From Rhodospirillaceae bacterium (GTDB taxonomy: Bacteria > Pseudomonadota > Alphaproteobacteria > MPNO01 > UBA2964), in assembly GCA_002709075.1 (NCBI GenBank), contig PAPV01000020.1, positions 1-64,000 on the forward strand: a stretch of DNA of 64,000 nucleotides, given 5' to 3'. The notes beneath the pieces are model-generated. The model was not told the origin of the DNA and ran no database searches. It was given only the letters and a program-made list of their open reading frames with translations. The position numbers and the translations under genes were made by a program. The first letter of the stretch is position 1; every line of letters starts with the position of its first letter. Positions 1-64,000 of this stretch are shown in pieces.

Positions 1-441
1 TCACTCAACTATATCCCACTTTTGAAAAGTATTTAATCCTTCCTTTTCTAAAAACTCATTAATGGATTTGTCAAAGCTAACTTGATAAAGATTTTAAAAA
101 GTAAGTAGTTTTTTGTAAGTATGATTTAGCGATATACGTAAAAGTGGAATGTAATATATATTTATTGAACTGGTATTTTTATAACTTGATGTTGAAAATT
201 CTTTCAGGTCGGGTTTATTTTGATATAAACGATACTTAAGAAGTTAAAAATATAAATTTGCACTCTATTAAATTGATGTGATACCAGAGAGGTTTGTTAC
301 ATAAATTTTGATTTCTTTTTGATTTTTGAAATTAGGTTGCCAGCAGGAATAAACTATATTAACTCTTTGTTGACCGTGCTCTATGTGGATCTTTGTTGAT
401 TTTATTAACTTTTTAGTAGCTGCCAACTAGAAGCCAACAAT
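1..441. other. AT-rich intergenic region upstream of ribF
   Basis: No convincing coding frame, RNA gene or repeat is visible. The sequence is very AT-rich. A TTGACC at 370-375 could be a -35 element, but no good -10 box follows at the usual distance, so no promoter is called. The region presumably holds the ribF-ileS-lspA promoter and the end of whatever lies to the left. Confidence 0.5.
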
Positions 442-1434
442 ATGCGTGTTTTTACATCATACAGCGATGTGCCAGTTGATTTGATCGGATCCGCGCTTGC
501 GCTGGGTAATTTTGATGGAGTGCATGTTGGGCATCAGGCAGTGATAGGCACTGCTAAACAAATAGCTGACAAAGAAAAAGTGCCATCTGTTGTTATGTCG
601 TTTTCGCCACATCCGCGTCGTTATTTTCGGCCTGATGACCCATGCTTTGAACTCACCCCTGGAGTTTTTAAAGCAAGGCCGATCGCTCAGCTTGGAATCG
701 ATGCGTTGTTCTCTATTCCTTTTGATTCTCATCTAGCGGGTATGGCAGCAGAAAATTTTATAGAGCAAGTTCTGGTTTCAGAATTGAGAATTTCCCATGT
801 GGTTGCGGGTTATGATTTTGTTTTCGGCAAAGGACGACAAGGAAACCTCGCGTTGCTTGAAAAAATGGGTAAAAAATATGGGTTTGGAACGAGTATTGTT
901 GATGCAGTTCATCCCAAAAATAAAGACCTGCCTCCAATATCTTCAACTTTAATTCGCAAATATCTTCGTGCAGGAAGGGTTAAGGATGCATCGAGATTAC
1001 TAGGGCGAAACTGGGAAATTGAGGGTGAAGTAGTGGCTGGTGAACAGCGAGGGGGCAAAATTGGGTTCCCAACTGCAAATATTTCATTGGGTAATTTTTT
1101 ACATCCTGCTTTTGGTGTATATGCTTGTTGGGTTGCAGTATGTGATGGTGAAAAGTCGGAATTGCGTAAAGGTGTCGTTAATATCGGTCGTCGCCCCACG
1201 TTTGATGGTGAAGGCGTTACAGTAGAAGCACATTTATTTGATTTTGACGCTAACCTCTATGGAAAAGTGCTACGGGTAATTCTGGCTAGTTTTATTAGAC
1301 CAGAGGTAACTTTCGATGGGATTGATGAAATTCGTACGCAGATTACGAAAGATTGTTCTGAGGCACTAAGCATTCTTAATGCTAACAGTACCCCTTATAT
1401 TGATCTTGACAGTGGAGTTGTTTTCAATGAGTAA
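442..1434 (+). CDS. ribF: bifunctional riboflavin kinase / FAD synthetase
   Basis: Converts riboflavin to FMN and FMN to FAD in the cytoplasm. The N-terminal nucleotidyltransferase domain shows [10 protein letters not shown] (residues 22-31), [10 protein letters not shown] (53-62) and ISSTLIR (166-172). The C-terminal flavokinase domain has [10 protein letters not shown] (204-213) and NIGRRPTF (247-254). At 330 residues it has the normal length of the two-domain enzyme. It is the first gene of a same-strand run, and its last 8 bases overlap the ileS start, so the two are probably translationally coupled. The ribF-ileS-lspA order is common in Proteobacteria. No FMN riboswitch was recognised upstream. 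Confidence 0.96.
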
Positions 1435-4324
1435 AGACTACAAATCGACTGTGTTTTTGCCAAAAACTGACTTTCCAATGCGTGGATCTCTTCCAGAACG
1501 CGAGCCTGAAATGTTACAGTATTGGGAATCGCTCGATCTATACCGCCTTCAACGGGAAGATTCATCCGGGCGAGAGAAATTTATTTTGCATGACGGTCCT
1601 CCTTATGCCAACGGTAATTTACATATTGGACATGCACTTAATAAAATTTTGAAAGATGTAATTAATCGGTCGCGTCAGATGACTGGTTTTAATGCTAATT
1701 ACGTGCCCGGATGGGATTGCCATGGTTTGCCAATCGAATGGAAAATTGAGGAGCAATATCGTAACAAAAACAAGGTTAAAGATGATGTTCCAATAGAAGA
1801 CTTTCGAGAGGAATGCAGAAAGTTTGCGGCACATTGGGTCGATATCCAATCAGAGGAATTTAAACGTCTTGGTGTTGTAGGTGACTGGAACAATCCTTAC
1901 ACAACAATGAGTTTTTCTGCGGAAGCACAGATTGCCAGAGAGTTGATGAAGTTTTCTATGAATGGGCAACTATATCGGGGCTCAAAACCAGTTATGTGGT
2001 CGGTAGTTGAAGGTACAGCGTTGGCTGAAGCTGAAGTTGAGTATCACAATTTTGAATCTGATCAGGTTTGGGTGAAATTTCCGGTTAAGTCAACAGGGGA
2101 TACAGGTTGGGACAAAATGGTGTCCGAGTTTAACGTACCCAAAATCATAATTTGGACAACAACTCCATGGACAATACCGGGAAATCGAGCAATTTCTTTC
2201 TCATCCCGAATTCCCTACAGCGTGTTTGAAATTACTGAGGCTCCTGAAGATAATTGGGCAAAAACTGGTGAATACTTTATTTTGGCTGATTCTTTGGCAG
2301 ATGAAGTTATGAAACAGGGGAGGGTAACAAAATTTATACGGCGAACCACCGTGCCTCCGGAGGTGTTGTCTCATGGTCATTGTTGTCATCCCTTAAAGGG
2401 TTTTGGAGGAGGGTATAGTTTTGATGTACCGTTACTTGATGGTGATCATGTCACTGACGATACGGGAACCGGATTTGTTCACACAGCACCCAGTCATGGT
2501 AGAGAGGATTTTGATATATGGACAATTAGCGGACCGCTTCTTGCGAAACGTAAAATTGACCGTCATATCCCCTACACGGTCGACTCTAAGGGAAAATACA
2601 CACATGATGCACCTGGCTTTAGTGATAAGACGGTAATTAAACCTAACGGTAAAAAAGGCGATGCTAATGAGGCTGTAATAAAAGAATTACGTGAGCGCGA
2701 CGCGATGGTAGCGCGTGCCCGATTGAAGCATCAGTATCCACACAGTTGGCGGTCAAAATCACCTCTCATTTTTCGAAATACTGAGCAATGGTTCATATCG
2801 ATGGAGGATGAAGAGGGTCAATCTGGTTTGCGTGCAATTGCACTTAAAGCAATATCCGAAACGGCCTTTTATCCACCTCAGGGAAGAAATCGGCTTAGAG
2901 GGATGATAAAAAACCGACCAGATTGGGTTATCTCTCGCCAGCGTGCTTGGGGCGTTCCGATTTGTGTTTTTGTGAATCGCGAAACTGGAAAAATACTTTG
3001 TGATGAAAAAGTAAATATCCGAATTGCAGATGCTTTTGAGGAAGATGGCTCAGATTGCTGGTTCACTCGTAAAAGCGAGTGGTTTTTGGGAGAAGACTAT
3101 CTGTCTGAGGACTACGAGAAGGTTACTGATATTCTCGATGTCTGGTTCGACTCTGGATCCACTCACAGCTTTACCCTCGAAAAACGTGCAGATCTTAAGT
3201 GGCCTGCGGATCTGTACCTCGAGGGTTCTGATCAGCATCGTGGATGGTTTCATTCTTCCCTATTGGAGTCTTGTGGAACAAGGGGTCGGGCCCCTTATGA
3301 TGGTGTATTGACACACGGGTTTGTGATGGCTGAAGAGGGTGTCAAAATGTCCAAATCTTTAGGAAATGTCATTTCTCCACAGGAAGTAATCAAAAGTTTT
3401 GGAGCAGACATCCTAAGAATATGGGTTGTAGCATCGGATTACTCAGAAGATCTTCGAATAGGCCCAGATATACTAAAGCATCAAGTCGATGCGTACCGCC
3501 GTTTTAGAAATACACTCCGGTTTCTGCTCGGTAGCTTAGACGGGTTTAAAGTTGAGGAAAAGACCAGCTTTGACGACATGCCGGAACTAGAGAGGTTTGT
3601 CTTGCACAGGCTTTTTGAACTTAACAAAATAATTCGGAAGTCCTGCGAATTTTATGATTTTCATACAATATTTACCGTTCTACATACTTTCTGTTCAGTA
3701 GATTTATCCTCTTATTATTTTGATATTAGAAAGGATTGCTTATACTGCGATCATTCAGAAAACTTGCAGCGCCGCGCCGCACGTACCGTGATGTCTGAAG
3801 TATTCTCATGTTTAACAGCTTGGCTAGCGCCTATAATCTGTTTTACGGCAGAGGAAGCATGGATGCACCGTGACTCGAAAGAAACAGATGATGGTCCAGT
3901 TTCGGTTCATTTGCGTCAATTTCCGATGGTGCCGACTAAATGGGAAAATCTTCTGTTGTCCAAAAAATGGCAGCGCATCAGAACAATACGTCGAGTAGTT
4001 ACAGGTGCTATCGAATTAGAGCGTTCCGCAAAACGTATCGGGTCTAGTTTAGAAGCATGTGTAAAAATTTTTCTTACTGACGAAGATCGCAAACTGTTTA
4101 ATGGGCAAGACGTCGCAGAAATTTGTATCACCTCCGCTGCTGAGTTGAGCGCTGAAGTTCCCCCCGAAAATTCCTTTAGATTGGAAGAACTACCGGACAT
4201 TGCAGTTTTGGTCACAGAAGCACTTGGGAATAAGTGCCAAAGATGTTGGAAAATTCTGGAAGAAGTGAATCAGCAGGAAAAAAATAATCTTTGTAAGCGT
4301 TGTGCGGAAGTGATTAGAAGATGA
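1427..4324 (+). CDS. ileS: isoleucyl-tRNA synthetase
   Basis: Class I aminoacyl-tRNA synthetase charging tRNA-Ile. I chose the ATG at 1427 (protein MSKDYKST...): it follows a GGAG about 10 bases upstream and gives 965 residues. A longer frame from 1379 lies inside ribF. HIGH is at residues 66-69 and KMSKS at 640-644. The editing (CP1) domain sits between them, with TTTPWTIP and [12 protein letters not shown] visible. The C-terminus carries two CxxC pairs (CQRC and CKRC) of the zinc-binding tail. The start overlaps ribF by 8 bases and the stop overlaps lspA as ATGA. Confidence 0.97.
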
Positions 4325-4800
4325 ATATAGCACCATTTCATTTTGGTATTATCGCACTCTTAGTAGGCTTGCTAATAGATCAAGTCAGTAAGTGGTGGAT
4401 AATAGATGTTATGATGCTTGAGCCTCGGGTAATTTTTGTTACAAATTTTTTCAATTTAGTTATTGTTACAAATCACGGAATAAGCTTTGGGCTTTTCTCT
4501 AATTTTGGTGAATCGATTCGGTGGGTTTTAATTGGTTTCGCAGTCTCTTTGTCTATTTTTCTTTTTATTTGGTTGATACGAACCAAAGTTCAACACGTAG
4601 CCTTAGCTCTAGGTATGATTATTAGCGGTGCTATAGGTAATGTCATAGATCGTGTGAGAATTGGTGCAGTGATTGATTTTTTAGATTTTCATGCCTTTGG
4701 CTGGCACTGGCCTACGTTTAACGTTGCGGATAGTGCTATAACGATAGGCGTCTTAATTCTTATGTATAATTCTTTGCGGTTTGAACATACGGGTCGGTAA
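4321..4800 (+). CDS. lspA: lipoprotein signal peptidase (signal peptidase II)
   Basis: Inner-membrane aspartyl peptidase that cleaves the signal peptide of diacylglyceryl-prolipoproteins. At 159 residues it has the usual length and four hydrophobic segments. Conserved blocks are DQVSKWW (20-26), NHGISFG (51-57), GNVIDR (106-111), VIDF with Asp119, and FNVADSAI with Asp137. By comparison with the family, Asp119 and Asp137 are the catalytic pair. The ATG overlaps the ileS stop (ATGA). Its substrates would include the lipoprotein encoded just downstream. Confidence 0.96.
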
Positions 4801-4801
4801 T

Positions 4802-5410
4802 ATGAGTAAAAAGCTTATGCTCTGGATTTATATTAGAAGGGTTTGTTTTAATCGCTTAATATATGTAATGACAATTTTTTCTTTGAGTGCTTGTGGTGAC
4901 AGTCGCAGCATTGTTGGTCTGCATAAACAGTCACCTGATGAGTTTGAGGTTATAACAAGAGCACCATTGAGTTTGCCACCGGATTACTCTTTGCGAGCGC
5001 CTGCACCAGGAAAACAAAGACCACAAGAAAAAACTATTCGATCTGCCGCACGTGATGAACTTATAAAATCTACATTAAAAACTGAAAAAACTGGAGTTTT
5101 ACATCGGAAAGGGATAAAAACTAACTCCCCCGGAGAAGCTGCTTTGTTGACCAGGGCAGAAGCTCTTAATGCAGATGATTCGATCCGTGAAAAAATTAGT
5201 TTAGAGAGTAATGCTTTGATAAAGGCAAATAAAGACCTGTTAGCAAAACTATTATTTTGGAAAGAGGCAGAAAAGCCAGGGGTTGCAATAGATCAGATGC
5301 AAGAGGCAAAACGAATACGGGAGGCCCGTGCTGAAGGTAAGTCGATCAATCAGGGTGACGTTCCAAGCATAAAGCGCAAAAAAAGAGGGTTTTTTGAGGG
5401 AATATTTTAA
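4802..5410 (+). CDS. DUF3035-like lipoprotein
   Basis: Predicted 202-residue outer-membrane lipoprotein. The ATG at 4802, one base after the lspA stop, gives a basic N-terminus, a hydrophobic stretch and a lipobox LSAC with Cys31. The block PDEFEVITRAPLSLPPDY after the lipobox matches my memory of DUF3035, an alphaproteobacterial family usually found after lspA and before M16 peptidases. The C-terminal half is charged and probably helical. Function is unknown; a link to outer-membrane assembly has been proposed for similar lipoproteins but cannot be tested from sequence. Confidence 0.75.
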   Translation: MSKKLMLWIYIRRVCFNRLIYVMTIFSLSACGDSRSIVGLHKQSPDEFEVITRAPLSLPPDYSLRAPAPGKQRPQEKTIRSAARDELIKSTLKTEKTGVLHRKGIKTNSPGEAALLTRAEALNADDSIREKISLESNALIKANKDLLAKLLFWKEAEKPGVAIDQMQEAKRIREARAEGKSINQGDVPSIKRKKRGFFEGIF

Positions 5411-5442
5411 GTTGGATAAATACCTTTTTAACCGAGGAATTT

Positions 5443-6846
5443 TTGTCTCAAGCTACAAAGATAATGCACCAATCTCATCATAGAAGTTTCTTAAGTCGCA
5501 AGTATAGTTGGCAGGTTGGATATCTGGTGTTTTTGACCCTGATATTAGCCAATCTTTTTTGTAGGCCAATTAATGCGGTCGTTTTTAGTCCCAAGCACTT
5601 TACATTACCGAATGGTATGCAGGTAGTAATTGTAACTAATCGAAATGCCCCAGTTGTTTCCCACATGGTTTGGTATGAAGTTGGCGCGGCCGATGAACCA
5701 GCAGGTCAATCCGGTCTTGCGCATTTGCTAGAGCATTTAATGTTCAAGGGAACAAAGTTAGTTCCAAACGGCCAGTTTTCTAAAATTGTGGCACGTAATG
5801 GAGGTATAGACAACGCTTTCACATCTCATGACTACACTGCATTTTTCCAAATGGTGAGTCGGGAAAAGCTTGAATTAGTGATGAAGTTGGAAGCAGATAG
5901 AATGCGAAACTTGGCTCTGAATGAAAAACAAATATTGCTTGAGCGTGATGTTGTATTGGAGGAGAGGGCAACAAGAACTGATAACAGCCCTGCTGCGCAA
6001 CTTTACGAGGCTAAACAAGCGACATTGTACATTAATCATCCATACCGGAATCCAATTATAGGTTGGAGGCATGAAATCAAGGAATTAAGTAGCAAACAAC
6101 TCCTGCAATTCTATAACCGCTTTTATGTTCCTAATAATGCTATTTTAGTTGTTTCAGGAGACGTATCCATCGCAGAATTACGACCCTTAGCAAAGAAATA
6201 TTATGGTGTAATCCCTCGTGGTCCAAAAATTATCCGTAAACGTTTGCGGGAGCCTCCTCACAATGCACCTCGGCGGGTCACGCTCGTTAGTGCGCGAGCT
6301 GGACAATCTCAGTTAACTAGAACCTACATTGCTCCTTCGTATCGCACTGCACAGGGAATAGAAGCTTACGCTTTAGAGATTCTTGCCGATATCTTAGGTG
6401 GTGGAACACGCTCGCGTTTATTTCGAAAGTTAGTAATTAATGCATCCATCGCCGCGTCGGTCATGGCTTATTATGATCCAAACGCATATGACTTTGGTGA
6501 ATTTAATATTTTTGTTAGTCCACGGTCCGGTGCATCTTTGGAAACTCTTGAATTAGCCGTAAATCAAGAAATTCAGTTCATTTTGGAACAAGGTGTAACT
6601 AAGGAGGAGGTAAAACGTTCAGTGCGTGCATTGGTTACGAGCGCAGTTTTCGCACGTGATTCAGTGAGCGCTGCTCCAAATATTATTGGGCGTGCTTTGA
6701 CCACTGGTCAAACGATTGCGGACATAGAGGCTTGGCCAGAGCGGCTTCAAAAGGTCAAGGTTAAAGATGTTCTTGATGCCGCAAAAAAGGTTTTGCGATC
6801 GCGTAATTCAGTAACCAGTATTTTGAAGTCCTCTAAAGATGGGTAG
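5443..6846 (+). CDS. M16 family zinc metallopeptidase, catalytic member
   Basis: Pitrilysin/processing-peptidase family protein of 467 residues. I used the TTG at 5443 because GAGGA lies 4 bases upstream; an in-frame ATG at 5464 is the alternative. A hydrophobic segment around residues 24-46 suggests export or membrane anchoring. The inverted zinc motif HLLEH is at 94-98, and the third zinc ligand is probably Glu174 in VLEERATR. It overlaps the next M16 gene by 8 bases, and the pair probably forms a heterodimer of one catalytic and one non-catalytic subunit. The substrate is unknown. Confidence 0.9.
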   Translation: MSQATKIMHQSHHRSFLSRKYSWQVGYLVFLTLILANLFCRPINAVVFSPKHFTLPNGMQVVIVTNRNAPVVSHMVWYEVGAADEPAGQSGLAHLLEHLMFKGTKLVPNGQFSKIVARNGGIDNAFTSHDYTAFFQMVSREKLELVMKLEADRMRNLALNEKQILLERDVVLEERATRTDNSPAAQLYEAKQATLYINHPYRNPIIGWRHEIKELSSKQLLQFYNRFYVPNNAILVVSGDVSIAELRPLAKKYYGVIPRGPKIIRKRLREPPHNAPRRVTLVSARAGQSQLTRTYIAPSYRTAQGIEAYALEILADILGGGTRSRLFRKLVINASIAASVMAYYDPNAYDFGEFNIFVSPRSGASLETLELAVNQEIQFILEQGVTKEEVKRSVRALVTSAVFARDSVSAAPNIIGRALTTGQTIADIEAWPERLQKVKVKDVLDAAKKVLRSRNSVTSILKSSKDG

Positions 6847-8200
6847 GGTTTATCGTACATCAAAGATCTTTCTAGCACTAATACTACCTCTGTTTTACTC
6901 ATTGCCATCTAATGCAATTGATATTCGTGAGGTAAAATCAAAAATGGGTGTCACTGCGTGGTTAGTGGAGAATCAAAATACACCAGTTATCAGTGTTGCA
7001 TTTACCTTTCGTTCTGGTTCTATTAGCGACCCTGTAGGCAAGGAAGGACGGGCAAGTTTTGTTGCTGCTATGCTTGATCAAGGTGCAGGTGATCTTGATG
7101 CAGAGTCATTTCAAGCGCGGTTGGAAGATCTCTCCATAAGTTTGCGTTTTAATGCGGGAATAGAGAGTTTCTCAGGCACCTTATACACATTAAAAAAAAA
7201 TAGCTCAGAGGCTTTTAACCTTCTTTCGTTGGCTCTTACAAAACCACGGTTCGAGAAAAAAACTGTTAGACGAGTTAGAGAACAAATAATTGCAAGGTTG
7301 AAATCCAATTTGGAAAGGCCCGAGGTAATCGCGAGCCGAGCCTGGTATAATAATGTGTTTAAAAATCATGCCTATGGCCGTCCTGTAGGAGGGAGTGTTG
7401 GATCACTCACTAAGGTAAGTGTCCAAGATCTTCGCCAATTTGTTTTGGAAAAGTTAACCAAGGACAAGTTAATAATTGGCGTTTCTGGAAGTATTTCCGC
7501 TTCAGAATTATCCCCGCAACTTGATAAGATATTTGGTATTTTACCGGTTTTTAGAAAAGAAAAAGAATTTCCAAAGCCAAACCTTTTGACAATTGAAAAA
7601 CCGATTGTAATTAAACGCGATGTTCCGCAAAGCACTGTGATTTTTGGGCAATTAGCTGTTCAGCGTAATCACCCAGATTGGTATGCCACCTACATTATGA
7701 ATCGAATCTTAGGAGGAAGAGGTTTTTCTTCTAGATTAATGGAAGAAATTAGAGAAAAACGTGGTCTTGCTTACGGCGTATCTTCTTGGTTGCGTCCATT
7801 CGAAAAAATTGGATTGATAACCGGAAATGTTGCGACAAAAAATAGCAGAGTGAATGAATCACTGAAAATTATCAAGGATGAATGGCGGAAGGCTGCTGTT
7901 TTAGGATTTTCTAATAAAGAACTTGAAAATGCGAAGAAATATATCAACGGTTCCTTTCCTCTTACACTAACGTCCACCAGAAAAATTGCTGGGGTCTTAG
8001 CTAATATTCAATACAATAGACTTGGAATTAACTATCTTACTCGCCGTCGATTTTTAATAAATTCCGTAACGATAGATCATTTAAACAGGGTTGCAAAAAG
8101 AATATTAAGTCCTTCATTGCTCTCGATAGTGATAGTAGGCGAGCCTACTAATCTTAGCTCTATTGAAGTACCTATGAAAACGCCTTACGGATCAAATTAA
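6839..8200 (+). CDS. M16 family peptidase-like protein, non-catalytic member
   Basis: 453-residue paralogue of the preceding gene, with an N-terminal signal peptide ending near SNAID. The fold is recognisable (TFRSGSISDPVGKEGRASF near the N-terminus, EKRGLAYGVSSW in the C-terminal half), but the HxxEH zinc motif is absent: the matching place reads AAMLDQGAGD. It is therefore expected to be inactive alone and to serve as the partner subunit. Its 3' end overlaps the convergent TauE/SafE gene by 29 bases. Confidence 0.88.
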   Translation: MGRVYRTSKIFLALILPLFYSLPSNAIDIREVKSKMGVTAWLVENQNTPVISVAFTFRSGSISDPVGKEGRASFVAAMLDQGAGDLDAESFQARLEDLSISLRFNAGIESFSGTLYTLKKNSSEAFNLLSLALTKPRFEKKTVRRVREQIIARLKSNLERPEVIASRAWYNNVFKNHAYGRPVGGSVGSLTKVSVQDLRQFVLEKLTKDKLIIGVSGSISASELSPQLDKIFGILPVFRKEKEFPKPNLLTIEKPIVIKRDVPQSTVIFGQLAVQRNHPDWYATYIMNRILGGRGFSSRLMEEIREKRGLAYGVSSWLRPFEKIGLITGNVATKNSRVNESLKIIKDEWRKAAVLGFSNKELENAKKYINGSFPLTLTSTRKIAGVLANIQYNRLGINYLTRRRFLINSVTIDHLNRVAKRILSPSLLSIVIVGEPTNLSSIEVPMKTPYGSN

Positions 8201-8912
8201 GTCCAGTGAGTACTAGGAAGATAAAAATTATGTTTCGGAAACGTTCCTCTGGAATGAATTGCCGCAGTTTTCTTCCAAAGTAACTACCTACGACAGCAGG
8301 AAACATTGCTAGACATGAAACTGAGAGATTGCTTGGATTAAAGTGCCCGCCGAGTTGTAATGCTAGCAAAAGGCATAGGCCACCAATAAAAAAAATTATC
8401 CCTGATGCTTGAACAAACAAATCTTTACTCAACTGCAAGGCCTGCAAGTAAAGTACGGTCGGTATCGCTATAACGCCAGTCATGCCAGACATAATTCCCG
8501 CAAAAGTCCCAGTTAGTGGAGAGAGCCAATTGTGATGTTTGCTGTTAATAATCACTCTGACTGCAAATAAATTAATCAGAGCGTAAATTGTAACGATACA
8601 GCCAAGAGTGATGAGAAGATAAAAGGGATCAACTCTCTCTAATATGTTTACGCCCAAAAACGTTGTAATGCAGGCTGAAAATATTAATAGCCAGAATTGT
8701 CGAAGTAGCCGAAAAAAGTTTCCTCCATTCATTGCCTGTATTGCATTCGTTATCAAAATAGGAATCACCAGAAGGGGTACAGCAATACTTAATTCTATAA
8801 ATTGTGTCATAAAGGCAATAGCTGTAAGTGGCAATCCCATACCGGCTATGCCTTTTATAAGTCCACCGCAAAAAAATGCTGCAAAGCACGCTCCTAGTAG
8901 TGTAAAATCCAT
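8172..8912 (-). CDS. TauE/SafE family membrane permease
   Basis: 246-residue polytopic membrane protein with about eight hydrophobic segments. The N-terminus contains CGGLIKGIAGMGLPL, and the middle TGTFAGIMSGMTGVIAIP, glycine-rich repeats typical of the TauE/SafE family. Family members export sulfite or sulfoacetate-like anions or other organic anions; the substrate here cannot be assigned. The ATG at 8912 is preceded by GGGAG on the minus strand. It is transcribed alone, divergent from pgi. Confidence 0.85.
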   Translation of the reverse strand: MDFTLLGACFAAFFCGGLIKGIAGMGLPLTAIAFMTQFIELSIAVPLLVIPILITNAIQAMNGGNFFRLLRQFWLLIFSACITTFLGVNILERVDPFYLLITLGCIVTIYALINLFAVRVIINSKHHNWLSPLTGTFAGIMSGMTGVIAIPTVLYLQALQLSKDLFVQASGIIFFIGGLCLLLALQLGGHFNPSNLSVSCLAMFPAVVGSYFGRKLRQFIPEERFRNIIFIFLVLTGLNLIRKAFS

Positions 8913-9048
8913 AGTTGCATCTCCCTTGTAAACCAGGCACGTTTGGGAATTGTGGCCGCTCCCATGAAAACAAATTTCTTAAAGCTGGAGAATTTTAGTT
9001 ACCAAGTTTTCAAGATTCGTCCGGTTGGGTTACTGTAGAATTATTACT

Positions 9049-10350
9049 ATGATTTATGAACAGAATATAAACTATTGTTTGGCAAAATCCATAGGTTCTG
9101 GTGGACTTGACTCTTCTGAGTTGAGTTATCTACTAGAAAAGCTGGATCCAGAGTTTGAAAGACTCAAAAAAAGTTACTTAAGTGATAATCTGCCGATTTT
9201 GACTCTTCCTGAGGTTGATGATCTTTCTGAACTATCACATATCGCAACAGTTTGGCGAAAAAAATTTGACAAAGTAATTATATTGGGTGCTGGTGGATCG
9301 AGCCTTGGAGGCAAGACTTTATGTGCTCTCAATCAAGATGAATATGGTACGGCACCAGGTGCACCGCGTATCTATTTCTTTGAAAATGTTGATCCTTTTG
9401 GTTTCGACCGAGCAATGTCATCTTTGGACCTTAGTCGCACGAGTTTAATAGTTATATCTAAATCGGGCAATACTGCAGAGACGCTTGTACAACTGTTATG
9501 TTGTATTTCGGCATGGAGGGCTGCCGGATTTAAGGATCTTTCGGAGTCGTTCTTGGCAATCTGTGGCCCCGGAAACAATATTCTCAGAAGAATCTGTTTG
9601 AGAGAAAATATTCAAATTTTGGATCATGACCCGCTTATTGGTGGCCGTTACTCAGTTTTGTCGAAAGTCGGCATGTTACCCGCTTTAATAGCAGGTCTCG
9701 ATTGTACTAAGCTACGCAGGGGAGCAAGTGAAATTTTAAACCCTATTTTGCAGGGTGCTAAGCCATCTGAGTTTGGGCCCGCAATAGGTGCGGCAATTTC
9801 AGTCGGGCTTTCCAGGAATAATGGGATTTCTCAATCTGTAATGATGCCCTATATCGATCGGCTCATGGTTTTTTCAAAATGGTACCGCCAACTTTGGGCC
9901 GAGAGTCTTGGAAAGAAGGGTCTCGGTACAACACCAATCGATGCTTTAGGTGTTGTTGATCAGCATAGCCAGTTACAACTTTATTTAGATGGTCCTCGGG
10001 ATAAAATGTTTACGATACTGATGTTAGATCAGAAGGGTGTAGGGATGCAGATCGACCCAAGTCCAGCAGATGCCGTTGAACTCAATTATGTAGTTGGACG
10101 AACCATGGGTGACCTAATTAACGCAGAACAGCGTGCCACTGCCCAGACCTTGATAGATTCTGGACTTCCTACACGTATAATTAGCTTTAAAGAATTAGAT
10201 GAAAAAACGCTAGGTGGTCTTTTAATGTTTTTCATGTTGGAAACCATACTGGCAGCTAGTCTGTTACGAATAGACCCCTTTGATCAACCTGCGGTGGCGA
10301 GAGGAAAACTACTCACACAACGCTATCTAGCGGATTTCGAATTGTTATGA
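9049..10350 (+). CDS. pgi: glucose-6-phosphate isomerase
   Basis: Interconverts glucose-6-phosphate and fructose-6-phosphate. I used the ATG at 9049 (MIYEQNIN...), giving 433 residues; the upstream TTG at 9025 only adds an unlikely extension. Signatures include LGAGGSSLGGKTL, SKSGNTAETL in the sugar-phosphate (SIS) domain, GGRYSVLSKVGMLP, and AESLGKKGLG with the active-site Glu. The C-terminal DPFDQPAVARGK supplies the catalytic lysine region. This is the short form of the family, roughly 100 residues shorter than the E. coli enzyme. The stop overlaps mutL as ATGA. Confidence 0.95.
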   Translation: MIYEQNINYCLAKSIGSGGLDSSELSYLLEKLDPEFERLKKSYLSDNLPILTLPEVDDLSELSHIATVWRKKFDKVIILGAGGSSLGGKTLCALNQDEYGTAPGAPRIYFFENVDPFGFDRAMSSLDLSRTSLIVISKSGNTAETLVQLLCCISAWRAAGFKDLSESFLAICGPGNNILRRICLRENIQILDHDPLIGGRYSVLSKVGMLPALIAGLDCTKLRRGASEILNPILQGAKPSEFGPAIGAAISVGLSRNNGISQSVMMPYIDRLMVFSKWYRQLWAESLGKKGLGTTPIDALGVVDQHSQLQLYLDGPRDKMFTILMLDQKGVGMQIDPSPADAVELNYVVGRTMGDLINAEQRATAQTLIDSGLPTRIISFKELDEKTLGGLLMFFMLETILAASLLRIDPFDQPAVARGKLLTQRYLADFELL

Positions 10351-12152
10351 CTATACGTTTATTACCTGAAACTACTGTAAATCGAATTGCTGCCGGCGAG
10401 GTTGTGGAGCGTCCTGCATCAGTTGCAAAAGAGTTGATAGAAAATGCTATAGATTCCGGAGCAAAGAAGATAAATGTAAAATTTAGGACTGGGGGTAAGT
10501 TGTCACTTATAGTAACAGACGACGGTTGTGGAATTTCGGCTGCTGATTTGGAACTTGCGGTAGAACGACATGCTACCTCAAAACTAGATAGCGATGATTT
10601 AATTAAAATATCAACACTAGGTTTTAGGGGTGAAGCATTACCCTCAATTGGTTCTGTATCTCGAATGACTATCAGAAGCAAGATTGACGTTGCTGATAGT
10701 GCATGGGCTTTGAAGGTTGAGGGCGGAAAAAAAATTGGATTGCGTCCAGATTCGTTGACCAAGGGTACTCGGGTAGAGGTAAACGATTTATTCTATGCTA
10801 CTCCCGCTCGGTTAAAGTTTCTAAAAACAGACCGCACTGAGTCAACGCATATAATAGATACCGTAAAACGTTTGGGAATGGCTCGACCTGATATTTGTTT
10901 TTCAGTGTCAGATGAGCGTGGAGTTAGATTGTTTCTTGATATACACAAAGGAAAATTATCTATTTCTCTCTTGAAGCGTCTGGCCGATGTGATGCAACAT
11001 GATTTTGCTAAAAACTCAGTACCGATAAAGGCCGAGCGGGGTTCTTTGAGTCTAACAGGGTATGCAGGACTGCCGACTTTACATCAGTCTTCTACCCGTT
11101 CACAGTTTCTTTTCGTGAATGGGCGCCCAGTCCGTGATCCGGTATTGAGTGGTGGAGTTAGGGCAGCCTATACGGATTTTTTATTTAGAGGCCGCCATCC
11201 ATTAGTGGCGCTATATTTGGAAATTTTGCCGCACGACCTTGACGTAAACGTTCACCCTATGAAATCCGAAGTTCGTTTTCGCAATGCAAGACAAGTTCGT
11301 GGATTAATTATTAGTGCATTGCGGCATGCTCTAACAGAAGCCGGACATCGGGCATCAACCACAGTCGCTCAGCAGGCGCTTGGATCTCTCAGATCCGGAA
11401 AAAATTCCTTTGGTATACCGTTGCAAGGCCATAAAACTGCATTTGCACCCAACCATCAAAGTGCTCCAGTCCATGGTTTTCCTTCCGACTTACCCGAGAC
11501 AGAAACTCCGTCTGCGCCACCGGTTGATAGGTTGCATGACAACTCTGAGTATGACGAAAAATTTTCGGAAAATTACCCACTTGGTGCTGCTCGAGCGCAG
11601 TTGCATGAAACTTACGTTATTGCTCAAACTTCAGATGGTATAGTTATTGTCGATCAACATGCTGCTCATGAGCGATTAGTTTATGAGAAGATGAAGGAGG
11701 CGATTGCAAATGGAGGGGTGACAAGGCAACTTTTATTATTGCCAGAGGTGGTGGAAATGGATGAGACTGACTGTGAAAGATTGCTTTACAGGAAAAATCA
11801 GTTGAATGAGCTTGGTTTGACAATTGAGGCTTTTGGTGTCGGTGCATTGGTAGTACGAGAAACTCCAGCCATTCTTGGACAAATTGATTTAAAACGTCTC
11901 CTTCACGATTTGTCAGAAGAACTGGCTGAATTTGGTGAAAGCTTGCTTTTAGAAGATCGATTACACCAGGTGTGTGCAACACTTGCCTGTCATGGTAGCG
12001 TGAGATCTGGAAGACGGCTCAGTCAAACTGAGATGAATGCCTTGTTGCGTAGCATGGAATCTACACCCGCTTCTGGCCAGTGCAACCACGGTCGCCCGAC
12101 CTATATTGAATTACGATTGGCCGATATTGAAAAATTATTCGGACGGCGTTGA
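10347..12152 (+). CDS. mutL: DNA mismatch repair protein MutL
   Basis: 601-residue GHKL ATPase coordinating mismatch repair. ATP-binding motifs are ELIENAIDSGA (29-39), DDGCGI (58-63) and LGFRGEAL (91-98), followed by GTRVEVNDLFYATPARLKF. The C-terminal dimerisation domain has the metal-dependent endonuclease motif DQHAAHERLVYE starting at residue 436, and CNHGRP at 579-584. That pattern fits MutL of organisms without MutH, which nick the DNA themselves. It is coupled to pgi by ATGA and abuts rsmD tail to tail with no gap. Confidence 0.97.
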   Translation: MTIRLLPETTVNRIAAGEVVERPASVAKELIENAIDSGAKKINVKFRTGGKLSLIVTDDGCGISAADLELAVERHATSKLDSDDLIKISTLGFRGEALPSIGSVSRMTIRSKIDVADSAWALKVEGGKKIGLRPDSLTKGTRVEVNDLFYATPARLKFLKTDRTESTHIIDTVKRLGMARPDICFSVSDERGVRLFLDIHKGKLSISLLKRLADVMQHDFAKNSVPIKAERGSLSLTGYAGLPTLHQSSTRSQFLFVNGRPVRDPVLSGGVRAAYTDFLFRGRHPLVALYLEILPHDLDVNVHPMKSEVRFRNARQVRGLIISALRHALTEAGHRASTTVAQQALGSLRSGKNSFGIPLQGHKTAFAPNHQSAPVHGFPSDLPETETPSAPPVDRLHDNSEYDEKFSENYPLGAARAQLHETYVIAQTSDGIVIVDQHAAHERLVYEKMKEAIANGGVTRQLLLLPEVVEMDETDCERLLYRKNQLNELGLTIEAFGVGALVVRETPAILGQIDLKRLLHDLSEELAEFGESLLLEDRLHQVCATLACHGSVRSGRRLSQTEMNALLRSMESTPASGQCNHGRPTYIELRLADIEKLFGRR

Positions 12153-12716
12153 CTAACAGATAATCAAAAAAGTAATAAGGGTTTTTCCAAATTTACGTTG
12201 CTCAATTATCTCTGTGTAGGGTGGCCATTTTGGTTTTTCTTCAGACCCAGTTTCGACAGTGCAAATTGTTCCTGTTGTTATCCATCCTTTGCTTTTAAAT
12301 GCAGATAGTGCTGGAGCAACAAGGTCTTGATAATATGGTGGGTCAAGAAAAATTAATGAGTAGGTCTTCTTTGCTTTGTCTGGATAAAGACAATTTCCAG
12401 ACAAGAATTCCATTTTGTTAAGAAAATTTAGTGCCTCAGCATTGCGCCGACAAAATTCTAGTGCCCTTGAATTAATGTCAATACAGGTGGCAAATTCAGC
12501 TCCGCGTGATAACCCTTCCAGCGCCATTGCACCTGTTCCGCAAAATCCATCAAGAACTATTGCTCCTTCCACTCGATCTTTTCGGCCAATTCGATTGTTT
12601 CCGTGGCAAAGGGTATTAAATATTGACTCGCGCACCCGATCTGGTGTTGGCCTAATTGAAATGCCAGGTGGTGAGTGAATTCGTCTACCCCGATGGCTCC
12701 CGGCTACAATTCTCAT
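12153..12716 (-). CDS. rsmD: 16S rRNA guanine-N2 methyltransferase (G966)
   Basis: S-adenosylmethionine-dependent methyltransferase modifying 16S rRNA G966. I chose the ATG at 12716 (MRIVAGSHRGRR...), giving 187 residues and matching the family N-terminus; an upstream ATG at 12758 lies within rluB. Visible motifs are RPTPDRVRESIFN, the SAM-binding LDGFCGTGAMALEGLSRGA, and catalytic LDPPYY. It lies directly downstream of rluB, a common alphaproteobacterial arrangement. Confidence 0.94.
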   Translation of the reverse strand: MRIVAGSHRGRRIHSPPGISIRPTPDRVRESIFNTLCHGNNRIGRKDRVEGAIVLDGFCGTGAMALEGLSRGAEFATCIDINSRALEFCRRNAEALNFLNKMEFLSGNCLYPDKAKKTYSLIFLDPPYYQDLVAPALSAFKSKGWITTGTICTVETGSEEKPKWPPYTEIIEQRKFGKTLITFLIIC

Positions 12717-12726
12717 TGAAGTGACT

Positions 12727-13479
12727 TTATCGCCTTCGATCAGATGATCGTTTATCAAAATTGATCTGCTCAGCTATAACTTTAGCCGATATTTCACGAA
12801 CCTCACCTGATTGCATTTTGCCTAGGTGGAATGGACCAAATGACACTCTTATTAGGCGGTTTACCTGCAGACCAAGATATTTAAGCACCCTACGAACCTC
12901 GCGATTCTTACCCTCGCGTAAAGTTACTAAGAGCCAAGAATTACTGTTTTGTTTTTTTTCAAGTTTTACAGACATAGGACCGTAGTGGACTCCGCTAATG
13001 GTAATACCTTCTTCTAGACCCTCTAATTTAGACATCACTATTTCACCGTGAACCCGCACCCTATATCGCCTGGTCCATCCGGTTTCTGGAAGCTCAAGCT
13101 TTCTTGCTAGCTCTCCATTATTTGTGAGTAAAATTAATCCCTCAGAATTAAAGTCCAGCCGTCCTACAAGCATCACACGTGGTAATTCTTCGGGTAATTT
13201 TTCAAAAATTGTCGGACGTCCCTTTGGATCACTATTGGTACTCAATATACCCCGTGCTTTGTGGTGACGCCAAAGCCTTTCTCTCTCAGGTTCAGCAATC
13301 TCTCTCCCATCAACTGCAATTATACTTTTCTCATTTACTAAAGTCGCAGGGGTGTCGATAACAACACCGTCAACACATATACGTCTATCAAGAATCATTT
13401 TTTCAGCCAAACGACGCGAGCATACCCCCGCCCGGGAAAGTTTTTTTGCAATGCGTTCTGAAATAAATCTCTTCCTCAT
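12727..13479 (-). CDS. rluB: 23S rRNA pseudouridine synthase, RluB/RsuA family
   Basis: 250-residue enzyme with an N-terminal S4 RNA-binding domain (SERIAKKLSRAGVCSRRLAE, then DGVVIDTPATLVN) and an RsuA-type catalytic domain. VGRLDFNSEGLILLTN at 105-120 contains the catalytic Asp109. LREGKNREVRRVL nearer the C-terminus is a further family block. The ATG overlaps the stop of the C26 gene (ATGA), and rsmD follows, so the three may form one transcript. RluB, RluE and RsuA are hard to separate by eye; RluB is the likeliest from context. Confidence 0.9.
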   Translation of the reverse strand: MRKRFISERIAKKLSRAGVCSRRLAEKMILDRRICVDGVVIDTPATLVNEKSIIAVDGREIAEPERERLWRHHKARGILSTNSDPKGRPTIFEKLPEELPRVMLVGRLDFNSEGLILLTNNGELARKLELPETGWTRRYRVRVHGEIVMSKLEGLEEGITISGVHYGPMSVKLEKKQNSNSWLLVTLREGKNREVRRVLKYLGLQVNRLIRVSFGPFHLGKMQSGEVREISAKVIAEQINFDKRSSDRRR

Positions 13480-14186
13480 GCTGAGGCGTTAACTAATGCA
13501 TCAAAGAGTGCTCTATCACCTTCATTTATCCCGTATTCTGGATGCCATTGCACTCCAAGACAGAAGCGTTTTTCAGGATGTTCAATTCCTTCAATCACTC
13601 CATCGACTGCTTTTGAATTTACTACTATTGGATCAGCGATATTTGCAACTGCTTGATGGTGACTAGAATTGACGGAAAAATAAGTTTGTCCGATAATTTC
13701 ATGTAAAATGGTACCTGATATTATTTCAATTTCATGCGAAGGCATTGATCTGGGTGATTTCTGCTCGTGTTCAAGAGGATTCTCAATTTCATCTGGAATG
13801 TGTTGAATAAGTGTACCTCCCAAGACAACGTTAAGGAGTTGCACTCCTCCGCAAATACCAAGTATTGGCATGTCTCTTTTCAATGCCCTTAAAACAATTC
13901 CAATCTCGAATTTTGTTCGTTGTTCTTTCAATTTTACTGTTTTATGCCTAGTGCTTGACTGAAAGAATTCCGGATTTATATCGAAGTGTCCGCCAGTTAT
14001 AATAAGTCCGTCTATAAGATCCAGATATTCGTCCGCAAGTTGCGGTTCGTAGGGTAAAGTGATTGGAATTCCTCCAGCCTGAGCCACAGAGTCGCAGTAA
14101 TTTTCACGAATGGCATACCATGGGCTTGCCGCGTATTTATCCGATGTTTCATGATCAAGAGTGAGCCCAATTGTAGGTTTTGACAT
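13476..14186 (-). CDS. class I glutamine amidotransferase-like hydrolase, peptidase C26 family
   Basis: 236-residue protein of the PuuD / gamma-glutamyl-GABA hydrolase group. The catalytic triad is visible: Cys112 in GICGGVQ, and His215 with Glu217 in GVQWHPEY; SSHHQAV (174-180) is a further family hallmark. It probably hydrolyses a gamma-glutamyl amide in the cytoplasm. It is the first gene of a run with rluB and rsmD and overlaps rluB by 4 bases. No other polyamine-catabolism gene is nearby, so the PuuD role is only a family guess. Confidence 0.88.
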   Translation of the reverse strand: MSKPTIGLTLDHETSDKYAASPWYAIRENYCDSVAQAGGIPITLPYEPQLADEYLDLIDGLIITGGHFDINPEFFQSSTRHKTVKLKEQRTKFEIGIVLRALKRDMPILGICGGVQLLNVVLGGTLIQHIPDEIENPLEHEQKSPRSMPSHEIEIISGTILHEIIGQTYFSVNSSHHQAVANIADPIVVNSKAVDGVIEGIEHPEKRFCLGVQWHPEYGINEGDRALFDALVNASA

Positions 14187-14600
14187 TTTGCAGAATAAAA
14201 CCAGCTAGGATTAAAAATATGTACTTAAACAAATAGACTTGTTGTTGCTCCTGAGTCTATTTTTTTCTGTTTTAAACTTACTTGTTTGGTGACAAAATAG
14301 AAAACTTAGTTGTTCATTTCCTCATAATAAATTTTGCCTCAGAAGTTTCTATGTGTCTATTCAATTTTTAAATTTCAACAATTTACTTTAATCACGTAAC
14401 CTCAAATTAGAGCAATGGCTGGATTTATATCAGTTCTCCCATTTACAAATAAAATGAAGTCGGTTTTTGTTTAGATTAGGTCTGTACTCAACTTGTTAAA
14501 CTGAAGAATTTTAGACAACATATATTACAAATGTTTTTATTCTGATCATTATTGGGTGCTATCACTATCTTTGCTTTACAAATTTGGTTTGGAGGAATTT
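14187..14600. other. 414-bp divergent intergenic region
   Basis: Spacer between the minus-strand C26 gene and the plus-strand racemase-fold gene. It is AT-rich with no coding frame I trust. It holds an inverted repeat at 14231-14262 followed by a short T tract, and the GGAGGA ribosome-binding site at 14591-14596. No tRNA or riboswitch was recognised. Promoters for both flanking genes are expected here. Confidence 0.5.
14231..14266 (+). repeat. inverted repeat with T tract (terminator-like)
   Basis: AAATAGACT (14231-14239) pairs perfectly with AGTCTATTT (14254-14262) across a 14-base loop, and Ts continue to 14266. It looks like an intrinsic terminator reading on the plus strand, but no plus-strand gene ends nearby and the stem is AT-rich. 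It lies 45 bases upstream of the C26 gene start and could instead act in that gene's leader. Confidence 0.35.
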
Positions 14601-15326
14601 ATGGCTTTTTCAAGTTGGCGGGGTCTTGTTGGAATTATCAAACCGACCATGAGACCAGGCGGTTTGGAAGATATGATTCGTATTATGCCCGAAGGGATCG
14701 GTATAATTCCACTTTTCAACGATATACGTCGAGGAGATCAATCAGAATTCAAAGATATCATGTCGCAATATGAAGATAAAATAGAAGTCTTAGCCGAACA
14801 AGATTGCGACATTATTCACCCGGAAGGAGCGCCGCCATTTATGATGTTGGGTGTAGATGGTGAGGCTAAACAAATTCAAGTTTGGGAAGAAAGATATAAA
14901 AAGCCAATCTTTACTTCTAGTACAAATCATGTCGCCGCTTTGAAGGCATTAAATGCTAAAAAGATAGTTGGTGTAAGCTACTTTAGAGGCGAGATTAATA
15001 ATATATTTGCAGAGTATTTCCGAAATTCAGGATTTGACATTTTAGCTTTCGAGGGTATGGATGTCGATTTTGATGCTGTGCAAAATCTAGCCCCTCACCA
15101 AGTGTATGCGTTTATAAAAAACCTAGTGCTCAAAAATGGAAAAGTTGATGCCATATATATGCTTGGTACTGGTTGGAAGGCCCTCGGCATAATCGAGCTC
15201 TTAGAGCAAGATTTAGAGTTGCCAGTGGTGCACCCAGTAGTTGCTAGGGTTTGGGAAATTCAAAAGCGGTTGAAAATAAAGGAACTAAAGAAAGGCTATG
15301 GCAAGCTCCTAGCTGAATTGCCATAA
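14601..15326 (+). CDS. Asp/Glu racemase-fold protein (maleate isomerase/arylmalonate decarboxylase-like) lacking catalytic cysteines
   Basis: 241-residue protein; the ATG at 14601 has an ideal GGAGGA 4 bases upstream. Fold clues are the RPGGLEDM and GIGIIPLF blocks near the N-terminus, CDIIHPEGAPPFMMLG at 69-84, a middle block TSSTNHVAALKALNAKKIVGV, and a C-terminal AIYMLGTGWKALG (185-196). In racemases and maleate isomerase a cysteine stands in each of the two glycine-rich loops; here they read PEGAPP and LGTGW. Cys69 is the only cysteine and is not at either place. It could be a decarboxylase, a non-cysteine isomerase or a binding protein. Neighbouring UbiD genes hint at organic-acid metabolism. 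Confidence 0.65.
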   Translation: MAFSSWRGLVGIIKPTMRPGGLEDMIRIMPEGIGIIPLFNDIRRGDQSEFKDIMSQYEDKIEVLAEQDCDIIHPEGAPPFMMLGVDGEAKQIQVWEERYKKPIFTSSTNHVAALKALNAKKIVGVSYFRGEINNIFAEYFRNSGFDILAFEGMDVDFDAVQNLAPHQVYAFIKNLVLKNGKVDAIYMLGTGWKALGIIELLEQDLELPVVHPVVARVWEIQKRLKIKELKKGYGKLLAELP

Positions 15327-15356
15327 AAAATTAAATAATATTGTTCGATAAATTTT

Positions 15357-15818
15357 ATGAACACAAAACATTTATCTTATATGGAATTAGCTTTGAAATT
15401 AGCGTCTGAGGCCGCCGCCCGTAACGAGGTGCCCGTTGGTGCGATAGTGGTAGATCCCTTAAAAAAAAGAATCCTCTCGTTATCGAGCAATCGTACTGAA
15501 GAATTGAATGATGCAACAGCGCATGCTGAATTATTAGCACTGCAAGAAGCGGCAATTAAACATGGAGGGCATAGGCTCAATGGCTGTGACCTCTATGTTA
15601 CACTGGAGCCTTGCCCAATGTGCGCTGCTGCAATATCGCTCGCTCGAATACGAAGGCTTTACTTTGGGGCACCCGATTTAAAGAGTGGCGGGGTTGATCA
15701 TGGTGCTAAAATTTTTAATCAAAACACATGTCATCACCGTCCAGAAATTTATAGAGGTATAAATGAAATACGCTCGCAGAAATTGCTCCAGCAGTTTTTT
15801 GCATCACGGCGTAGCTAG
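15357..15818 (+). CDS. tadA: tRNA-specific adenosine deaminase
   Basis: Deaminates A34 of tRNA-Arg(ACG) to inosine. The 153-residue protein has the cytidine/deoxycytidylate deaminase zinc site: His56 and catalytic Glu58 in HAELLAL, with Cys86 and Cys89 in PCPMC. The ATG at 15357 fits the family N-terminus, although the ribosome-binding site is weak. In many Alphaproteobacteria tadA is next to rluB-rsmD; here a C26 gene and the racemase-fold gene separate them. Confidence 0.95.
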   Translation: MNTKHLSYMELALKLASEAAARNEVPVGAIVVDPLKKRILSLSSNRTEELNDATAHAELLALQEAAIKHGGHRLNGCDLYVTLEPCPMCAAAISLARIRRLYFGAPDLKSGGVDHGAKIFNQNTCHHRPEIYRGINEIRSQKLLQQFFASRRS

Positions 15819-15855
15819 CCGCATAACAGTCTCAAAAATCTGCCTTTGTTTTGAA

Positions 15856-17409
15856 TTAATCGTCAAAACCATATTCTTTCCATTTGGCGTTTACTATATC
15901 CATGTCCTCTTTGTGAGGGGCAACAGTAGGAGGATAGCGTTCCCCGTTATATTGATCTTCAGGTTCGAAATCTAAGTTTACGGTTGCATCGATAAGTACG
16001 CGACACCACTTTCCAGTGCCATAAAGCATTGGGTCTCGTTGCTTTAATCGCGTCGATGGATCAAGCAAAGAACCAAAATTGGCTGGAAAAAATACGATAT
16101 CATCCTCTGCCGCATTTACTCGATATGCAAAGGCCCAATCTACAGCTGCATAATCCCTAATGTCTATATCTTGATCCAGAACCCAAACATTTTTGTATCT
16201 TAAATGGGCGGAGTTTGATCCCCATAAAGCTGCTGCAGCCTGTTTTGCTTGACCACGATAAGTTTGGTTTAGTTGAATGAAAACAGTGGTTCCATTATTA
16301 GCGGGTGAGCAATGTACGTCAGTAACTCCGGGCACTCCCGCACGTTCCAAAACATTCCAAGCGACGCCGGCCCGCTGAATTGAACTCATAACACTATTCT
16401 CATTCAGCATTTTCGGTAATGTGCCTTCCAGAGTGCCTCTAAAAACTGGATTATTACGATGGGTAATGCAGGTCACTTTTGTTACGTGCTTTGGCCCCGC
16501 GTCACCGCCGAAGTATCCCGGATATTCTCCAAAGGGACCTTCCATCTCAAATGTTTCCGGATCTGGATCTATGTAGCCTTCTACAACCAGTTCTGCACTT
16601 GCCGGTATCAAAATATCTGAAGTTTCACATTTTACCAGATCAACGGGTTCACCACGAATTGCTCCCATCACATCATATTCGGAAACGCCAGTCGGAACTG
16701 GGGCTGAAGCACAATATGGCAAAGTTGGTTCCCAACCATAAACGTGAGCGACCGGCATTTTTTGGCCACGCTCTGCCCATTTCTCAAAATGTACACCCCA
16801 GTTTTGGGCACGCCATAACAAAACTGGTAAGGTATCTTTTTTTCCGATCATACCTCGATAAATACCTAAGTTATGCACCCCTGTATCTGGATCCATCGTA
16901 ACTGTAGCCTGGAAAGTATTAATATACCGTCCGCCGTCTTCTCGATGCCATTTGGGGACAGGAAAGTCGAAAAGATTAATTTCATCCCCCGTTATAATAT
17001 TTTCTTTTATGGGACCAGTTTTTACTGTTTTTGGCTCAATTCTCTTAGAAAGATAGTAACGCGTTGCTAGAACCAAATCTCGAGCAGGCGCATCTTTTGG
17101 TAATCCAAGTGTCATCGCTAAACGGGAGTAATTTGACATACCACCGGTGAAAAGTTGTGAACAACGAGCCTCACTAGTGTTGTAACCAGAAATGTTTTTA
17201 AATAAAATTGCGGGTCCTTCCCCTGTTCCGAACGCTTTTCTGGCTATTGTACCTAGTTCGCAATTCCAATCCACTTCAACGTCAATTTCCTGCAAACGAT
17301 CCTCATCTTTAATTGCTTCGATCCAACCACGTAAATCACCAAAGATACGTGGTTGCAACCTATTCGAAACACCACCAAACGCGTCAATTTCTCTGTCAGC
17401 CATCGTCAT
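15856..17409 (-). CDS. UbiD family (de)carboxylase, island copy 1
   Basis: 517-residue prenylated-FMN-dependent decarboxylase family member. The N-terminus has DLRGWIEAIKDEDRL, then the cofactor-binding TGVHNLGIYRG, and EGPFGEYPGYFG with the acidic residues of the active site. The canonical UbiD block HRGGA is replaced by WRAQNWGVHF, so it is probably not the ubiquinone enzyme. ATGs at 17409 and 17403 are both possible starts. It lies 32 bases after a close paralogue on the same strand. The substrate is unknown: aromatic or alpha,beta-unsaturated acids are typical for the family. Confidence 0.88.
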   Translation of the reverse strand: MTMADREIDAFGGVSNRLQPRIFGDLRGWIEAIKDEDRLQEIDVEVDWNCELGTIARKAFGTGEGPAILFKNISGYNTSEARCSQLFTGGMSNYSRLAMTLGLPKDAPARDLVLATRYYLSKRIEPKTVKTGPIKENIITGDEINLFDFPVPKWHREDGGRYINTFQATVTMDPDTGVHNLGIYRGMIGKKDTLPVLLWRAQNWGVHFEKWAERGQKMPVAHVYGWEPTLPYCASAPVPTGVSEYDVMGAIRGEPVDLVKCETSDILIPASAELVVEGYIDPDPETFEMEGPFGEYPGYFGGDAGPKHVTKVTCITHRNNPVFRGTLEGTLPKMLNENSVMSSIQRAGVAWNVLERAGVPGVTDVHCSPANNGTTVFIQLNQTYRGQAKQAAAALWGSNSAHLRYKNVWVLDQDIDIRDYAAVDWAFAYRVNAAEDDIVFFPANFGSLLDPSTRLKQRDPMLYGTGKWCRVLIDATVNLDFEPEDQYNGERYPPTVAPHKEDMDIVNAKWKEYGFDD

Positions 17410-17441
17410 TTTCCACTATTGTTGTTTGATTTAATTTGAAT

Positions 17442-19004
17442 CTAAATTTTACCTGTACCCCATTTGCCAAGACCAAGTTCAGTCCACCGGGCACGTACTT
17501 TATCTTGATCATCGGCAGATGGATGAACCGTTGGTGGCCATCTTCGACCTTTATCATCCGGTTCGTAATCGAGATTGATTGTGCAGTCCAAAAGTACACG
17601 ATTCCATTTTCCTGTGCCAAAGAGGTGCACATTGGAATCTCTCGCTCGTGTGCTTGGATCTAGACCTGCACCCCAGGTGGAGGGGAAGACAAGAAGGTCA
17701 TCTTCTCCAGCATTGAACCGCCAAGCGAGGGCCCAATCAATGGCACCGTAATCGTGAACGTCGATATCTTCATCCACGACGAAAACATGTTTATAACGCA
17801 CATGAGATGCAGAGTTGCCCCATAAAGCTGCTGCCACTTGTTTTGCTTGTCCTCTGTAGGTTTGTTTGATTTGAACTGCCACATTGATGCAGGCTTGTAT
17901 TGGCATTCCAAATACGTCGGTGACGCCTGGTACGCCGGCTGTTTCAAGTGCGTTCCAAGCTGTTGCTGATCGTTGAATAGAACTCATTATATGATTTTCG
18001 CCGTACGATCCTGGCACTGCACCTTCTAGCGCGCCTCGCAGAATGGGCTTATCCCTATGGGTAATTGCAGTCACGCGTGCAACATGTTTAGGGGTCTGCT
18101 CAGTTGCATAATAGCCAGTAAATTCTGCGTATGGCCCTTCAGGTCTAAAGCTTTGTGGATCAGTAGACACCCATCCTTCAATAATAATTTCTGCGCTAGC
18201 GGGAACTTGTAATGGAACTGTTTCGCAATCTACAAGCTCAACTGGCTTACCTCGAATGGCACCCATGACCTCGTACTCAGATACATCCCTTGGAACAGGT
18301 GACCCTGCGGTAAAACCGAGGCACGGTTCCCAACCAATAACAAAGGCGACTGGCATCTCGTCACTACGACCAATGTGTTTTGCATAGTGATTTCCCCAAC
18401 CTTGAGCCCGCCACAGCAGCAACCCGATATTCGCTTGATCTAATGCCATTCCCCTGTAAATACCTACGTTGTGAATTCCCGTTTCAGGATCTTTAGTCAC
18501 ACAACCAGAATAAGTGTTCACATAACGGCCACCATCTTTACGATTCCACTTTGGTATAGGAAATTTAAACAGGTCTATATCTTTTCCCTTCAAAATATTG
18601 TCTTTCACCGGACCGGTCCGTACTACCTTTGGGGGAACTCGTTCTTGAAAGATATACCTACAGATTTTTACCATCTCGCTAACGGATGTATCCCTGGGTA
18701 AGCCGAACATCATTGCTAAGCGAGAGTAGCTTCCTTGACCATTTGTGAATACCTGGCTGCTTACAGCGTCATCTGAGTTGTAATCTTTTATATTATTAAA
18801 CAAAAATGCCGGACCTGCGCCAGTTCCTTGAGCTAATCTAATAATGGTTCCAAGCTCGGTGTCCCAATCAACCTCGCTATCAAATTCCGCAAGCTCACCG
18901 GCAGCATTAAGTGCCTCAATCCATCCCCGTAAATCACCGTAAGCTACAGGCTTTCGTTTAATTTTATTTTTTTCTTTTTCGACCAATATATTTTCCCGAA
19001 TCAT
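17442..19004 (-). CDS. UbiD family (de)carboxylase, island copy 2
   Basis: 520-residue paralogue of the downstream gene, alignable along its length. It shares DLRGWIEALNAAGEL, TGIHNVGIYRG and WRAQGWGNHY, while the active-site block reads EGPYAEFTGYYA instead of EGPFGEYPGYFG. The two may form a hetero-oligomer or act on related substrates. It is the first gene of the minus-strand pair and faces the PhyH gene across a 149-bp divergent region. No UbiX prenyltransferase, needed to make the cofactor, is present in the window. Confidence 0.88.
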   Translation of the reverse strand: MIRENILVEKEKNKIKRKPVAYGDLRGWIEALNAAGELAEFDSEVDWDTELGTIIRLAQGTGAGPAFLFNNIKDYNSDDAVSSQVFTNGQGSYSRLAMMFGLPRDTSVSEMVKICRYIFQERVPPKVVRTGPVKDNILKGKDIDLFKFPIPKWNRKDGGRYVNTYSGCVTKDPETGIHNVGIYRGMALDQANIGLLLWRAQGWGNHYAKHIGRSDEMPVAFVIGWEPCLGFTAGSPVPRDVSEYEVMGAIRGKPVELVDCETVPLQVPASAEIIIEGWVSTDPQSFRPEGPYAEFTGYYATEQTPKHVARVTAITHRDKPILRGALEGAVPGSYGENHIMSSIQRSATAWNALETAGVPGVTDVFGMPIQACINVAVQIKQTYRGQAKQVAAALWGNSASHVRYKHVFVVDEDIDVHDYGAIDWALAWRFNAGEDDLLVFPSTWGAGLDPSTRARDSNVHLFGTGKWNRVLLDCTINLDYEPDDKGRRWPPTVHPSADDQDKVRARWTELGLGKWGTGKI

Positions 19005-19153
19005 TAGTAACTGTTTGTAGAAATAACAGTGATGTTTATTCTATAGCTAATAACATGTCCACCCAACCAACTTTTTGAAAGACAGCACCTTGCTATTTTT
19101 ACGATTGGGGCGCTAAAGTGTGTTCTCATGATTAATAAGAAAAGGGTATAAAA

Positions 19154-19975
19154 GTGGGGAAGGTTCTAACTGATAAGGACATTAATAGTTACCAAGAAAA
19201 TGGGTTTTTTGGTCCTATTGATCTCCTTGGCGAGGATGAAGCATTAATTGTTCGAAAAAAAATTGAAACAGTTGAGAAAAAATTTGGAGAGCAAATCCAA
19301 ACTCGTTGTAAAATTAAAGCACACATACCATTCCCATTTTTATGTGAGCTAATTTCTCACCCGCGATTATTGGACACTATAGAGGATATAATTGGGCCGA
19401 ATATTTTATGTTGGGGTTCTAGTTTTTTTCAGAAGGAAGCACACGATCCGGGATTTGTTTCTTGGCACCAGGACTCCACATATTATGGTTTAGAACCGTG
19501 TGAGACATTAACGGCTTGGATTGCGATTTCTGCTTCTTCACTGAAATCTGGTTGCATGCGTTTCTTGCCCGGAACTCACAATCAGGGAACTTTTGATTAT
19601 GAAGAAACTCATGCAGAGAATAATATATTATCGAGGGGCCAGACAGTCACGGGAATTGACGTCGGTGACGCCGTGCCTGTGCCTTTAAAAGCGGGTCAAT
19701 TTTCACTTCACAAAGAGGATGTTCTTCATGCGTCAGATCCAAACGAGTCTGATGACAGAAGAATCGGTTTATCCATTCATTACATAACCCCTCAAATCAG
19801 GGAGACACGTTTTCCGGGGGCTAAAGCTATGCTCTTGCGCGGTGAAGATAACTTTGGGCACTGGGGAGAGGATCCTTGGCCACAGCAAGATTTTGATCCT
19901 GCCGCAATGTTGGAATTAGAGCGTGTGTGGAAAATGTATCAAATGAAACCTGATGAGCGGGAACAAGTAGCCTGA
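19154..19975 (+). CDS. phytanoyl-CoA dioxygenase (PhyH) family Fe(II)/2-oxoglutarate oxygenase
   Basis: 273-residue non-haem iron oxygenase. The start is GTG at 19154 with AAGGG 7 bases upstream. The metal ligands are His105 and Asp107 in WHQDSTYYG, with the distal His192 in VLHASDPN and 2-oxoglutarate-binding Arg202 or Arg203 in DRRIGLS. MRFLPGTH at 135-142 is typical of the family. It probably hydroxylates a small organic substrate; PhyH proteins vary widely, so none is named. It begins a plus-strand run with a hydrolase and the TRAP genes. Confidence 0.9.
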   Translation: MGKVLTDKDINSYQENGFFGPIDLLGEDEALIVRKKIETVEKKFGEQIQTRCKIKAHIPFPFLCELISHPRLLDTIEDIIGPNILCWGSSFFQKEAHDPGFVSWHQDSTYYGLEPCETLTAWIAISASSLKSGCMRFLPGTHNQGTFDYEETHAENNILSRGQTVTGIDVGDAVPVPLKAGQFSLHKEDVLHASDPNESDDRRIGLSIHYITPQIRETRFPGAKAMLLRGEDNFGHWGEDPWPQQDFDPAAMLELERVWKMYQMKPDEREQVA

Positions 19976-20007
19976 CCGTATGCATAGCGAAAATTGCTGG
20001 AACTAGA

Positions 20008-20775
20008 ATGACATGGAGGTCCATGGGTGTCGGTGAAACAATTTTTTTCATGCATGGAATAGGTGGAGCTTCAGAAAATTGGTCATCGCAGCTCTATGAA
20101 TTGTCTAATAAGTATCGCGTTCTAGCATGGGATATGCCCGGCTATGGGGGTTCAACCAATTTGAAAGAGGATAAACCTGATAGTGCGTCATATGCGGAGG
20201 CTGTAACTAATCTTTTAGATTATTTATCGATCGAACGATGTCATATGGTCGGTCAATCTGTGGCGGCATTAATTGCAGCGCGAATTGCGTCTGACTCTCC
20301 GGAGCGTATTTTAACCCTCACATTGTCTCATCCATTGACAGGTTTCGGTGGCCTGTCCGCAAAAGATAGAGAAGAGCAGCGCACTGCCAGACTTGATTTG
20401 TTTAATTCATTAGGCCCAACTAGATTTGCTTATGAAAAAGGATCTGGAATTTTGGCCCCTAATACAAAAGTAGAAGTTCGTCGTAAAGTTGTGAAGACCA
20501 TGGCAAAAGTTCGTTCGCGTGGATTTAGCCAAGCCGTTGAAATGATGAGCCAGACAGATTTGCGCCATTTGGCGTCAGGAATTAGCAAACGTGTATTGAT
20601 TATTGGGGGTGAATATGATCCAGTTGTTTCGGTGAAATCTTGTAAATTATTGACTAAGCATTTTGGTAATTGTCGAGTAAAGATCATTTTTGCGGCAGGT
20701 CACTATAGTGCTATCGAAAAATCTGATACTGTAAATGGGGTTTTTTTGAATTTTTTTTCGGGTGATGAAGAATAA
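20008..20775 (+). CDS. alpha/beta hydrolase
   Basis: 255-residue hydrolase. The oxyanion-hole block HGIGG is at 16-20, the nucleophile Ser84 sits in VGQSVA (81-86, with Ala in place of the last glycine of GxSxG), Asp204 in GGEYDPV and His232 in AAGHYSA complete the triad. ATGs at 20008 and 20023 are both usable; the second has GGAGG just upstream, and both give a short N-terminus. It follows the PhyH gene by 32 bases. It could be an esterase, a C-C hydrolase or a lactonase; sequence alone does not say which. Confidence 0.85.
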   Translation: MTWRSMGVGETIFFMHGIGGASENWSSQLYELSNKYRVLAWDMPGYGGSTNLKEDKPDSASYAEAVTNLLDYLSIERCHMVGQSVAALIAARIASDSPERILTLTLSHPLTGFGGLSAKDREEQRTARLDLFNSLGPTRFAYEKGSGILAPNTKVEVRRKVVKTMAKVRSRGFSQAVEMMSQTDLRHLASGISKRVLIIGGEYDPVVSVKSCKLLTKHFGNCRVKIIFAAGHYSAIEKSDTVNGVFLNFFSGDEE

Positions 20776-20875
20776 AAGTATTTTTCTAACCAATTGGCAC
20801 TTGAAAGCGACGACAAGCCGTGTACAGTTCCACTGAGTTTAATGCTACCACAAGATATACAGGGAGATATTTTTG

Positions 20876-21838
20876 ATGAAATTTGTTTATAATGGTCTTT
20901 TATTAGTTAGTGCGCTAACACTCGCAGGTTCGGCCTCAGCCAAGACAATTGGAATTGGTTCGACTAAAGCCGGAGCAGTATCCCAGATAACGGCGACTAT
21001 TTCTAAGGCAGTGTCGGAGCATGCTCCTGGTGTCCAAATGCGTAAACAAACAATGGGCGGCACCCAGCAGTACATTCCAGTTGTTAATGCGGGTGAGTTG
21101 GCTTTTGGAATATCCAATATTGCCCAATATTATATGGCACAAGAGGGCGTTATGCTCTCAAAAGGAAACAAGTACAATAATTTAAGATTGGTTTCTACCA
21201 TGATGAAATTTACGGTGAGCCCAGTTGTTGCTATTGCATCTGGGATTAATCGAGTTTCTGATTTAAAGGGACGAAGAATCGCTTCTGGGTTTAAAGGGGC
21301 GCCTCTTTTTAAATATGTTACTAGTGGAGCTCTTGCAACAGACAATCTCTCATACGCTGACGTAAAAAATGTCCCCCAAGTTGGTTTGGTACAACACTGG
21401 CGTGCTTTTATGGCAGGTAAAGTTGATATGGCAATAGTTGCCGCAGGATCGGGATTTGCCAAGCAAATGCAAGCTAAAATTGACGGTGGTATCAAACACA
21501 TTTCTTTCGATAAATCCTCTGCAGCTTTGAAGAGAATGCAAAAGTTTTTCCCACGAGCAGAGTGGTCGATTGTAAAACCAAAGAAAGGGCTAACAGGCGT
21601 CTTGAAGCCAACCAATTTTGTTTCTTATGATTTCTTGCTTTGGACACACAAAGGGCTTTCAAACGATGTAGCATATAAAGTTGCTAAAGTAATGCACACA
21701 AAAGCAAAGCAACTGAAAGCTGGAGGCCCACTGTGGAGATCATATCGTAACGATGCGCGTTTGCAGAAGGATCATGGATATTCATATCACCCTGGTGCTG
21801 TAAAATACTACAAAGAGGTTGGCCTCTGGAAACGTTGA
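20876..21838 (+). CDS. TAXI family TRAP transporter substrate-binding protein
   Basis: 320-residue periplasmic receptor with a signal peptide ending near ASA (residues 20-23). The ATG at 20876 has GGGAG 9 bases upstream. The mature start KTIGIGSTKAGAVSQITATIS, the SNIAQYYMAQEG block and DLKGRRIASGFKG are typical of TAXI receptors. It delivers an unidentified, probably carboxylate, solute to the permease encoded downstream. The gap to the permease contains a 32-codon ORF. Confidence 0.92.
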   Translation: MKFVYNGLLLVSALTLAGSASAKTIGIGSTKAGAVSQITATISKAVSEHAPGVQMRKQTMGGTQQYIPVVNAGELAFGISNIAQYYMAQEGVMLSKGNKYNNLRLVSTMMKFTVSPVVAIASGINRVSDLKGRRIASGFKGAPLFKYVTSGALATDNLSYADVKNVPQVGLVQHWRAFMAGKVDMAIVAAGSGFAKQMQAKIDGGIKHISFDKSSAALKRMQKFFPRAEWSIVKPKKGLTGVLKPTNFVSYDFLLWTHKGLSNDVAYKVAKVMHTKAKQLKAGGPLWRSYRNDARLQKDHGYSYHPGAVKYYKEVGLWKR

Positions 21839-21865
21839 GGTTTAGTTTCGGAATAAGGAATTATC

Positions 21866-21964
21866 ATGAAGCCCGCGTTCCGTAAGGTTCGCGGTGCTTT
21901 TCCTGTGTTTGAATTATTTTGGAACCACGGTCAAAAACCTAGTTGGAGCCTGGTGAGTGATTGA
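21866..21964 (+). CDS. possible 32-residue small ORF between the TRAP genes
   Basis: ATG at 21866 with AAGGA 6 bases upstream, then 32 sense codons (MKPAFRKVRG...) ending in TGA at 21962-21964. The stop lies 8 bases inside the permease gene, whose start is GTG at 21957, an arrangement that suits translational coupling. The peptide has no membrane segment and so is not a DctQ-type subunit. It may be a leader or coupling peptide, a real microprotein or chance. I do not recognise it. Confidence 0.4.
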   Translation: MKPAFRKVRGAFPVFELFWNHGQKPSWSLVSD

Positions 21965-23921
21965 AAATTTAAAAAATCAATCGGATCAAAAAAATGAAAA
22001 AGGTGCTGCCTTGGTCGCCGAGTGGGTGGAGTCAAGGTTTGTGTCTTCCTTTTGTCTTGCTCTTGGAGCTATTCTTACCGTTGTAGCACTGGCGTGGGCG
22101 ATTGAACTGCCGTTGAAGTTTGGTCTTGAGTGGTTCGATGAACAGGCAATGGTCGGTTGTTTAGGTTTGGTTTTAGCAATAGTTTTTGTTCGTTATCCGG
22201 CCCGTGGAGGCCGCGAACGTTTAGTAATTCCATGGTATGATACAGTCTTTGCTAGTCTAGGTCTCATTGCCTCGATCTATCTGATCTCTATTTACGGCGA
22301 AGTAGAACTTAATCCTTTCGCCATGCGTCCACACATGTTCTGGATAAGTATAATCCTCCTGCCATTAGTCTGGGAAGCTTTGCGCCGAACAGCTGGTTGG
22401 AGCCTAACTATTATATTTAGTTGTTTTGTAATTTATGCATTTCTAGGACACTTAGTGCCGGGTGAGACGTTTAGAGGAGTGGAGCAGGCTCCCTACAGGT
22501 TGATTGCTGAACTTGGTACAAATAATGCCTCCATCCTTGGACTTCCCTTAAAAATTATCGTTCTGACCGTAGTGTTGTTTATCTGGATGGGCCAACTTCT
22601 GCTGCATACGGGAGCTTCTGAGTGGTTTACTGACTTAGCTGCAGCACTTATGGGCCGGTCACGGGGTGGTTCTGCAAAGATTGCAGTTGTAGCATCCGGA
22701 TTTTTTGGTTCTATTTCCGGTTCTGCGGTTGCTAACGTTGCATCTACAGGAGTAGTTACAATCCCACTAATGCAGCAGGCAGGATATGATCGAAAAAGTG
22801 CAGGTGCTATTGAGGCAGTTGCGTCCACCGGAGGCCAAATTATGCCGCCTATTATGGGTGCAGCAGCATTTTTAATGGCTGAAATTCTTGAACTTGAATA
22901 TACAGAAATCATTCTTGCAGCATTGGTTCCCGCAGCCTTGTATTATCTGGCAGTCTTTGTGCAAGTTGATCTTGAAGCAGCAAAAAATAAAATTGCGCCA
23001 CTACCCAGAGATAGAATACCAGTTATCAGAAAGGTGATGAGAGAGGGGTGGTTCTTTATTTTACCTTATGTTGTGTTGGTCTGGTCATTGTTTTCATTAA
23101 ATTTGCCACCCCAAGAGTCGGCCTTCTGGGCAGCAGTCAGTGTTGCCATTGTGAGTATAATATTTGGCTACAAAGGGCATAGGATAACGATTGCACAATT
23201 ATGGGACTCCGTTGCTGGATGTGGGCGAGCATCTGCCGATATTGTTGCCATTGGAGCAATGGCTGGCATAATTATCTCTATTTTAGACCGCACAGGACTG
23301 GGACAAGCGTTAACATTAATGCTAGCGGCAGTCGGTGAGGATAGTATTTTATTACTTTTAGTTTTGACAGCTATCGTTTCTATCTTACTGGGCATGGGTA
23401 TGCCGACATCTGCGATTTATCTTTTGTTGGCAACGATGATTGCTCCGTCCCTCGTAAAGCTTGGTATTCATCCAATTGCGGCACATATGTTTGTTTTATA
23501 TTTTGGCTTAATGTCGATGATTACACCGCCCGTGGCAATCGCAGCATTTGCTGCAGCATCGTTGTCAGGGGCAAGACCTATGGAAACAGGAGTGACCGCG
23601 GTGAGACTAGGATGGATTGCTTATGTTATACCATTTGTTTTTGTGCTGTCGCCTGCACTTTTGGGACAGGGTACAGCATTTGAAATTGTCGAGTCATCTT
23701 TAACCGCTTTAATCGGGGTTTGGTTAGGTTCATGCGGTCTTATTGGTTTCGTTTTTGGTCCTCAAAATGGAATAAATAGACTGCTTTTATTTGGCTCTGG
23801 GATTTTGTTATTGCTGCCTGCGTCATCGATTGAACATGGATTCATTCTTAACAGTATTGGTTTAGTAATTGGTAGTTTAATAGCGGGAGGAGACTGGTTG
23901 AAACAAAAAAGGCGGAATTAG
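21957..23921 (+). CDS. TRAP transporter permease, fused 4TM/12TM type (TAXI-associated)
   Basis: 654-residue inner-membrane protein with many hydrophobic segments, combining the small (DctQ) and large (DctM) TRAP subunits. The start is GTG at 21957 with GGAG upstream. DctM signatures are GSISGSAVANVASTG, GGQIMPPIMGAAAFLMAE, GMGMPTSAIYLLL and MITPPVAIAAFAAA. It uses an ion gradient to import the solute bound by the upstream TAXI receptor. The gene is convergent with the thioesterase across 136 bases. Confidence 0.93.
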   Translation: MIENLKNQSDQKNEKGAALVAEWVESRFVSSFCLALGAILTVVALAWAIELPLKFGLEWFDEQAMVGCLGLVLAIVFVRYPARGGRERLVIPWYDTVFASLGLIASIYLISIYGEVELNPFAMRPHMFWISIILLPLVWEALRRTAGWSLTIIFSCFVIYAFLGHLVPGETFRGVEQAPYRLIAELGTNNASILGLPLKIIVLTVVLFIWMGQLLLHTGASEWFTDLAAALMGRSRGGSAKIAVVASGFFGSISGSAVANVASTGVVTIPLMQQAGYDRKSAGAIEAVASTGGQIMPPIMGAAAFLMAEILELEYTEIILAALVPAALYYLAVFVQVDLEAAKNKIAPLPRDRIPVIRKVMREGWFFILPYVVLVWSLFSLNLPPQESAFWAAVSVAIVSIIFGYKGHRITIAQLWDSVAGCGRASADIVAIGAMAGIIISILDRTGLGQALTLMLAAVGEDSILLLLVLTAIVSILLGMGMPTSAIYLLLATMIAPSLVKLGIHPIAAHMFVLYFGLMSMITPPVAIAAFAAASLSGARPMETGVTAVRLGWIAYVIPFVFVLSPALLGQGTAFEIVESSLTALIGVWLGSCGLIGFVFGPQNGINRLLLFGSGILLLLPASSIEHGFILNSIGLVIGSLIAGGDWLKQKRRN

Positions 23922-24057
23922 AAACTCGGAATGGTGTTGAATGTGTGCAATGTTAATTTATCATGAGTTAAAGTTTATCATTATGAGTTTCCTATCCACT
24001 TCTATGCAGTAAAGGTATTTTTATTTTAAATAGCAAGGAAGTTATTGTCGGTTCTAA

Positions 24058-24528
24058 TTATTGAATTTTTGGCCTTGATCGGATCATTTTTCTGCCGTTC
24101 TCAAAAATTTTTTTTGGCCAAGGTACAGATTTGCGTTTAATTGTATCGAGTGAGACGCAAATTTGGTCATTTATGGAACAGATTTCATCAGTGCATGGAT
24201 CTATCATAACCGCCCAGACATGCAGGCTCTTTGGAGTAAAATTAATGAGACAAGATCTAACTTGGATTAGATCGCCAGGGAGAATTTCACGTTTGTACTC
24301 ATAATTTTCAGTTATTGCTGCCATTCCCCTATTGTTTTTTCTCATATAATTTGGTGTTATTCCGACTGTAGTAAATGTAAAATAAGCCGATTCATTGAAA
24401 ACTCGGCTATAATAGCGTACGTTCGCATGACCCATGTGATCAGTTTCCATCGGGTAAAACATTCCTTGGTAAGAAACTGTGAAGTCGGCGAATCGTTGAA
24501 GTGGCGAAACAACCATTTTTTCACTCAT
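24058..24528 (-). CDS. hotdog-fold acyl-CoA thioesterase family protein
   Basis: 156-residue protein of the 4HBT/YbgC-like group. The block METDHMGHANVRYYSRVFNE matches the family pattern D-x-x-G-H-x-N-x-x-Y, and EYKREILPGDLIQVRS matches the second conserved strand. It probably hydrolyses an acyl-CoA; the substrate is unknown. It stands alone on the minus strand at the edge of the accessory block, and a 14-bp palindrome lies 10 bases upstream of its start. Confidence 0.8.
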   Translation of the reverse strand: MSEKMVVSPLQRFADFTVSYQGMFYPMETDHMGHANVRYYSRVFNESAYFTFTTVGITPNYMRKNNRGMAAITENYEYKREILPGDLIQVRSCLINFTPKSLHVWAVMIDPCTDEICSINDQICVSLDTIKRKSVPWPKKIFENGRKMIRSRPKIQ

Positions 24529-24791
24529 TTTTGACTTAGAGACTTAAGTCTCGCAGTTAGCTAAAAAAACTCTTAATAAGACGAATTGAACCCGTAAACT
24601 TTTTTAGAGTAAAAAACAATCTCGCAAGCATATTTTGATGTTATTCACTCTTTATAAATGGTTTTTTCTATCCAATTATAAGCCTGTTTTAAGATTACCT
24701 TGCTTAGTGTTTAAAATCTACGATTAACACCGCCGAAAAAGATTCGTTCAAAAAGTCTATTATTTTTAATCAGGTCTTTAATTTAAATAAT
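24529..24791. other. 263-bp intergenic region
   Basis: Spacer between purD (ending at 24792) and the thioesterase start, both on the minus strand. Apart from the palindrome at 24539-24552, I see only AT-rich sequence with no coding frame, RNA gene or clear terminator hairpin. Confidence 0.45.
24539..24552. promoter_or_regulatory. 14-bp perfect palindrome, possible operator
   Basis: GAGACTTAAGTCTC is a perfect palindrome 10 bases upstream of the thioesterase start codon. The position would suit a dimeric repressor blocking transcription or initiation. I found no second copy, so this remains a candidate. Confidence 0.35.
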
Positions 24792-26066
24792 CTACTTATC
24801 TCCTCTCTTCCAACCTATGTCACCTCGGTAAAAACCGTTTGGCCAATCGATGGCGCCTACAGCCTTGTAGGCGTATTCTCGGGCAGCCGCTATTGTGTTC
24901 CCCATAGCAGCAACGCCGATAACCCGGCCACCCTTTGAAATAAACTCGCCGGCATCATTTACACTTGTTCCAGAATGAAAAATTTGCACTCCTTTAATGG
25001 CTGACGCGACTTCTAAACCTTTTATAAGACTGCCATCTTCATAAGTACCAGGATAACCGTTTGTTGCCATTACTACAATTAATGCCGCCTCATCATACCA
25101 ACGTAAGTCAAAATCATTCAAAACTCCGTCATGTGCAGCTATCAAAGCTGGTAAAATGTCAGATTTGAGCCGCATCATGAGAACCTGACACTCAGGATCT
25201 CCAAATCTGACATTATATTCTAAAAGCATTGGTTCACCGTTAACAATCATTAAACCGGCATAAAGTATGCCTTTATACGGTGTGCCCTCAGCTTTCATTC
25301 CTTCTATGGTGGGAAGTATAATTTTTTCCATAACCATATGTGTAATTTTATTGGTAACTATTGGAGCAGGGGAATAGGCTCCCATGCCACCGGTATTGGG
25401 GCCGGTATCTCCTTCACCAACGCGCTTATGATCTTGGGCAGATTGCAATGGAAGTGCGGTGTTACCGTCACAAAGTACAAAAAAACTTACTTCTTCACCT
25501 TCAAGAAGTTCCTCAAGTATGATTTCGGAGCCGGCTTTCCCGAATAAATTATCCTCCAACATACTTGTCATTGCCTGTTCAGCTTCTTCAACAGTTTTGG
25601 CAACGATAACACCTTTGCCTGCTGCCAGACCGTCAGCCTTAACCACTATCGGTGCTCCCTTCTCTCGCAAAAATGATTTAGCATCTTTCAGATTGGTGAA
25701 CCGCTTATAGGAAGCAGTCGGAATACTGTGACGACTGCAAAAATCTTTCATAAATGCTTTCGAGCCTTCTAACTGCGCTGCGGCTGCACACGGCCCAAAG
25801 TATTTTATACCAGAACTTTGCAATTTATCGCCCAAACCAGAAACCAGCGGTGCCTCTGGACCAATGACTACAAAATTGATCTGATATTCCTTAATGAAAG
25901 AAATCAATCCATTTATATCTTCGGGATCAATTTTTACGCATTCAGCGATTGCGGATATCCCCGAATTTCCGGGGGCACATAATACCTTTGTGACTAATGG
26001 TGATCCGCAGATTGCCCAACACAATGCATGTTCTCGACCACCACTGCCAACAACCAATACTCGCAT
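24792..26066 (-). CDS. purD: phosphoribosylamine-glycine ligase
   Basis: Second step of purine synthesis: 5-phosphoribosylamine + glycine + ATP to GAR. The 424-residue ATP-grasp enzyme begins MRVLVVGSGGREHAL. It carries APGNSGI, VIGPEAPLVSGLGD, VKADGLAAGKGV in the ATP-binding loop, QDHKRVGEGDTGPNTGGMGA and LEYNVRFGDPECQ. Length and motifs are normal. It diverges from xseA across about 100 bases. Confidence 0.97.
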   Translation of the reverse strand: MRVLVVGSGGREHALCWAICGSPLVTKVLCAPGNSGISAIAECVKIDPEDINGLISFIKEYQINFVVIGPEAPLVSGLGDKLQSSGIKYFGPCAAAAQLEGSKAFMKDFCSRHSIPTASYKRFTNLKDAKSFLREKGAPIVVKADGLAAGKGVIVAKTVEEAEQAMTSMLEDNLFGKAGSEIILEELLEGEEVSFFVLCDGNTALPLQSAQDHKRVGEGDTGPNTGGMGAYSPAPIVTNKITHMVMEKIILPTIEGMKAEGTPYKGILYAGLMIVNGEPMLLEYNVRFGDPECQVLMMRLKSDILPALIAAHDGVLNDFDLRWYDEAALIVVMATNGYPGTYEDGSLIKGLEVASAIKGVQIFHSGTSVNDAGEFISKGGRVIGVAAMGNTIAAAREYAYKAVGAIDWPNGFYRGDIGWKRGDK

Positions 26067-26169
26067 GATCTAACCTTATTTCAGTTTTTAAACTTGTTTC
26101 GATATATTCATAGTAAAATTTTTATCATATAATATGAGTCGTTATGATAGGCACTGAAAAAATTTGAAG

Positions 26170-27666
26170 ATGCAGACGAAATCCGTGCATAATACACATG
26201 AATATTCGGTGAGTGAGCTGGCACGTGCTATCAAAAAATCACTGGAAACTGAGTTTGGACAAATAAGGATAAAAGGGGAAATTTCCCGTCCCAACTACCA
26301 TAGCTCTGGTCACCTCTATTTCACCCTCAAAGACGAAGAAGCGGTAATTGACGCCGTGTGTTGGCGGTCATCATTGGGAAAATTATCAATTCATGTTGAA
26401 GAGGGTATGGAGGTCATTTGTTTTGGTCGAGTGTCGTCTTATGCCCGAAGTTCCAAATATCAATTTGTTGTTGAATCTATAGAACTTGCAGGTGAAGGAG
26501 CTCTTTTAAAATTATTAGATGATCGACGAAAAAAATTGTCTGCCGAGGGAATATTCGATAGTAAGCTGAAGAAGGAGATACCATTTTTGCCGGATGTTAT
26601 CGGTGTTATAACTTCTCCTTCTGGTGCTGTAATTAAAGATATATTGCATCGAATATCTGATCGCTTCCCGAGACCTGTATTCATTTGGCCAGTTCCTGTT
26701 CAAGGTAAAACGGCTGCAGAAAGAATTGCCGAAGCAATAATAGGATTTAATAAATTACCTGAAGGAGGAAGCATTCCGCGTCCTGCTACACTTATTATAG
26801 CTCGTGGTGGTGGATCTCTTGAAGATTTATGGTGTTTCAACGAAGAAGTTGTGGTGAGAGCTGCAGCGGAGTCTAAAATTCCGATTATTTCTGCTGTGGG
26901 TCATGAAACGGATACCACTTTGATAGATTACGTTGCGGACTTACGCGCACCTACACCCACCGCTGCGGCGGAGATGGCAGTACCAGTACGCTCCGAACTT
27001 TCAATGCAAACATTAGATAATTCGCGTCGCTTGATTGTTTGTATGGAAAGATATCAAACTGAAAAATATTCTAAACTAGATGGGTTAGGGCGAGGGTTGC
27101 CTCGGCCGGACATGTTAATAGCAGAGGCAGTACAAAGATTGGATGGTGAGAGTGAGCGCTTGGCGATCGCAGTTACCACTCTCAGAACACGTTTGATCGA
27201 AAAAACAAAAGCTCTCGGATTGCGGATTCGGAATCCTCAGGAGGTGCTCTTAACAACTAGAGACAAACTAGGTCGATATTCAAAAAATCTTGATTTGGCA
27301 GGGCGGTTTATTCTTAAAAGTTGTCAACAACGGGTAGATGGTCTTGAGGCAGGCATTCGTATAAAATCAGCTCTGATACGTTGTCTAGCTAGTGCTGGAG
27401 AAAGAATACACAGTTATGACAAGTTACTAGAGAGTTATTCATATAAAAACACATTGGCACGTGGTTTTTCTCTTATTAGAGATTTTGAATTTCAGCCGGT
27501 TAAGCACGCGGCACAATTGAAAGCTGGAGAGTTGGTTCATATTGAATTTTCTGATGGTCAAAAGTCTGCCGTAATTCGGGATGAAAAAAAGGAACTATCA
27601 CATGTTGGAAAAAAACGGATAAAAAACAACGAACCGCAAAAATCTAAACAGGAAACACTATTGTGA
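26170..27666 (+). CDS. xseA: exodeoxyribonuclease VII large subunit
   Basis: 498-residue large subunit of exonuclease VII, which degrades single-stranded DNA. I used the ATG at 26170; a TTG at 26164 is also in frame. The N-terminal OB domain has YSVSELARAIKKSLE and GEISRPNYHSSGHLYFTLKD. The catalytic domain shows GVITSPSGAVIKDI, IIARGGGSLEDLW and SAVGHETDTTLIDYVAD. The C-terminal half is helical. A TATAAT at 26128-26133 may be a -10 box without a good -35. The small subunit XseB is not in the window. The stop overlaps the next start (GTGA). Confidence 0.95.
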   Translation: MQTKSVHNTHEYSVSELARAIKKSLETEFGQIRIKGEISRPNYHSSGHLYFTLKDEEAVIDAVCWRSSLGKLSIHVEEGMEVICFGRVSSYARSSKYQFVVESIELAGEGALLKLLDDRRKKLSAEGIFDSKLKKEIPFLPDVIGVITSPSGAVIKDILHRISDRFPRPVFIWPVPVQGKTAAERIAEAIIGFNKLPEGGSIPRPATLIIARGGGSLEDLWCFNEEVVVRAAAESKIPIISAVGHETDTTLIDYVADLRAPTPTAAAEMAVPVRSELSMQTLDNSRRLIVCMERYQTEKYSKLDGLGRGLPRPDMLIAEAVQRLDGESERLAIAVTTLRTRLIEKTKALGLRIRNPQEVLLTTRDKLGRYSKNLDLAGRFILKSCQQRVDGLEAGIRIKSALIRCLASAGERIHSYDKLLESYSYKNTLARGFSLIRDFEFQPVKHAAQLKAGELVHIEFSDGQKSAVIRDEKKELSHVGKKRIKNNEPQKSKQETLL

Positions 27667-28469
27667 AGCCAGTAAATTTTCTTTTTTTTGTTATAATTTT
27701 TTTCTCACAACCGGTATTTGCAGATTTAATTAAGGGTGATCTGACTCCTGGAGGACTTATACACGCATTTCTTCCTCCCAATTCGAGCGCAACCCTTAAC
27801 GGTAAAAATATTTTTGTTGCGTCCGATGGTTTGCTGGTATTCGGATTTGGAAGAAATGCAAAAAAGAGACAAATATTAGTGGTGAAAACGGCTGATGGAA
27901 AAATAAAACACCGATCGTTTCAATTAAAACCGAGAAAATATCTTGTTCAGCGAATCGATGGGCTTCCAAAAAATATGGTCACACCACCGCAAGCTTATTG
28001 GGCTCGTATAAAGCATGAAGCCAAAATATTGAATACCGTTCGTCGGCTAACTTCAAAACGAAGAGATTTTTTGAATGGTTTTATCTGGCCAGTTAAAGGT
28101 CGTGTAAGCGGCGTTTACGGCAGTCAGCGTATTCTAAACGGGAAACCAAGTCGTCCACACTCTGGCATAGATATAGCTGCGCCACAGGGTACGTTAATTC
28201 GCGCTGCTGCCTCTGGAAAAATTTTACTTAGTCATCCCGGTATGTTTTATACAGGAAAAACTATAGTCATTGATCACGGTTGCGGTGTTTCGACGATATA
28301 TATCCATTTGTCGAAAACAGTAATCAGAGAGGGACAGGAAGTTAAAAAAGGAGCAATAATTGGAGAGGTTGGAGAAACGGGGCGTGCCACTGGACCGCAT
28401 TTACACTGGGGTTTGACATGGAACGGTGTTAATCTAGACCCGTCCCTCGTAGTTAGGTCGGATGAATAA
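27663..28469 (+). CDS. M23 family peptidoglycan-type metallopeptidase
   Basis: 268-residue exported peptidase with GTG start overlapping the xseA stop. The signal peptide ends at VFA (18-20). The C-terminal LytM domain has the zinc ligands His166 and Asp170 in HSGID, plus His215 in YIHLS and His246/His248 in PHLHWG. All catalytic residues are present, so it is probably an active endopeptidase on cell-wall peptides. It converges on the LpxL-like gene with only 14 bases between stops. Confidence 0.92.
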   Translation: MKPVNFLFFVIIFFSQPVFADLIKGDLTPGGLIHAFLPPNSSATLNGKNIFVASDGLLVFGFGRNAKKRQILVVKTADGKIKHRSFQLKPRKYLVQRIDGLPKNMVTPPQAYWARIKHEAKILNTVRRLTSKRRDFLNGFIWPVKGRVSGVYGSQRILNGKPSRPHSGIDIAAPQGTLIRAAASGKILLSHPGMFYTGKTIVIDHGCGVSTIYIHLSKTVIREGQEVKKGAIIGEVGETGRATGPHLHWGLTWNGVNLDPSLVVRSDE

Positions 28470-28486
28470 ATAAATATGTTTATTTA
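28467..28486. terminator. AT-only hairpin between convergent stops
   Basis: TAAATAAA (28467-28474) and TTTATTTA (28479-28486) form a perfect 8-bp stem with a 4-base loop spanning both stop codons. With no G-C pair it would be a weak bidirectional terminator, and it may simply reflect AT-rich sequence. Confidence 0.25.
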
Positions 28487-29392
28487 ACTTTCAGGCCAGC
28501 GTCGGTGAAGCCAAAGCCATTGGCTTGGCCTTTCAATTATCCATTTCTCGAAAAGTTTATTCACCTCTGTCATCATTAACTCAACATCTTTCCGGTGGTT
28601 GCCGGTCATTGGTTTTGAAATGGGAGAAAAAACTGTCACGCGAAACTTACAGGCGCTTATTCTTTCAAGTTTTATAGGAATTGCGGGACATTTGTATTTT
28701 ATTGCTATTTGAGCAAGCGCCGGTGCAGTCATTGCACCCACCCCAAAAAACGGAACTTCAATCCCATCATTCATCTTTTGATCAACTAACATACCTAGTC
28801 TGCGTCCGTCACGTACAAAACTAATTAATTTTTTTGCCCCAACCGGACCTTTTGGAATAATGTCATGATCTTCGAGTCTTCGGAGCCGGCGTAACAAAAA
28901 ATCAACCATTGGGTTATTAGCAGCTCTGTATACTTGCGCATAAGGCACGCCGACTTCGCGTGAAATTAGTGCAAAAAGTTCCCAGTTTGCAAAGTGACCG
29001 GAAAAGTAAATAACTGGCTCGCCCTTCTTACAATACTGGTCTAGATATTCTCTATTAATGATTTCTATTTCACCAGTTTTTGCCCATCGAGCAATTTTCC
29101 TGATATGTGGCATCTCTCCAACAACCCGGCCAAGATTACCCCACATCTCAAAAATTACTTTTTTAGTTTCATCCTCAGTCAAATAGGGCATAGCAATTAG
29201 TAAATTCTTTTTAGCCCTTTTGTTTATCTTCAGCCTCGGACCTACTTTTTGAGCGATCCAACATCCCAGACCTGATGCACTTTTGATAGGTAAAGTACAA
29301 AAAACTGAGAAAAGAAGCAGTGCTCCCAGCGCTTCTAGAGAATAGCGGATGTAGCGAATGACGGATTTAGTTTTGATTTTTATTTTTGCCAT
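28484..29392 (-). CDS. LpxL/HtrB-like lipid A acyltransferase
   Basis: 302-residue inner-membrane acyltransferase adding a secondary acyl chain to Kdo-lipid A. An N-terminal hydrophobic segment (about 20-35) anchors it. The catalytic HxxxxE motif is GHFANWE with His133 and Glu138, and GMLVDQKMNDGIEVPFFG is the second family block. It overlaps lpxK by 13 bases, and msbA, waaA and lpxK lie upstream, which supports the lipid A role. LpxL and LpxM cannot be told apart by eye. Confidence 0.9.
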   Translation of the reverse strand: MAKIKIKTKSVIRYIRYSLEALGALLLFSVFCTLPIKSASGLGCWIAQKVGPRLKINKRAKKNLLIAMPYLTEDETKKVIFEMWGNLGRVVGEMPHIRKIARWAKTGEIEIINREYLDQYCKKGEPVIYFSGHFANWELFALISREVGVPYAQVYRAANNPMVDFLLRRLRRLEDHDIIPKGPVGAKKLISFVRDGRRLGMLVDQKMNDGIEVPFFGVGAMTAPALAQIAIKYKCPAIPIKLERISACKFRVTVFSPISKPMTGNHRKDVELMMTEVNKLFEKWIIERPSQWLWLHRRWPES

Positions 29393-30351
29393 ATTTTTAA
29401 AAAATTCTTTAAAAATATTTTATCGAAGTTTGGGTCAATCCATTCGATTTCTATTTTCAGTACATTTATGGAAGATCGGAAGTGACCTGGTATACGAACG
29501 AAATCCTTTTCGGTAGTAATAAGAGATGCTTTGCATTGTTCTGATATAGTTAACAATTCTTCAAGCTCGGAATGGGTGAAGTGGTGATGATCAGGAAATT
29601 CACGCTCTAATATAAGGTCACACGAAAATTTTCTTAGTGTATCAAAAAACTTTTTTGGTCTACCTATCCCTGCAAAAGCGACAAATTTTTCCCCTTGTAA
29701 TCCGGCAATATTTGCTGGTTGCATTCTTGCCTTTAAAATAGGTAGATTAATGTTTTGTGTGATTGACTGAGTATCATCCCCAATTAATACTATTGCATCT
29801 GCTCTCTTAATTCCGGAATTTATGTCCTCACGCAGTGGTCCAGCAGGTATAACTCGTCCGTTACCGAAACCAGTCTCTCCATCAATAACAAGAAGAGAGA
29901 GGTCTTGTTTTAAAGAAAGGTTTTGAAATCCATCATCCATAATTAAAAAATCTGCTCCGGCCGCACAGGCTAATGCTGCACTGGAAGCCCTATTTGCACC
30001 AATCCAAACTGGTGCAATGTTTGAGAGCAAAAGTGGTTCGTCACCAACATCTCTTGCAGTGTGGTGGCTGGGGTCAACTTGAGTAGGTTTTTTTAAATTA
30101 CCTCCATAGCCTCTGGTTAAAAAATGTGGAATATAACCAGCGCGTTTTAATTTTTGGCCTATAGAAATTGCAACCGGTGTCTTTCCAGACCCACCTATAT
30201 TTAAATTGCCAACGCAAAGAACTGGGACAGGCGCTGTAATAGGATGATGCAGAGGCTTGGATATGACCCTTATGCTGTTATAAACCCAACTAACCGGAAC
30301 AAGAAAAGATGACAAAGGACCTCTTTGATCCCAGAATTTAGGAGGAAACAT
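29380..30351 (-). CDS. lpxK: tetraacyldisaccharide 4'-kinase
   Basis: Phosphorylates the 4' position of the lipid A disaccharide precursor at the inner membrane. The 323-residue protein has a membrane-associated N-terminus and Walker A GGSGKTP (53-59). The block LIMDDGFQNLSLKQDL and the C-terminal FPDHHHFTHSELEEL are typical. It overlaps waaA by 14 bases and the LpxL-like gene by 13, showing a compact operon. Confidence 0.95.
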   Translation of the reverse strand: MFPPKFWDQRGPLSSFLVPVSWVYNSIRVISKPLHHPITAPVPVLCVGNLNIGGSGKTPVAISIGQKLKRAGYIPHFLTRGYGGNLKKPTQVDPSHHTARDVGDEPLLLSNIAPVWIGANRASSAALACAAGADFLIMDDGFQNLSLKQDLSLLVIDGETGFGNGRVIPAGPLREDINSGIKRADAIVLIGDDTQSITQNINLPILKARMQPANIAGLQGEKFVAFAGIGRPKKFFDTLRKFSCDLILEREFPDHHHFTHSELEELLTISEQCKASLITTEKDFVRIPGHFRSSINVLKIEIEWIDPNFDKIFLKNFLKIWQK

Positions 30352-31630
30352 TTTTAGGAGTCACAGTGGTTTTTGGGATGTAGGGCAAAATTAAATCTAC
30401 TACCCGTGTGAGCACATCTTCTTGTGTCCTTACCACTTGACGTGCTCTATCAGTTTGGGCAAGTCGTAAATCATCATTCCCAAGGAGCAAAATTAGTGCG
30501 TTAGCTAATTCCTCTGCATTTCTAACCTTCCTTGCTGATTCTGTTTTAAGTAATTGATCAGTAATATATGCGAAATTAAAGGTATGGGGTCCAAAGATAA
30601 CAGCGCTGTCAAGTTTGGCAGCTTCAAGCATATTTTGGCCACCGTGCGGAACCAAGGATCCGCCGATGAATGAAACCGGAGCGACCCTGTAAAATAGCCC
30701 AAGTTCACCAACGGTATCTACAATATATATATCACTGTCATCTTTAATTAAATCACCTTTTGATCTTCTGGCTTGATTTAGCTTTGCTGTTTCGGCGAGA
30801 GATGCGATTTTTCGTCCTTGCGACGGATGCCTGGGTGCAATTATAGTTAACAAGTTTGGAAATCTTTTTTTTGCGATACTATGTACCCTGAGAATGATTA
30901 CTTCCTCGCCTGGATGAGTGCTAGTTGCAAGCCATATATAACGAGTTCCAATTGATTGTGATAGAAACCTTATGTTACTTTTGCTAGCAGGTAGAGGAGG
31001 CGCGGCAAATTTCAGGTTTCCCGGCGTCACCACTTTTGAAGCCCCCAATGCGATTAATTTTTCTGCATCAGTGGGACTTTGTGCCATACAAAGACAAAAG
31101 CAATTGAGCAAAGATTTTATTGTTTTTGGAAAAGGTTTCCAGCCACGATATGAGCCAATTGATATCCGTGCATTAATTAAAATCATTGGCAAATTTCTAT
31201 TGTGTCCCATTGTCAATAGGTTTGGCCATATTTCTGACTCAACCCAGAGAGCAAGGTCAGGTCTCCAATAATTTAGAAAATTATTTACCCACCCGGGTTG
31301 ATCTATCGGAACAAATTGATGAAAGGCTCTCTCTGGTAAACGTTCCTGTAAAATAATAGCAGAGCTGACTGTGCCTGTTGTGACTAAATAGTTACATTCT
31401 AAACAGGTATCGTGCAACTTATTAATTAACGGAAGTACAGATATTGCTTCCCCAACGCTGGCGGCGTGTATCCAGATTAACAAACCAGACGCACGGTTTT
31501 TCGATGGCACCCCCCTTCGCTCTGATAACCTCATTGCATCTTCCTTACCTAAAGCACAACGAATTTTAAGTAGCGAGTTTATCAGCGGTTTCGCTAAAGT
31601 TGTTACAACGTAGTAAGTTGAGAGAATCAT
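30338..31630 (-). CDS. waaA: 3-deoxy-D-manno-octulosonic acid (Kdo) transferase
   Basis: Transfers Kdo from CMP-Kdo to lipid IVA. The 430-residue GT-B enzyme has an N-terminal anchor, then RLSERRGVP and WIHAASVGE (53-61) with the probable catalytic Glu61. GGSLVPHGGQNMLEAA in the C-terminal domain is the sugar-nucleotide-binding block. It starts right after the DUF374 gene with one base between them and overlaps lpxK. Confidence 0.95.
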   Translation of the reverse strand: MILSTYYVVTTLAKPLINSLLKIRCALGKEDAMRLSERRGVPSKNRASGLLIWIHAASVGEAISVLPLINKLHDTCLECNYLVTTGTVSSAIILQERLPERAFHQFVPIDQPGWVNNFLNYWRPDLALWVESEIWPNLLTMGHNRNLPMILINARISIGSYRGWKPFPKTIKSLLNCFCLCMAQSPTDAEKLIALGASKVVTPGNLKFAAPPLPASKSNIRFLSQSIGTRYIWLATSTHPGEEVIILRVHSIAKKRFPNLLTIIAPRHPSQGRKIASLAETAKLNQARRSKGDLIKDDSDIYIVDTVGELGLFYRVAPVSFIGGSLVPHGGQNMLEAAKLDSAVIFGPHTFNFAYITDQLLKTESARKVRNAEELANALILLLGNDDLRLAQTDRARQVVRTQEDVLTRVVDLILPYIPKTTVTPKNVSS

Positions 31631-31631
31631 C

Positions 31632-32339
31632 CTATTTCTTCTCCGATTCTGCCGGTTTAGGTCCTCTAACTCCTAGTCGATTGTCGAGTTCCATGGTGAT
31701 TTGGTTCAGGCCTATCTCTATTGTATTGGTGAAATTTTTTATATCGGTGGCATCCGAGTCTGGAGGCACGTATACTGGATCACCCCATTTAACAATACCA
31801 GTAGCGAATGGAAACGGAATCATTAATCTGTCCCAACTAGAAAATAGCCAGGATGGTGTTGCAGAATAGGTAAGAGGTACAATAGGTACTCCAGAAATTT
31901 TTGCAGCTTCAACGACGCCTTTTTTTGCACGCATTCGAGGGCCTCTTGGCCCATCTGGAGTAATACCTGTGCACTCTCCTTTTTTTAGTGACCGAAGCAG
32001 TTGTCGCAGGACTTTGCTACCTCCGCGAGTTGTGGAACCAGAAATTGTCGAAATACCAAGATGTTTTACGGTGCCAGAAATTAGTTGTCCATCAGGGTGC
32101 TCGGAAATAACCATATTAAATGGACGTTCAAAATGCCATGCAGTAGCAGACATAAATAAGCGCCCATGCCAAAATGCGACAATAAAAGGTTGTTTATTGC
32201 ACAATAAATTTGTGGGTATGTCACCTCGCTCTACAGACCATTTTCCAGTGCATTTTAGAAACTTTATATACGTAGAGAGTGTCCAGCAGATCATCCTCCT
32301 TACTAGTAATGTTCGCAAAACTTGTTTTCCAATTTTCAT
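31632..32339 (-). CDS. DUF374 lysophospholipid acyltransferase-family protein
   Basis: 235-residue protein; ATG at 32339, 3 bases after the msbA stop. It has IVAFWHGRLFM in place of the HxxxxD site and GITPDGPRGPRM, the DUF374 signature. In Alphaproteobacteria this gene regularly precedes waaA and is thought to act on lipid A or a related lipid; the reaction is not established. Operon position between msbA and waaA supports an envelope-lipid role. Confidence 0.88.
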   Translation of the reverse strand: MKIGKQVLRTLLVRRMICWTLSTYIKFLKCTGKWSVERGDIPTNLLCNKQPFIVAFWHGRLFMSATAWHFERPFNMVISEHPDGQLISGTVKHLGISTISGSTTRGGSKVLRQLLRSLKKGECTGITPDGPRGPRMRAKKGVVEAAKISGVPIVPLTYSATPSWLFSSWDRLMIPFPFATGIVKWGDPVYVPPDSDATDIKNFTNTIEIGLNQITMELDNRLGVRGPKPAESEKK

Positions 32340-32342
32340 CAA

Positions 32343-34166
32343 TCAGCCGTTGATTGGAGTGGAATTAGATTGTTCTTGATTTTTTTGGTCAGCAAATTGA
32401 ACGGCATACAACTTCGCGTATGGCCCGCTACATTTTAAAAGTTCTAAGTGCGTGCCTGTTTCAACAATGCGACCATTATCCATAACATAAATTCTATCAG
32501 CATTTGTAACTGTAGAGAGACGATGCGCTATAACAATGGTTGTCCGGTTTCTTGTCAATTTGTTTATTGCCCTTTGCACTTGCCGTTCTGTTTCACTGTC
32601 CAGCGCGGATGTTGCTTCATCCAATAACAAGATTGGTGCGTTTTTTAACATAGCACGTGCTATTGCAATACGCTGCTGCTGACCTCCTGATAGCCTGAGT
32701 CCCCTGCCACCAACATGCGTTTCGTAGGATTTTTCAAGGTTGGTAATAAAGTTATGTGCATCAGCGCCCTTGGCAGCAGAAATTATATCTTTTTCGGTTG
32801 CTCCTGCGCGTCCATATAATATGTTTGCACGCACAGTATCGTCGAACAAAGTAATATCTTGGGTAACTAGTGCAATGTTTGATCTGAGGCTCTCTAATGT
32901 CAGATCGCGAATGTCATATCCATCAATCGAAATCTTACCCCTTGTGCAATCATAAAATCTGGGAATTAAATTAAGAATAGTTGATTTTCCAGCGCCGGAG
33001 GGGCCAACTAAAGCGACTGTTTCCCCAGGCAGAACTTCAATGTTAATGTCCAATAGTGCATCTTGTCCTTTTTTGTATTGGAATCCAACATTTTTCAGTT
33101 TTATAATCCCTGTTACATGCCCAAGGTTTTTGGATGTTTTTGAATTGCGAATATTCGGTTCTTGGTCGATTAAATCGAAAATACGTTGAGCAGCCGCAAG
33201 ACCTTCTTGTAAATTGGCATTGAGATTTGCTAGACGTTTCATGGGTTCATATGCAAGCAAAAGAGCGGTAATGAATGAGAAGAAAGTGCCGGGTGTAGTC
33301 TCGCCTCCTAAAACTTGACTGCCCCCATAAAAAATCACAATAGCAATCGCTATTCCCCCGAGCGTCTCCATAATAGGATGTGAAATAGACCTTACCCGGG
33401 CTGCTTTATTCACTAGGTTAAAAATTGTCTCAATAATATTACCGGCACGGTCGATCTCATATTTTTCCATGCCATATGCTCTTACGTGTCGGGCTCCCCG
33501 GAAAGTTTCATCCAATAGAGTTGTCAATTCTCCCATTTGCACCTGCGTGTTTGCGGAGACTTTCCGCATGCGTCGACCTAACCGGACGATAGGAAATATA
33601 GCGACGGGAAACACAAAAAATGCAATTAATGCTAAAAGCCAATCGCGCTCAAACATTACAATGATCAGGAATATTACCGTAAGTGCATCTCGGGCAATTC
33701 CAGTCAAGGCATTAGACACGGCGGCGCGTAACAAATTTGCATCATTATTAAAACGGGAAATTAATTTTCCTGTAGAGGTTGACGTGAAATATGAAATATC
33801 TGCTTTCATGAGGTGAGCAAACATTAGCATTTGTACCCTTGAAATTATTTTCTGGCCGATATAATTCATCGTCACAGATTGGCCGTAGGTAGCCAATCCT
33901 TTAACAATAGCTACGATTAGTACTATCAATGGAATTAACCAAAGCATTGTTTGATCTCGTTCTAAGAAGACTTTATCTAGCATTGGTTGCATTAACCATG
34001 CGTTTGTAGCTGTAGCAGCAGCCACTAACCCCATGCATAAGACTGCGAAGGCTAACCTTTTTAAATAAGGGCGAACATGCTCCCGAACCAACCGGGATAC
34101 AAGGGATGGAGTAGAACTTCTTTCTTTTAATGAGGTCCCTTCTTTACTGGAGATTTGTTTTTTCAT
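32343..34166 (-). CDS. msbA: ABC transporter, lipid A flippase MsbA-like
   Basis: 607-residue half-transporter with fused six-helix membrane domain and ATPase. I used the ATG at 34166 (MKKQISS...) with GAGG 9 bases upstream; a GTG at 34223 is in frame but has no clear site. The ATPase has Walker A GPSGAGKST, signature LSGGQQQRIAIARAML, Walker B ILLLDEATSALD and the switch His in AHRLST. It is followed directly by DUF374-waaA-lpxK, so flipping of lipid A core is likely. Confidence 0.92.
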   Translation of the reverse strand: MKKQISSKEGTSLKERSSTPSLVSRLVREHVRPYLKRLAFAVLCMGLVAAATATNAWLMQPMLDKVFLERDQTMLWLIPLIVLIVAIVKGLATYGQSVTMNYIGQKIISRVQMLMFAHLMKADISYFTSTSTGKLISRFNNDANLLRAAVSNALTGIARDALTVIFLIIVMFERDWLLALIAFFVFPVAIFPIVRLGRRMRKVSANTQVQMGELTTLLDETFRGARHVRAYGMEKYEIDRAGNIIETIFNLVNKAARVRSISHPIMETLGGIAIAIVIFYGGSQVLGGETTPGTFFSFITALLLAYEPMKRLANLNANLQEGLAAAQRIFDLIDQEPNIRNSKTSKNLGHVTGIIKLKNVGFQYKKGQDALLDINIEVLPGETVALVGPSGAGKSTILNLIPRFYDCTRGKISIDGYDIRDLTLESLRSNIALVTQDITLFDDTVRANILYGRAGATEKDIISAAKGADAHNFITNLEKSYETHVGGRGLRLSGGQQQRIAIARAMLKNAPILLLDEATSALDSETERQVQRAINKLTRNRTTIVIAHRLSTVTNADRIYVMDNGRIVETGTHLELLKCSGPYAKLYAVQFADQKNQEQSNSTPING

Positions 34167-34423
34167 TTTATTAATCCTCAGTCTTGTCCTGATAACATCG
34201 GGTGATGGGTCAAGCAAATGCACTGCAACGTATGGGTATTTGGATGGATCAGTTTTAAATAAAACTCTTTAATTGTTAATTTGTTCTTTTGTATAAAAAC
34301 AGATAACAAAAAATGAAACGATTATCCATTTTGATTCAATGTTGTAGGAAAATGAAGATTTTCGACAACAAAACTAACTTTCAGGACACTGAAATTTTTG
34401 CAACTTATTTACGTTCACATTGA
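34167..34423. other. intergenic region between pmbA and msbA
   Basis: About 257 bases of AT-rich sequence on the msbA side of pmbA. It contains an imperfectly useful inverted repeat AGTTTTA/TAAAACT near 34250 but no coding frame or RNA. The spacing suggests that msbA has its own promoter here rather than being read from pmbA. Confidence 0.4.
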
Positions 34424-35767
34424 TCAGGCCCCAGCAACTGTCATGGCATCAACCCGAATTGAGGGCGCATCTACCCCCAGGCGGAAATTGAGATCGCTTG
34501 CGGGGGTCATATTTGAAAACATTGTTTTGAGATTGCCTGCAATAGTCATTTCGCTAACTGGACATGTCACTTCGCCGTTTTCAATCCAGAAACCCGATGC
34601 TCCGCGACTGTAATCCCCAGTTACTCCATTGACCCCCATGCCGATCAACTCAGTTATGTAAAATCCCTCAGTAATATTTTCTATTAGATCATGAGGTGAC
34701 TTACTTCCGGGCTCCATCCAAACGTTGGTTGCTGCAGGTAGCGGAGGCGCCCCGACGCCCCTTGATGCATTTCCTGTGCTTGATAGTCCAAGTTTTCTTG
34801 CAGATGAGAGGTCCATAATCCAAGTATTCAACTTGCCTTTTTCAACCAAAACTTTTCTTCCAGTGGGCAATCCCTCTCCATCAAATGGTTTCGAGCGGAG
34901 GCCTCGTTTACGAAGCGGATCTTCTACAACTGATACGCACTGCGGAAAGATTTTTTGATTTATTTCCTCCTTAAGAAAAGAAGTTCCACGAGCTATAGCG
35001 TTTCCATTTATGGCAGCTAAAAGATGTTGTATTAATCCTCCAGATACTCGTGGATCAAAAATTACCGGCATTTGTTTGGTTTTTTTCTTTTTTGGATTAA
35101 GTCGTTTTACTGCTCGTAGCCCGGCAGTTTTGCCTATACCTGATGGCGAGGGCAAGTCATTGGCATGTACAGCAGTAGCAAAATTATAGTCGCGTTCCAT
35201 CGCAGTACCCTCTCCGGCTACAACGGATATTGAAAAGCTGTGATTGGAAACAGAATATGAGCTAGAAAACCCATTTGTTGTAGCTAGGGCAATTTGCGAT
35301 TGTGACCAATTAGCATCTGCCCCCTCGGAGTTTGATACACCCGCTACTGCCCGCGCAGCATCCTCTGCCTCCAAAGCAATATCACGGAGAGAGGCAGTGT
35401 TAGGCTCAATTGGGTCATTAATATCTAGGTCGGGGGATTCAGTTGCTAAATCATCAATATCGGCTATGCCACAGCATGCGTCATCCGGCGCAATTTTTGC
35501 CATAGCTACGCAACGTTGCACCATTTCCGTTAATGCATCGAATGTGTAATCTGTTGAGGATACAACAGCTTGCTTATTTCCTACGAACACTCTTAATCCC
35601 AAATCGTGACTTTCCGCGCGTTCTAATTTTTCAGTTTTTCCTAGCCTAACACCAAATTCTAACGAGACGGACTTCAACATTACCGCATCGGCAGTATCCG
35701 CACCATTGGTCTTGGCCATATGTAATATATTTTCAAGGATGTTTAATGAATCTTGTTCATCAGGCAT
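34424..35767 (-). CDS. pmbA: TldE/PmbA subunit of the TldD/E metalloprotease
   Basis: 447-residue partner subunit of TldD. Typical blocks are VSLEFGVRLGKTEKLERAE, GLRVFVGNKQAVVSSTD, FDPRVSGGLIQHLLAAINGNAI and GVTGDYSRGASGFWIENGE. As in other TldE proteins, no HExxxH motif is present. The TldD/E heterodimer cleaves unfolded peptides and, in some bacteria, processes microcin-type or other peptides. The TldD partner is 5.5 kb away at 41324-42766 on the same strand. Confidence 0.93.
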   Translation of the reverse strand: MPDEQDSLNILENILHMAKTNGADTADAVMLKSVSLEFGVRLGKTEKLERAESHDLGLRVFVGNKQAVVSSTDYTFDALTEMVQRCVAMAKIAPDDACCGIADIDDLATESPDLDINDPIEPNTASLRDIALEAEDAARAVAGVSNSEGADANWSQSQIALATTNGFSSSYSVSNHSFSISVVAGEGTAMERDYNFATAVHANDLPSPSGIGKTAGLRAVKRLNPKKKKTKQMPVIFDPRVSGGLIQHLLAAINGNAIARGTSFLKEEINQKIFPQCVSVVEDPLRKRGLRSKPFDGEGLPTGRKVLVEKGKLNTWIMDLSSARKLGLSSTGNASRGVGAPPLPAATNVWMEPGSKSPHDLIENITEGFYITELIGMGVNGVTGDYSRGASGFWIENGEVTCPVSEMTIAGNLKTMFSNMTPASDLNFRLGVDAPSIRVDAMTVAGA

Positions 35768-35792
35768 AAAATACTATCCTGTTCTTAAATTT

Positions 35793-37280
35793 TTACCAAA
35801 TTGATCTTCCTTTGCCCGGAAGATTTAAATCGTCCCAGATTTGGTTGATTTTATTAATGACTTCTTCGTCCATACGTATCTTTTTCCCCCATTCCCGGAG
35901 TGTTTCGGGGTGTAGTTTAGTAGTAGCATCAATTCCCATCTTTGAACCCAAACCCGAATAAGGTGAGGCAAAGTCAAGATAATCCATTGGAGTGTTTTCG
36001 ATTACAACAGTATCCCGCGATGGGTCCGAATGGGTTGATATAGCCCAAACAACATCGCCCCAATTTCTTGTATTAATATCGTGGTCGACCACAATTACAT
36101 ATTTTGTGTATGTAAATTGTTTAAGGTAAGACCAAACGGCCATCATTATTCGTCTGGCATGGCCAGGATAGGACTTTTTTATTGATAAAATGGCCACTCT
36201 ATATGAACACGCATCAGGTGGCAGCCAAAAATCAACAACTTCTGGAAACTGTTTGGTAAATAGTGGCACGAAAACTTCATTTAGTGCTTCCCCTAACACA
36301 GAAGGTTCATCCGGCGGTCGACCCGTGAAAGTAGAGAGATATATCGGGTTTTTTCTCATAGTTACTGCGCTTATAGTAAAAACGGGGAAGTCCTCTACTG
36401 CATTGTAGAATCCCGTGTGATCACCGTAGGGACCCTCAGGCGCTCGTTTAGAGAATGACACATGCCCTTCCAATATTATTTCTGCATTTGCCGGCACTTT
36501 CAATGGAACAGTCTTGCATTCGACCAATGAGAGTTTATTTCCCCGCAACAAGCCGGCAAATTCGTATTCAGATATTTTTTCTGGGATCGGCGCGACAGCA
36601 GCAATAATGGTTCCAGGGTCGGCTCCAATAGTGACAGCGGCGGGTAAATCCTCTCTGTCCTCTGCAGCATGAGAATATGCAGCGGCTCCTCCGCGATGCT
36701 GCAACCATCTCATGAGAGTTTGATTCCTTCCGATTAATTGCATTCGGTAAATCCCCAGATTTGTTTGACCCTTGCTTTTTGTCGAAACCAGGGGCCAGGT
36801 TATTAGTGGTGAGGGCTCACCTGGCCAACAACTTTGTACAGGAAATTTATTTAAATCAATTTGATCTCCTGTTAACACCACTTCTTGGCACGGCGCGTGC
36901 TTGAGTGTACGTGGTTTCATGGCTAGAACTGGTTTTACAAGTGGCAACATGGATATGGCTTCACGAAGCCCATCCGGAGGCTCTGGATGTTGCAGGAATG
37001 CAAGTTGTTCTCCGAAGGATCTCAGATCTTCCTTTTTCCGTCCCATACCGCGAGCAACTCGATTAATAGTTCCAAAAAGATTTACCAAAATGGGAATTTC
37101 GGACTTTTGGCCATCGGCTCGAATAGGATTTTCAAATATTACAGCTGGACCATCTTCGGCTAGAAGTCGGGTTTGTATTTCAGTAATTTCGTAAACTGTA
37201 GAAACAGGTTTTTTGACCCGAACTAATTCGCCGTTAATTTCAAGTGTTTCTATAAAATCTCTTAAGCTGTCGAAAGCCAT
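35793..37280 (-). CDS. ubiD: 4-hydroxy-3-polyprenylbenzoate decarboxylase (canonical UbiD)
   Basis: 495-residue prenylated-FMN decarboxylase of ubiquinone synthesis. Unlike the two island copies it has the canonical blocks WLQHRGGAAAY and EGPYGDHTGFYN, and TNLGIYRMQLIG for cofactor binding. It starts FDSLRDFIETLEINGELVRV, matching known UbiD N-termini. ubiA lies about 0.9 kb away on the same strand, which supports the pathway assignment. UbiX is not in the window. Confidence 0.93.
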   Translation of the reverse strand: MAFDSLRDFIETLEINGELVRVKKPVSTVYEITEIQTRLLAEDGPAVIFENPIRADGQKSEIPILVNLFGTINRVARGMGRKKEDLRSFGEQLAFLQHPEPPDGLREAISMLPLVKPVLAMKPRTLKHAPCQEVVLTGDQIDLNKFPVQSCWPGEPSPLITWPLVSTKSKGQTNLGIYRMQLIGRNQTLMRWLQHRGGAAAYSHAAEDREDLPAAVTIGADPGTIIAAVAPIPEKISEYEFAGLLRGNKLSLVECKTVPLKVPANAEIILEGHVSFSKRAPEGPYGDHTGFYNAVEDFPVFTISAVTMRKNPIYLSTFTGRPPDEPSVLGEALNEVFVPLFTKQFPEVVDFWLPPDACSYRVAILSIKKSYPGHARRIMMAVWSYLKQFTYTKYVIVVDHDINTRNWGDVVWAISTHSDPSRDTVVIENTPMDYLDFASPYSGLGSKMGIDATTKLHPETLREWGKKIRMDEEVINKINQIWDDLNLPGKGRSIW

Positions 37281-37389
37281 TCGGTCTTGTGTCCCTTTTC
37301 CTATGATTGTAGTTTCAAATCCATAAACAATTCTTTAACTAGAGTATAGGTAAGCTGTAATCTTTTGTTAAACTATGTTATTATAATAC

Positions 37390-38109
37390 ATGGTTTCTAA
37401 TGAAGTTCTTCACGCTCTTTCATATCCATTCCAGATTCCGAGTAATTCATTTATTTTAAAAGATAACAGCGTTTACTCGGTAAAACAAAATGGTGATATT
37501 TTGCAACGGACTGGTTTTCCCGTGTTGGCTGCTGGCTCTAACCAGTCAGTAGAGCAATTAGCTCGAAAATACAGTGATTTAATTGATGTGGGCGAAATTT
37601 TTGCTGAACGCGGGTTGCTTTATAATTTCGATACAGTGTATGCCGCGGACGTAACAGCATATGGATCTGTACCAGCTACCTTTCAAGCTTCCCCTGGAAC
37701 CTCGGTGAAAGTATTTTTGTTGTGGCTTTCAGAAAATCAGTTGCTTCGTATGCATGAAACTGAGAAAAACTATTTTTTTGATCGATTGCTTAATATAGAA
37801 GTAAAAACGGAATTCGGTATCACTCTTCATGAAGCTTATGCATATTCCTCGCGGAATGGATGTCTTAATTACAACGGTAAACCAATAGCTTTGGCCGAAA
37901 TTCCTGCGTTGGATTTTTGTTTTTCTAGAGTTTATCAGAAAAGAGCTCAGGAAATATTACGCGATCGTGTTATTCCAAAAGTTTCTTTAAATCAATTCGT
38001 TACTATAAATATCAATAACGCAGCTAAAAGAGGAGATTGCGTAAATATTATAAAAAAAGACGCTATCCCCCTCCAATTTGAGCGGGAGCTCGTCGCTGAA
38101 CTCAAATAA
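37390..38109 (+). CDS. unknown protein, possibly gamma-glutamylcyclotransferase-like
   Basis: 239-residue cytoplasmic protein of no family I can name firmly. VLAAGSNQSVEQLARKY (45-61) resembles the YGSN loop of gamma-glutamylcyclotransferase folds, VTAYGSVPATFQASPGT (88-104) could match the next strand, and MHETEKNYFF (121-130) supplies a candidate catalytic Glu. The C-terminal half does not look familiar. It sits between minus-strand ubiD and ubiA but on the opposite strand, so it is not in their operon. Confidence 0.6.
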   Translation: MVSNEVLHALSYPFQIPSNSFILKDNSVYSVKQNGDILQRTGFPVLAAGSNQSVEQLARKYSDLIDVGEIFAERGLLYNFDTVYAADVTAYGSVPATFQASPGTSVKVFLLWLSENQLLRMHETEKNYFFDRLLNIEVKTEFGITLHEAYAYSSRNGCLNYNGKPIALAEIPALDFCFSRVYQKRAQEILRDRVIPKVSLNQFVTININNAAKRGDCVNIIKKDAIPLQFERELVAELK

Positions 38110-38183
38110 CCGGCATCCATTTTTTAGAAATTAGGATTCATAAGTTATTGTAACAGTTGTTTCTTTCCGTATAGTGAAAAAAT

Positions 38184-39125
38184 CTAACTCGAAAAAGCCA
38201 GTGTGATTTTTTCTAATACAATTCCAGTCAATAGTGCCCACCCAAACAAGCGATTAGAGTTAAATTTGGCAAGGCAGTCTTTTGGGGCAAAAAGTTTCAC
38301 ATCCCATACTTGCCATAACAGTTGCACTGAACCCAAGAGCAAGCCGACATAAAACATCCATCCTGAACCTGCTTTTTGTCCTGTTATCACAAATAATACA
38401 ATTGCTGTTGAGTAAAAAAAATAAATCCACATACGGCTACTTAAGCCAAATTTGCGCGCAGTCGATTTAACTCCGGCAATTGGATCATCTCTTTTGTCTT
38501 GGTGAGCGTATATCGTATCATAGCCAAGGGTCCAAAAAAGTCCTGCCGCATATAAACATAATGCCGTTTCGCTTAGCTCACTGTGGACTGCAGCCCAACC
38601 AACCAAGGCCCCCCAATTAAATGTCAAGCCGAGAAAGAATTGTGGCCAAAATGTAATTCTCTTCATGAATGGATAGCTAAAAACAAGCACTAATGAAGCA
38701 GCACCAATTAGGCAGGCAAATGTATTTAACGTTAAAAGTATTAAAAAACCTAAGACTAATTGTACTATCAGAAACAAGTAAGCGTTGAGTAAAGTAACTT
38801 GTCCACTGGGTAATGGTCTATTTCGAGTTCGCGCTACTTGAACATCAAGCTTGCGATCCAAAATATCGTTGATCGTGCAGCCCGCACCCCGCATAATAAC
38901 AGCTCCAATACCAAAGCTTGCAAAAAACCATACATGAACCAAGGAATTTGAGGCCAAGCCAATACTCCACCAGCAGGGAAAAAGTAATAGCCAAGTGCCG
39001 ATAGGCCTGTCGTAACGGGCAAGACGGATGTAAGGATGAGACCAGACTGGCATCCATCGTTCCACCCATCCGTTCACAGGAATATCACTAAAGTGATTAT
39101 AAGATGTTTTTGAGCGTTGAGTCAT
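38184..39125 (-). CDS. ubiA: 4-hydroxybenzoate polyprenyltransferase
   Basis: 313-residue inner-membrane prenyltransferase attaching the isoprenoid tail to 4-hydroxybenzoate. The two Asp-rich motifs are NDILDRKLD followed by RTRNRPLPSG, and YDTIYAHQDKRDD. The N-terminal block YIRLARYDRPIGTWLLLFP is family-typical, and about eight hydrophobic segments follow. The gene is divergent from rsmE with only 53 bases between starts. Confidence 0.95.
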   Translation of the reverse strand: MTQRSKTSYNHFSDIPVNGWVERWMPVWSHPYIRLARYDRPIGTWLLLFPCWWSIGLASNSLVHVWFFASFGIGAVIMRGAGCTINDILDRKLDVQVARTRNRPLPSGQVTLLNAYLFLIVQLVLGFLILLTLNTFACLIGAASLVLVFSYPFMKRITFWPQFFLGLTFNWGALVGWAAVHSELSETALCLYAAGLFWTLGYDTIYAHQDKRDDPIAGVKSTARKFGLSSRMWIYFFYSTAIVLFVITGQKAGSGWMFYVGLLLGSVQLLWQVWDVKLFAPKDCLAKFNSNRLFGWALLTGIVLEKITLAFSS

Positions 39126-39178
39126 GCGCTATGCTGAACAAAAATCAAGAAACATTTACCTTAACCTGGAAGTTTAGT

Positions 39179-39931
39179 ATGCCATCAATTCGTCTATTTG
39201 TGGAAGATGATCTTTCTTTTGGGTCTGTCATTACTCTATCCCGTCCTCAAACTCATTATTTGGTCAATGTTATGCGCAGACGAACTGGTGACACCTTACT
39301 TTTATTTAATGGTAGAGATGGTGAATGGAAGACCGAACTCAAGAAAATAAGGCGAGATGCTTGCGATGTTAAAGTTGTAGATTTTAATAGGAAATTGGTT
39401 ATTGTGCCCGACATTTGGCTTGTATTTGCTCCGATCAAAAGAGGAAGAATTGATTTTGTTGCTGCAAAATCAACCGAACTTGGTGTTCGTGTAATTCAAC
39501 CCATCTTAACAGATTACACAGCGGTGTCTCGTGTTAATGAAGAACGATTGCGGATGAACGCTATAGAAGCAGCTGAACAATGTGGTGCATTGACTGTGCC
39601 GACTATACGTTCAACAATAAAACTATCGAAGTTGCTTGCAGATTGGCCTGCTGAACGTAAGTTAATTATTTGTGATGAAACGGGTACCGCACCGCCAATT
39701 TATAAAGCCTTAGAGAATACTTCAAGCACCAAAGAATGGGCTATTTTGGTCGGCCCTGAAGGAGGATTTTCAGAATCTGAATTTGATCAATTACGGCAAT
39801 GTGTCAGTTTTATCCCAGTTAGTTTGGGACCAAGAATTCTGAGAGCAGATACCGCAGCAATAGCTGCCTTGACATGCTGGCAATCTGTATTGGGTGATTG
39901 GCACAGCGATCCAAAAATTAAGCAATTGTAA
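39179..39931 (+). CDS. rsmE: 16S rRNA (uracil-1498-N3) methyltransferase
   Basis: SPOUT-class methyltransferase modifying U1498. I used the ATG at 39179 (MPSIRLFVE...), which matches the family and gives 250 residues; the frame is open upstream into ubiA. Visible blocks are HYLVNVMRRRTGD, AAKSTELGVRVIQP, AEQCGALTVP, and the knot LVGPEGGFSESEF followed by LGPRILRADTAAIAAL. It precedes gshA by 17 bases, as in many Alphaproteobacteria. Confidence 0.95.
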   Translation: MPSIRLFVEDDLSFGSVITLSRPQTHYLVNVMRRRTGDTLLLFNGRDGEWKTELKKIRRDACDVKVVDFNRKLVIVPDIWLVFAPIKRGRIDFVAAKSTELGVRVIQPILTDYTAVSRVNEERLRMNAIEAAEQCGALTVPTIRSTIKLSKLLADWPAERKLIICDETGTAPPIYKALENTSSTKEWAILVGPEGGFSESEFDQLRQCVSFIPVSLGPRILRADTAAIAALTCWQSVLGDWHSDPKIKQL

Positions 39932-39948
39932 CTACAGGATTTCCAGAT

Positions 39949-41316
39949 ATGGCCCCTAAATCCTCTCCACCCGGAACAACGCTGTCGGATAAAGCCGATT
40001 TAATTAATTATATATCTGACGGTGAGCGTGAACCAAAAGAATGGCGGATTGGCACTGAGCATGAAAAATTTGTATTTAACCTTAATACTCTGGCTCCTGC
40101 TCCGTATGAGGGCCCATGGGGTATTAAAAAACTGCTTGAGGGGTTGGGTCGTTTTGGTTGGGTTCCAGTTCAAGAAGAAGGGTTACTGATTGGACTCTCC
40201 CATGCTGAGGGCTGCGCCATAACTTTGGAACCCGGAGGGCAACTGGAGCTAGCTGGTGCACAGCTAGAAACAATTCATCAAACTTGTAATGAAGTGCATA
40301 CTCACTTGGCGCAAGTTAAACAGGTGGCCGAACGGTTGGGTGTTGGCTTGCTGGGTATCGGATTTCATCCTACCGCCAGGCGTTCCGATATTGATTGGAT
40401 GCCTAAGGGCCGATATGGGTTGATGCGACAGTATATGCCTACGGTGGGAAATCTAGGAATTGATATGATGATACGGACATCCACAGTACAAGTTAATCTT
40501 GATTTTTCCTCCGAGAAAGACATGGTTAAGAAGTTTCGCGTATCTTTAGCTTTGCAACCAATTGCAACTGCTTTGTTTGCAGCATCTCCTTTTATGGAGG
40601 GTCTGCCAAGCGGATTTTTATCTTTGCGAAGTCGTATCTGGGAGGACACCGACCCCGATCGGTGCGGTATGTTACCGTTTGTATTTGAGCAAGGAATGGG
40701 TTATGAACGCTATGTTGATTATGCTCTTAATGTCCCGATGTATTTTGTCCGTCGAGATGGTAAATATATTGATGCAACGGGACAGTCATTCAAGGATTTT
40801 ATGGATGGTAAGCTACCCGCGTTACCAGGAGAAAAGCCGAAAGAAAGTGACTGGTCGGATCATTTAACGACTTTGTTCCCTGAAGTACGCCTAAAAAAGT
40901 TCCTTGAGATGCGAGGTGCGGATGGAGGCCCCTGGAGAAGACTTTGTGCTTTGCCAGCACTTTGGACCGGAATTTTGTATGATCAGAGCGCTCTTGATGC
41001 CGCGTGGGATATGACCAAAAGCTGGACTTTAGAAGATCATGCCTACCTTCGCACCGAAGTACCAAAAACCGGGCTGAAAACTCACTTTAAATCGGGCACT
41101 GTTCAGGATCTAGCTCAAACGACACTTGCAATAGCTACACTTGGGTTACGCAATAGGGGGTGCACAGACATTCGCGGTGCTGATGAAACGAGTTTTCTCG
41201 GTACGCTCAGCCAAATTGCCGATAGTGGTGTTACCCCTGCTGAAGAAATGTTGCAAAAATTTGGTGGCGTTTGGAATCAAGATATCAGATCACTTTTCCA
41301 TGATTATGCTTATTAA
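39949..41316 (+). CDS. gshA: glutamate-cysteine ligase, plant/alphaproteobacterial type
   Basis: First step of glutathione synthesis. The 455-residue protein belongs to the GCS2/plant-type family: WRIGTEHEKFVF near residue 28, GCAITLEPGGQLELAGAQLE, and SFKDFMDGKLPALPG are characteristic. The start ATG at 39949 follows CAGGA. It is probably cotranscribed with rsmE and ends 7 bases before the convergent tldD stop. gshB is not in the window. Confidence 0.94.
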   Translation: MAPKSSPPGTTLSDKADLINYISDGEREPKEWRIGTEHEKFVFNLNTLAPAPYEGPWGIKKLLEGLGRFGWVPVQEEGLLIGLSHAEGCAITLEPGGQLELAGAQLETIHQTCNEVHTHLAQVKQVAERLGVGLLGIGFHPTARRSDIDWMPKGRYGLMRQYMPTVGNLGIDMMIRTSTVQVNLDFSSEKDMVKKFRVSLALQPIATALFAASPFMEGLPSGFLSLRSRIWEDTDPDRCGMLPFVFEQGMGYERYVDYALNVPMYFVRRDGKYIDATGQSFKDFMDGKLPALPGEKPKESDWSDHLTTLFPEVRLKKFLEMRGADGGPWRRLCALPALWTGILYDQSALDAAWDMTKSWTLEDHAYLRTEVPKTGLKTHFKSGTVQDLAQTTLAIATLGLRNRGCTDIRGADETSFLGTLSQIADSGVTPAEEMLQKFGGVWNQDIRSLFHDYAY

Positions 41317-41323
41317 GAACGAG

Positions 41324-42766
41324 TTACGTTGCAGTGCCGCCGACCGTCAAGTCGTTAACCAAGAGTGTAGGCTGTCCTACACCAACCGGAACCCCCTGAC
41401 CGTCCTTGCCGCATGTTCCAATTCCCGTATCTAATTTAAGATCGTTTCCAATCATTGATACGCGAGTTAAAACGTCTGGTCCATTACCAATTAACGTAGC
41501 TCCTTTCACTGGAGCTCCTATTTTGCCATTCTCGATGAGGTAAGCTTCTGATGCGCTGAAAACAAATTTTCCTGATGTTATATCTACTTGTCCACCTCCA
41601 AAGTTTACTGCATAGAGCCCTTTCTTGACTGAAGAAATTATCTCATCAGCTTCACAGTTTCCAGATAACATATAGGTATTGGTCATCCGCGGTAATGGGG
41701 CGCTGGCAAAACTTTCTCTCCTTCCATTACCGGTTGGCTTTACTCCCATCAATCGTGCATTATGTCTATCTTGCATATAACCTTTTAGAATTCCATCTTC
41801 AATCAAAACGGCCCGTCCGGTTGGTGTGCCTTCGTCATCAACGTTCAATGAACCCCGCCTACCGGCAATGTTACCTTCATCGATCACCGTAACACCCTCA
41901 GAGGCAACACGCTCTCCCAGCAAATTTGAAAATGCTGAGGTTTTTTTGCGGTTAAAATCACCTTCTAATCCATGCCCGATCGCTTCATGCAGCAAAATAC
42001 CAGGCCAACCCGGACCAAGAACCACGTCCATTTCGCCTGCCGGGGCTTCAATTGACTCTAAATTTACAAGAGCCTGACGCAGAGCTTCTCGTGTTTGATT
42101 TTGCCACGACTCCGGTTGAATAAAATCAATATAAGAAACGCGGCCACCGACCCCATGGCCGCCGGCTTCCATTCTATTGCCGTCTGAAATTACAACAGAG
42201 ATATTTATTCTTACTAGGGGTCTTATGTCTGGAATCCTAATTCCACCTGCTCTTATAATCTGCACAGCTTGCCATTCTCCAGACAGATTAGCTGTTACCT
42301 GCACAACCCTGGGATCAAGGGATCTGGCGTAAACATCGATGTCTGAGAGAAGTTTTACCTTGTCCCCGAAGGAGACTTCTTCCAGTGGGTTTGTTTCTAA
42401 ATACAGAGAATGATTCGAACTTGCGGATTGAGACGCACATGTTCCACTTGATCCTGTTCTTACTTTTGCTACAGTTGCGCCAGCCCGGGCGATGGCAGTT
42501 TCAGACATTTCAGATGAATGTGCATAGGCAACTCTTTCTTCCATCATTGCCCGAAGTCCAAAACCTTGACTGGTATTAAATGCGGCATTCCGAAGGCGTC
42601 TGTCATCGAAGGTCAAGCTCTCGCTTTGTCTATATTCGAAAAAAAGCTCCCCATCATCCAAACCATGAAAAGCTTCATCAACTAATGTCTCAACACGTCG
42701 CAGATTAAGACCATTACGCTCAAAAAATAGTTCATCCACGCGGTTAAGATCCGTCAAGAGACACAT
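41324..42766 (-). CDS. tldD: TldD subunit of the TldD/E metalloprotease
   Basis: 480-residue catalytic subunit. The metal-binding HEAIGH (HExxxH) is at 260-265, followed by GLEGDFNRKKTSAF. The C-terminal block TGIGTCGKDGQGVPVGVGQP is a family hallmark. Together with PmbA (34424-35767) it should form the heterodimeric protease. No short RiPP precursor was noticed near either subunit, so a general peptide-turnover role is the default. Confidence 0.95.
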   Translation of the reverse strand: MCLLTDLNRVDELFFERNGLNLRRVETLVDEAFHGLDDGELFFEYRQSESLTFDDRRLRNAAFNTSQGFGLRAMMEERVAYAHSSEMSETAIARAGATVAKVRTGSSGTCASQSASSNHSLYLETNPLEEVSFGDKVKLLSDIDVYARSLDPRVVQVTANLSGEWQAVQIIRAGGIRIPDIRPLVRINISVVISDGNRMEAGGHGVGGRVSYIDFIQPESWQNQTREALRQALVNLESIEAPAGEMDVVLGPGWPGILLHEAIGHGLEGDFNRKKTSAFSNLLGERVASEGVTVIDEGNIAGRRGSLNVDDEGTPTGRAVLIEDGILKGYMQDRHNARLMGVKPTGNGRRESFASAPLPRMTNTYMLSGNCEADEIISSVKKGLYAVNFGGGQVDITSGKFVFSASEAYLIENGKIGAPVKGATLIGNGPDVLTRVSMIGNDLKLDTGIGTCGKDGQGVPVGVGQPTLLVNDLTVGGTAT

Positions 42767-42980
42767 CCTTTTTTAATAATAGAACAATTTTGGCGTTGTG
42801 CCTTTTGTCATTCATACATAAACCTTTCAACAAGAAGCATATTATATGTTTTATACCCTACTTCAGCTACAATAATCAAAAGTGATACTGCGACATTCAG
42901 TCGCGAAGAAGAATTAACATGTGTAGAGCAAGTTGTAAGCCAGTAATATGAGTGCCAATTTACTAACATTGGCGTCCGGG
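42767..42980. other. divergent region between tldD and cox operon
   Basis: AT-rich spacer. A short inverted repeat GCGAC (42890-42894) / GTCGC (42900-42904) with a 5-base loop is visible. No gene is supported. The cox promoter lies immediately to the right. Confidence 0.4.
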
Positions 42981-43007
42981 TTGTTAACATTTTCAGTGTG
43001 GTATAAT
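42981..43007 (+). promoter_or_regulatory. extended -10 promoter of the cytochrome oxidase operon
   Basis: TATAAT at 43002-43007 is preceded by TGG, making an extended -10 (TGnTATAAT). TTGTTA at 42981-42986 may be a -35, although the 15-base spacer is short. Transcription would start near 43014, about 20 bases before the coxB ATG at 43035. This is the best promoter match I see in the window. Confidence 0.55.
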
Positions 43008-43034
43008 TTCCGCCGCAGGTGGTGAAAATTCACA

Positions 43035-45562
<2,528 letters not shown>

Positions 45563-45595
45563 TGCTATCAAATTTGTAGTTAAGGCAAAAAGATT

Positions 45596-46513
45596 GTGAC
45601 TCTATCTCAAGGAAATATTGGTTGTTCTGCAGTTAGCAGATCAGATGGTGGTGATGTTTTGGATTACGTGGCTTTAATGAAGCCGCGTGTCATGTCTTTG
45701 GTGGTGTTTACAGCGCTTTCGGGAATGTATATGGCTCCAGGTTCGTTGCATCCTTTCATGGCGTTTTCTGCAATACTTTGTATAGCGATGGCAGCCGGTG
45801 CTTCTGGTGCGATAAATATGTGGTATGATAGTGATATTGATGCTGTAATGTCTCGAACAGCCGACCGACCTGTCCCAGCCGGGCGTTTGGAAAGTGGAAC
45901 CGCACTAGCGTTTGGGAATTCTCTGGCTGTAGCATCGGTTCTTATAATGTGGTTCTGTGCTAACTGGCAAGCGGCCGCTTTTCTTGCCTTTACAATCTTT
46001 TTTTATGTTTTTGTCTATACAGTTTGGCTTAAACGCCGAACCCCCCAAAATATTGTTATAGGTGGTGCAGCAGGGGCATTTCCTCCCATGGTTGGTTGGG
46101 TTGCTGTTACCGGGGAGATTACTGTTGGTTCATTAGTCCTCTTTGCAATTATCTTTATGTGGACTCCACCCCATTTTTGGTCTTTGTCACTTTATTGCCA
46201 GGGAGAATATGAGAAAGCCGGTGTACCTATGCTCCCAGTGGTTTCGGGAGAAGAAGAAACCAGGCGCCAAATTTTATGGTATACGCTTGTTTTAGCTCCA
46301 ATCGGGGTCGCTCCAACCCTTATTGGAATGGCAAGTTGGTTTTACGGATCAATATCTGCCTTTATGGGAATTGTATTTCTAATTTTGGTATTGCGGCTCA
46401 GGAGAGATAAGTTGGAAAATTCGGCACGGCGTATTTTTAATTTTTCTCTTTTGTATCTTTTTGTACTTTTCGCGGTAATGATTTTGGACCGTGCTATGGG
46501 ATTTTCGAGTTAA
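45596..46513 (+). CDS. ctaB: protoheme IX farnesyltransferase (haem O synthase)
   Basis: 305-residue UbiA-superfamily membrane enzyme that farnesylates haem b for the oxidase. GTG start at 45596. The Asp-rich motif is NMWYDSDIDAVMSRTADRPVPAG, and TVWLKRRTPQNIVIGGAAGAFPPMVGW is the second signature. Nine or so hydrophobic segments. Location between coxA and ctaG is standard for alphaproteobacterial cox operons. Confidence 0.96.
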   Translation: MTLSQGNIGCSAVSRSDGGDVLDYVALMKPRVMSLVVFTALSGMYMAPGSLHPFMAFSAILCIAMAAGASGAINMWYDSDIDAVMSRTADRPVPAGRLESGTALAFGNSLAVASVLIMWFCANWQAAAFLAFTIFFYVFVYTVWLKRRTPQNIVIGGAAGAFPPMVGWVAVTGEITVGSLVLFAIIFMWTPPHFWSLSLYCQGEYEKAGVPMLPVVSGEEETRRQILWYTLVLAPIGVAPTLIGMASWFYGSISAFMGIVFLILVLRLRRDKLENSARRIFNFSLLYLFVLFAVMILDRAMGFSS

Positions 46514-46518
46514 ATAGC

Positions 46519-46653
46519 ATGACTAAAATAAAACTTACGGCCGAACAACAAAGAAAAAGAAAAAATCGTAATTTGGCGTTACTTATCGTGTTGTTTGGTC
46601 TTGTTGGGTTGTTTTATGGAATTACTATGATAAGGCTCGCAGGAGGAGCGTAG
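46519..46653 (+). CDS. 44-residue single-membrane-segment protein of the cox operon
   Basis: Short ORF from ATG 46519 to TAG 46651-46653: a basic N-terminus (MTKIKLTAEQQRKRKNRN), then one hydrophobic segment of about 20 residues and a short tail ending AGGA. A similar tiny protein is usual between ctaB and ctaG in Alphaproteobacteria, sometimes named CoxF, with an assembly role assumed but not shown. It starts 5 bases after the ctaB stop and its 3' end includes the AGGAGG that serves ctaG, so translation is probably coupled. Confidence 0.8.
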   Translation: MTKIKLTAEQQRKRKNRNLALLIVLFGLVGLFYGITMIRLAGGA

Positions 46654-46657
46654 AAAA

Positions 46658-47272
46658 GTGCGTGGATCGGGAAAAGTTCGTACTTTGTTGGGCATTGGAT
46701 TGTTGCTTGGTCTGATGACCGGTTTGACCGTTTACTCTGTAACATTGTACGAACTTTTCTGTTCTGTGACTGGTTACGGGGGAACGACTAAACGCGCAGA
46801 GTCTTCTCCTGATAAAATACTTAACAGAAAAATTACAGTTTTTTTTAACGCAGATACTAATTCTGGACTTGATTGGAATTTTAAACCCGTACAACGAAAG
46901 GTAAATTTGCGGGTGGGAGAAAAAGGTTTGGCTTTTTACGAAGCTCGTTCCACTTCTTCTAAAAGTGTTACGGGAACTGCGACATTTAATGTTACGCCGA
47001 TGAAGGCAGGACAATATTTCGTGAAGATTGATTGTTTTTGTTTTACAGAACAAACACTTGAGCCAGGTCAAACCGTTAACATGCCTGTGCAATTTTATGT
47101 GGATCCAAAAATCGCTAATGATCGCAATTTGGATGAGGTTGATACAATTACATTATCCTATACCTTTTTTCGTTCTGCAGAACAGAAATCAGTTGATCGT
47201 TCAAAGCCTAAATTTGTAGGTACAAAAAACGGATTCTCCTCTCATTTGGGAGAGAGAAGGGCGTTCAACTAA
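46658..47272 (+). CDS. ctaG: cytochrome c oxidase assembly protein CtaG (Cox11)
   Basis: 204-residue copper chaperone delivering copper to the CuB site of subunit I. GTG start at 46658 with AGGAGG at 46641-46646. One N-terminal membrane helix (about 8-30) precedes a periplasmic domain; the copper motif CFCF has Cys126 and Cys128, and Cys35 lies just after the helix in ELFCSVTGYGG. Order before coxC is standard. Confidence 0.96.
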   Translation: MRGSGKVRTLLGIGLLLGLMTGLTVYSVTLYELFCSVTGYGGTTKRAESSPDKILNRKITVFFNADTNSGLDWNFKPVQRKVNLRVGEKGLAFYEARSTSSKSVTGTATFNVTPMKAGQYFVKIDCFCFTEQTLEPGQTVNMPVQFYVDPKIANDRNLDEVDTITLSYTFFRSAEQKSVDRSKPKFVGTKNGFSSHLGERRAFN

Positions 47273-47291
47273 TCAACAGGAACATACAGTA

Positions 47292-48152
47292 ATGAATGCA
47301 ACTACCAATAATTCGAGCTCTGATACTGAAGAACATAAACATCCTTGGCATTTGGTGGATCCAAGCCCTTGGCCAATATTAAGTGCATTATTTGGTGGGG
47401 TGCTTGCTGCTGGTGCAGTATTATACATGCATGAAGAAACCCTTTGGTTGATGCTTGTTGGTCTACTAGGCGTGTTGGTGGTTATGGCAGCGTGGTTTGC
47501 CGACGTGATAAAGGAAGCAACTCATCAGGGTTATCATTCTCGTCCAGTTCAGATAAGCATGCGTTATGGAATGGTTCTCTTTATAGCGTCTGAAGTAATG
47601 TTTTTTGTTGCTTGGTTCTGGGCATATTTTAACGGCGCATTGTTTCCGACTGAACAAATAAAATCTACGTGGCCGCCCCCCGGAATTTTGACCTTTAATC
47701 CGTGGGAATTGCCTTTTCTTAATACATTAATTTTACTGACATCTGGAGTCACCCTTACATGGGCGCATCATGCATTACTAGAAGGCAATAAAAGTCACCT
47801 GTTGCAAGGGCTAGGTGTTACTATACTTCTTGGTGTAATTTTTTCCTTTGTTCAAGCTTATGAGTACAGTCACGCTGCTTTTAGTTTTGAATTTGAGGAG
47901 GGAACTCCTGGAAAGGGGGGCATTTATCCAAGTACATTTTATATGGCTACCGGATTTCATGGTTTTCACGTAATTGTTGGTACGATATTTCTTATTGTGT
48001 GTTTTTTTCGTGCTCGAAAAGATCATTTCAAAGTTAGTCATCATTTTGGTTTTGAGGCTGCTGCTTGGTATTGGCATTTTGTCGATGTTGTTTGGTTATT
48101 TCTGTTTGTCGCTATTTATTGGTGGGGGGCTGGTACATCTGTTGGGCACTAA
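47292..48152 (+). CDS. coxC: cytochrome c oxidase subunit III
   Basis: 286-residue seven-helix subunit. HPWHLVDPSPWPILSALFG at the N-terminus, GMVLFIASEVMFFVAWFWA, THHALLEG-like THWAHHALLEG region, YMATGFHGFHVIVGTIFL and AAWYWHFVDVVWLFLF are all characteristic. The ATG at 47292 follows AGGA. It ends 6 bases before the broken DUF983 gene. Confidence 0.97.
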   Translation: MNATTNNSSSDTEEHKHPWHLVDPSPWPILSALFGGVLAAGAVLYMHEETLWLMLVGLLGVLVVMAAWFADVIKEATHQGYHSRPVQISMRYGMVLFIASEVMFFVAWFWAYFNGALFPTEQIKSTWPPPGILTFNPWELPFLNTLILLTSGVTLTWAHHALLEGNKSHLLQGLGVTILLGVIFSFVQAYEYSHAAFSFEFEEGTPGKGGIYPSTFYMATGFHGFHVIVGTIFLIVCFFRARKDHFKVSHHFGFEAAAWYWHFVDVVWLFLFVAIYWWGAGTSVGH

Positions 48153-48158
48153 ATTTGG

Positions 48159-48528
48159 ATGATTTTGTTATCAGAGGATAGGCAAGGATCTAAATCCCGA
48201 TGTGCTATTAAATCATATAAACACGCACTGTTTTTTAGGTATCCACAATGTGGTAACAGGCCATTGTACAACGGCATTCTATCAGTCAAAAAGACTTGTG
48301 AGAGTGAGCTAGACCTAAAAAATTATATAGGTGATGGTGTCTCAATTATAGGCTTTTTTTCTTGGATTTTTGTTGGTTCCGCTCGTACCATTGTTCGAGT
48401 GTCTTGTGAAGTTAAAACTTTGCGTGCATTTTATGATTTTGCCACCAATCATGACTCTCGTATCGGTAATCGTGTTAAGACCAGTAAAAGCTGCCTTGGT
48501 AGCACATCACTATAAAAGGCAATTTTGA
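48159..48528 (+). pseudogene. DUF983 family gene, frameshifted (apparent pseudogene)
   Basis: The frame from ATG 48159 matches the start of DUF983 proteins (FFRYPQCGNRPLYNGILSV, then LDLKNYIGDG) but runs into unrelated sequence after the T7 run at 48354-48360. The next frame, from CTT 48361 to TGA 48526-48528, continues the family: two hydrophobic segments, then VIVLRPVKAALVAHHYKRQF. Removing one T restores about 122 codons, the normal size. The zinc knuckle is also damaged: Tyr28 replaces the first Cys of the CPxCG pair, and the second Cys of the second pair is missing. Position between coxC and surf1 is where DUF983 normally lies. Sequencing error at the T run could explain the shift but not the lost cysteines. 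Confidence 0.75.
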
Positions 48529-48529
48529 T

Positions 48530-49195
48530 ATGATGATCAGTCGCCGCGTTGGTTTTGCAATTTTTACGCTAATTTCGGTCATAATTCTGTGTCTTCTTGG
48601 AATTTGGCAACTTAACCGGATGTCATGGAAAACGGAATTAATTACTAATATTGTCAAAGGCTTTGAAGCTACTCCTGTTGTGCCAAACTCTAACCTTGCT
48701 GAATGGAGACGAGTAGCTTTATCCGGCCAATGGCTCTCAGTTGATCCCATTTTTGTAGGTCCCATAAGTTTATCAGGACGTCTTGGATGGTACTCGGTTT
48801 CGGCATTTAGGCTTGTTTCTGGTAAAGTAATATTTGTAAATCGTGGATGGGTGGATCAGAAAAACAAGGCAAGTCTGGTCAATGGAGAGAAAACCAACCT
48901 TATTGGTGTTCTTCGTAGACCAAAAACTTCTGGGTTGTTCCTGCCAACGAATGATCAAGAAAAAAAACAGTGGTTGCGTATCTTACCAAAAGAATTCGCA
49001 CTAGCGCGCGATCTTGTTGATGTCGCACCTTATTGGGTTGAACTTACACAAATAAATAAAGAGAATTCAAATTTGTTCGTATTAGGTGGGTTGCGGCTAC
49101 CCCCAAATAATCATCTTCAATATGCGATCACTTGGTTTGCATTTGCTTTAATCTCTTGTATCTTCGGTATTCTATTTTGGATCAAAAATGAATAA
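48530..49195 (+). CDS. surf1: SURF1 family cytochrome oxidase biogenesis protein
   Basis: 221-residue protein with a membrane helix at each end (about 8-23 and 195-216), assisting haem a insertion into subunit I. Blocks LGIWQLNRMSWK, VFVNRGWV-like IFVNRGWVDQ, and PNNHLQYAITWFAFAL are family-typical. ATGs at 48530 and 48533 are both possible. It closes the cox operon and faces the nicotinate phosphoribosyltransferase gene with 2 bases between stops. Confidence 0.93.
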   Translation: MMISRRVGFAIFTLISVIILCLLGIWQLNRMSWKTELITNIVKGFEATPVVPNSNLAEWRRVALSGQWLSVDPIFVGPISLSGRLGWYSVSAFRLVSGKVIFVNRGWVDQKNKASLVNGEKTNLIGVLRRPKTSGLFLPTNDQEKKQWLRILPKEFALARDLVDVAPYWVELTQINKENSNLFVLGGLRLPPNNHLQYAITWFAFALISCIFGILFWIKNE

Positions 49196-49197
49196 GG

Positions 49198-50379
49198 TCA
49201 CTTGCGCAGTAAAAACTCTCTTCCGACTTTCACTCGCGGCTCACCGTTGTATTCCACAATGTCAGCAGTTGCGTATGTTTCCGGCCAATTTTCCGGGAGG
49301 TAACTGCCGGTGCCAATTATGTCAACTGGGGTATTAGCTGTCCCAAATATACGACATTTTGCCGGACTGAAGCCACTTGAACCAATAATTTTAACATTTT
49401 GGTAGCCTTTTTCATTAAGGGCATCACGAAGATGCCATATAGCTGCAGATGAGACTCCTGGTCCCACAAGAAATGACAATTCGTTCTCCAGGCGATATCC
49501 TCGTACAACATCCGGTACATGTTTTTCTAATACTGCATAAGAGACTGTTGGATCTAATTTTTCCACATAACGACTTCCTGGTGTGTCCATTCGAACTGCG
49601 AGTGAGCCGTCCTCTACACGTTTTGGAAAGTGTGCTGCGACGCTTAATGAGTCCGTGATTTCGTGCGCAAAATAATCAACCAATACTGTCATAGGTTTAT
49701 TTGGAAAAGCCTCATCGAACATTTGTGCCGCCCGTAATGTACTACCAGCATAACCAACAAAAGCGTGAGGCATTGTACCGAGTCCGCTTTTTTGATCAAA
49801 ATAATGGGCTGTAGCGTCGGTTGCATTACCGATGAATCCGGTAGCGCCGGAAGTATCTTTTGCTTTTTGTGATCCTACTGAGGCAGCATAGGCCATCATT
49901 TCTGCCATTTCAGAGCCCGCACAATGCCGAGCATCCATAGCTAAGAACGATACATTTGGTAACTCCGAACACATCGTAAAAGCATTATATGCCGCAACGC
50001 ATGCTGGTCCAATTCTTTGTAACAGAAGTGTCTCTAAGTCAACTAGCTGAGAAAACTGTCCGGAGATATACATTATGGGTTCACCGGCCCCTACCCATTC
50101 TCCTTCTGGATACCGCAAGTCTACATCAAATTTTGTGTTGCGCCTATATGCCATATCCGTCAGCCATTTTATCCCAAGTCGGGGCGCTGAAATTACTGGA
50201 CGACGCATAAAAATTGCGTAGGTCACGCGCGCATCACCGAATTTATTAATAGTTTCTTTGGACAAAACAAAATATTTGTCAGTCCAAAGAGAAATCTCTC
50301 TCTCTTCTGCTGGCCAACTGTTTTCCTCACGGTTAACCGAAGCCGAAAAAGATTTATTTGGGATGGTTGGCGGAGGCAT
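49198..50379 (-). CDS. nicotinate phosphoribosyltransferase family protein
   Basis: 393-residue protein of the nicotinate/quinolinate phosphoribosyltransferase fold. LWTDKYFVLSKETINKFGDARVTYAIF at the N-terminus, DARHCAGSEMAEMMAYAASVGS, ATGFIGNATDATAHYF, GTMPHAFVGYAGSTLRAAQMF and IIGSSGFSP with GTGSYLPE match the family. It would make NAD from nicotinate by salvage. It stands alone on the minus strand, convergent with surf1 and divergent from the M32 gene. Confidence 0.88.
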   Translation of the reverse strand: MPPPTIPNKSFSASVNREENSWPAEEREISLWTDKYFVLSKETINKFGDARVTYAIFMRRPVISAPRLGIKWLTDMAYRRNTKFDVDLRYPEGEWVGAGEPIMYISGQFSQLVDLETLLLQRIGPACVAAYNAFTMCSELPNVSFLAMDARHCAGSEMAEMMAYAASVGSQKAKDTSGATGFIGNATDATAHYFDQKSGLGTMPHAFVGYAGSTLRAAQMFDEAFPNKPMTVLVDYFAHEITDSLSVAAHFPKRVEDGSLAVRMDTPGSRYVEKLDPTVSYAVLEKHVPDVVRGYRLENELSFLVGPGVSSAAIWHLRDALNEKGYQNVKIIGSSGFSPAKCRIFGTANTPVDIIGTGSYLPENWPETYATADIVEYNGEPRVKVGREFLLRK

Positions 50380-50487
50380 CAGAAAATCCTATATCTCGTA
50401 CAACTGTTTTTTATTATTGAAACATAAAAATCTAAATACATGAAATCGCGTTTGGCGCATACTTGTTATATTTAAGAAGAAAACTCT

Positions 50488-51981
50488 ATGGTTAAGTCTC
50501 CCTATAAAGAACTTGAAAAGTATTTTAGACGAATTGGCGCTTTAAATGAAGTGTTGGGTATCCTAAATTGGGATATGGCGGTGGTAATGCCATCAGGTGC
50601 AGCTGAAAATCGGGCACGACAAATTGCTGAGATCAATCTTATAATTCATGAAATTCTTAATGAACCTGAAATAAAAGACCTTTTGGCGGAGGCCGAGTCT
50701 ATACCAATATCTGACAAGTTAATGAAAGCCAATTTGGCTGAAATGAAGCGTATGTATGTCCATTCGACAGCAATGGATGCTAGTCTTGTGTCTGCATTAA
50801 CTGAAACCTCCACCAATTGTGAAATGTGCTGGCGTGAAGCACGCTCTGAAAATAACTTTTCCGGAATTAAAAAAAATTTTGAATATTTATTATCATTGGT
50901 TAGGGAAAAAGCAGCCTGCAAAGCAGATGCCTTAGATTGTTCCCCTTATGACTCGTTAATTAATGAGTTTGAACCTGGAATAAAACAATCAGAAATTGAT
51001 ATTTTATTTGATGATTTGCTTAGGATTCTTCCAGATATTTATCACAGGACATTAGAAAGACAAAAAAGAGTACCCTCTCCAGTTCATCCTAAAGGCCCAT
51101 TTTCAATTGAGTCCCAGCGAAAGCTTGGTGTGCAGATGATGAAGCGTTTGGGATTTGATTTTGACCATGGTAGACTTGATGTAAGCTTGCATCCTTTTTG
51201 TGGAGGATCGCCGGGAGATATCCGTATCACTACCCGCTACTACGAAGACGATTTTACACAGGGTCTTATGGGTGTAATGCATGAGACTGGCCACGCACTA
51301 TATGAATCCAACCTCCCGAAAAAATGGCGTCTGCAGCCCGTTGGTCAAGCGCGTGGTATGACAATTCATGAAAGTCAATCCTTATTGATTGAGATGCAGA
51401 TTTGCCGAAGTACAGAATTTATTGTATTTGCCGCTCCTTTAATGAGAGCAGCATTTGGCGGACACGAGTCTTTGTGGGAAGTTGATAACATCGCCTCTCT
51501 AACACGTAGAGTAATACCCAATTATATAAGAGTTGACGCAGATGAGGTTACCTATCCTTTTCATGTAATTTTGCGCTATGAATTAGAAAAAGCTCTTATT
51601 AAGGGCGATTTGTTGGTTTCCGATATCCCAAGTGCATGGAACAGCGGCATCAAGGATTTTCTCGGTATAACTCCGCCTGATGATGGGAAAGGGTGCTTAC
51701 AAGATATCCACTGGTTTTCTGGGGCGTTCGGTTACTTTCCTACTTATACGTTAGGGGCACTCGCTGCCGCGCAGATGGCCGCCACTATTCGCCATCAAAA
51801 CCCGGATGCACAGGAATTAATATCAAAAGGTGATTTTAAAGTGTTTACCGATTGGTGTGCCAGAAACATTCATGCGAAAGCTTCATTTTTAGGTACTAAT
51901 GATATACTCGTTGAAGCAACGGGCCACTCCCTGGGAACTTCTGATTTCCATAAGCATTTAGAGTCTCGCTATCTTGCTTGA
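50488..51981 (+). CDS. M32 family metallocarboxypeptidase (Taq-like)
   Basis: 497-residue cytoplasmic zinc carboxypeptidase. The zinc motif is HETGH (265-269) with the third ligand Glu295 in IHESQSLL. Family blocks LNWDMAVVMPSGAAENRARQ, GDIRITTRYYEDDF, GMTIHESQS, and IRVDADEVTYPFHVILRYELE are all seen. Length is normal. It is followed 64 bases later by thrC on the same strand. Confidence 0.95.
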   Translation: MVKSPYKELEKYFRRIGALNEVLGILNWDMAVVMPSGAAENRARQIAEINLIIHEILNEPEIKDLLAEAESIPISDKLMKANLAEMKRMYVHSTAMDASLVSALTETSTNCEMCWREARSENNFSGIKKNFEYLLSLVREKAACKADALDCSPYDSLINEFEPGIKQSEIDILFDDLLRILPDIYHRTLERQKRVPSPVHPKGPFSIESQRKLGVQMMKRLGFDFDHGRLDVSLHPFCGGSPGDIRITTRYYEDDFTQGLMGVMHETGHALYESNLPKKWRLQPVGQARGMTIHESQSLLIEMQICRSTEFIVFAAPLMRAAFGGHESLWEVDNIASLTRRVIPNYIRVDADEVTYPFHVILRYELEKALIKGDLLVSDIPSAWNSGIKDFLGITPPDDGKGCLQDIHWFSGAFGYFPTYTLGALAAAQMAATIRHQNPDAQELISKGDFKVFTDWCARNIHAKASFLGTNDILVEATGHSLGTSDFHKHLESRYLA

Positions 51982-52045
51982 CCCGTCGTTCAAGAACGCT
52001 AGTGTGGTCCGCCGGCGAGTGTTGATGATTTAGGAGTTCTGATAA

Positions 52046-53449
52046 TTGAAATATATTAGCACAAGAGGTAAAGCGCCCGTTCTTGGCTTTGAAGATGTGA
52101 TGTTATCAGGCCTTGCCGTAGATGGAGGTCTTTATGTTCCTCAGGAATGGCCATCTTTTACAACTAAACAAATATCAGAGATGCAGGGTTCGTCATATAA
52201 CGAAATTGCGGAAAAAGTTACAATGCCTTTTGTCGATGGTGAATTGGATAATGTTACCCTGCGTAAATTGATAGAAGATTCTTACTCAAGATTTGGACAT
52301 CCGGACAAGGCACCACTTATCCAAATTGAAAAAAACATGTGGGTATTAGAATTATTTCATGGCCCCACATTAGCGTTCAAAGATTTTGCTCTGCAGTTGC
52401 TCGGAAATTTGTTTGAAGAGGTTTTAAAACGACGTGAACAACGAATTACAATTGTCGGAGCGACATCGGGTGATACCGGTTCTGCAGCGATTGAGGCCTG
52501 TAAATTCAGGGATAACATTGATATCTTTATTTTGCATCCCGAGGGTCGGACTTCAGAAATACAGCGCCGTCAAATGACCACAGTAGATGCAAAAAATGTT
52601 CATAACATATCAATACAGGGGTCTTTTGATGATTGTCAGGATTTAGTGAAGCTTATGTTTGGTGATATGGATTTTCGAAATAATCATAATTTGTCCGCCG
52701 TAAATTCAATTAATTGGGTGAGAATAATGGCGCAGGTAGTATATTATTTCACGAGTGCCCTTGCGCTCGGCGCACCAGATAAAAAAATTAGTTATGCGGT
52801 TCCTACCGGGAACTTTGGTGATGTTTTTGCCGGCTATGTGGCCAAAAAAATGGGGTTATCAATAGAACGATTAATAGTTGCTACTAATGCTAACGATATA
52901 CTTAGTAGATTTTTTGAGCGTAATGACATGTCGGTGCGGCCAGTTGTGTCAACTCTAAGCCCTTCTATGGATATTCAAGTTTCGAGTAATTTTGAGCGGT
53001 TGGTGTTTGACCTTGCGCAAAATGACTCCGGAGTGGTAAGGCGGGCTATTAAATCCTTCAGAGATACCGGACATATGGAGTTACCGTTCGGAATGCTTGA
53101 GTCAGCGCGTCAGACTTTTGCAGCAGCGCGGCTGGAAGATGAAGGTATTCTAGCTGTTATACGTTCACTTTGGAAAAGTTGTAATGTTGTTGTTGACCCG
53201 CATACCGCAACTGGTATTCATGCGGCAAAGGAAAAGCTATCGCAGCACGGAAATCCTGTTGTTGCTTTAGCTACCGCTCATCCAGCAAAGTTTCCCGACT
53301 CTGTTGCAGCCGCTATCGGGCATTCACCTAGATTACCGGACAAGCTATCCCACATTATGTCAGCGGATGAACAATATGTGGTACTTCCTGCTGATATAGA
53401 AACTGTCAAACAATATGTTGCAACTCATGCAAATAGTGTTGGAAGCTAG
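52046..53449 (+). CDS. thrC: threonine synthase
   Basis: PLP enzyme converting O-phosphohomoserine to threonine. TTG start at 52046 with TAGGAG about 9 bases upstream; the protein then begins KYISTRGKAPVLGFEDVML, the family start. The PLP-binding lysine is Lys112 in LAFKDFALQLLG, and GATSGDTGSAAIEA is the phosphate-binding loop. At 467 residues it is the long, bacterial/fungal form. Its stop is one base before the M16 gene ATG. thrB is in the same window at 58731-59696. Confidence 0.96.
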   Translation: MKYISTRGKAPVLGFEDVMLSGLAVDGGLYVPQEWPSFTTKQISEMQGSSYNEIAEKVTMPFVDGELDNVTLRKLIEDSYSRFGHPDKAPLIQIEKNMWVLELFHGPTLAFKDFALQLLGNLFEEVLKRREQRITIVGATSGDTGSAAIEACKFRDNIDIFILHPEGRTSEIQRRQMTTVDAKNVHNISIQGSFDDCQDLVKLMFGDMDFRNNHNLSAVNSINWVRIMAQVVYYFTSALALGAPDKKISYAVPTGNFGDVFAGYVAKKMGLSIERLIVATNANDILSRFFERNDMSVRPVVSTLSPSMDIQVSSNFERLVFDLAQNDSGVVRRAIKSFRDTGHMELPFGMLESARQTFAAARLEDEGILAVIRSLWKSCNVVVDPHTATGIHAAKEKLSQHGNPVVALATAHPAKFPDSVAAAIGHSPRLPDKLSHIMSADEQYVVLPADIETVKQYVATHANSVGS

Positions 53450-53450
53450 T

Positions 53451-54719
53451 ATGGAAGTTCAAAAAACAACGCTTAGCAATGGTTTGACAATCGTCACGGA
53501 TACTTTGGCAACCGTAGAAACTGTCTCTTTGGGTGTTTGGGTGCGAGTTGGTTCTCGCTACGAGTCCGCAGATTTCAATGGTATTTCTCATATGCTGGAA
53601 CATATGGCTTTTAAGGGAACAGAACAGCGTGACGCGCGGCAGATTGCTGAAGAAATTGAGTCAGTCGGAGGACATTTGAATGCTTTTACTTCAAGTGAGA
53701 CCACAGCGTATCATGCTTCGGTGATGAAAGAGAATGTGTTTCTTGCGTTGAATATGATTGCGGATATATTACAAAATTCTACTTTTTTAGATGAGGAGTT
53801 AACCCGTGAACGGGCTGTAATAATTCAAGAAATTGCGCATTCTCAAGACTCTCCTGAGGATCTTGTGTTTGAGTCCTTCCAGCAGCTCTCATATCCAGAG
53901 CATCCACTTGGCCGCTCCATTTTAGGGCAGTCAAATAATATCAAGAGGATACAACGCGAGGATCTATTTGACTTTATGAAAAAACATTATGGTGCTACGC
54001 GAATGATTGTTGCGGCTGCAGGAAACCTAGATCATGAGGTATTCTGTAGGTGGTGCGAGGATGTTTTTCCCGTCGTGAGTCGGGTAACTGGAGAAAAGCC
54101 TCAGGCAGCAAAATATCGTGGCGGGTTTTCTCATCTAGAGAGGAATTTTGAACAGCTGCATATGGTTGTGGGTTTCCCAGGGCCTAGCGCTCTAGACAGT
54201 AAGCGTTTTGCAGCTGGAGTTGGATCCATAATACTTGGTGGTGGCATGTCTTCACGATTATTTCAAGAAATACGCGAAAAACTAGGACTTGCATATGCAA
54301 TATATAGTTTTAATTCAACTTACGAGGATACGGGCCAATTTGGCGTTTACGCTGGCACTACATCCGGTCAAGCGAAGTTGCTGTTGGAGACGTTGCATGT
54401 AGAATTGAATAAGTATTTGTCGAGCTTAAAAGAAGAAGAACTTATTCGTGCAAAAGCCCAATTGCGGTCTGGAATACTTATGTCTTTAGAACGAACCTCT
54501 TCACGTGTGGAACGGATTGCACGTGATACTGCGCTTTTCGGTGCCCCTACCCCAATTGAACGAGTGATTGCATCTATAGATGATGTTTCACTCAATGACA
54601 TAAAGAGTTGTTTTCAGACTATTTTTTCGTGTGCACCGACTATTGCTACGGTTGGAACTAAACCTGATAACCTCGTTGATGAAGAAGTAACAAACATGTT
54701 TTCCAGAGTAATTCTTTAA
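53451..54719 (+). CDS. M16 family peptidase, processing-peptidase-like
   Basis: 422-residue cytoplasmic-looking M16 peptidase with no signal peptide. I used the ATG at 53451, just after the thrC stop. The zinc motif is HMLEH at 47-51, with VIIQEIAHSQDSPEDL supplying the distal Glu. GLAYAIYSFNSTYEDTG in the C-terminal half is typical of the family that includes the mitochondrial processing peptidase beta subunit. In Alphaproteobacteria this gene regularly follows thrC. Confidence 0.94.
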   Translation: MEVQKTTLSNGLTIVTDTLATVETVSLGVWVRVGSRYESADFNGISHMLEHMAFKGTEQRDARQIAEEIESVGGHLNAFTSSETTAYHASVMKENVFLALNMIADILQNSTFLDEELTRERAVIIQEIAHSQDSPEDLVFESFQQLSYPEHPLGRSILGQSNNIKRIQREDLFDFMKKHYGATRMIVAAAGNLDHEVFCRWCEDVFPVVSRVTGEKPQAAKYRGGFSHLERNFEQLHMVVGFPGPSALDSKRFAAGVGSIILGGGMSSRLFQEIREKLGLAYAIYSFNSTYEDTGQFGVYAGTTSGQAKLLLETLHVELNKYLSSLKEEELIRAKAQLRSGILMSLERTSSRVERIARDTALFGAPTPIERVIASIDDVSLNDIKSCFQTIFSCAPTIATVGTKPDNLVDEEVTNMFSRVIL

Positions 54720-54726
54720 AATCCTT

Positions 54727-55311
54727 TCAAGCGTGTCCTGCTTCTCCCGATAGCATGCTAATATCAATCCCCAATTTAAAAAGGGAAGTTACCCATTTCT
54801 TATCAATTTCAGAACCAAATATGATATCAAAATCAGCAGGTGCACTCAGCCAACCATTTGCTTGTATCTCTTCATCCAATTGTCCAGGTGCCCAACCTGC
54901 ATAACCGAGTGCTAAAATACTATTCTTAGGTCCGGTCCCATTTGAAATTGCACGTAACATATCGACTGTAGCAGTTAGAGCAACGCCATCTTCAATGAGT
55001 AAAGACGCCTCTTCAATAAAATCTGCTGAATGTAAAACAAACCCCCTTCCGGTCTCCATTGGACCACCAAAATGCACAGGGATATTTTCATTCTTGTCCA
55101 ATACTGGCAGATTGAGTTGTTCCATCAGATCACAAAAATTTATGTTTTCTGCGAACCTATTTAATATTATACCCATTGCGCCTTCTTCTGTGTGTGCACA
55201 GATATATATAACGGTTCTAGAGAACCGTGGGTCTTCCATCTGTGGCATTGCTATCAATAATTGGCCAGAGAGATAGTCGGCATTTTCTGGGTCTATTTGT
55301 TTATCTTTCAT
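54727..55311 (-). CDS. UPF0301 (YqgE/AlgH) family protein
   Basis: 194-residue protein with [27 protein letters not shown], the UPF0301 N-terminal block, then [26 protein letters not shown], and [23 protein letters not shown]. The family's biochemical function is unsettled; AlgH was linked to alginate regulation. It is convergent with the M16 gene (7 bases between stops) and divergent from the DsbD-like gene. Confidence 0.93.
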
Positions 55312-55421
55312 TAAACTTTGTTTCGATTACTACTTTTCTTTGATGGTATACCTTATATTAAATTTTTCTAACAATTTATTAGCATGTTATCATAATCTAA
55401 CCATCATAATTAATTTAAGAA

Positions 55422-57569
55422 ATGAGTGAATATTTAATACAAAATTATTGCAAATTTTTTCGTTTAACGGCCAATGCAACGTGGATTTGGTTTTTGATTT
55501 GTACCTCAACACACGCTGCATCTAGCGAGAGCTTTGTAACAGATCACGGCGAAGTTAGATTGATATCTGCTGTAAATGCGGTTGGGGGCAAGAAAAAACA
55601 TTTATTTGGTTTACATTTCAAGATGAAGCCGGGTTGGAAAATATATTGGCGTTCCCCTGGTTCATCGGGATTTCCTCCAAAACTTAATTGGGACGGTTCG
55701 GAGAACATAGAGTCTATAAATATATCATGGCCATATCCAGAAAGATTCTCTGTGATAGGTGTGCAAACACTAGGATACAAAAACGAAGTGGTATTCCCCC
55801 TTACCTTACATATTGAGGAAGCAAAAAGAAAAGTAAGTCTTCGAGCCATTGTTTCGTACCTAACCTGTAATCATATTTGTATACCATATGAGGCAAAGCT
55901 ATTGTTGAGTGTGCCAATTGGTAAGGAGTCACCTGCTTATGAAGCTCAGATCATTAATCACTATTTAAAACTTGTTCCGGTGGATGGCCCTACAAATGGA
56001 ATGTCAATTTTACTAGCAGAAACCCATAAATCCAAAAAACAAGAAGTATTGAGCATTGCTTTGCGTTCGCAGAAACGAATATCAAACCCAGAAATATTTA
56101 TTGAAAGTGATACAGAATTTAGATTTGGTAAGATAAAACGAGTTAATTACCGTGATTCCAATACAGCTGTTTTTGACTTGGAACTATTTCCCCCCCTTGG
56201 AATTCCAGAGGATAATCGCGGGCTCTCCGGTGAATTGCTGCAAGTCACTGTAGTGGATGATGGTTTAGCCTTCGAACAAAAAATAAGAGTTCCTGATAGG
56301 CCAGCCTTCGTAACTAATGAACTCACTCCTAAAACTATTAAAACCAGTTGGTTTGAGTTGTTTAGTATTATCGGAATTGCTGTGTTGGGTGGTTTTATAT
56401 TAAATTTTATGCCCTGTGTATTGCCAGTTATTTCATTAAAATTACTCTCTGTTATAAATTACAGTGGGGTGGAAAAAAATAGGGTCAGACAAGGTTTCTT
56501 GGCTACATCAGCAGGAATTTTTGCGTCTTTTTTTGTTTTAGCAACTGGTGCGGTGATTATGAAGGTAACCGGACAGGAAGTTGGTTGGGGCGTTCAGTTT
56601 CAAAACCCGATCTTTCTTGTGGTGTTAGCGTCGTTGACTATACTATTTGCAGCAAATTTGTGGGGTTTTTTTGAGTTTAGAACCCCAAATATCATATCCA
56701 AAGTAGCACAAAAAATATTTTTGGATGAAGGTAAAACCGGTCATTTTTTCGCGGGTGCGCTGACGACTGTTATGGCAACCCCTTGTTCTGCTCCATTTCT
56801 GGGGACAGCGATTGGCTTCTCATTGGCTAGAGGACCTATTGAAATTTATGCGATTTTTGCAGCTCTAGCGTTTGGCCTCTCTGTTCCTTTTTTAGTAATA
56901 GCAGCTTTTCCGAAATTTGTTAATATTTTGCCTAGACCTGGGGCTTGGATGTCTCATTTAAGAAAATTTTTAGGTCTTGCTCTGATTGTAACAAGTATGT
57001 GGCTTATGTCTGTTTTAGTCACTATTGTTGGTATGAATGCAGTGTACGGTGTTGTTATCGGAATAAGTTTTATCTTCGTTAGCCTATATTTTTCACAGTT
57101 TAATTGGATCATTACTGGGACAACAATCGGATTGGCCATCGTTTGTATTTTGACATCACTTATTATTTTTCAAGAGACTAAGGAAAAACTTGTTGATCAG
57201 AAATCGATATATTGGCAAAAATTTGATCCAGAAAAAATCGAAAGTTACGTCGATGATGGAAAAATTGTTTTTATAGATATAACAGCAGATTGGTGTATCA
57301 CTTGTTTATTCAACAAAAAAATGGTCCTGATGAAAGATGATATAGTACAAAAATTGAATTCTGATGATGTCGTGGCAATGCAAGGTGACTGGACACTGCC
57401 GAACCCCATAATAATGAAATTTTTAAAGCAATTTAACCGTTTCGGAATTCCATTTAACATAGTTTTTAGGAAGCATGATAGGAAAGGATTAATCTTACCT
57501 GAAGTATTAACTAATGAAATAGTGAAAAAAAGTTTGCGCCAATCGACAAGTATATTAAAAAATAAGTAA
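55422..57569 (+). CDS. DsbD/ScsB-like thiol:disulfide interchange protein
   Basis: 715-residue three-part membrane reductase. After a signal peptide (cleavage near THAASS), the periplasmic N-terminal domain contains a Cys pair C149-x3-C153 in TCNHICIP. The membrane domain (about 310-600) has Cys332 in MPCVLP and Cys455 in TPCSAPF, the electron-carrying pair. The C-terminal thioredoxin domain has WCITC with Cys625 and Cys628 and cis-Pro in GIPFN. It carries electrons from cytoplasmic thioredoxin to periplasmic partners. It abuts the DUF4864 gene tail to tail. Confidence 0.9.
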   Translation: MSEYLIQNYCKFFRLTANATWIWFLICTSTHAASSESFVTDHGEVRLISAVNAVGGKKKHLFGLHFKMKPGWKIYWRSPGSSGFPPKLNWDGSENIESINISWPYPERFSVIGVQTLGYKNEVVFPLTLHIEEAKRKVSLRAIVSYLTCNHICIPYEAKLLLSVPIGKESPAYEAQIINHYLKLVPVDGPTNGMSILLAETHKSKKQEVLSIALRSQKRISNPEIFIESDTEFRFGKIKRVNYRDSNTAVFDLELFPPLGIPEDNRGLSGELLQVTVVDDGLAFEQKIRVPDRPAFVTNELTPKTIKTSWFELFSIIGIAVLGGFILNFMPCVLPVISLKLLSVINYSGVEKNRVRQGFLATSAGIFASFFVLATGAVIMKVTGQEVGWGVQFQNPIFLVVLASLTILFAANLWGFFEFRTPNIISKVAQKIFLDEGKTGHFFAGALTTVMATPCSAPFLGTAIGFSLARGPIEIYAIFAALAFGLSVPFLVIAAFPKFVNILPRPGAWMSHLRKFLGLALIVTSMWLMSVLVTIVGMNAVYGVVIGISFIFVSLYFSQFNWIITGTTIGLAIVCILTSLIIFQETKEKLVDQKSIYWQKFDPEKIESYVDDGKIVFIDITADWCITCLFNKKMVLMKDDIVQKLNSDDVVAMQGDWTLPNPIIMKFLKQFNRFGIPFNIVFRKHDRKGLILPEVLTNEIVKKSLRQSTSILKNK

Positions 57570-57986
57570 CTAGATTAATTCTCCCTCTATTTTACCCATT
57601 ATAACATTGTCGATTTTCCAAAACCCTTGATAACTTTTCACCATTTTATAAGCTGCAATCCAATCAGAGCCAGTTGGCTCTGTGAACTTTATTATTTGTA
57701 TTGGGTTATTGGCTCTAGAAACCAATATCTGGAACCTCCATTCTGTTGCGTTTAACAGAGGAGAGTAAAGATCTCTTATCATATTCATAAAATTATTTGC
57801 AGACTTGTAAGCGGTTTGAACCTCACTACTGGCTGCGGAGAATGCCTTTTCAGCGTCACCCATTCCAAACGCAACTAATTGTGATTCAATTACTGCTCTA
57901 ATATCAGACACGTCAGTTTCATCAACCCTCGCTGAACTCGTGCCATGAAAAAATAAAAGACAAACAAAAAAGAATAAATACCTCAT
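57570..57986 (-). CDS. DUF4864-like exported protein
   Basis: 138-residue protein; I chose the ATG at 57986, giving a clean signal peptide MRYLFFFVCLLFFHGTSSA, whereas an upstream ATG at 58025 adds 13 polar residues. The mature part, DIRAVIESQLVAFGMGDAEKAF followed by NNFMNMIRDLYSPLL and WIAAYKMVKSYQGFWKIDNV, resembles DUF4864 (a SnoaL/NTF2-like fold). Function unknown; probably periplasmic. Confidence 0.7.
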   Translation of the reverse strand: MRYLFFFVCLLFFHGTSSARVDETDVSDIRAVIESQLVAFGMGDAEKAFSAASSEVQTAYKSANNFMNMIRDLYSPLLNATEWRFQILVSRANNPIQIIKFTEPTGSDWIAAYKMVKSYQGFWKIDNVIMGKIEGELI

Positions 57987-58239
57987 GTATTGTATACGTG
58001 TGGTTTTTTTATGCAGTTCACACATTAAAAAGATCTAATTATTCAAAATTACTAATAATCTGTTTTTCTTATAAAACTGAAGTTAAACTTGCGAAGTGAA
58101 GTGCAGTAGGTTTTTTACATTTAAGTATTTTGTTACTAACATAATTCACTTTATTCTTACAAAATTGATGTTTAGTTAAAATCAATATAAATGTATTCGG
58201 AACTACAAAACCAATACTAATTAGTTGCGTTTTAAATTT
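57987..58239. other. intergenic region between DUF4864 gene and rnhA
   Basis: About 250 bases of AT-rich DNA between two minus-strand genes (rnhA ends at 58240 and the DUF4864 gene starts at 57986). No gene, RNA or clear terminator is seen; it likely contains the DUF4864 promoter and rnhA 3' end signals. Confidence 0.4.
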
Positions 58240-58731
58240 TTACTTATCTGTGGAAGCACAAGAATTTTGAATAGTTTTGCCAACTAGATTGTGTTCCAGG
58301 CCCTGACGGGCAAGAGCATCCGCGCGTTCATTTTCCGGATGACCGGCATGCCCTTTGATCCATTTCCAATCTATTTCGTGTGGGATTGATGCTTTATCTA
58401 AACGTTGCCACAATTCTGAATTTTTTACCGGTTTTTTTGACGCTGTTTTCCAATTGTTGAGCTTCCAATTATTGATCCATTTCGTAATTCCGTCACGCAA
58501 ATAAATACTATCGGTGTATAGCACTACTGCCGCTGGTTCTCGGAGATGCTCTAGCGCTTCAATTGCGGCCATTAATTCCATTCGATTATTGGTTGTATTT
58601 TTTTCCCCGCCGTAAAGTTCTCGCTTTTTATCATTGTAGCGTAAAAACACTCCCCAGCCCCCAGGACCAGGATTGCCCGAGCAAGCACCGTCCGTGTATA
58701 TTTCTACAAAGTTTTTTTTATCCAATATCAT
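58240..58731 (-). CDS. rnhA: ribonuclease HI
   Basis: Cleaves RNA in RNA-DNA hybrids. The 163-residue enzyme shows the catalytic acids Asp14 in [17 protein letters not shown], Glu52 in [10 protein letters not shown], Asp74 in YTDSIYL and Asp138 in NERADALA, with His128 in KGHAGH. The ATG overlaps the thrB stop by one base. The ispH-thrB-rnhA order is a well-known alphaproteobacterial cluster. Confidence 0.97.
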
Positions 58732-59696
58732 TAGTGCCTCGTGAGATAATCAGTATTTGGATCATTTTGCTGATGAAATTGCAACCGAGCAATATAATCA
58801 AGTGGATCTTTTTGATTTACTAAAGCACCTGTTTTTTGATTAAGAACATCATACAAACGGGTAAGTAGAAAACGCAGTGCGGCTCCTCTACATAAAATTG
58901 GTAGCGCACTAGTTTCTGCTTTGGTTAGCGGACGAATACGATTGTAGCCCGCAATTAGGGCTTCGCAGCGATCGATACAAAACTCTAATTTATGACTAAA
59001 ACACCAAGCATTAATGCATATTGCTATCTCGTAAGCCAGTATTTCATTACATGCGAAATAAAAATCAATTATACCAGACAGGGTTTCATCTAGGAAAAAT
59101 ACATTGTCTGGAAAAAGATCAGCGTGAATTATTCCTGTTGGAAGATCATTCGGCCAATTTTTTTTAAGAAAATTTACTTCTTTCCATATGAAATTAGCAA
59201 GTCCTCTGCTAATTTCATCAGCACGACTTTTTGTATTCATTGCCAACTCCAACCATCCACTCGGACCTAACGTGTTTTTTCTTTGAAAATTTAGATCAGA
59301 TGCCGCAAGATGAAGTTTCGCTGCAGCTTCTCCTAGTTGATAACAATGTTTAAAGGTTATGTCTTTTTGCCATACACCATGTAAGAAACTACAAATAACA
59401 GCTGGTTTTCCGCAAAGTGCCCGTAAACACGTTCCGTCTCTTGCACGCACCGGTACAGGGGTGGGGAACTTTTTTTTAGCTAAATGCTCCATTAAACTAA
59501 GGAAAAAGGGCAAATCTTTGCGTTCTACTCGTTTTTCGTAAAGCGTAAGAATGTAGTCGTTTTTTGTAGTACGAAGAAAAAAGTTTGAGTTCTCTACTCC
59601 TTCAGCTATGCCCCTATACTCAATAACTTCGCCTAAATCATATTTGGAAATGAATTCTCTAAGTTCATCATCTGAAATTGCCGTGTAGACTGCCAT
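58731..59696 (-). CDS. thrB: homoserine kinase, type II (aminoglycoside-kinase fold)
   Basis: 321-residue kinase phosphorylating homoserine for threonine synthesis. The block [19 protein letters not shown] and [15 protein letters not shown] are typical of the type II enzyme. The catalytic loop is [13 protein letters not shown] and the metal-binding motif [10 protein letters not shown]. It sits between ispH (18 bases) and rnhA (overlap), and thrC is in this window. Confidence 0.94.
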
Positions 59697-59714
59697 GGAC
59701 TTAGGTTTTCAAGA

Positions 59715-60659
59715 CTAAGCACTTAATGCACTAGGAAGTCTAAAAGTTATATTTTCTTCGGTCACATTCATTTCTTTAATCTCCAAACGAAATTTAGTTT
59801 CAAGTGATTTTATTAGGTCTTGGACAAGAATCTCAGGGGCTGATGCACCGGCGGTAATCCCTAATGTTCTAACACCCTCAAGCCATATTGGATCCAATGC
59901 CTCCGCGCTCTCAATTAAAATAGATTTATTGCAGCCATTCACTCTAGCAACTTCTGCCAAACGGGCAGAATTAGAGGAATTAGACGATCCTATAACAATC
60001 ATTGCATCACAGTGTGAACTAATCATTTTTACCGCGGCTTGGCGATTTGTAGTGGCGTAGCAAATATCTTCGTGACGTGGTGACTCTATCTTTGGAAATC
60101 GTTTTTTTAATACGTCGACAATTTCTGCAGTATCGTCAACGGATAAAGTTGTTTGCGTGACGAAAGATAAGTTGTCCGGAAAAGGAATTTCGATCGACTT
60201 AGCTTGTTCTATATTTTCCACTAATAAAATTTCTCCCTTTGGCAATTGACCCAGAGTCCCAGTTACCTCTGGGTGACCTGAGTGTCCTATGAGTAAAACT
60301 GTCTTACCTTGTTTTTTGTGGCGCTGGGCATCTACATGGACTTTAGTTACTAGGGGGCAGGTTGCATCCAGATGGATCATATTACGGTTTTGTGCTTCCG
60401 CTGGAACAGATTTTGGGACACCGTGTGCTGAAAAGATTACCGGCCTGTCATCCGGTACTTCAGATAGTTCTTCTACAAAGACAGCGCCTTTTTCTTGGAG
60501 TTCAGCTACAACATGCCGGTTATGAACTATTTCATGCCGCACGTAGACAGGAGAACCAAATTTTTCAATGGCGCGCTCAACTATTTCAATCGCGCGATCG
60601 ACACCTGCGCAGAAACCCCGTGGTCCGGCTAGTAATATGGTTAAAGGGAGTTGTATCAC
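59715..60659 (-). CDS. ispH: 4-hydroxy-3-methylbut-2-enyl diphosphate reductase
   Basis: Last step of the MEP isoprenoid pathway, with a [4Fe-4S] cluster. 314 residues. The three cluster cysteines are Cys17 in GPRGFCAGVDRA, Cys101 in LDATCPLVTK and Cys200 in DICYATTNRQ. HEIVHNRHVV, VIFSAHGVPK, and TAGASAPEILVQ complete the signature. First gene of the minus-strand ispH-thrB-rnhA run. Confidence 0.97.
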   Translation of the reverse strand: MIQLPLTILLAGPRGFCAGVDRAIEIVERAIEKFGSPVYVRHEIVHNRHVVAELQEKGAVFVEELSEVPDDRPVIFSAHGVPKSVPAEAQNRNMIHLDATCPLVTKVHVDAQRHKKQGKTVLLIGHSGHPEVTGTLGQLPKGEILLVENIEQAKSIEIPFPDNLSFVTQTTLSVDDTAEIVDVLKKRFPKIESPRHEDICYATTNRQAAVKMISSHCDAMIVIGSSNSSNSARLAEVARVNGCNKSILIESAEALDPIWLEGVRTLGITAGASAPEILVQDLIKSLETKFRLEIKEMNVTEENITFRLPSALSA

Positions 60660-60783
60660 ATAAAAACTCTAACTTTCATTTTGCTTCTAGTATATGTTCG
60701 TTTGCTTGTGAAAACACCATGTCTCTATTAGGTTAATTAAAAGGTATACCACTTTTTTTTAGAATAAGCAGAGTTTCACCTTA

Positions 60784-61326
60784 ATGATACATTATCGTAC
60801 ATGCAGAAAATTCCGTAAACTATTAAGTTTGTTTGTTGCCATACATGTTTTTTTGAGTGGTTGTAATAGTGCCATCATGAACCAAACCTATTATGCTTGT
60901 CCTCCAATTTACCTGATAAAACAAGCAGAGACTTTTAAACGATTTGAATACTTTGGGCAAGAAAAGACCGAAGGTATGCTTTTTGAAGCTAAAATTATCG
61001 ATTTTCAGGGAAAATGTGTTTATGAAAAAAACAAATCTGCTTTAAGTATTTCCCTGTCTGTAAATTTCGAAATCGTACGCGGGCCCAAGAATCGAGATGG
61101 AAAAATAGATTTTAACTATTTTGTTGCTATCCCAAAATTTTATCCTGATGCACAGGGGAAGAGAATATTTTCAATTTCTGAGGAATTTGAGGAACAAAGC
61201 AAGCGTCGAAGAATTGTGGATGAATTAGTCATTAAGGTGCCGATACAAAAGAAACAGAGTTTTGATCAATACCAGACTTACATTGGTTTTCAGCTTTCCT
61301 CTCAACAAATTAAATACAATAAGTAG
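60784..61326 (+). CDS. predicted lipoprotein of unknown function
   Basis: 180-residue protein with a basic N-terminus, a hydrophobic core and lipobox FLSGC with Cys27. The mature domain has two more cysteines (Cys39 in YYACPP and one in GKCVYEK), a charged beta-rich middle and GFQLSSQQIKY at the end. It vaguely recalls a conserved alphaproteobacterial lipoprotein, but I cannot name a family. No good Shine-Dalgarno precedes the ATG. It is divergent from ispH and convergent with atpF. Confidence 0.65.
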   Translation: MIHYRTCRKFRKLLSLFVAIHVFLSGCNSAIMNQTYYACPPIYLIKQAETFKRFEYFGQEKTEGMLFEAKIIDFQGKCVYEKNKSALSISLSVNFEIVRGPKNRDGKIDFNYFVAIPKFYPDAQGKRIFSISEEFEEQSKRRRIVDELVIKVPIQKKQSFDQYQTYIGFQLSSQQIKYNK

Positions 61327-61588
61327 TTCTCAATACTTCTTTTAGTTTCGCGGTGTCATCAGAAGTAAAGGCAATTTCTTTATTTAATAATTTATAATGC
61401 AACCACTGTCATTATTAGATTGAACCAAGATGACTGAAGCTGGGGCACTACAATAACCAAAGTGTTACAATAGAACGGAAACTTGATTTAACGCTACAGT
61501 TAACGTATTACAAATTAACAACAATCATAATCATTATCCCAATGCAGTAAAAATAATAGAAAATATAGCTGAAGACTGTTACACTTAA
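61327..61588. other. intergenic region between the lipoprotein gene and atpF
   Basis: 262 AT-rich bases between convergent genes. An inverted repeat TACTTCT (61334-61340) / AGAAGTA (61361-61367) with a 20-base loop lies just after the lipoprotein stop; its loop is long and no T tract follows, so it is not called as a terminator. Nothing else is seen. Confidence 0.4.
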
Positions 61589-62080
61589 TCAGTGAAACTT
61601 TTGCGAAATTTCATCTATAGATTTATCAATGAGATAATCGGATTGATTTTTACCAAGCTTGGTGATCATAACTTTTTTGCTCACTTCAATAGCTATATCT
61701 ATGGCGTAATTGCGGACCGCTAGTATAGCGTCTGCTTCCATTTGGGTAATTTTTTCTTTGGCAATTTGTTCGCGGCGTTCCATGGACTTTTGCAACATCT
61801 TTTCAGAATCAGAGATCATGGTTTCACTTTTTGAGCGTGCATCTGCAATAATTGCTTCGATTTCTTTTGATGCTTCTCTCTGTTTTCTTTGGTAGTCAGC
61901 TAACAAGCGCTGTGCCTCTTCACGTAGTTTTTCTGCTTCATCAAGTGTTTCTTGTATCCTTTTTGCTCTCTCATCGAGATGGGTTGTAATGGCTTTAAAC
62001 GCTGACTTGAAAATAATTGCTAACAGTATCAAGAACCCTACAGCAACCCAAAATTCCGGTGTGTTGAGTGTTTCATTCAT
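61589..62080 (-). CDS. atpF: ATP synthase FO subunit b
   Basis: 163-residue stalk subunit: an N-terminal membrane helix (FWVAVGFLILLAIIF, about 11-25), then a long charged helix suited to a coiled-coil second stalk. The ATG at 62080 shares a base with the stop of the upstream b' gene. Last gene of the FO operon; F1 genes are not in the window, as expected for Alphaproteobacteria. Confidence 0.93.
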   Translation of the reverse strand: MNETLNTPEFWVAVGFLILLAIIFKSAFKAITTHLDERAKRIQETLDEAEKLREEAQRLLADYQRKQREASKEIEAIIADARSKSETMISDSEKMLQKSMERREQIAKEKITQMEADAILAVRNYAIDIAIEVSKKVMITKLGKNQSDYLIDKSIDEISQKFH

Positions 62081-62571
62081 CAAACTTTTTCTTCCATTAC
62101 TTCTTCGACTACATTCAGCACTTCTTCTTCAGATGAAACCTCTTCAAAAAGTTTTGCTGTGGTAGCTTGAGCTAATTCAACTGCTATAACCTTTACATCA
62201 GCCATTGCTTTTTCGCGAACTCCTTTTATCCTGGCTTCTGCGTCTTTAGACATTTGTTTTATTCGTTCAGATAAGGCTGTCTCTTGATCTATTTGCCGCT
62301 TCGCAATTTTTAAAGCTGTTTCCTTCAATAAGTTTTGCGCTTCGGAACGTCCATCTGTTAATGCTTTCTCATATGAATTCAAAACCATTTTGGCTTCTGC
62401 TTGAAGATTGTTGGCGCGTTCCAGGTCACCATTAACGCGTGATTGGCGTTCTTCCATAACATTTGAGATGCGGGGTATAACTGTCCGCCAAATTATACAG
62501 TAGAGAATAGAAAACGAGATTAGCAGCCAAAATAGCTGAGTTGGAAATGTTGCAAAATCCAATTGGGGCAT
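62080..62571 (-). CDS. atpG: ATP synthase FO subunit b'
   Basis: 163-residue second b-type stalk subunit. It has one N-terminal helix in FPTQLFWLLISFSILYCIIW, then RISNVMEERQSRVNGDLERA and a coiled-coil body. Presence of distinct b and b' genes is a mark of Alphaproteobacteria and phototrophs. It lies between atpE and atpF. The symbols atpG, atpX and atpF' are all used for this gene. Confidence 0.92.
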   Translation of the reverse strand: MPQLDFATFPTQLFWLLISFSILYCIIWRTVIPRISNVMEERQSRVNGDLERANNLQAEAKMVLNSYEKALTDGRSEAQNLLKETALKIAKRQIDQETALSERIKQMSKDAEARIKGVREKAMADVKVIAVELAQATTAKLFEEVSSEEEVLNVVEEVMEEKV

Positions 62572-62616
62572 CGAATTATTCTTTTTAAACCTAAACGGTG
62601 TTGTAAAAAACTAGCG

Positions 62617-62847
62617 TCAGAATACGAAAAGGATCAGAAGAGCAATAACCAGTGCATACAGCGCTATTGCCTCAACCAATGCAAAACCAATCCACGTCAT
62701 TGCGGTGACATGTGGTGCCGCAGCTGGGTTGCGTGCGACAGAGGAAATAAAGGCTGCAAAAATATTACCGATTCCAATACCAGCACCTATAACGCCAATT
62801 GCGGCCAGACCCGCACCAATTAGTTTCGCTGCAGCATCTTCCATCAT
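62617..62847 (-). CDS. atpE: ATP synthase FO subunit c
   Basis: 76-residue two-helix proteolipid forming the rotor ring. The loop ARNPAAAP joins the helices, and Glu59 in [11 protein letters not shown] is the proton-binding residue. The first helix is glycine-rich ([13 protein letters not shown]). The Na+-binding pattern is not evident, so proton coupling is likely. Two adjacent ATGs (62847 and 62844) are possible starts, with AGGAA upstream. Confidence 0.96.
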
Positions 62848-62902
62848 TAAATTCCTTTCATCTCTTGTATACCAAATTCTAATGTTTTTGAATTATGTCA
62901 GT

Positions 62903-63640
62903 CTAGTGTAAGTGAATAGCATCATTTATATAAAAGCAGGTAAGGATCGTAAAAACATAAGCTTGTAAAAAAGCAATTAGGACTTCTAACCCCGTAAGGG
63001 CTACAACGAATGCTAAAGGCAGTATTCCTCCTAAAACACCAAGACTTACAACAAAACCAGCAAAAACTTTCAGCATTGTATGACCCGCAGTTAAATTAGC
63101 AAAGAGACGTACTCCCAATGAAACCGGACGTGATAAATATGAAATAATTTCTATAGGTATCATCAAGGGCCACAAGACAACAGAAACACCAGGCGGCACA
63201 AAAAAACTAAAAAAATGTAGGCCGTGTTTTGCGAGACCGATGAAGGTCACCCCAAGAAACACTGCTACAGCCATAGCAAAAGTAACGGCAATGTGGCTTG
63301 TAAAAGTAAAGCTATAGGGTATCATACCAATCATGTTTCCGAATAAAATGAACATGAAAAGTGAAAACACAAATGGGAAGTATTTTCGCCCTTCGTTCCC
63401 GACTGTTTCTCTTAGTAAGTTGGCCACAAACTCGTAGGATAGTTCTGCCATAGATTGCCAACGGCCAGGAACTAATGTGCTCCTTCTCATGCTGAAAATT
63501 AAAAACGCGGAAATTGAAAATACCGCGAATAACATAAATGCAGCAGAGTTGGTGAAGGCAATATTGATATCGCCGATTTGAATTGGGACCAATTCTTTAA
63601 TTTCGAATTGTGCGAGCGGATTATTGCCACCTTTCGCCAA
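62903..63640 (-). CDS. atpB: ATP synthase FO subunit a
   Basis: 245-residue membrane subunit forming the proton half-channels. The essential arginine is Arg178 in [37 protein letters not shown] and the C-terminal [28 protein letters not shown] are family-typical. Order atpI-atpB-atpE is standard. Confidence 0.97.
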
Positions 63641-63655
63641 TTTCTAATTCCTTCC

Positions 63656-64000
63656 TCATTTTAGCGGCTTCTTATAGCCATTATCTTTTGAGTCAGTTAT
63701 TGGGTGAAAACCGATTGTGTTTCCAAATCCATTAACTGACCTATAAACATTCATTATTCCTGCCACGGATCCGAGAACAAAAAAAAGTAACATAAACCAG
63801 GGGGTTGTACCTAACCAATGATCTAATAATAATCCAATGCCTGTTCCAACAATTAATGCTGAAATTAACTCAACACCAATTTTCATAGCGAATCCCAAAC
63901 CACTTCTTATACTTTGTTCAGGTGCGGCTTTTTCCAATTTCCTTTCCGCTTCCTCTTGGACTTTATTCAACTTGTCTCCTAGCAAACCCAGTTGATCCAA
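63656..64000 (-). CDS. atpI: AtpI-like protein, 5' end beyond window
   Basis: At least 114 residues of an AtpI-family membrane protein. Two helices are visible (AMKIGVELISALIVGTGIGLLLDHW and PWFMLLFFVLGSVAGIMNVYRSV), preceded by a charged helix that reaches the window edge. The last codon at the edge is TTG; the true start probably lies outside. AtpI assists c-ring assembly or Mg2+ uptake in some bacteria. It is the first FO-operon gene seen. Confidence 0.85.
   Translation of the reverse strand: MDQLGLLGDKLNKVQEEAERKLEKAAPEQSIRSGLGFAMKIGVELISALIVGTGIGLLLDHWLGTTPWFMLLFFVLGSVAGIMNVYRSVNGFGNTIGFHPITDSKDNGYKKPLK

Follow-up and report, generated by a model that had tools for sequence, protein, structure and literature searches.

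The gap of 377 bases between cox3 and SURF1 in the COX operon of the window (i.e., the whole stretch of 64,000 nucleotides that was analyzed) holds a DUF983 gene that changes its reading frame at a run of seven Ts. This raises the question of whether the gene is decaying, is decoded with a change of frame, or owes its broken frame to an error in the sequence. We consider it highly probable (about 0.88) that the window's DUF983 is a decaying pseudogene in an otherwise intact oxidase operon. In this group, the place between cox3 and SURF1 is usually taken by the gene of DUF983, a small protein that has four cysteines and a pair of hydrophobic segments. In the window's lineage, selection on this gene would have been lost, after which it would have gained an indel that alters the frame in a T-rich stretch, lost two of its four cysteines, suffered small deletions and ended up with a shorter tail, and the remaining genes of the operon would have stayed under selection. 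Judging from the nucleotides, a functional DUF983 product is probably not made.

Organization of the locus

The features of the locus are summarized in Table 1. The start of frame A is similar to the N-terminal half of DUF983 (YPQCGNRPLYNGILSVKKTC...GDG), and from the T7 run on the family sequence (FFLGFLLVPL...RPVKAALVAHHY) is found in the +1 frame, which is open from position 48352 to the TGA at 48526-48528. The PF06170 domain is thus not covered by a single open frame but split between frame A and the +1 frame. Both halves were scored separately with an HMM built from 19 intact DUF983 relatives, and the scores obtained indicate that neither match is due to chance. Regarding Pfam, the C-terminal half exceeded the cut-off of PF06170 (30.9 vs. 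22.6 bits), frame A alone yielded no match, and a profile search of the whole genome found no second DUF983 over the Pfam cut-off. The coordinates and the HMM scores of both halves therefore agree with the first-pass annotation, which had described a DUF983 gene split over two frames at the T7 run in the cox operon.

Table 1. Coordinates of the COX operon genes and of the parts of the DUF983 remnant in the window
Feature	Position	Strand	Remarks	Profile score
coxB	43035-43958		intact	
coxA	43955-45562		intact	
ctaB	45596-46513		intact	
ctaG	46658-47272		intact	
cox3 (COX subunit III)	47292-48152	+	intact, directly upstream of the DUF983 remnant	PF00510, 332.6 bits
Frame A ORF, 118 aa	48159-48515	+	ATG at 48159, stop TAA at 48513-48515; last ~50 residues out of frame	
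DUF983, N-terminal half	48159-48353	+	frame A; degenerate zinc-ribbon region	28.2 bits (relatives' HMM)
T7 run	48354-48360	+	reading frame switches here by a net +1 (the same as -2)	
DUF983, C-terminal half	48361-48525	+	+1 frame; two hydrophobic segments and RPVKAALVAHHY tail	PF06170 (positions 31-85), 30.9 bits; 41.1 bits (relatives' HMM)
SURF1	48530-49195	+	intact, directly downstream of the DUF983 remnant	PF02104, 123.3 bits

The same annotation had stated that one T fewer restores the gene. This holds as far as an open frame is concerned, but a different indel fits best: the read-through with one T fewer scored 79.4 bits against the relatives' HMM, whereas that with two extra Ts scored 84.4 bits, i.e., the alignment gains 5 bits when two bases are taken to be lost. 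Because the two-base-loss reading is collinear with the relatives across GDGASVFVIFLLGGLVVPL, a net change of -2 is slightly preferable to one additional T.

The four cysteines of the family (CPxC...CxxC) are kept in all 19 intact relatives. In the alignment to these relatives the first Cys of CPxC corresponds to Tyr28 of the window's DUF983 (YPxC), and the fourth Cys (the second of CxxC) is gone together with its codon. The reported loss of one cysteine from each pair was thereby confirmed, and intact relatives with the same losses, which would have indicated a normal divergent gene, were not present among the 19. Another codon is gone ahead of GDG, so that the N-terminal half has two one-codon gaps in addition to the T7 indel. 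Where the relatives end in NLRHKYDE, the window's DUF983 has RQF-stop; the untranslated TAT GAT GAT behind this stop seems to be what is left of YDE. Compared with DUF983 (PF06170) of alphaproteobacterial COX operons in general, the position between cox3 and SURF1, the LYNG, GDG and RPVKA motifs and the two hydrophobic segments are the same, whereas the broken frame, the presence of only two of the four cysteines, the shorter tail and an HMM score of about 40-50% of the normal value are different.

The gap between ctaB and ctaG is occupied by an ORF of 44 aa (46519-46653) with one hydrophobic segment (MTKIKLTAEQQRKRKNRNLALLIVLFGLVGLFYGITMIRLAGGA), which resembles the small membrane protein that COX operons of alphaproteobacteria commonly encode.

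DUF983 in related genomes

The family sample comprised 13 genomes, including the window's own, and intact DUF983 genes were found in seven of them (G002, G004, G005, G006, G008, G009 and G010). G001, the only other genome of the same genus that was compared, has no DUF983, and its SURF1 follows ~66 bases after cox3; a weak DUF983-like match in G001 (8.8 bits) was dismissed, as it lies inside SURF1 in a different frame. In G003 a C-terminal scrap alone is left (VSLVAYHFQNLRHEYDE, 12.2 bits), and G011 and G012 have weak remnants only (HLKNLC.NYD-like, 3.7 and 5.7 bits), which is a softer call. DUF983 of G007 is frameshifted. In this genome cox1 is also distributed over three frames (G007:C5:165000-184900), which suggests an indel-rich assembly, and for this reason the frameshift in its DUF983 is probably an assembly error as well. 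In g6, another genus of the same order, DUF983 is frameshifted in G014 and absent between cox3 and SURF1 in G021, so that this genus shows the same pattern as that of the window, i.e., one frameshifted copy and one genome without DUF983.

From gene presence, at least four separate losses of DUF983 appear to have occurred in the order: in the window's genus, in G003, in G011/G012 and in g6. Several independent breaks and losses among relatives point to ordinary gene decay without a hidden recoding signal. The sister genome without DUF983 and the broken or remnant copies elsewhere thus bear out the decay that had been proposed. Within the class, DUF983 is carried by 270 of 389 genomes with a completeness of at least 95%, and cox3 is still present in 31 of 80 sampled class genomes that are devoid of DUF983, which indicates that DUF983 is dispensable for keeping the COX operon. 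With ordinary bacterial pseudogenes caused by homopolymer indels the window's DUF983 shares the indel in a T run, the other disabling changes and the deletion in a sister genome, and nothing notable differs.

Sequence conservation of DUF983 and its neighbors

The read-through DUF983 scored 79-84 bits with the relatives' HMM, whereas the 19 intact relatives scored 167-215 bits. Its identity to the intact genes of the same family was 35-40% (about 36%), as opposed to 56-62% (about 60% being normal) for the intact DUF983 of G002, a genome at a comparable distance. The corresponding identities were 55-57% (window's genome) vs. 55-59% (G002) for CtaG, and 72-76% vs. 77-78% for COX3. Of the residues found to be invariant in DUF983 (30 in total, defined from 14 intact genomes), 20 are kept in the window, whereas every intact genome keeps 91-100% under leave-one-out. 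Regarding codon positions 1 and 2, 27% of the tree's DUF983 change was assigned to the window's tip (10-90% range 23-34%; fixed tree, 25 bootstraps), compared with 11% for ctaG, 13% for cox3 and 20% for SURF1; the excess was present in both halves of DUF983. The ratio of change at positions 1 and 2 to that at position 3 was noisy (ctaG was also near 2), and identity, HMM score, conserved residues and branch share were therefore used instead.

The excess divergence of DUF983, with CtaG and COX3 normal, argues for a decaying pseudogene and for more than a base-calling slip. Since whole codons seem to account for two of the three indels, and 20 of the 30 invariant residues are left, selection has either ended fairly recently or only been relaxed. 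SURF1 of the window keeps a similar share (69%) of otherwise invariant residues, yet is unbroken, and fast divergence by itself is thus no proof of decay.

Origin of the frame change

An error of base calling or assembly within the T run of a divergent but working DUF983 would agree with the position of the break on a homopolymer and with the probable assembly error behind the similar frameshift of G007. We nevertheless regard it as quite improbable. The assembly that contains the window has a completeness of 99.89% and consists of 26 contigs, and runs of at least seven identical bases occur 70 times in the window, 66 of the 69 others lying inside ORFs of at least 100 aa (this evidence is indirect, as such an ORF may itself be a fragment, like frame A; ORFs of this size cover 93.5% of the window). 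The absence of DUF983 from the sister genome and a best-fitting repair of two bases rather than one also speak against an error, which would moreover leave the lost cysteines, the lost codons and the shorter tail unexplained. The first-pass annotation had invoked the cysteines in the same sense when it suggested decay with the rest of the operon intact, and the losses in relatives and the substitution rates agree with that suggestion.

That the T7 run is a functional recoding site, operating by transcriptional slippage or programmed frameshifting, is highly improbable, even though U7 is a slippery string and the frameshifts of G007 and G014 have the same direction and are at most a few codons away from this site. 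A -1 shift on U UUU UUU leads to LFFLDFCWFRSYHCSSVL-stop, which is in the wrong frame and not DUF983; RNA structure downstream of the run is at chance level (z -0.18); and the intact relatives have no conserved run. G000, G007 and G014 have +1 frameshifts at almost identical codon positions, but a recoding site deduced from this was rejected, G007 being a probable assembly error and G014 being decayed in other places as well. Across the class, the DUF983 matches listed have single open frames and do not show such a frameshift pattern. Slippage at the T run, which had been named as another possibility, is further disfavored by the length of the run, which is seven only, whereas published work on bacterial slippage centers on runs of ~9 A or T (PMC1088944), by the many other runs located within long ORFs, and by the full-length read-through product, which would still be devoid of half of the conserved cysteines. 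A new role for the frame A protein or for the truncated C-terminal part is extremely improbable: frame A is open for 118 codons and the spacing between cox3 and SURF1 is kept, but the excess at codon positions 1 and 2 affects both DUF983 halves, and no family is matched by frame A past the shift.

SURF1 and the role of DUF983

SURF1 evolved fast in the window's genus, with a stem branch shared with G001 of ~0.84-1.02 and root-to-tip distances of 2.5-2.9, compared with 1.7-2.0 in the intact family members. Neither CtaG nor COX3 is accelerated in this genus. DUF983 and SURF1 might act in the same step of oxidase assembly, the loss of DUF983 allowing or forcing SURF1 to change, but we consider this unlikely; the link is weak because the other losses (G003, G011/G012 and g6) show no or modest acceleration.

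DUF983 has been called COX4-like (PMC4013037), and among solved structures none resembling it was found. From gene order only, a role in oxidase assembly might be guessed. The window's case alone is an ordinary pseudogene. DUF983 has, however, been lost naturally several times in lineages that retain the oxidase genes, this case being one of them, and such natural knockouts could help to probe the role of this little-studied protein.
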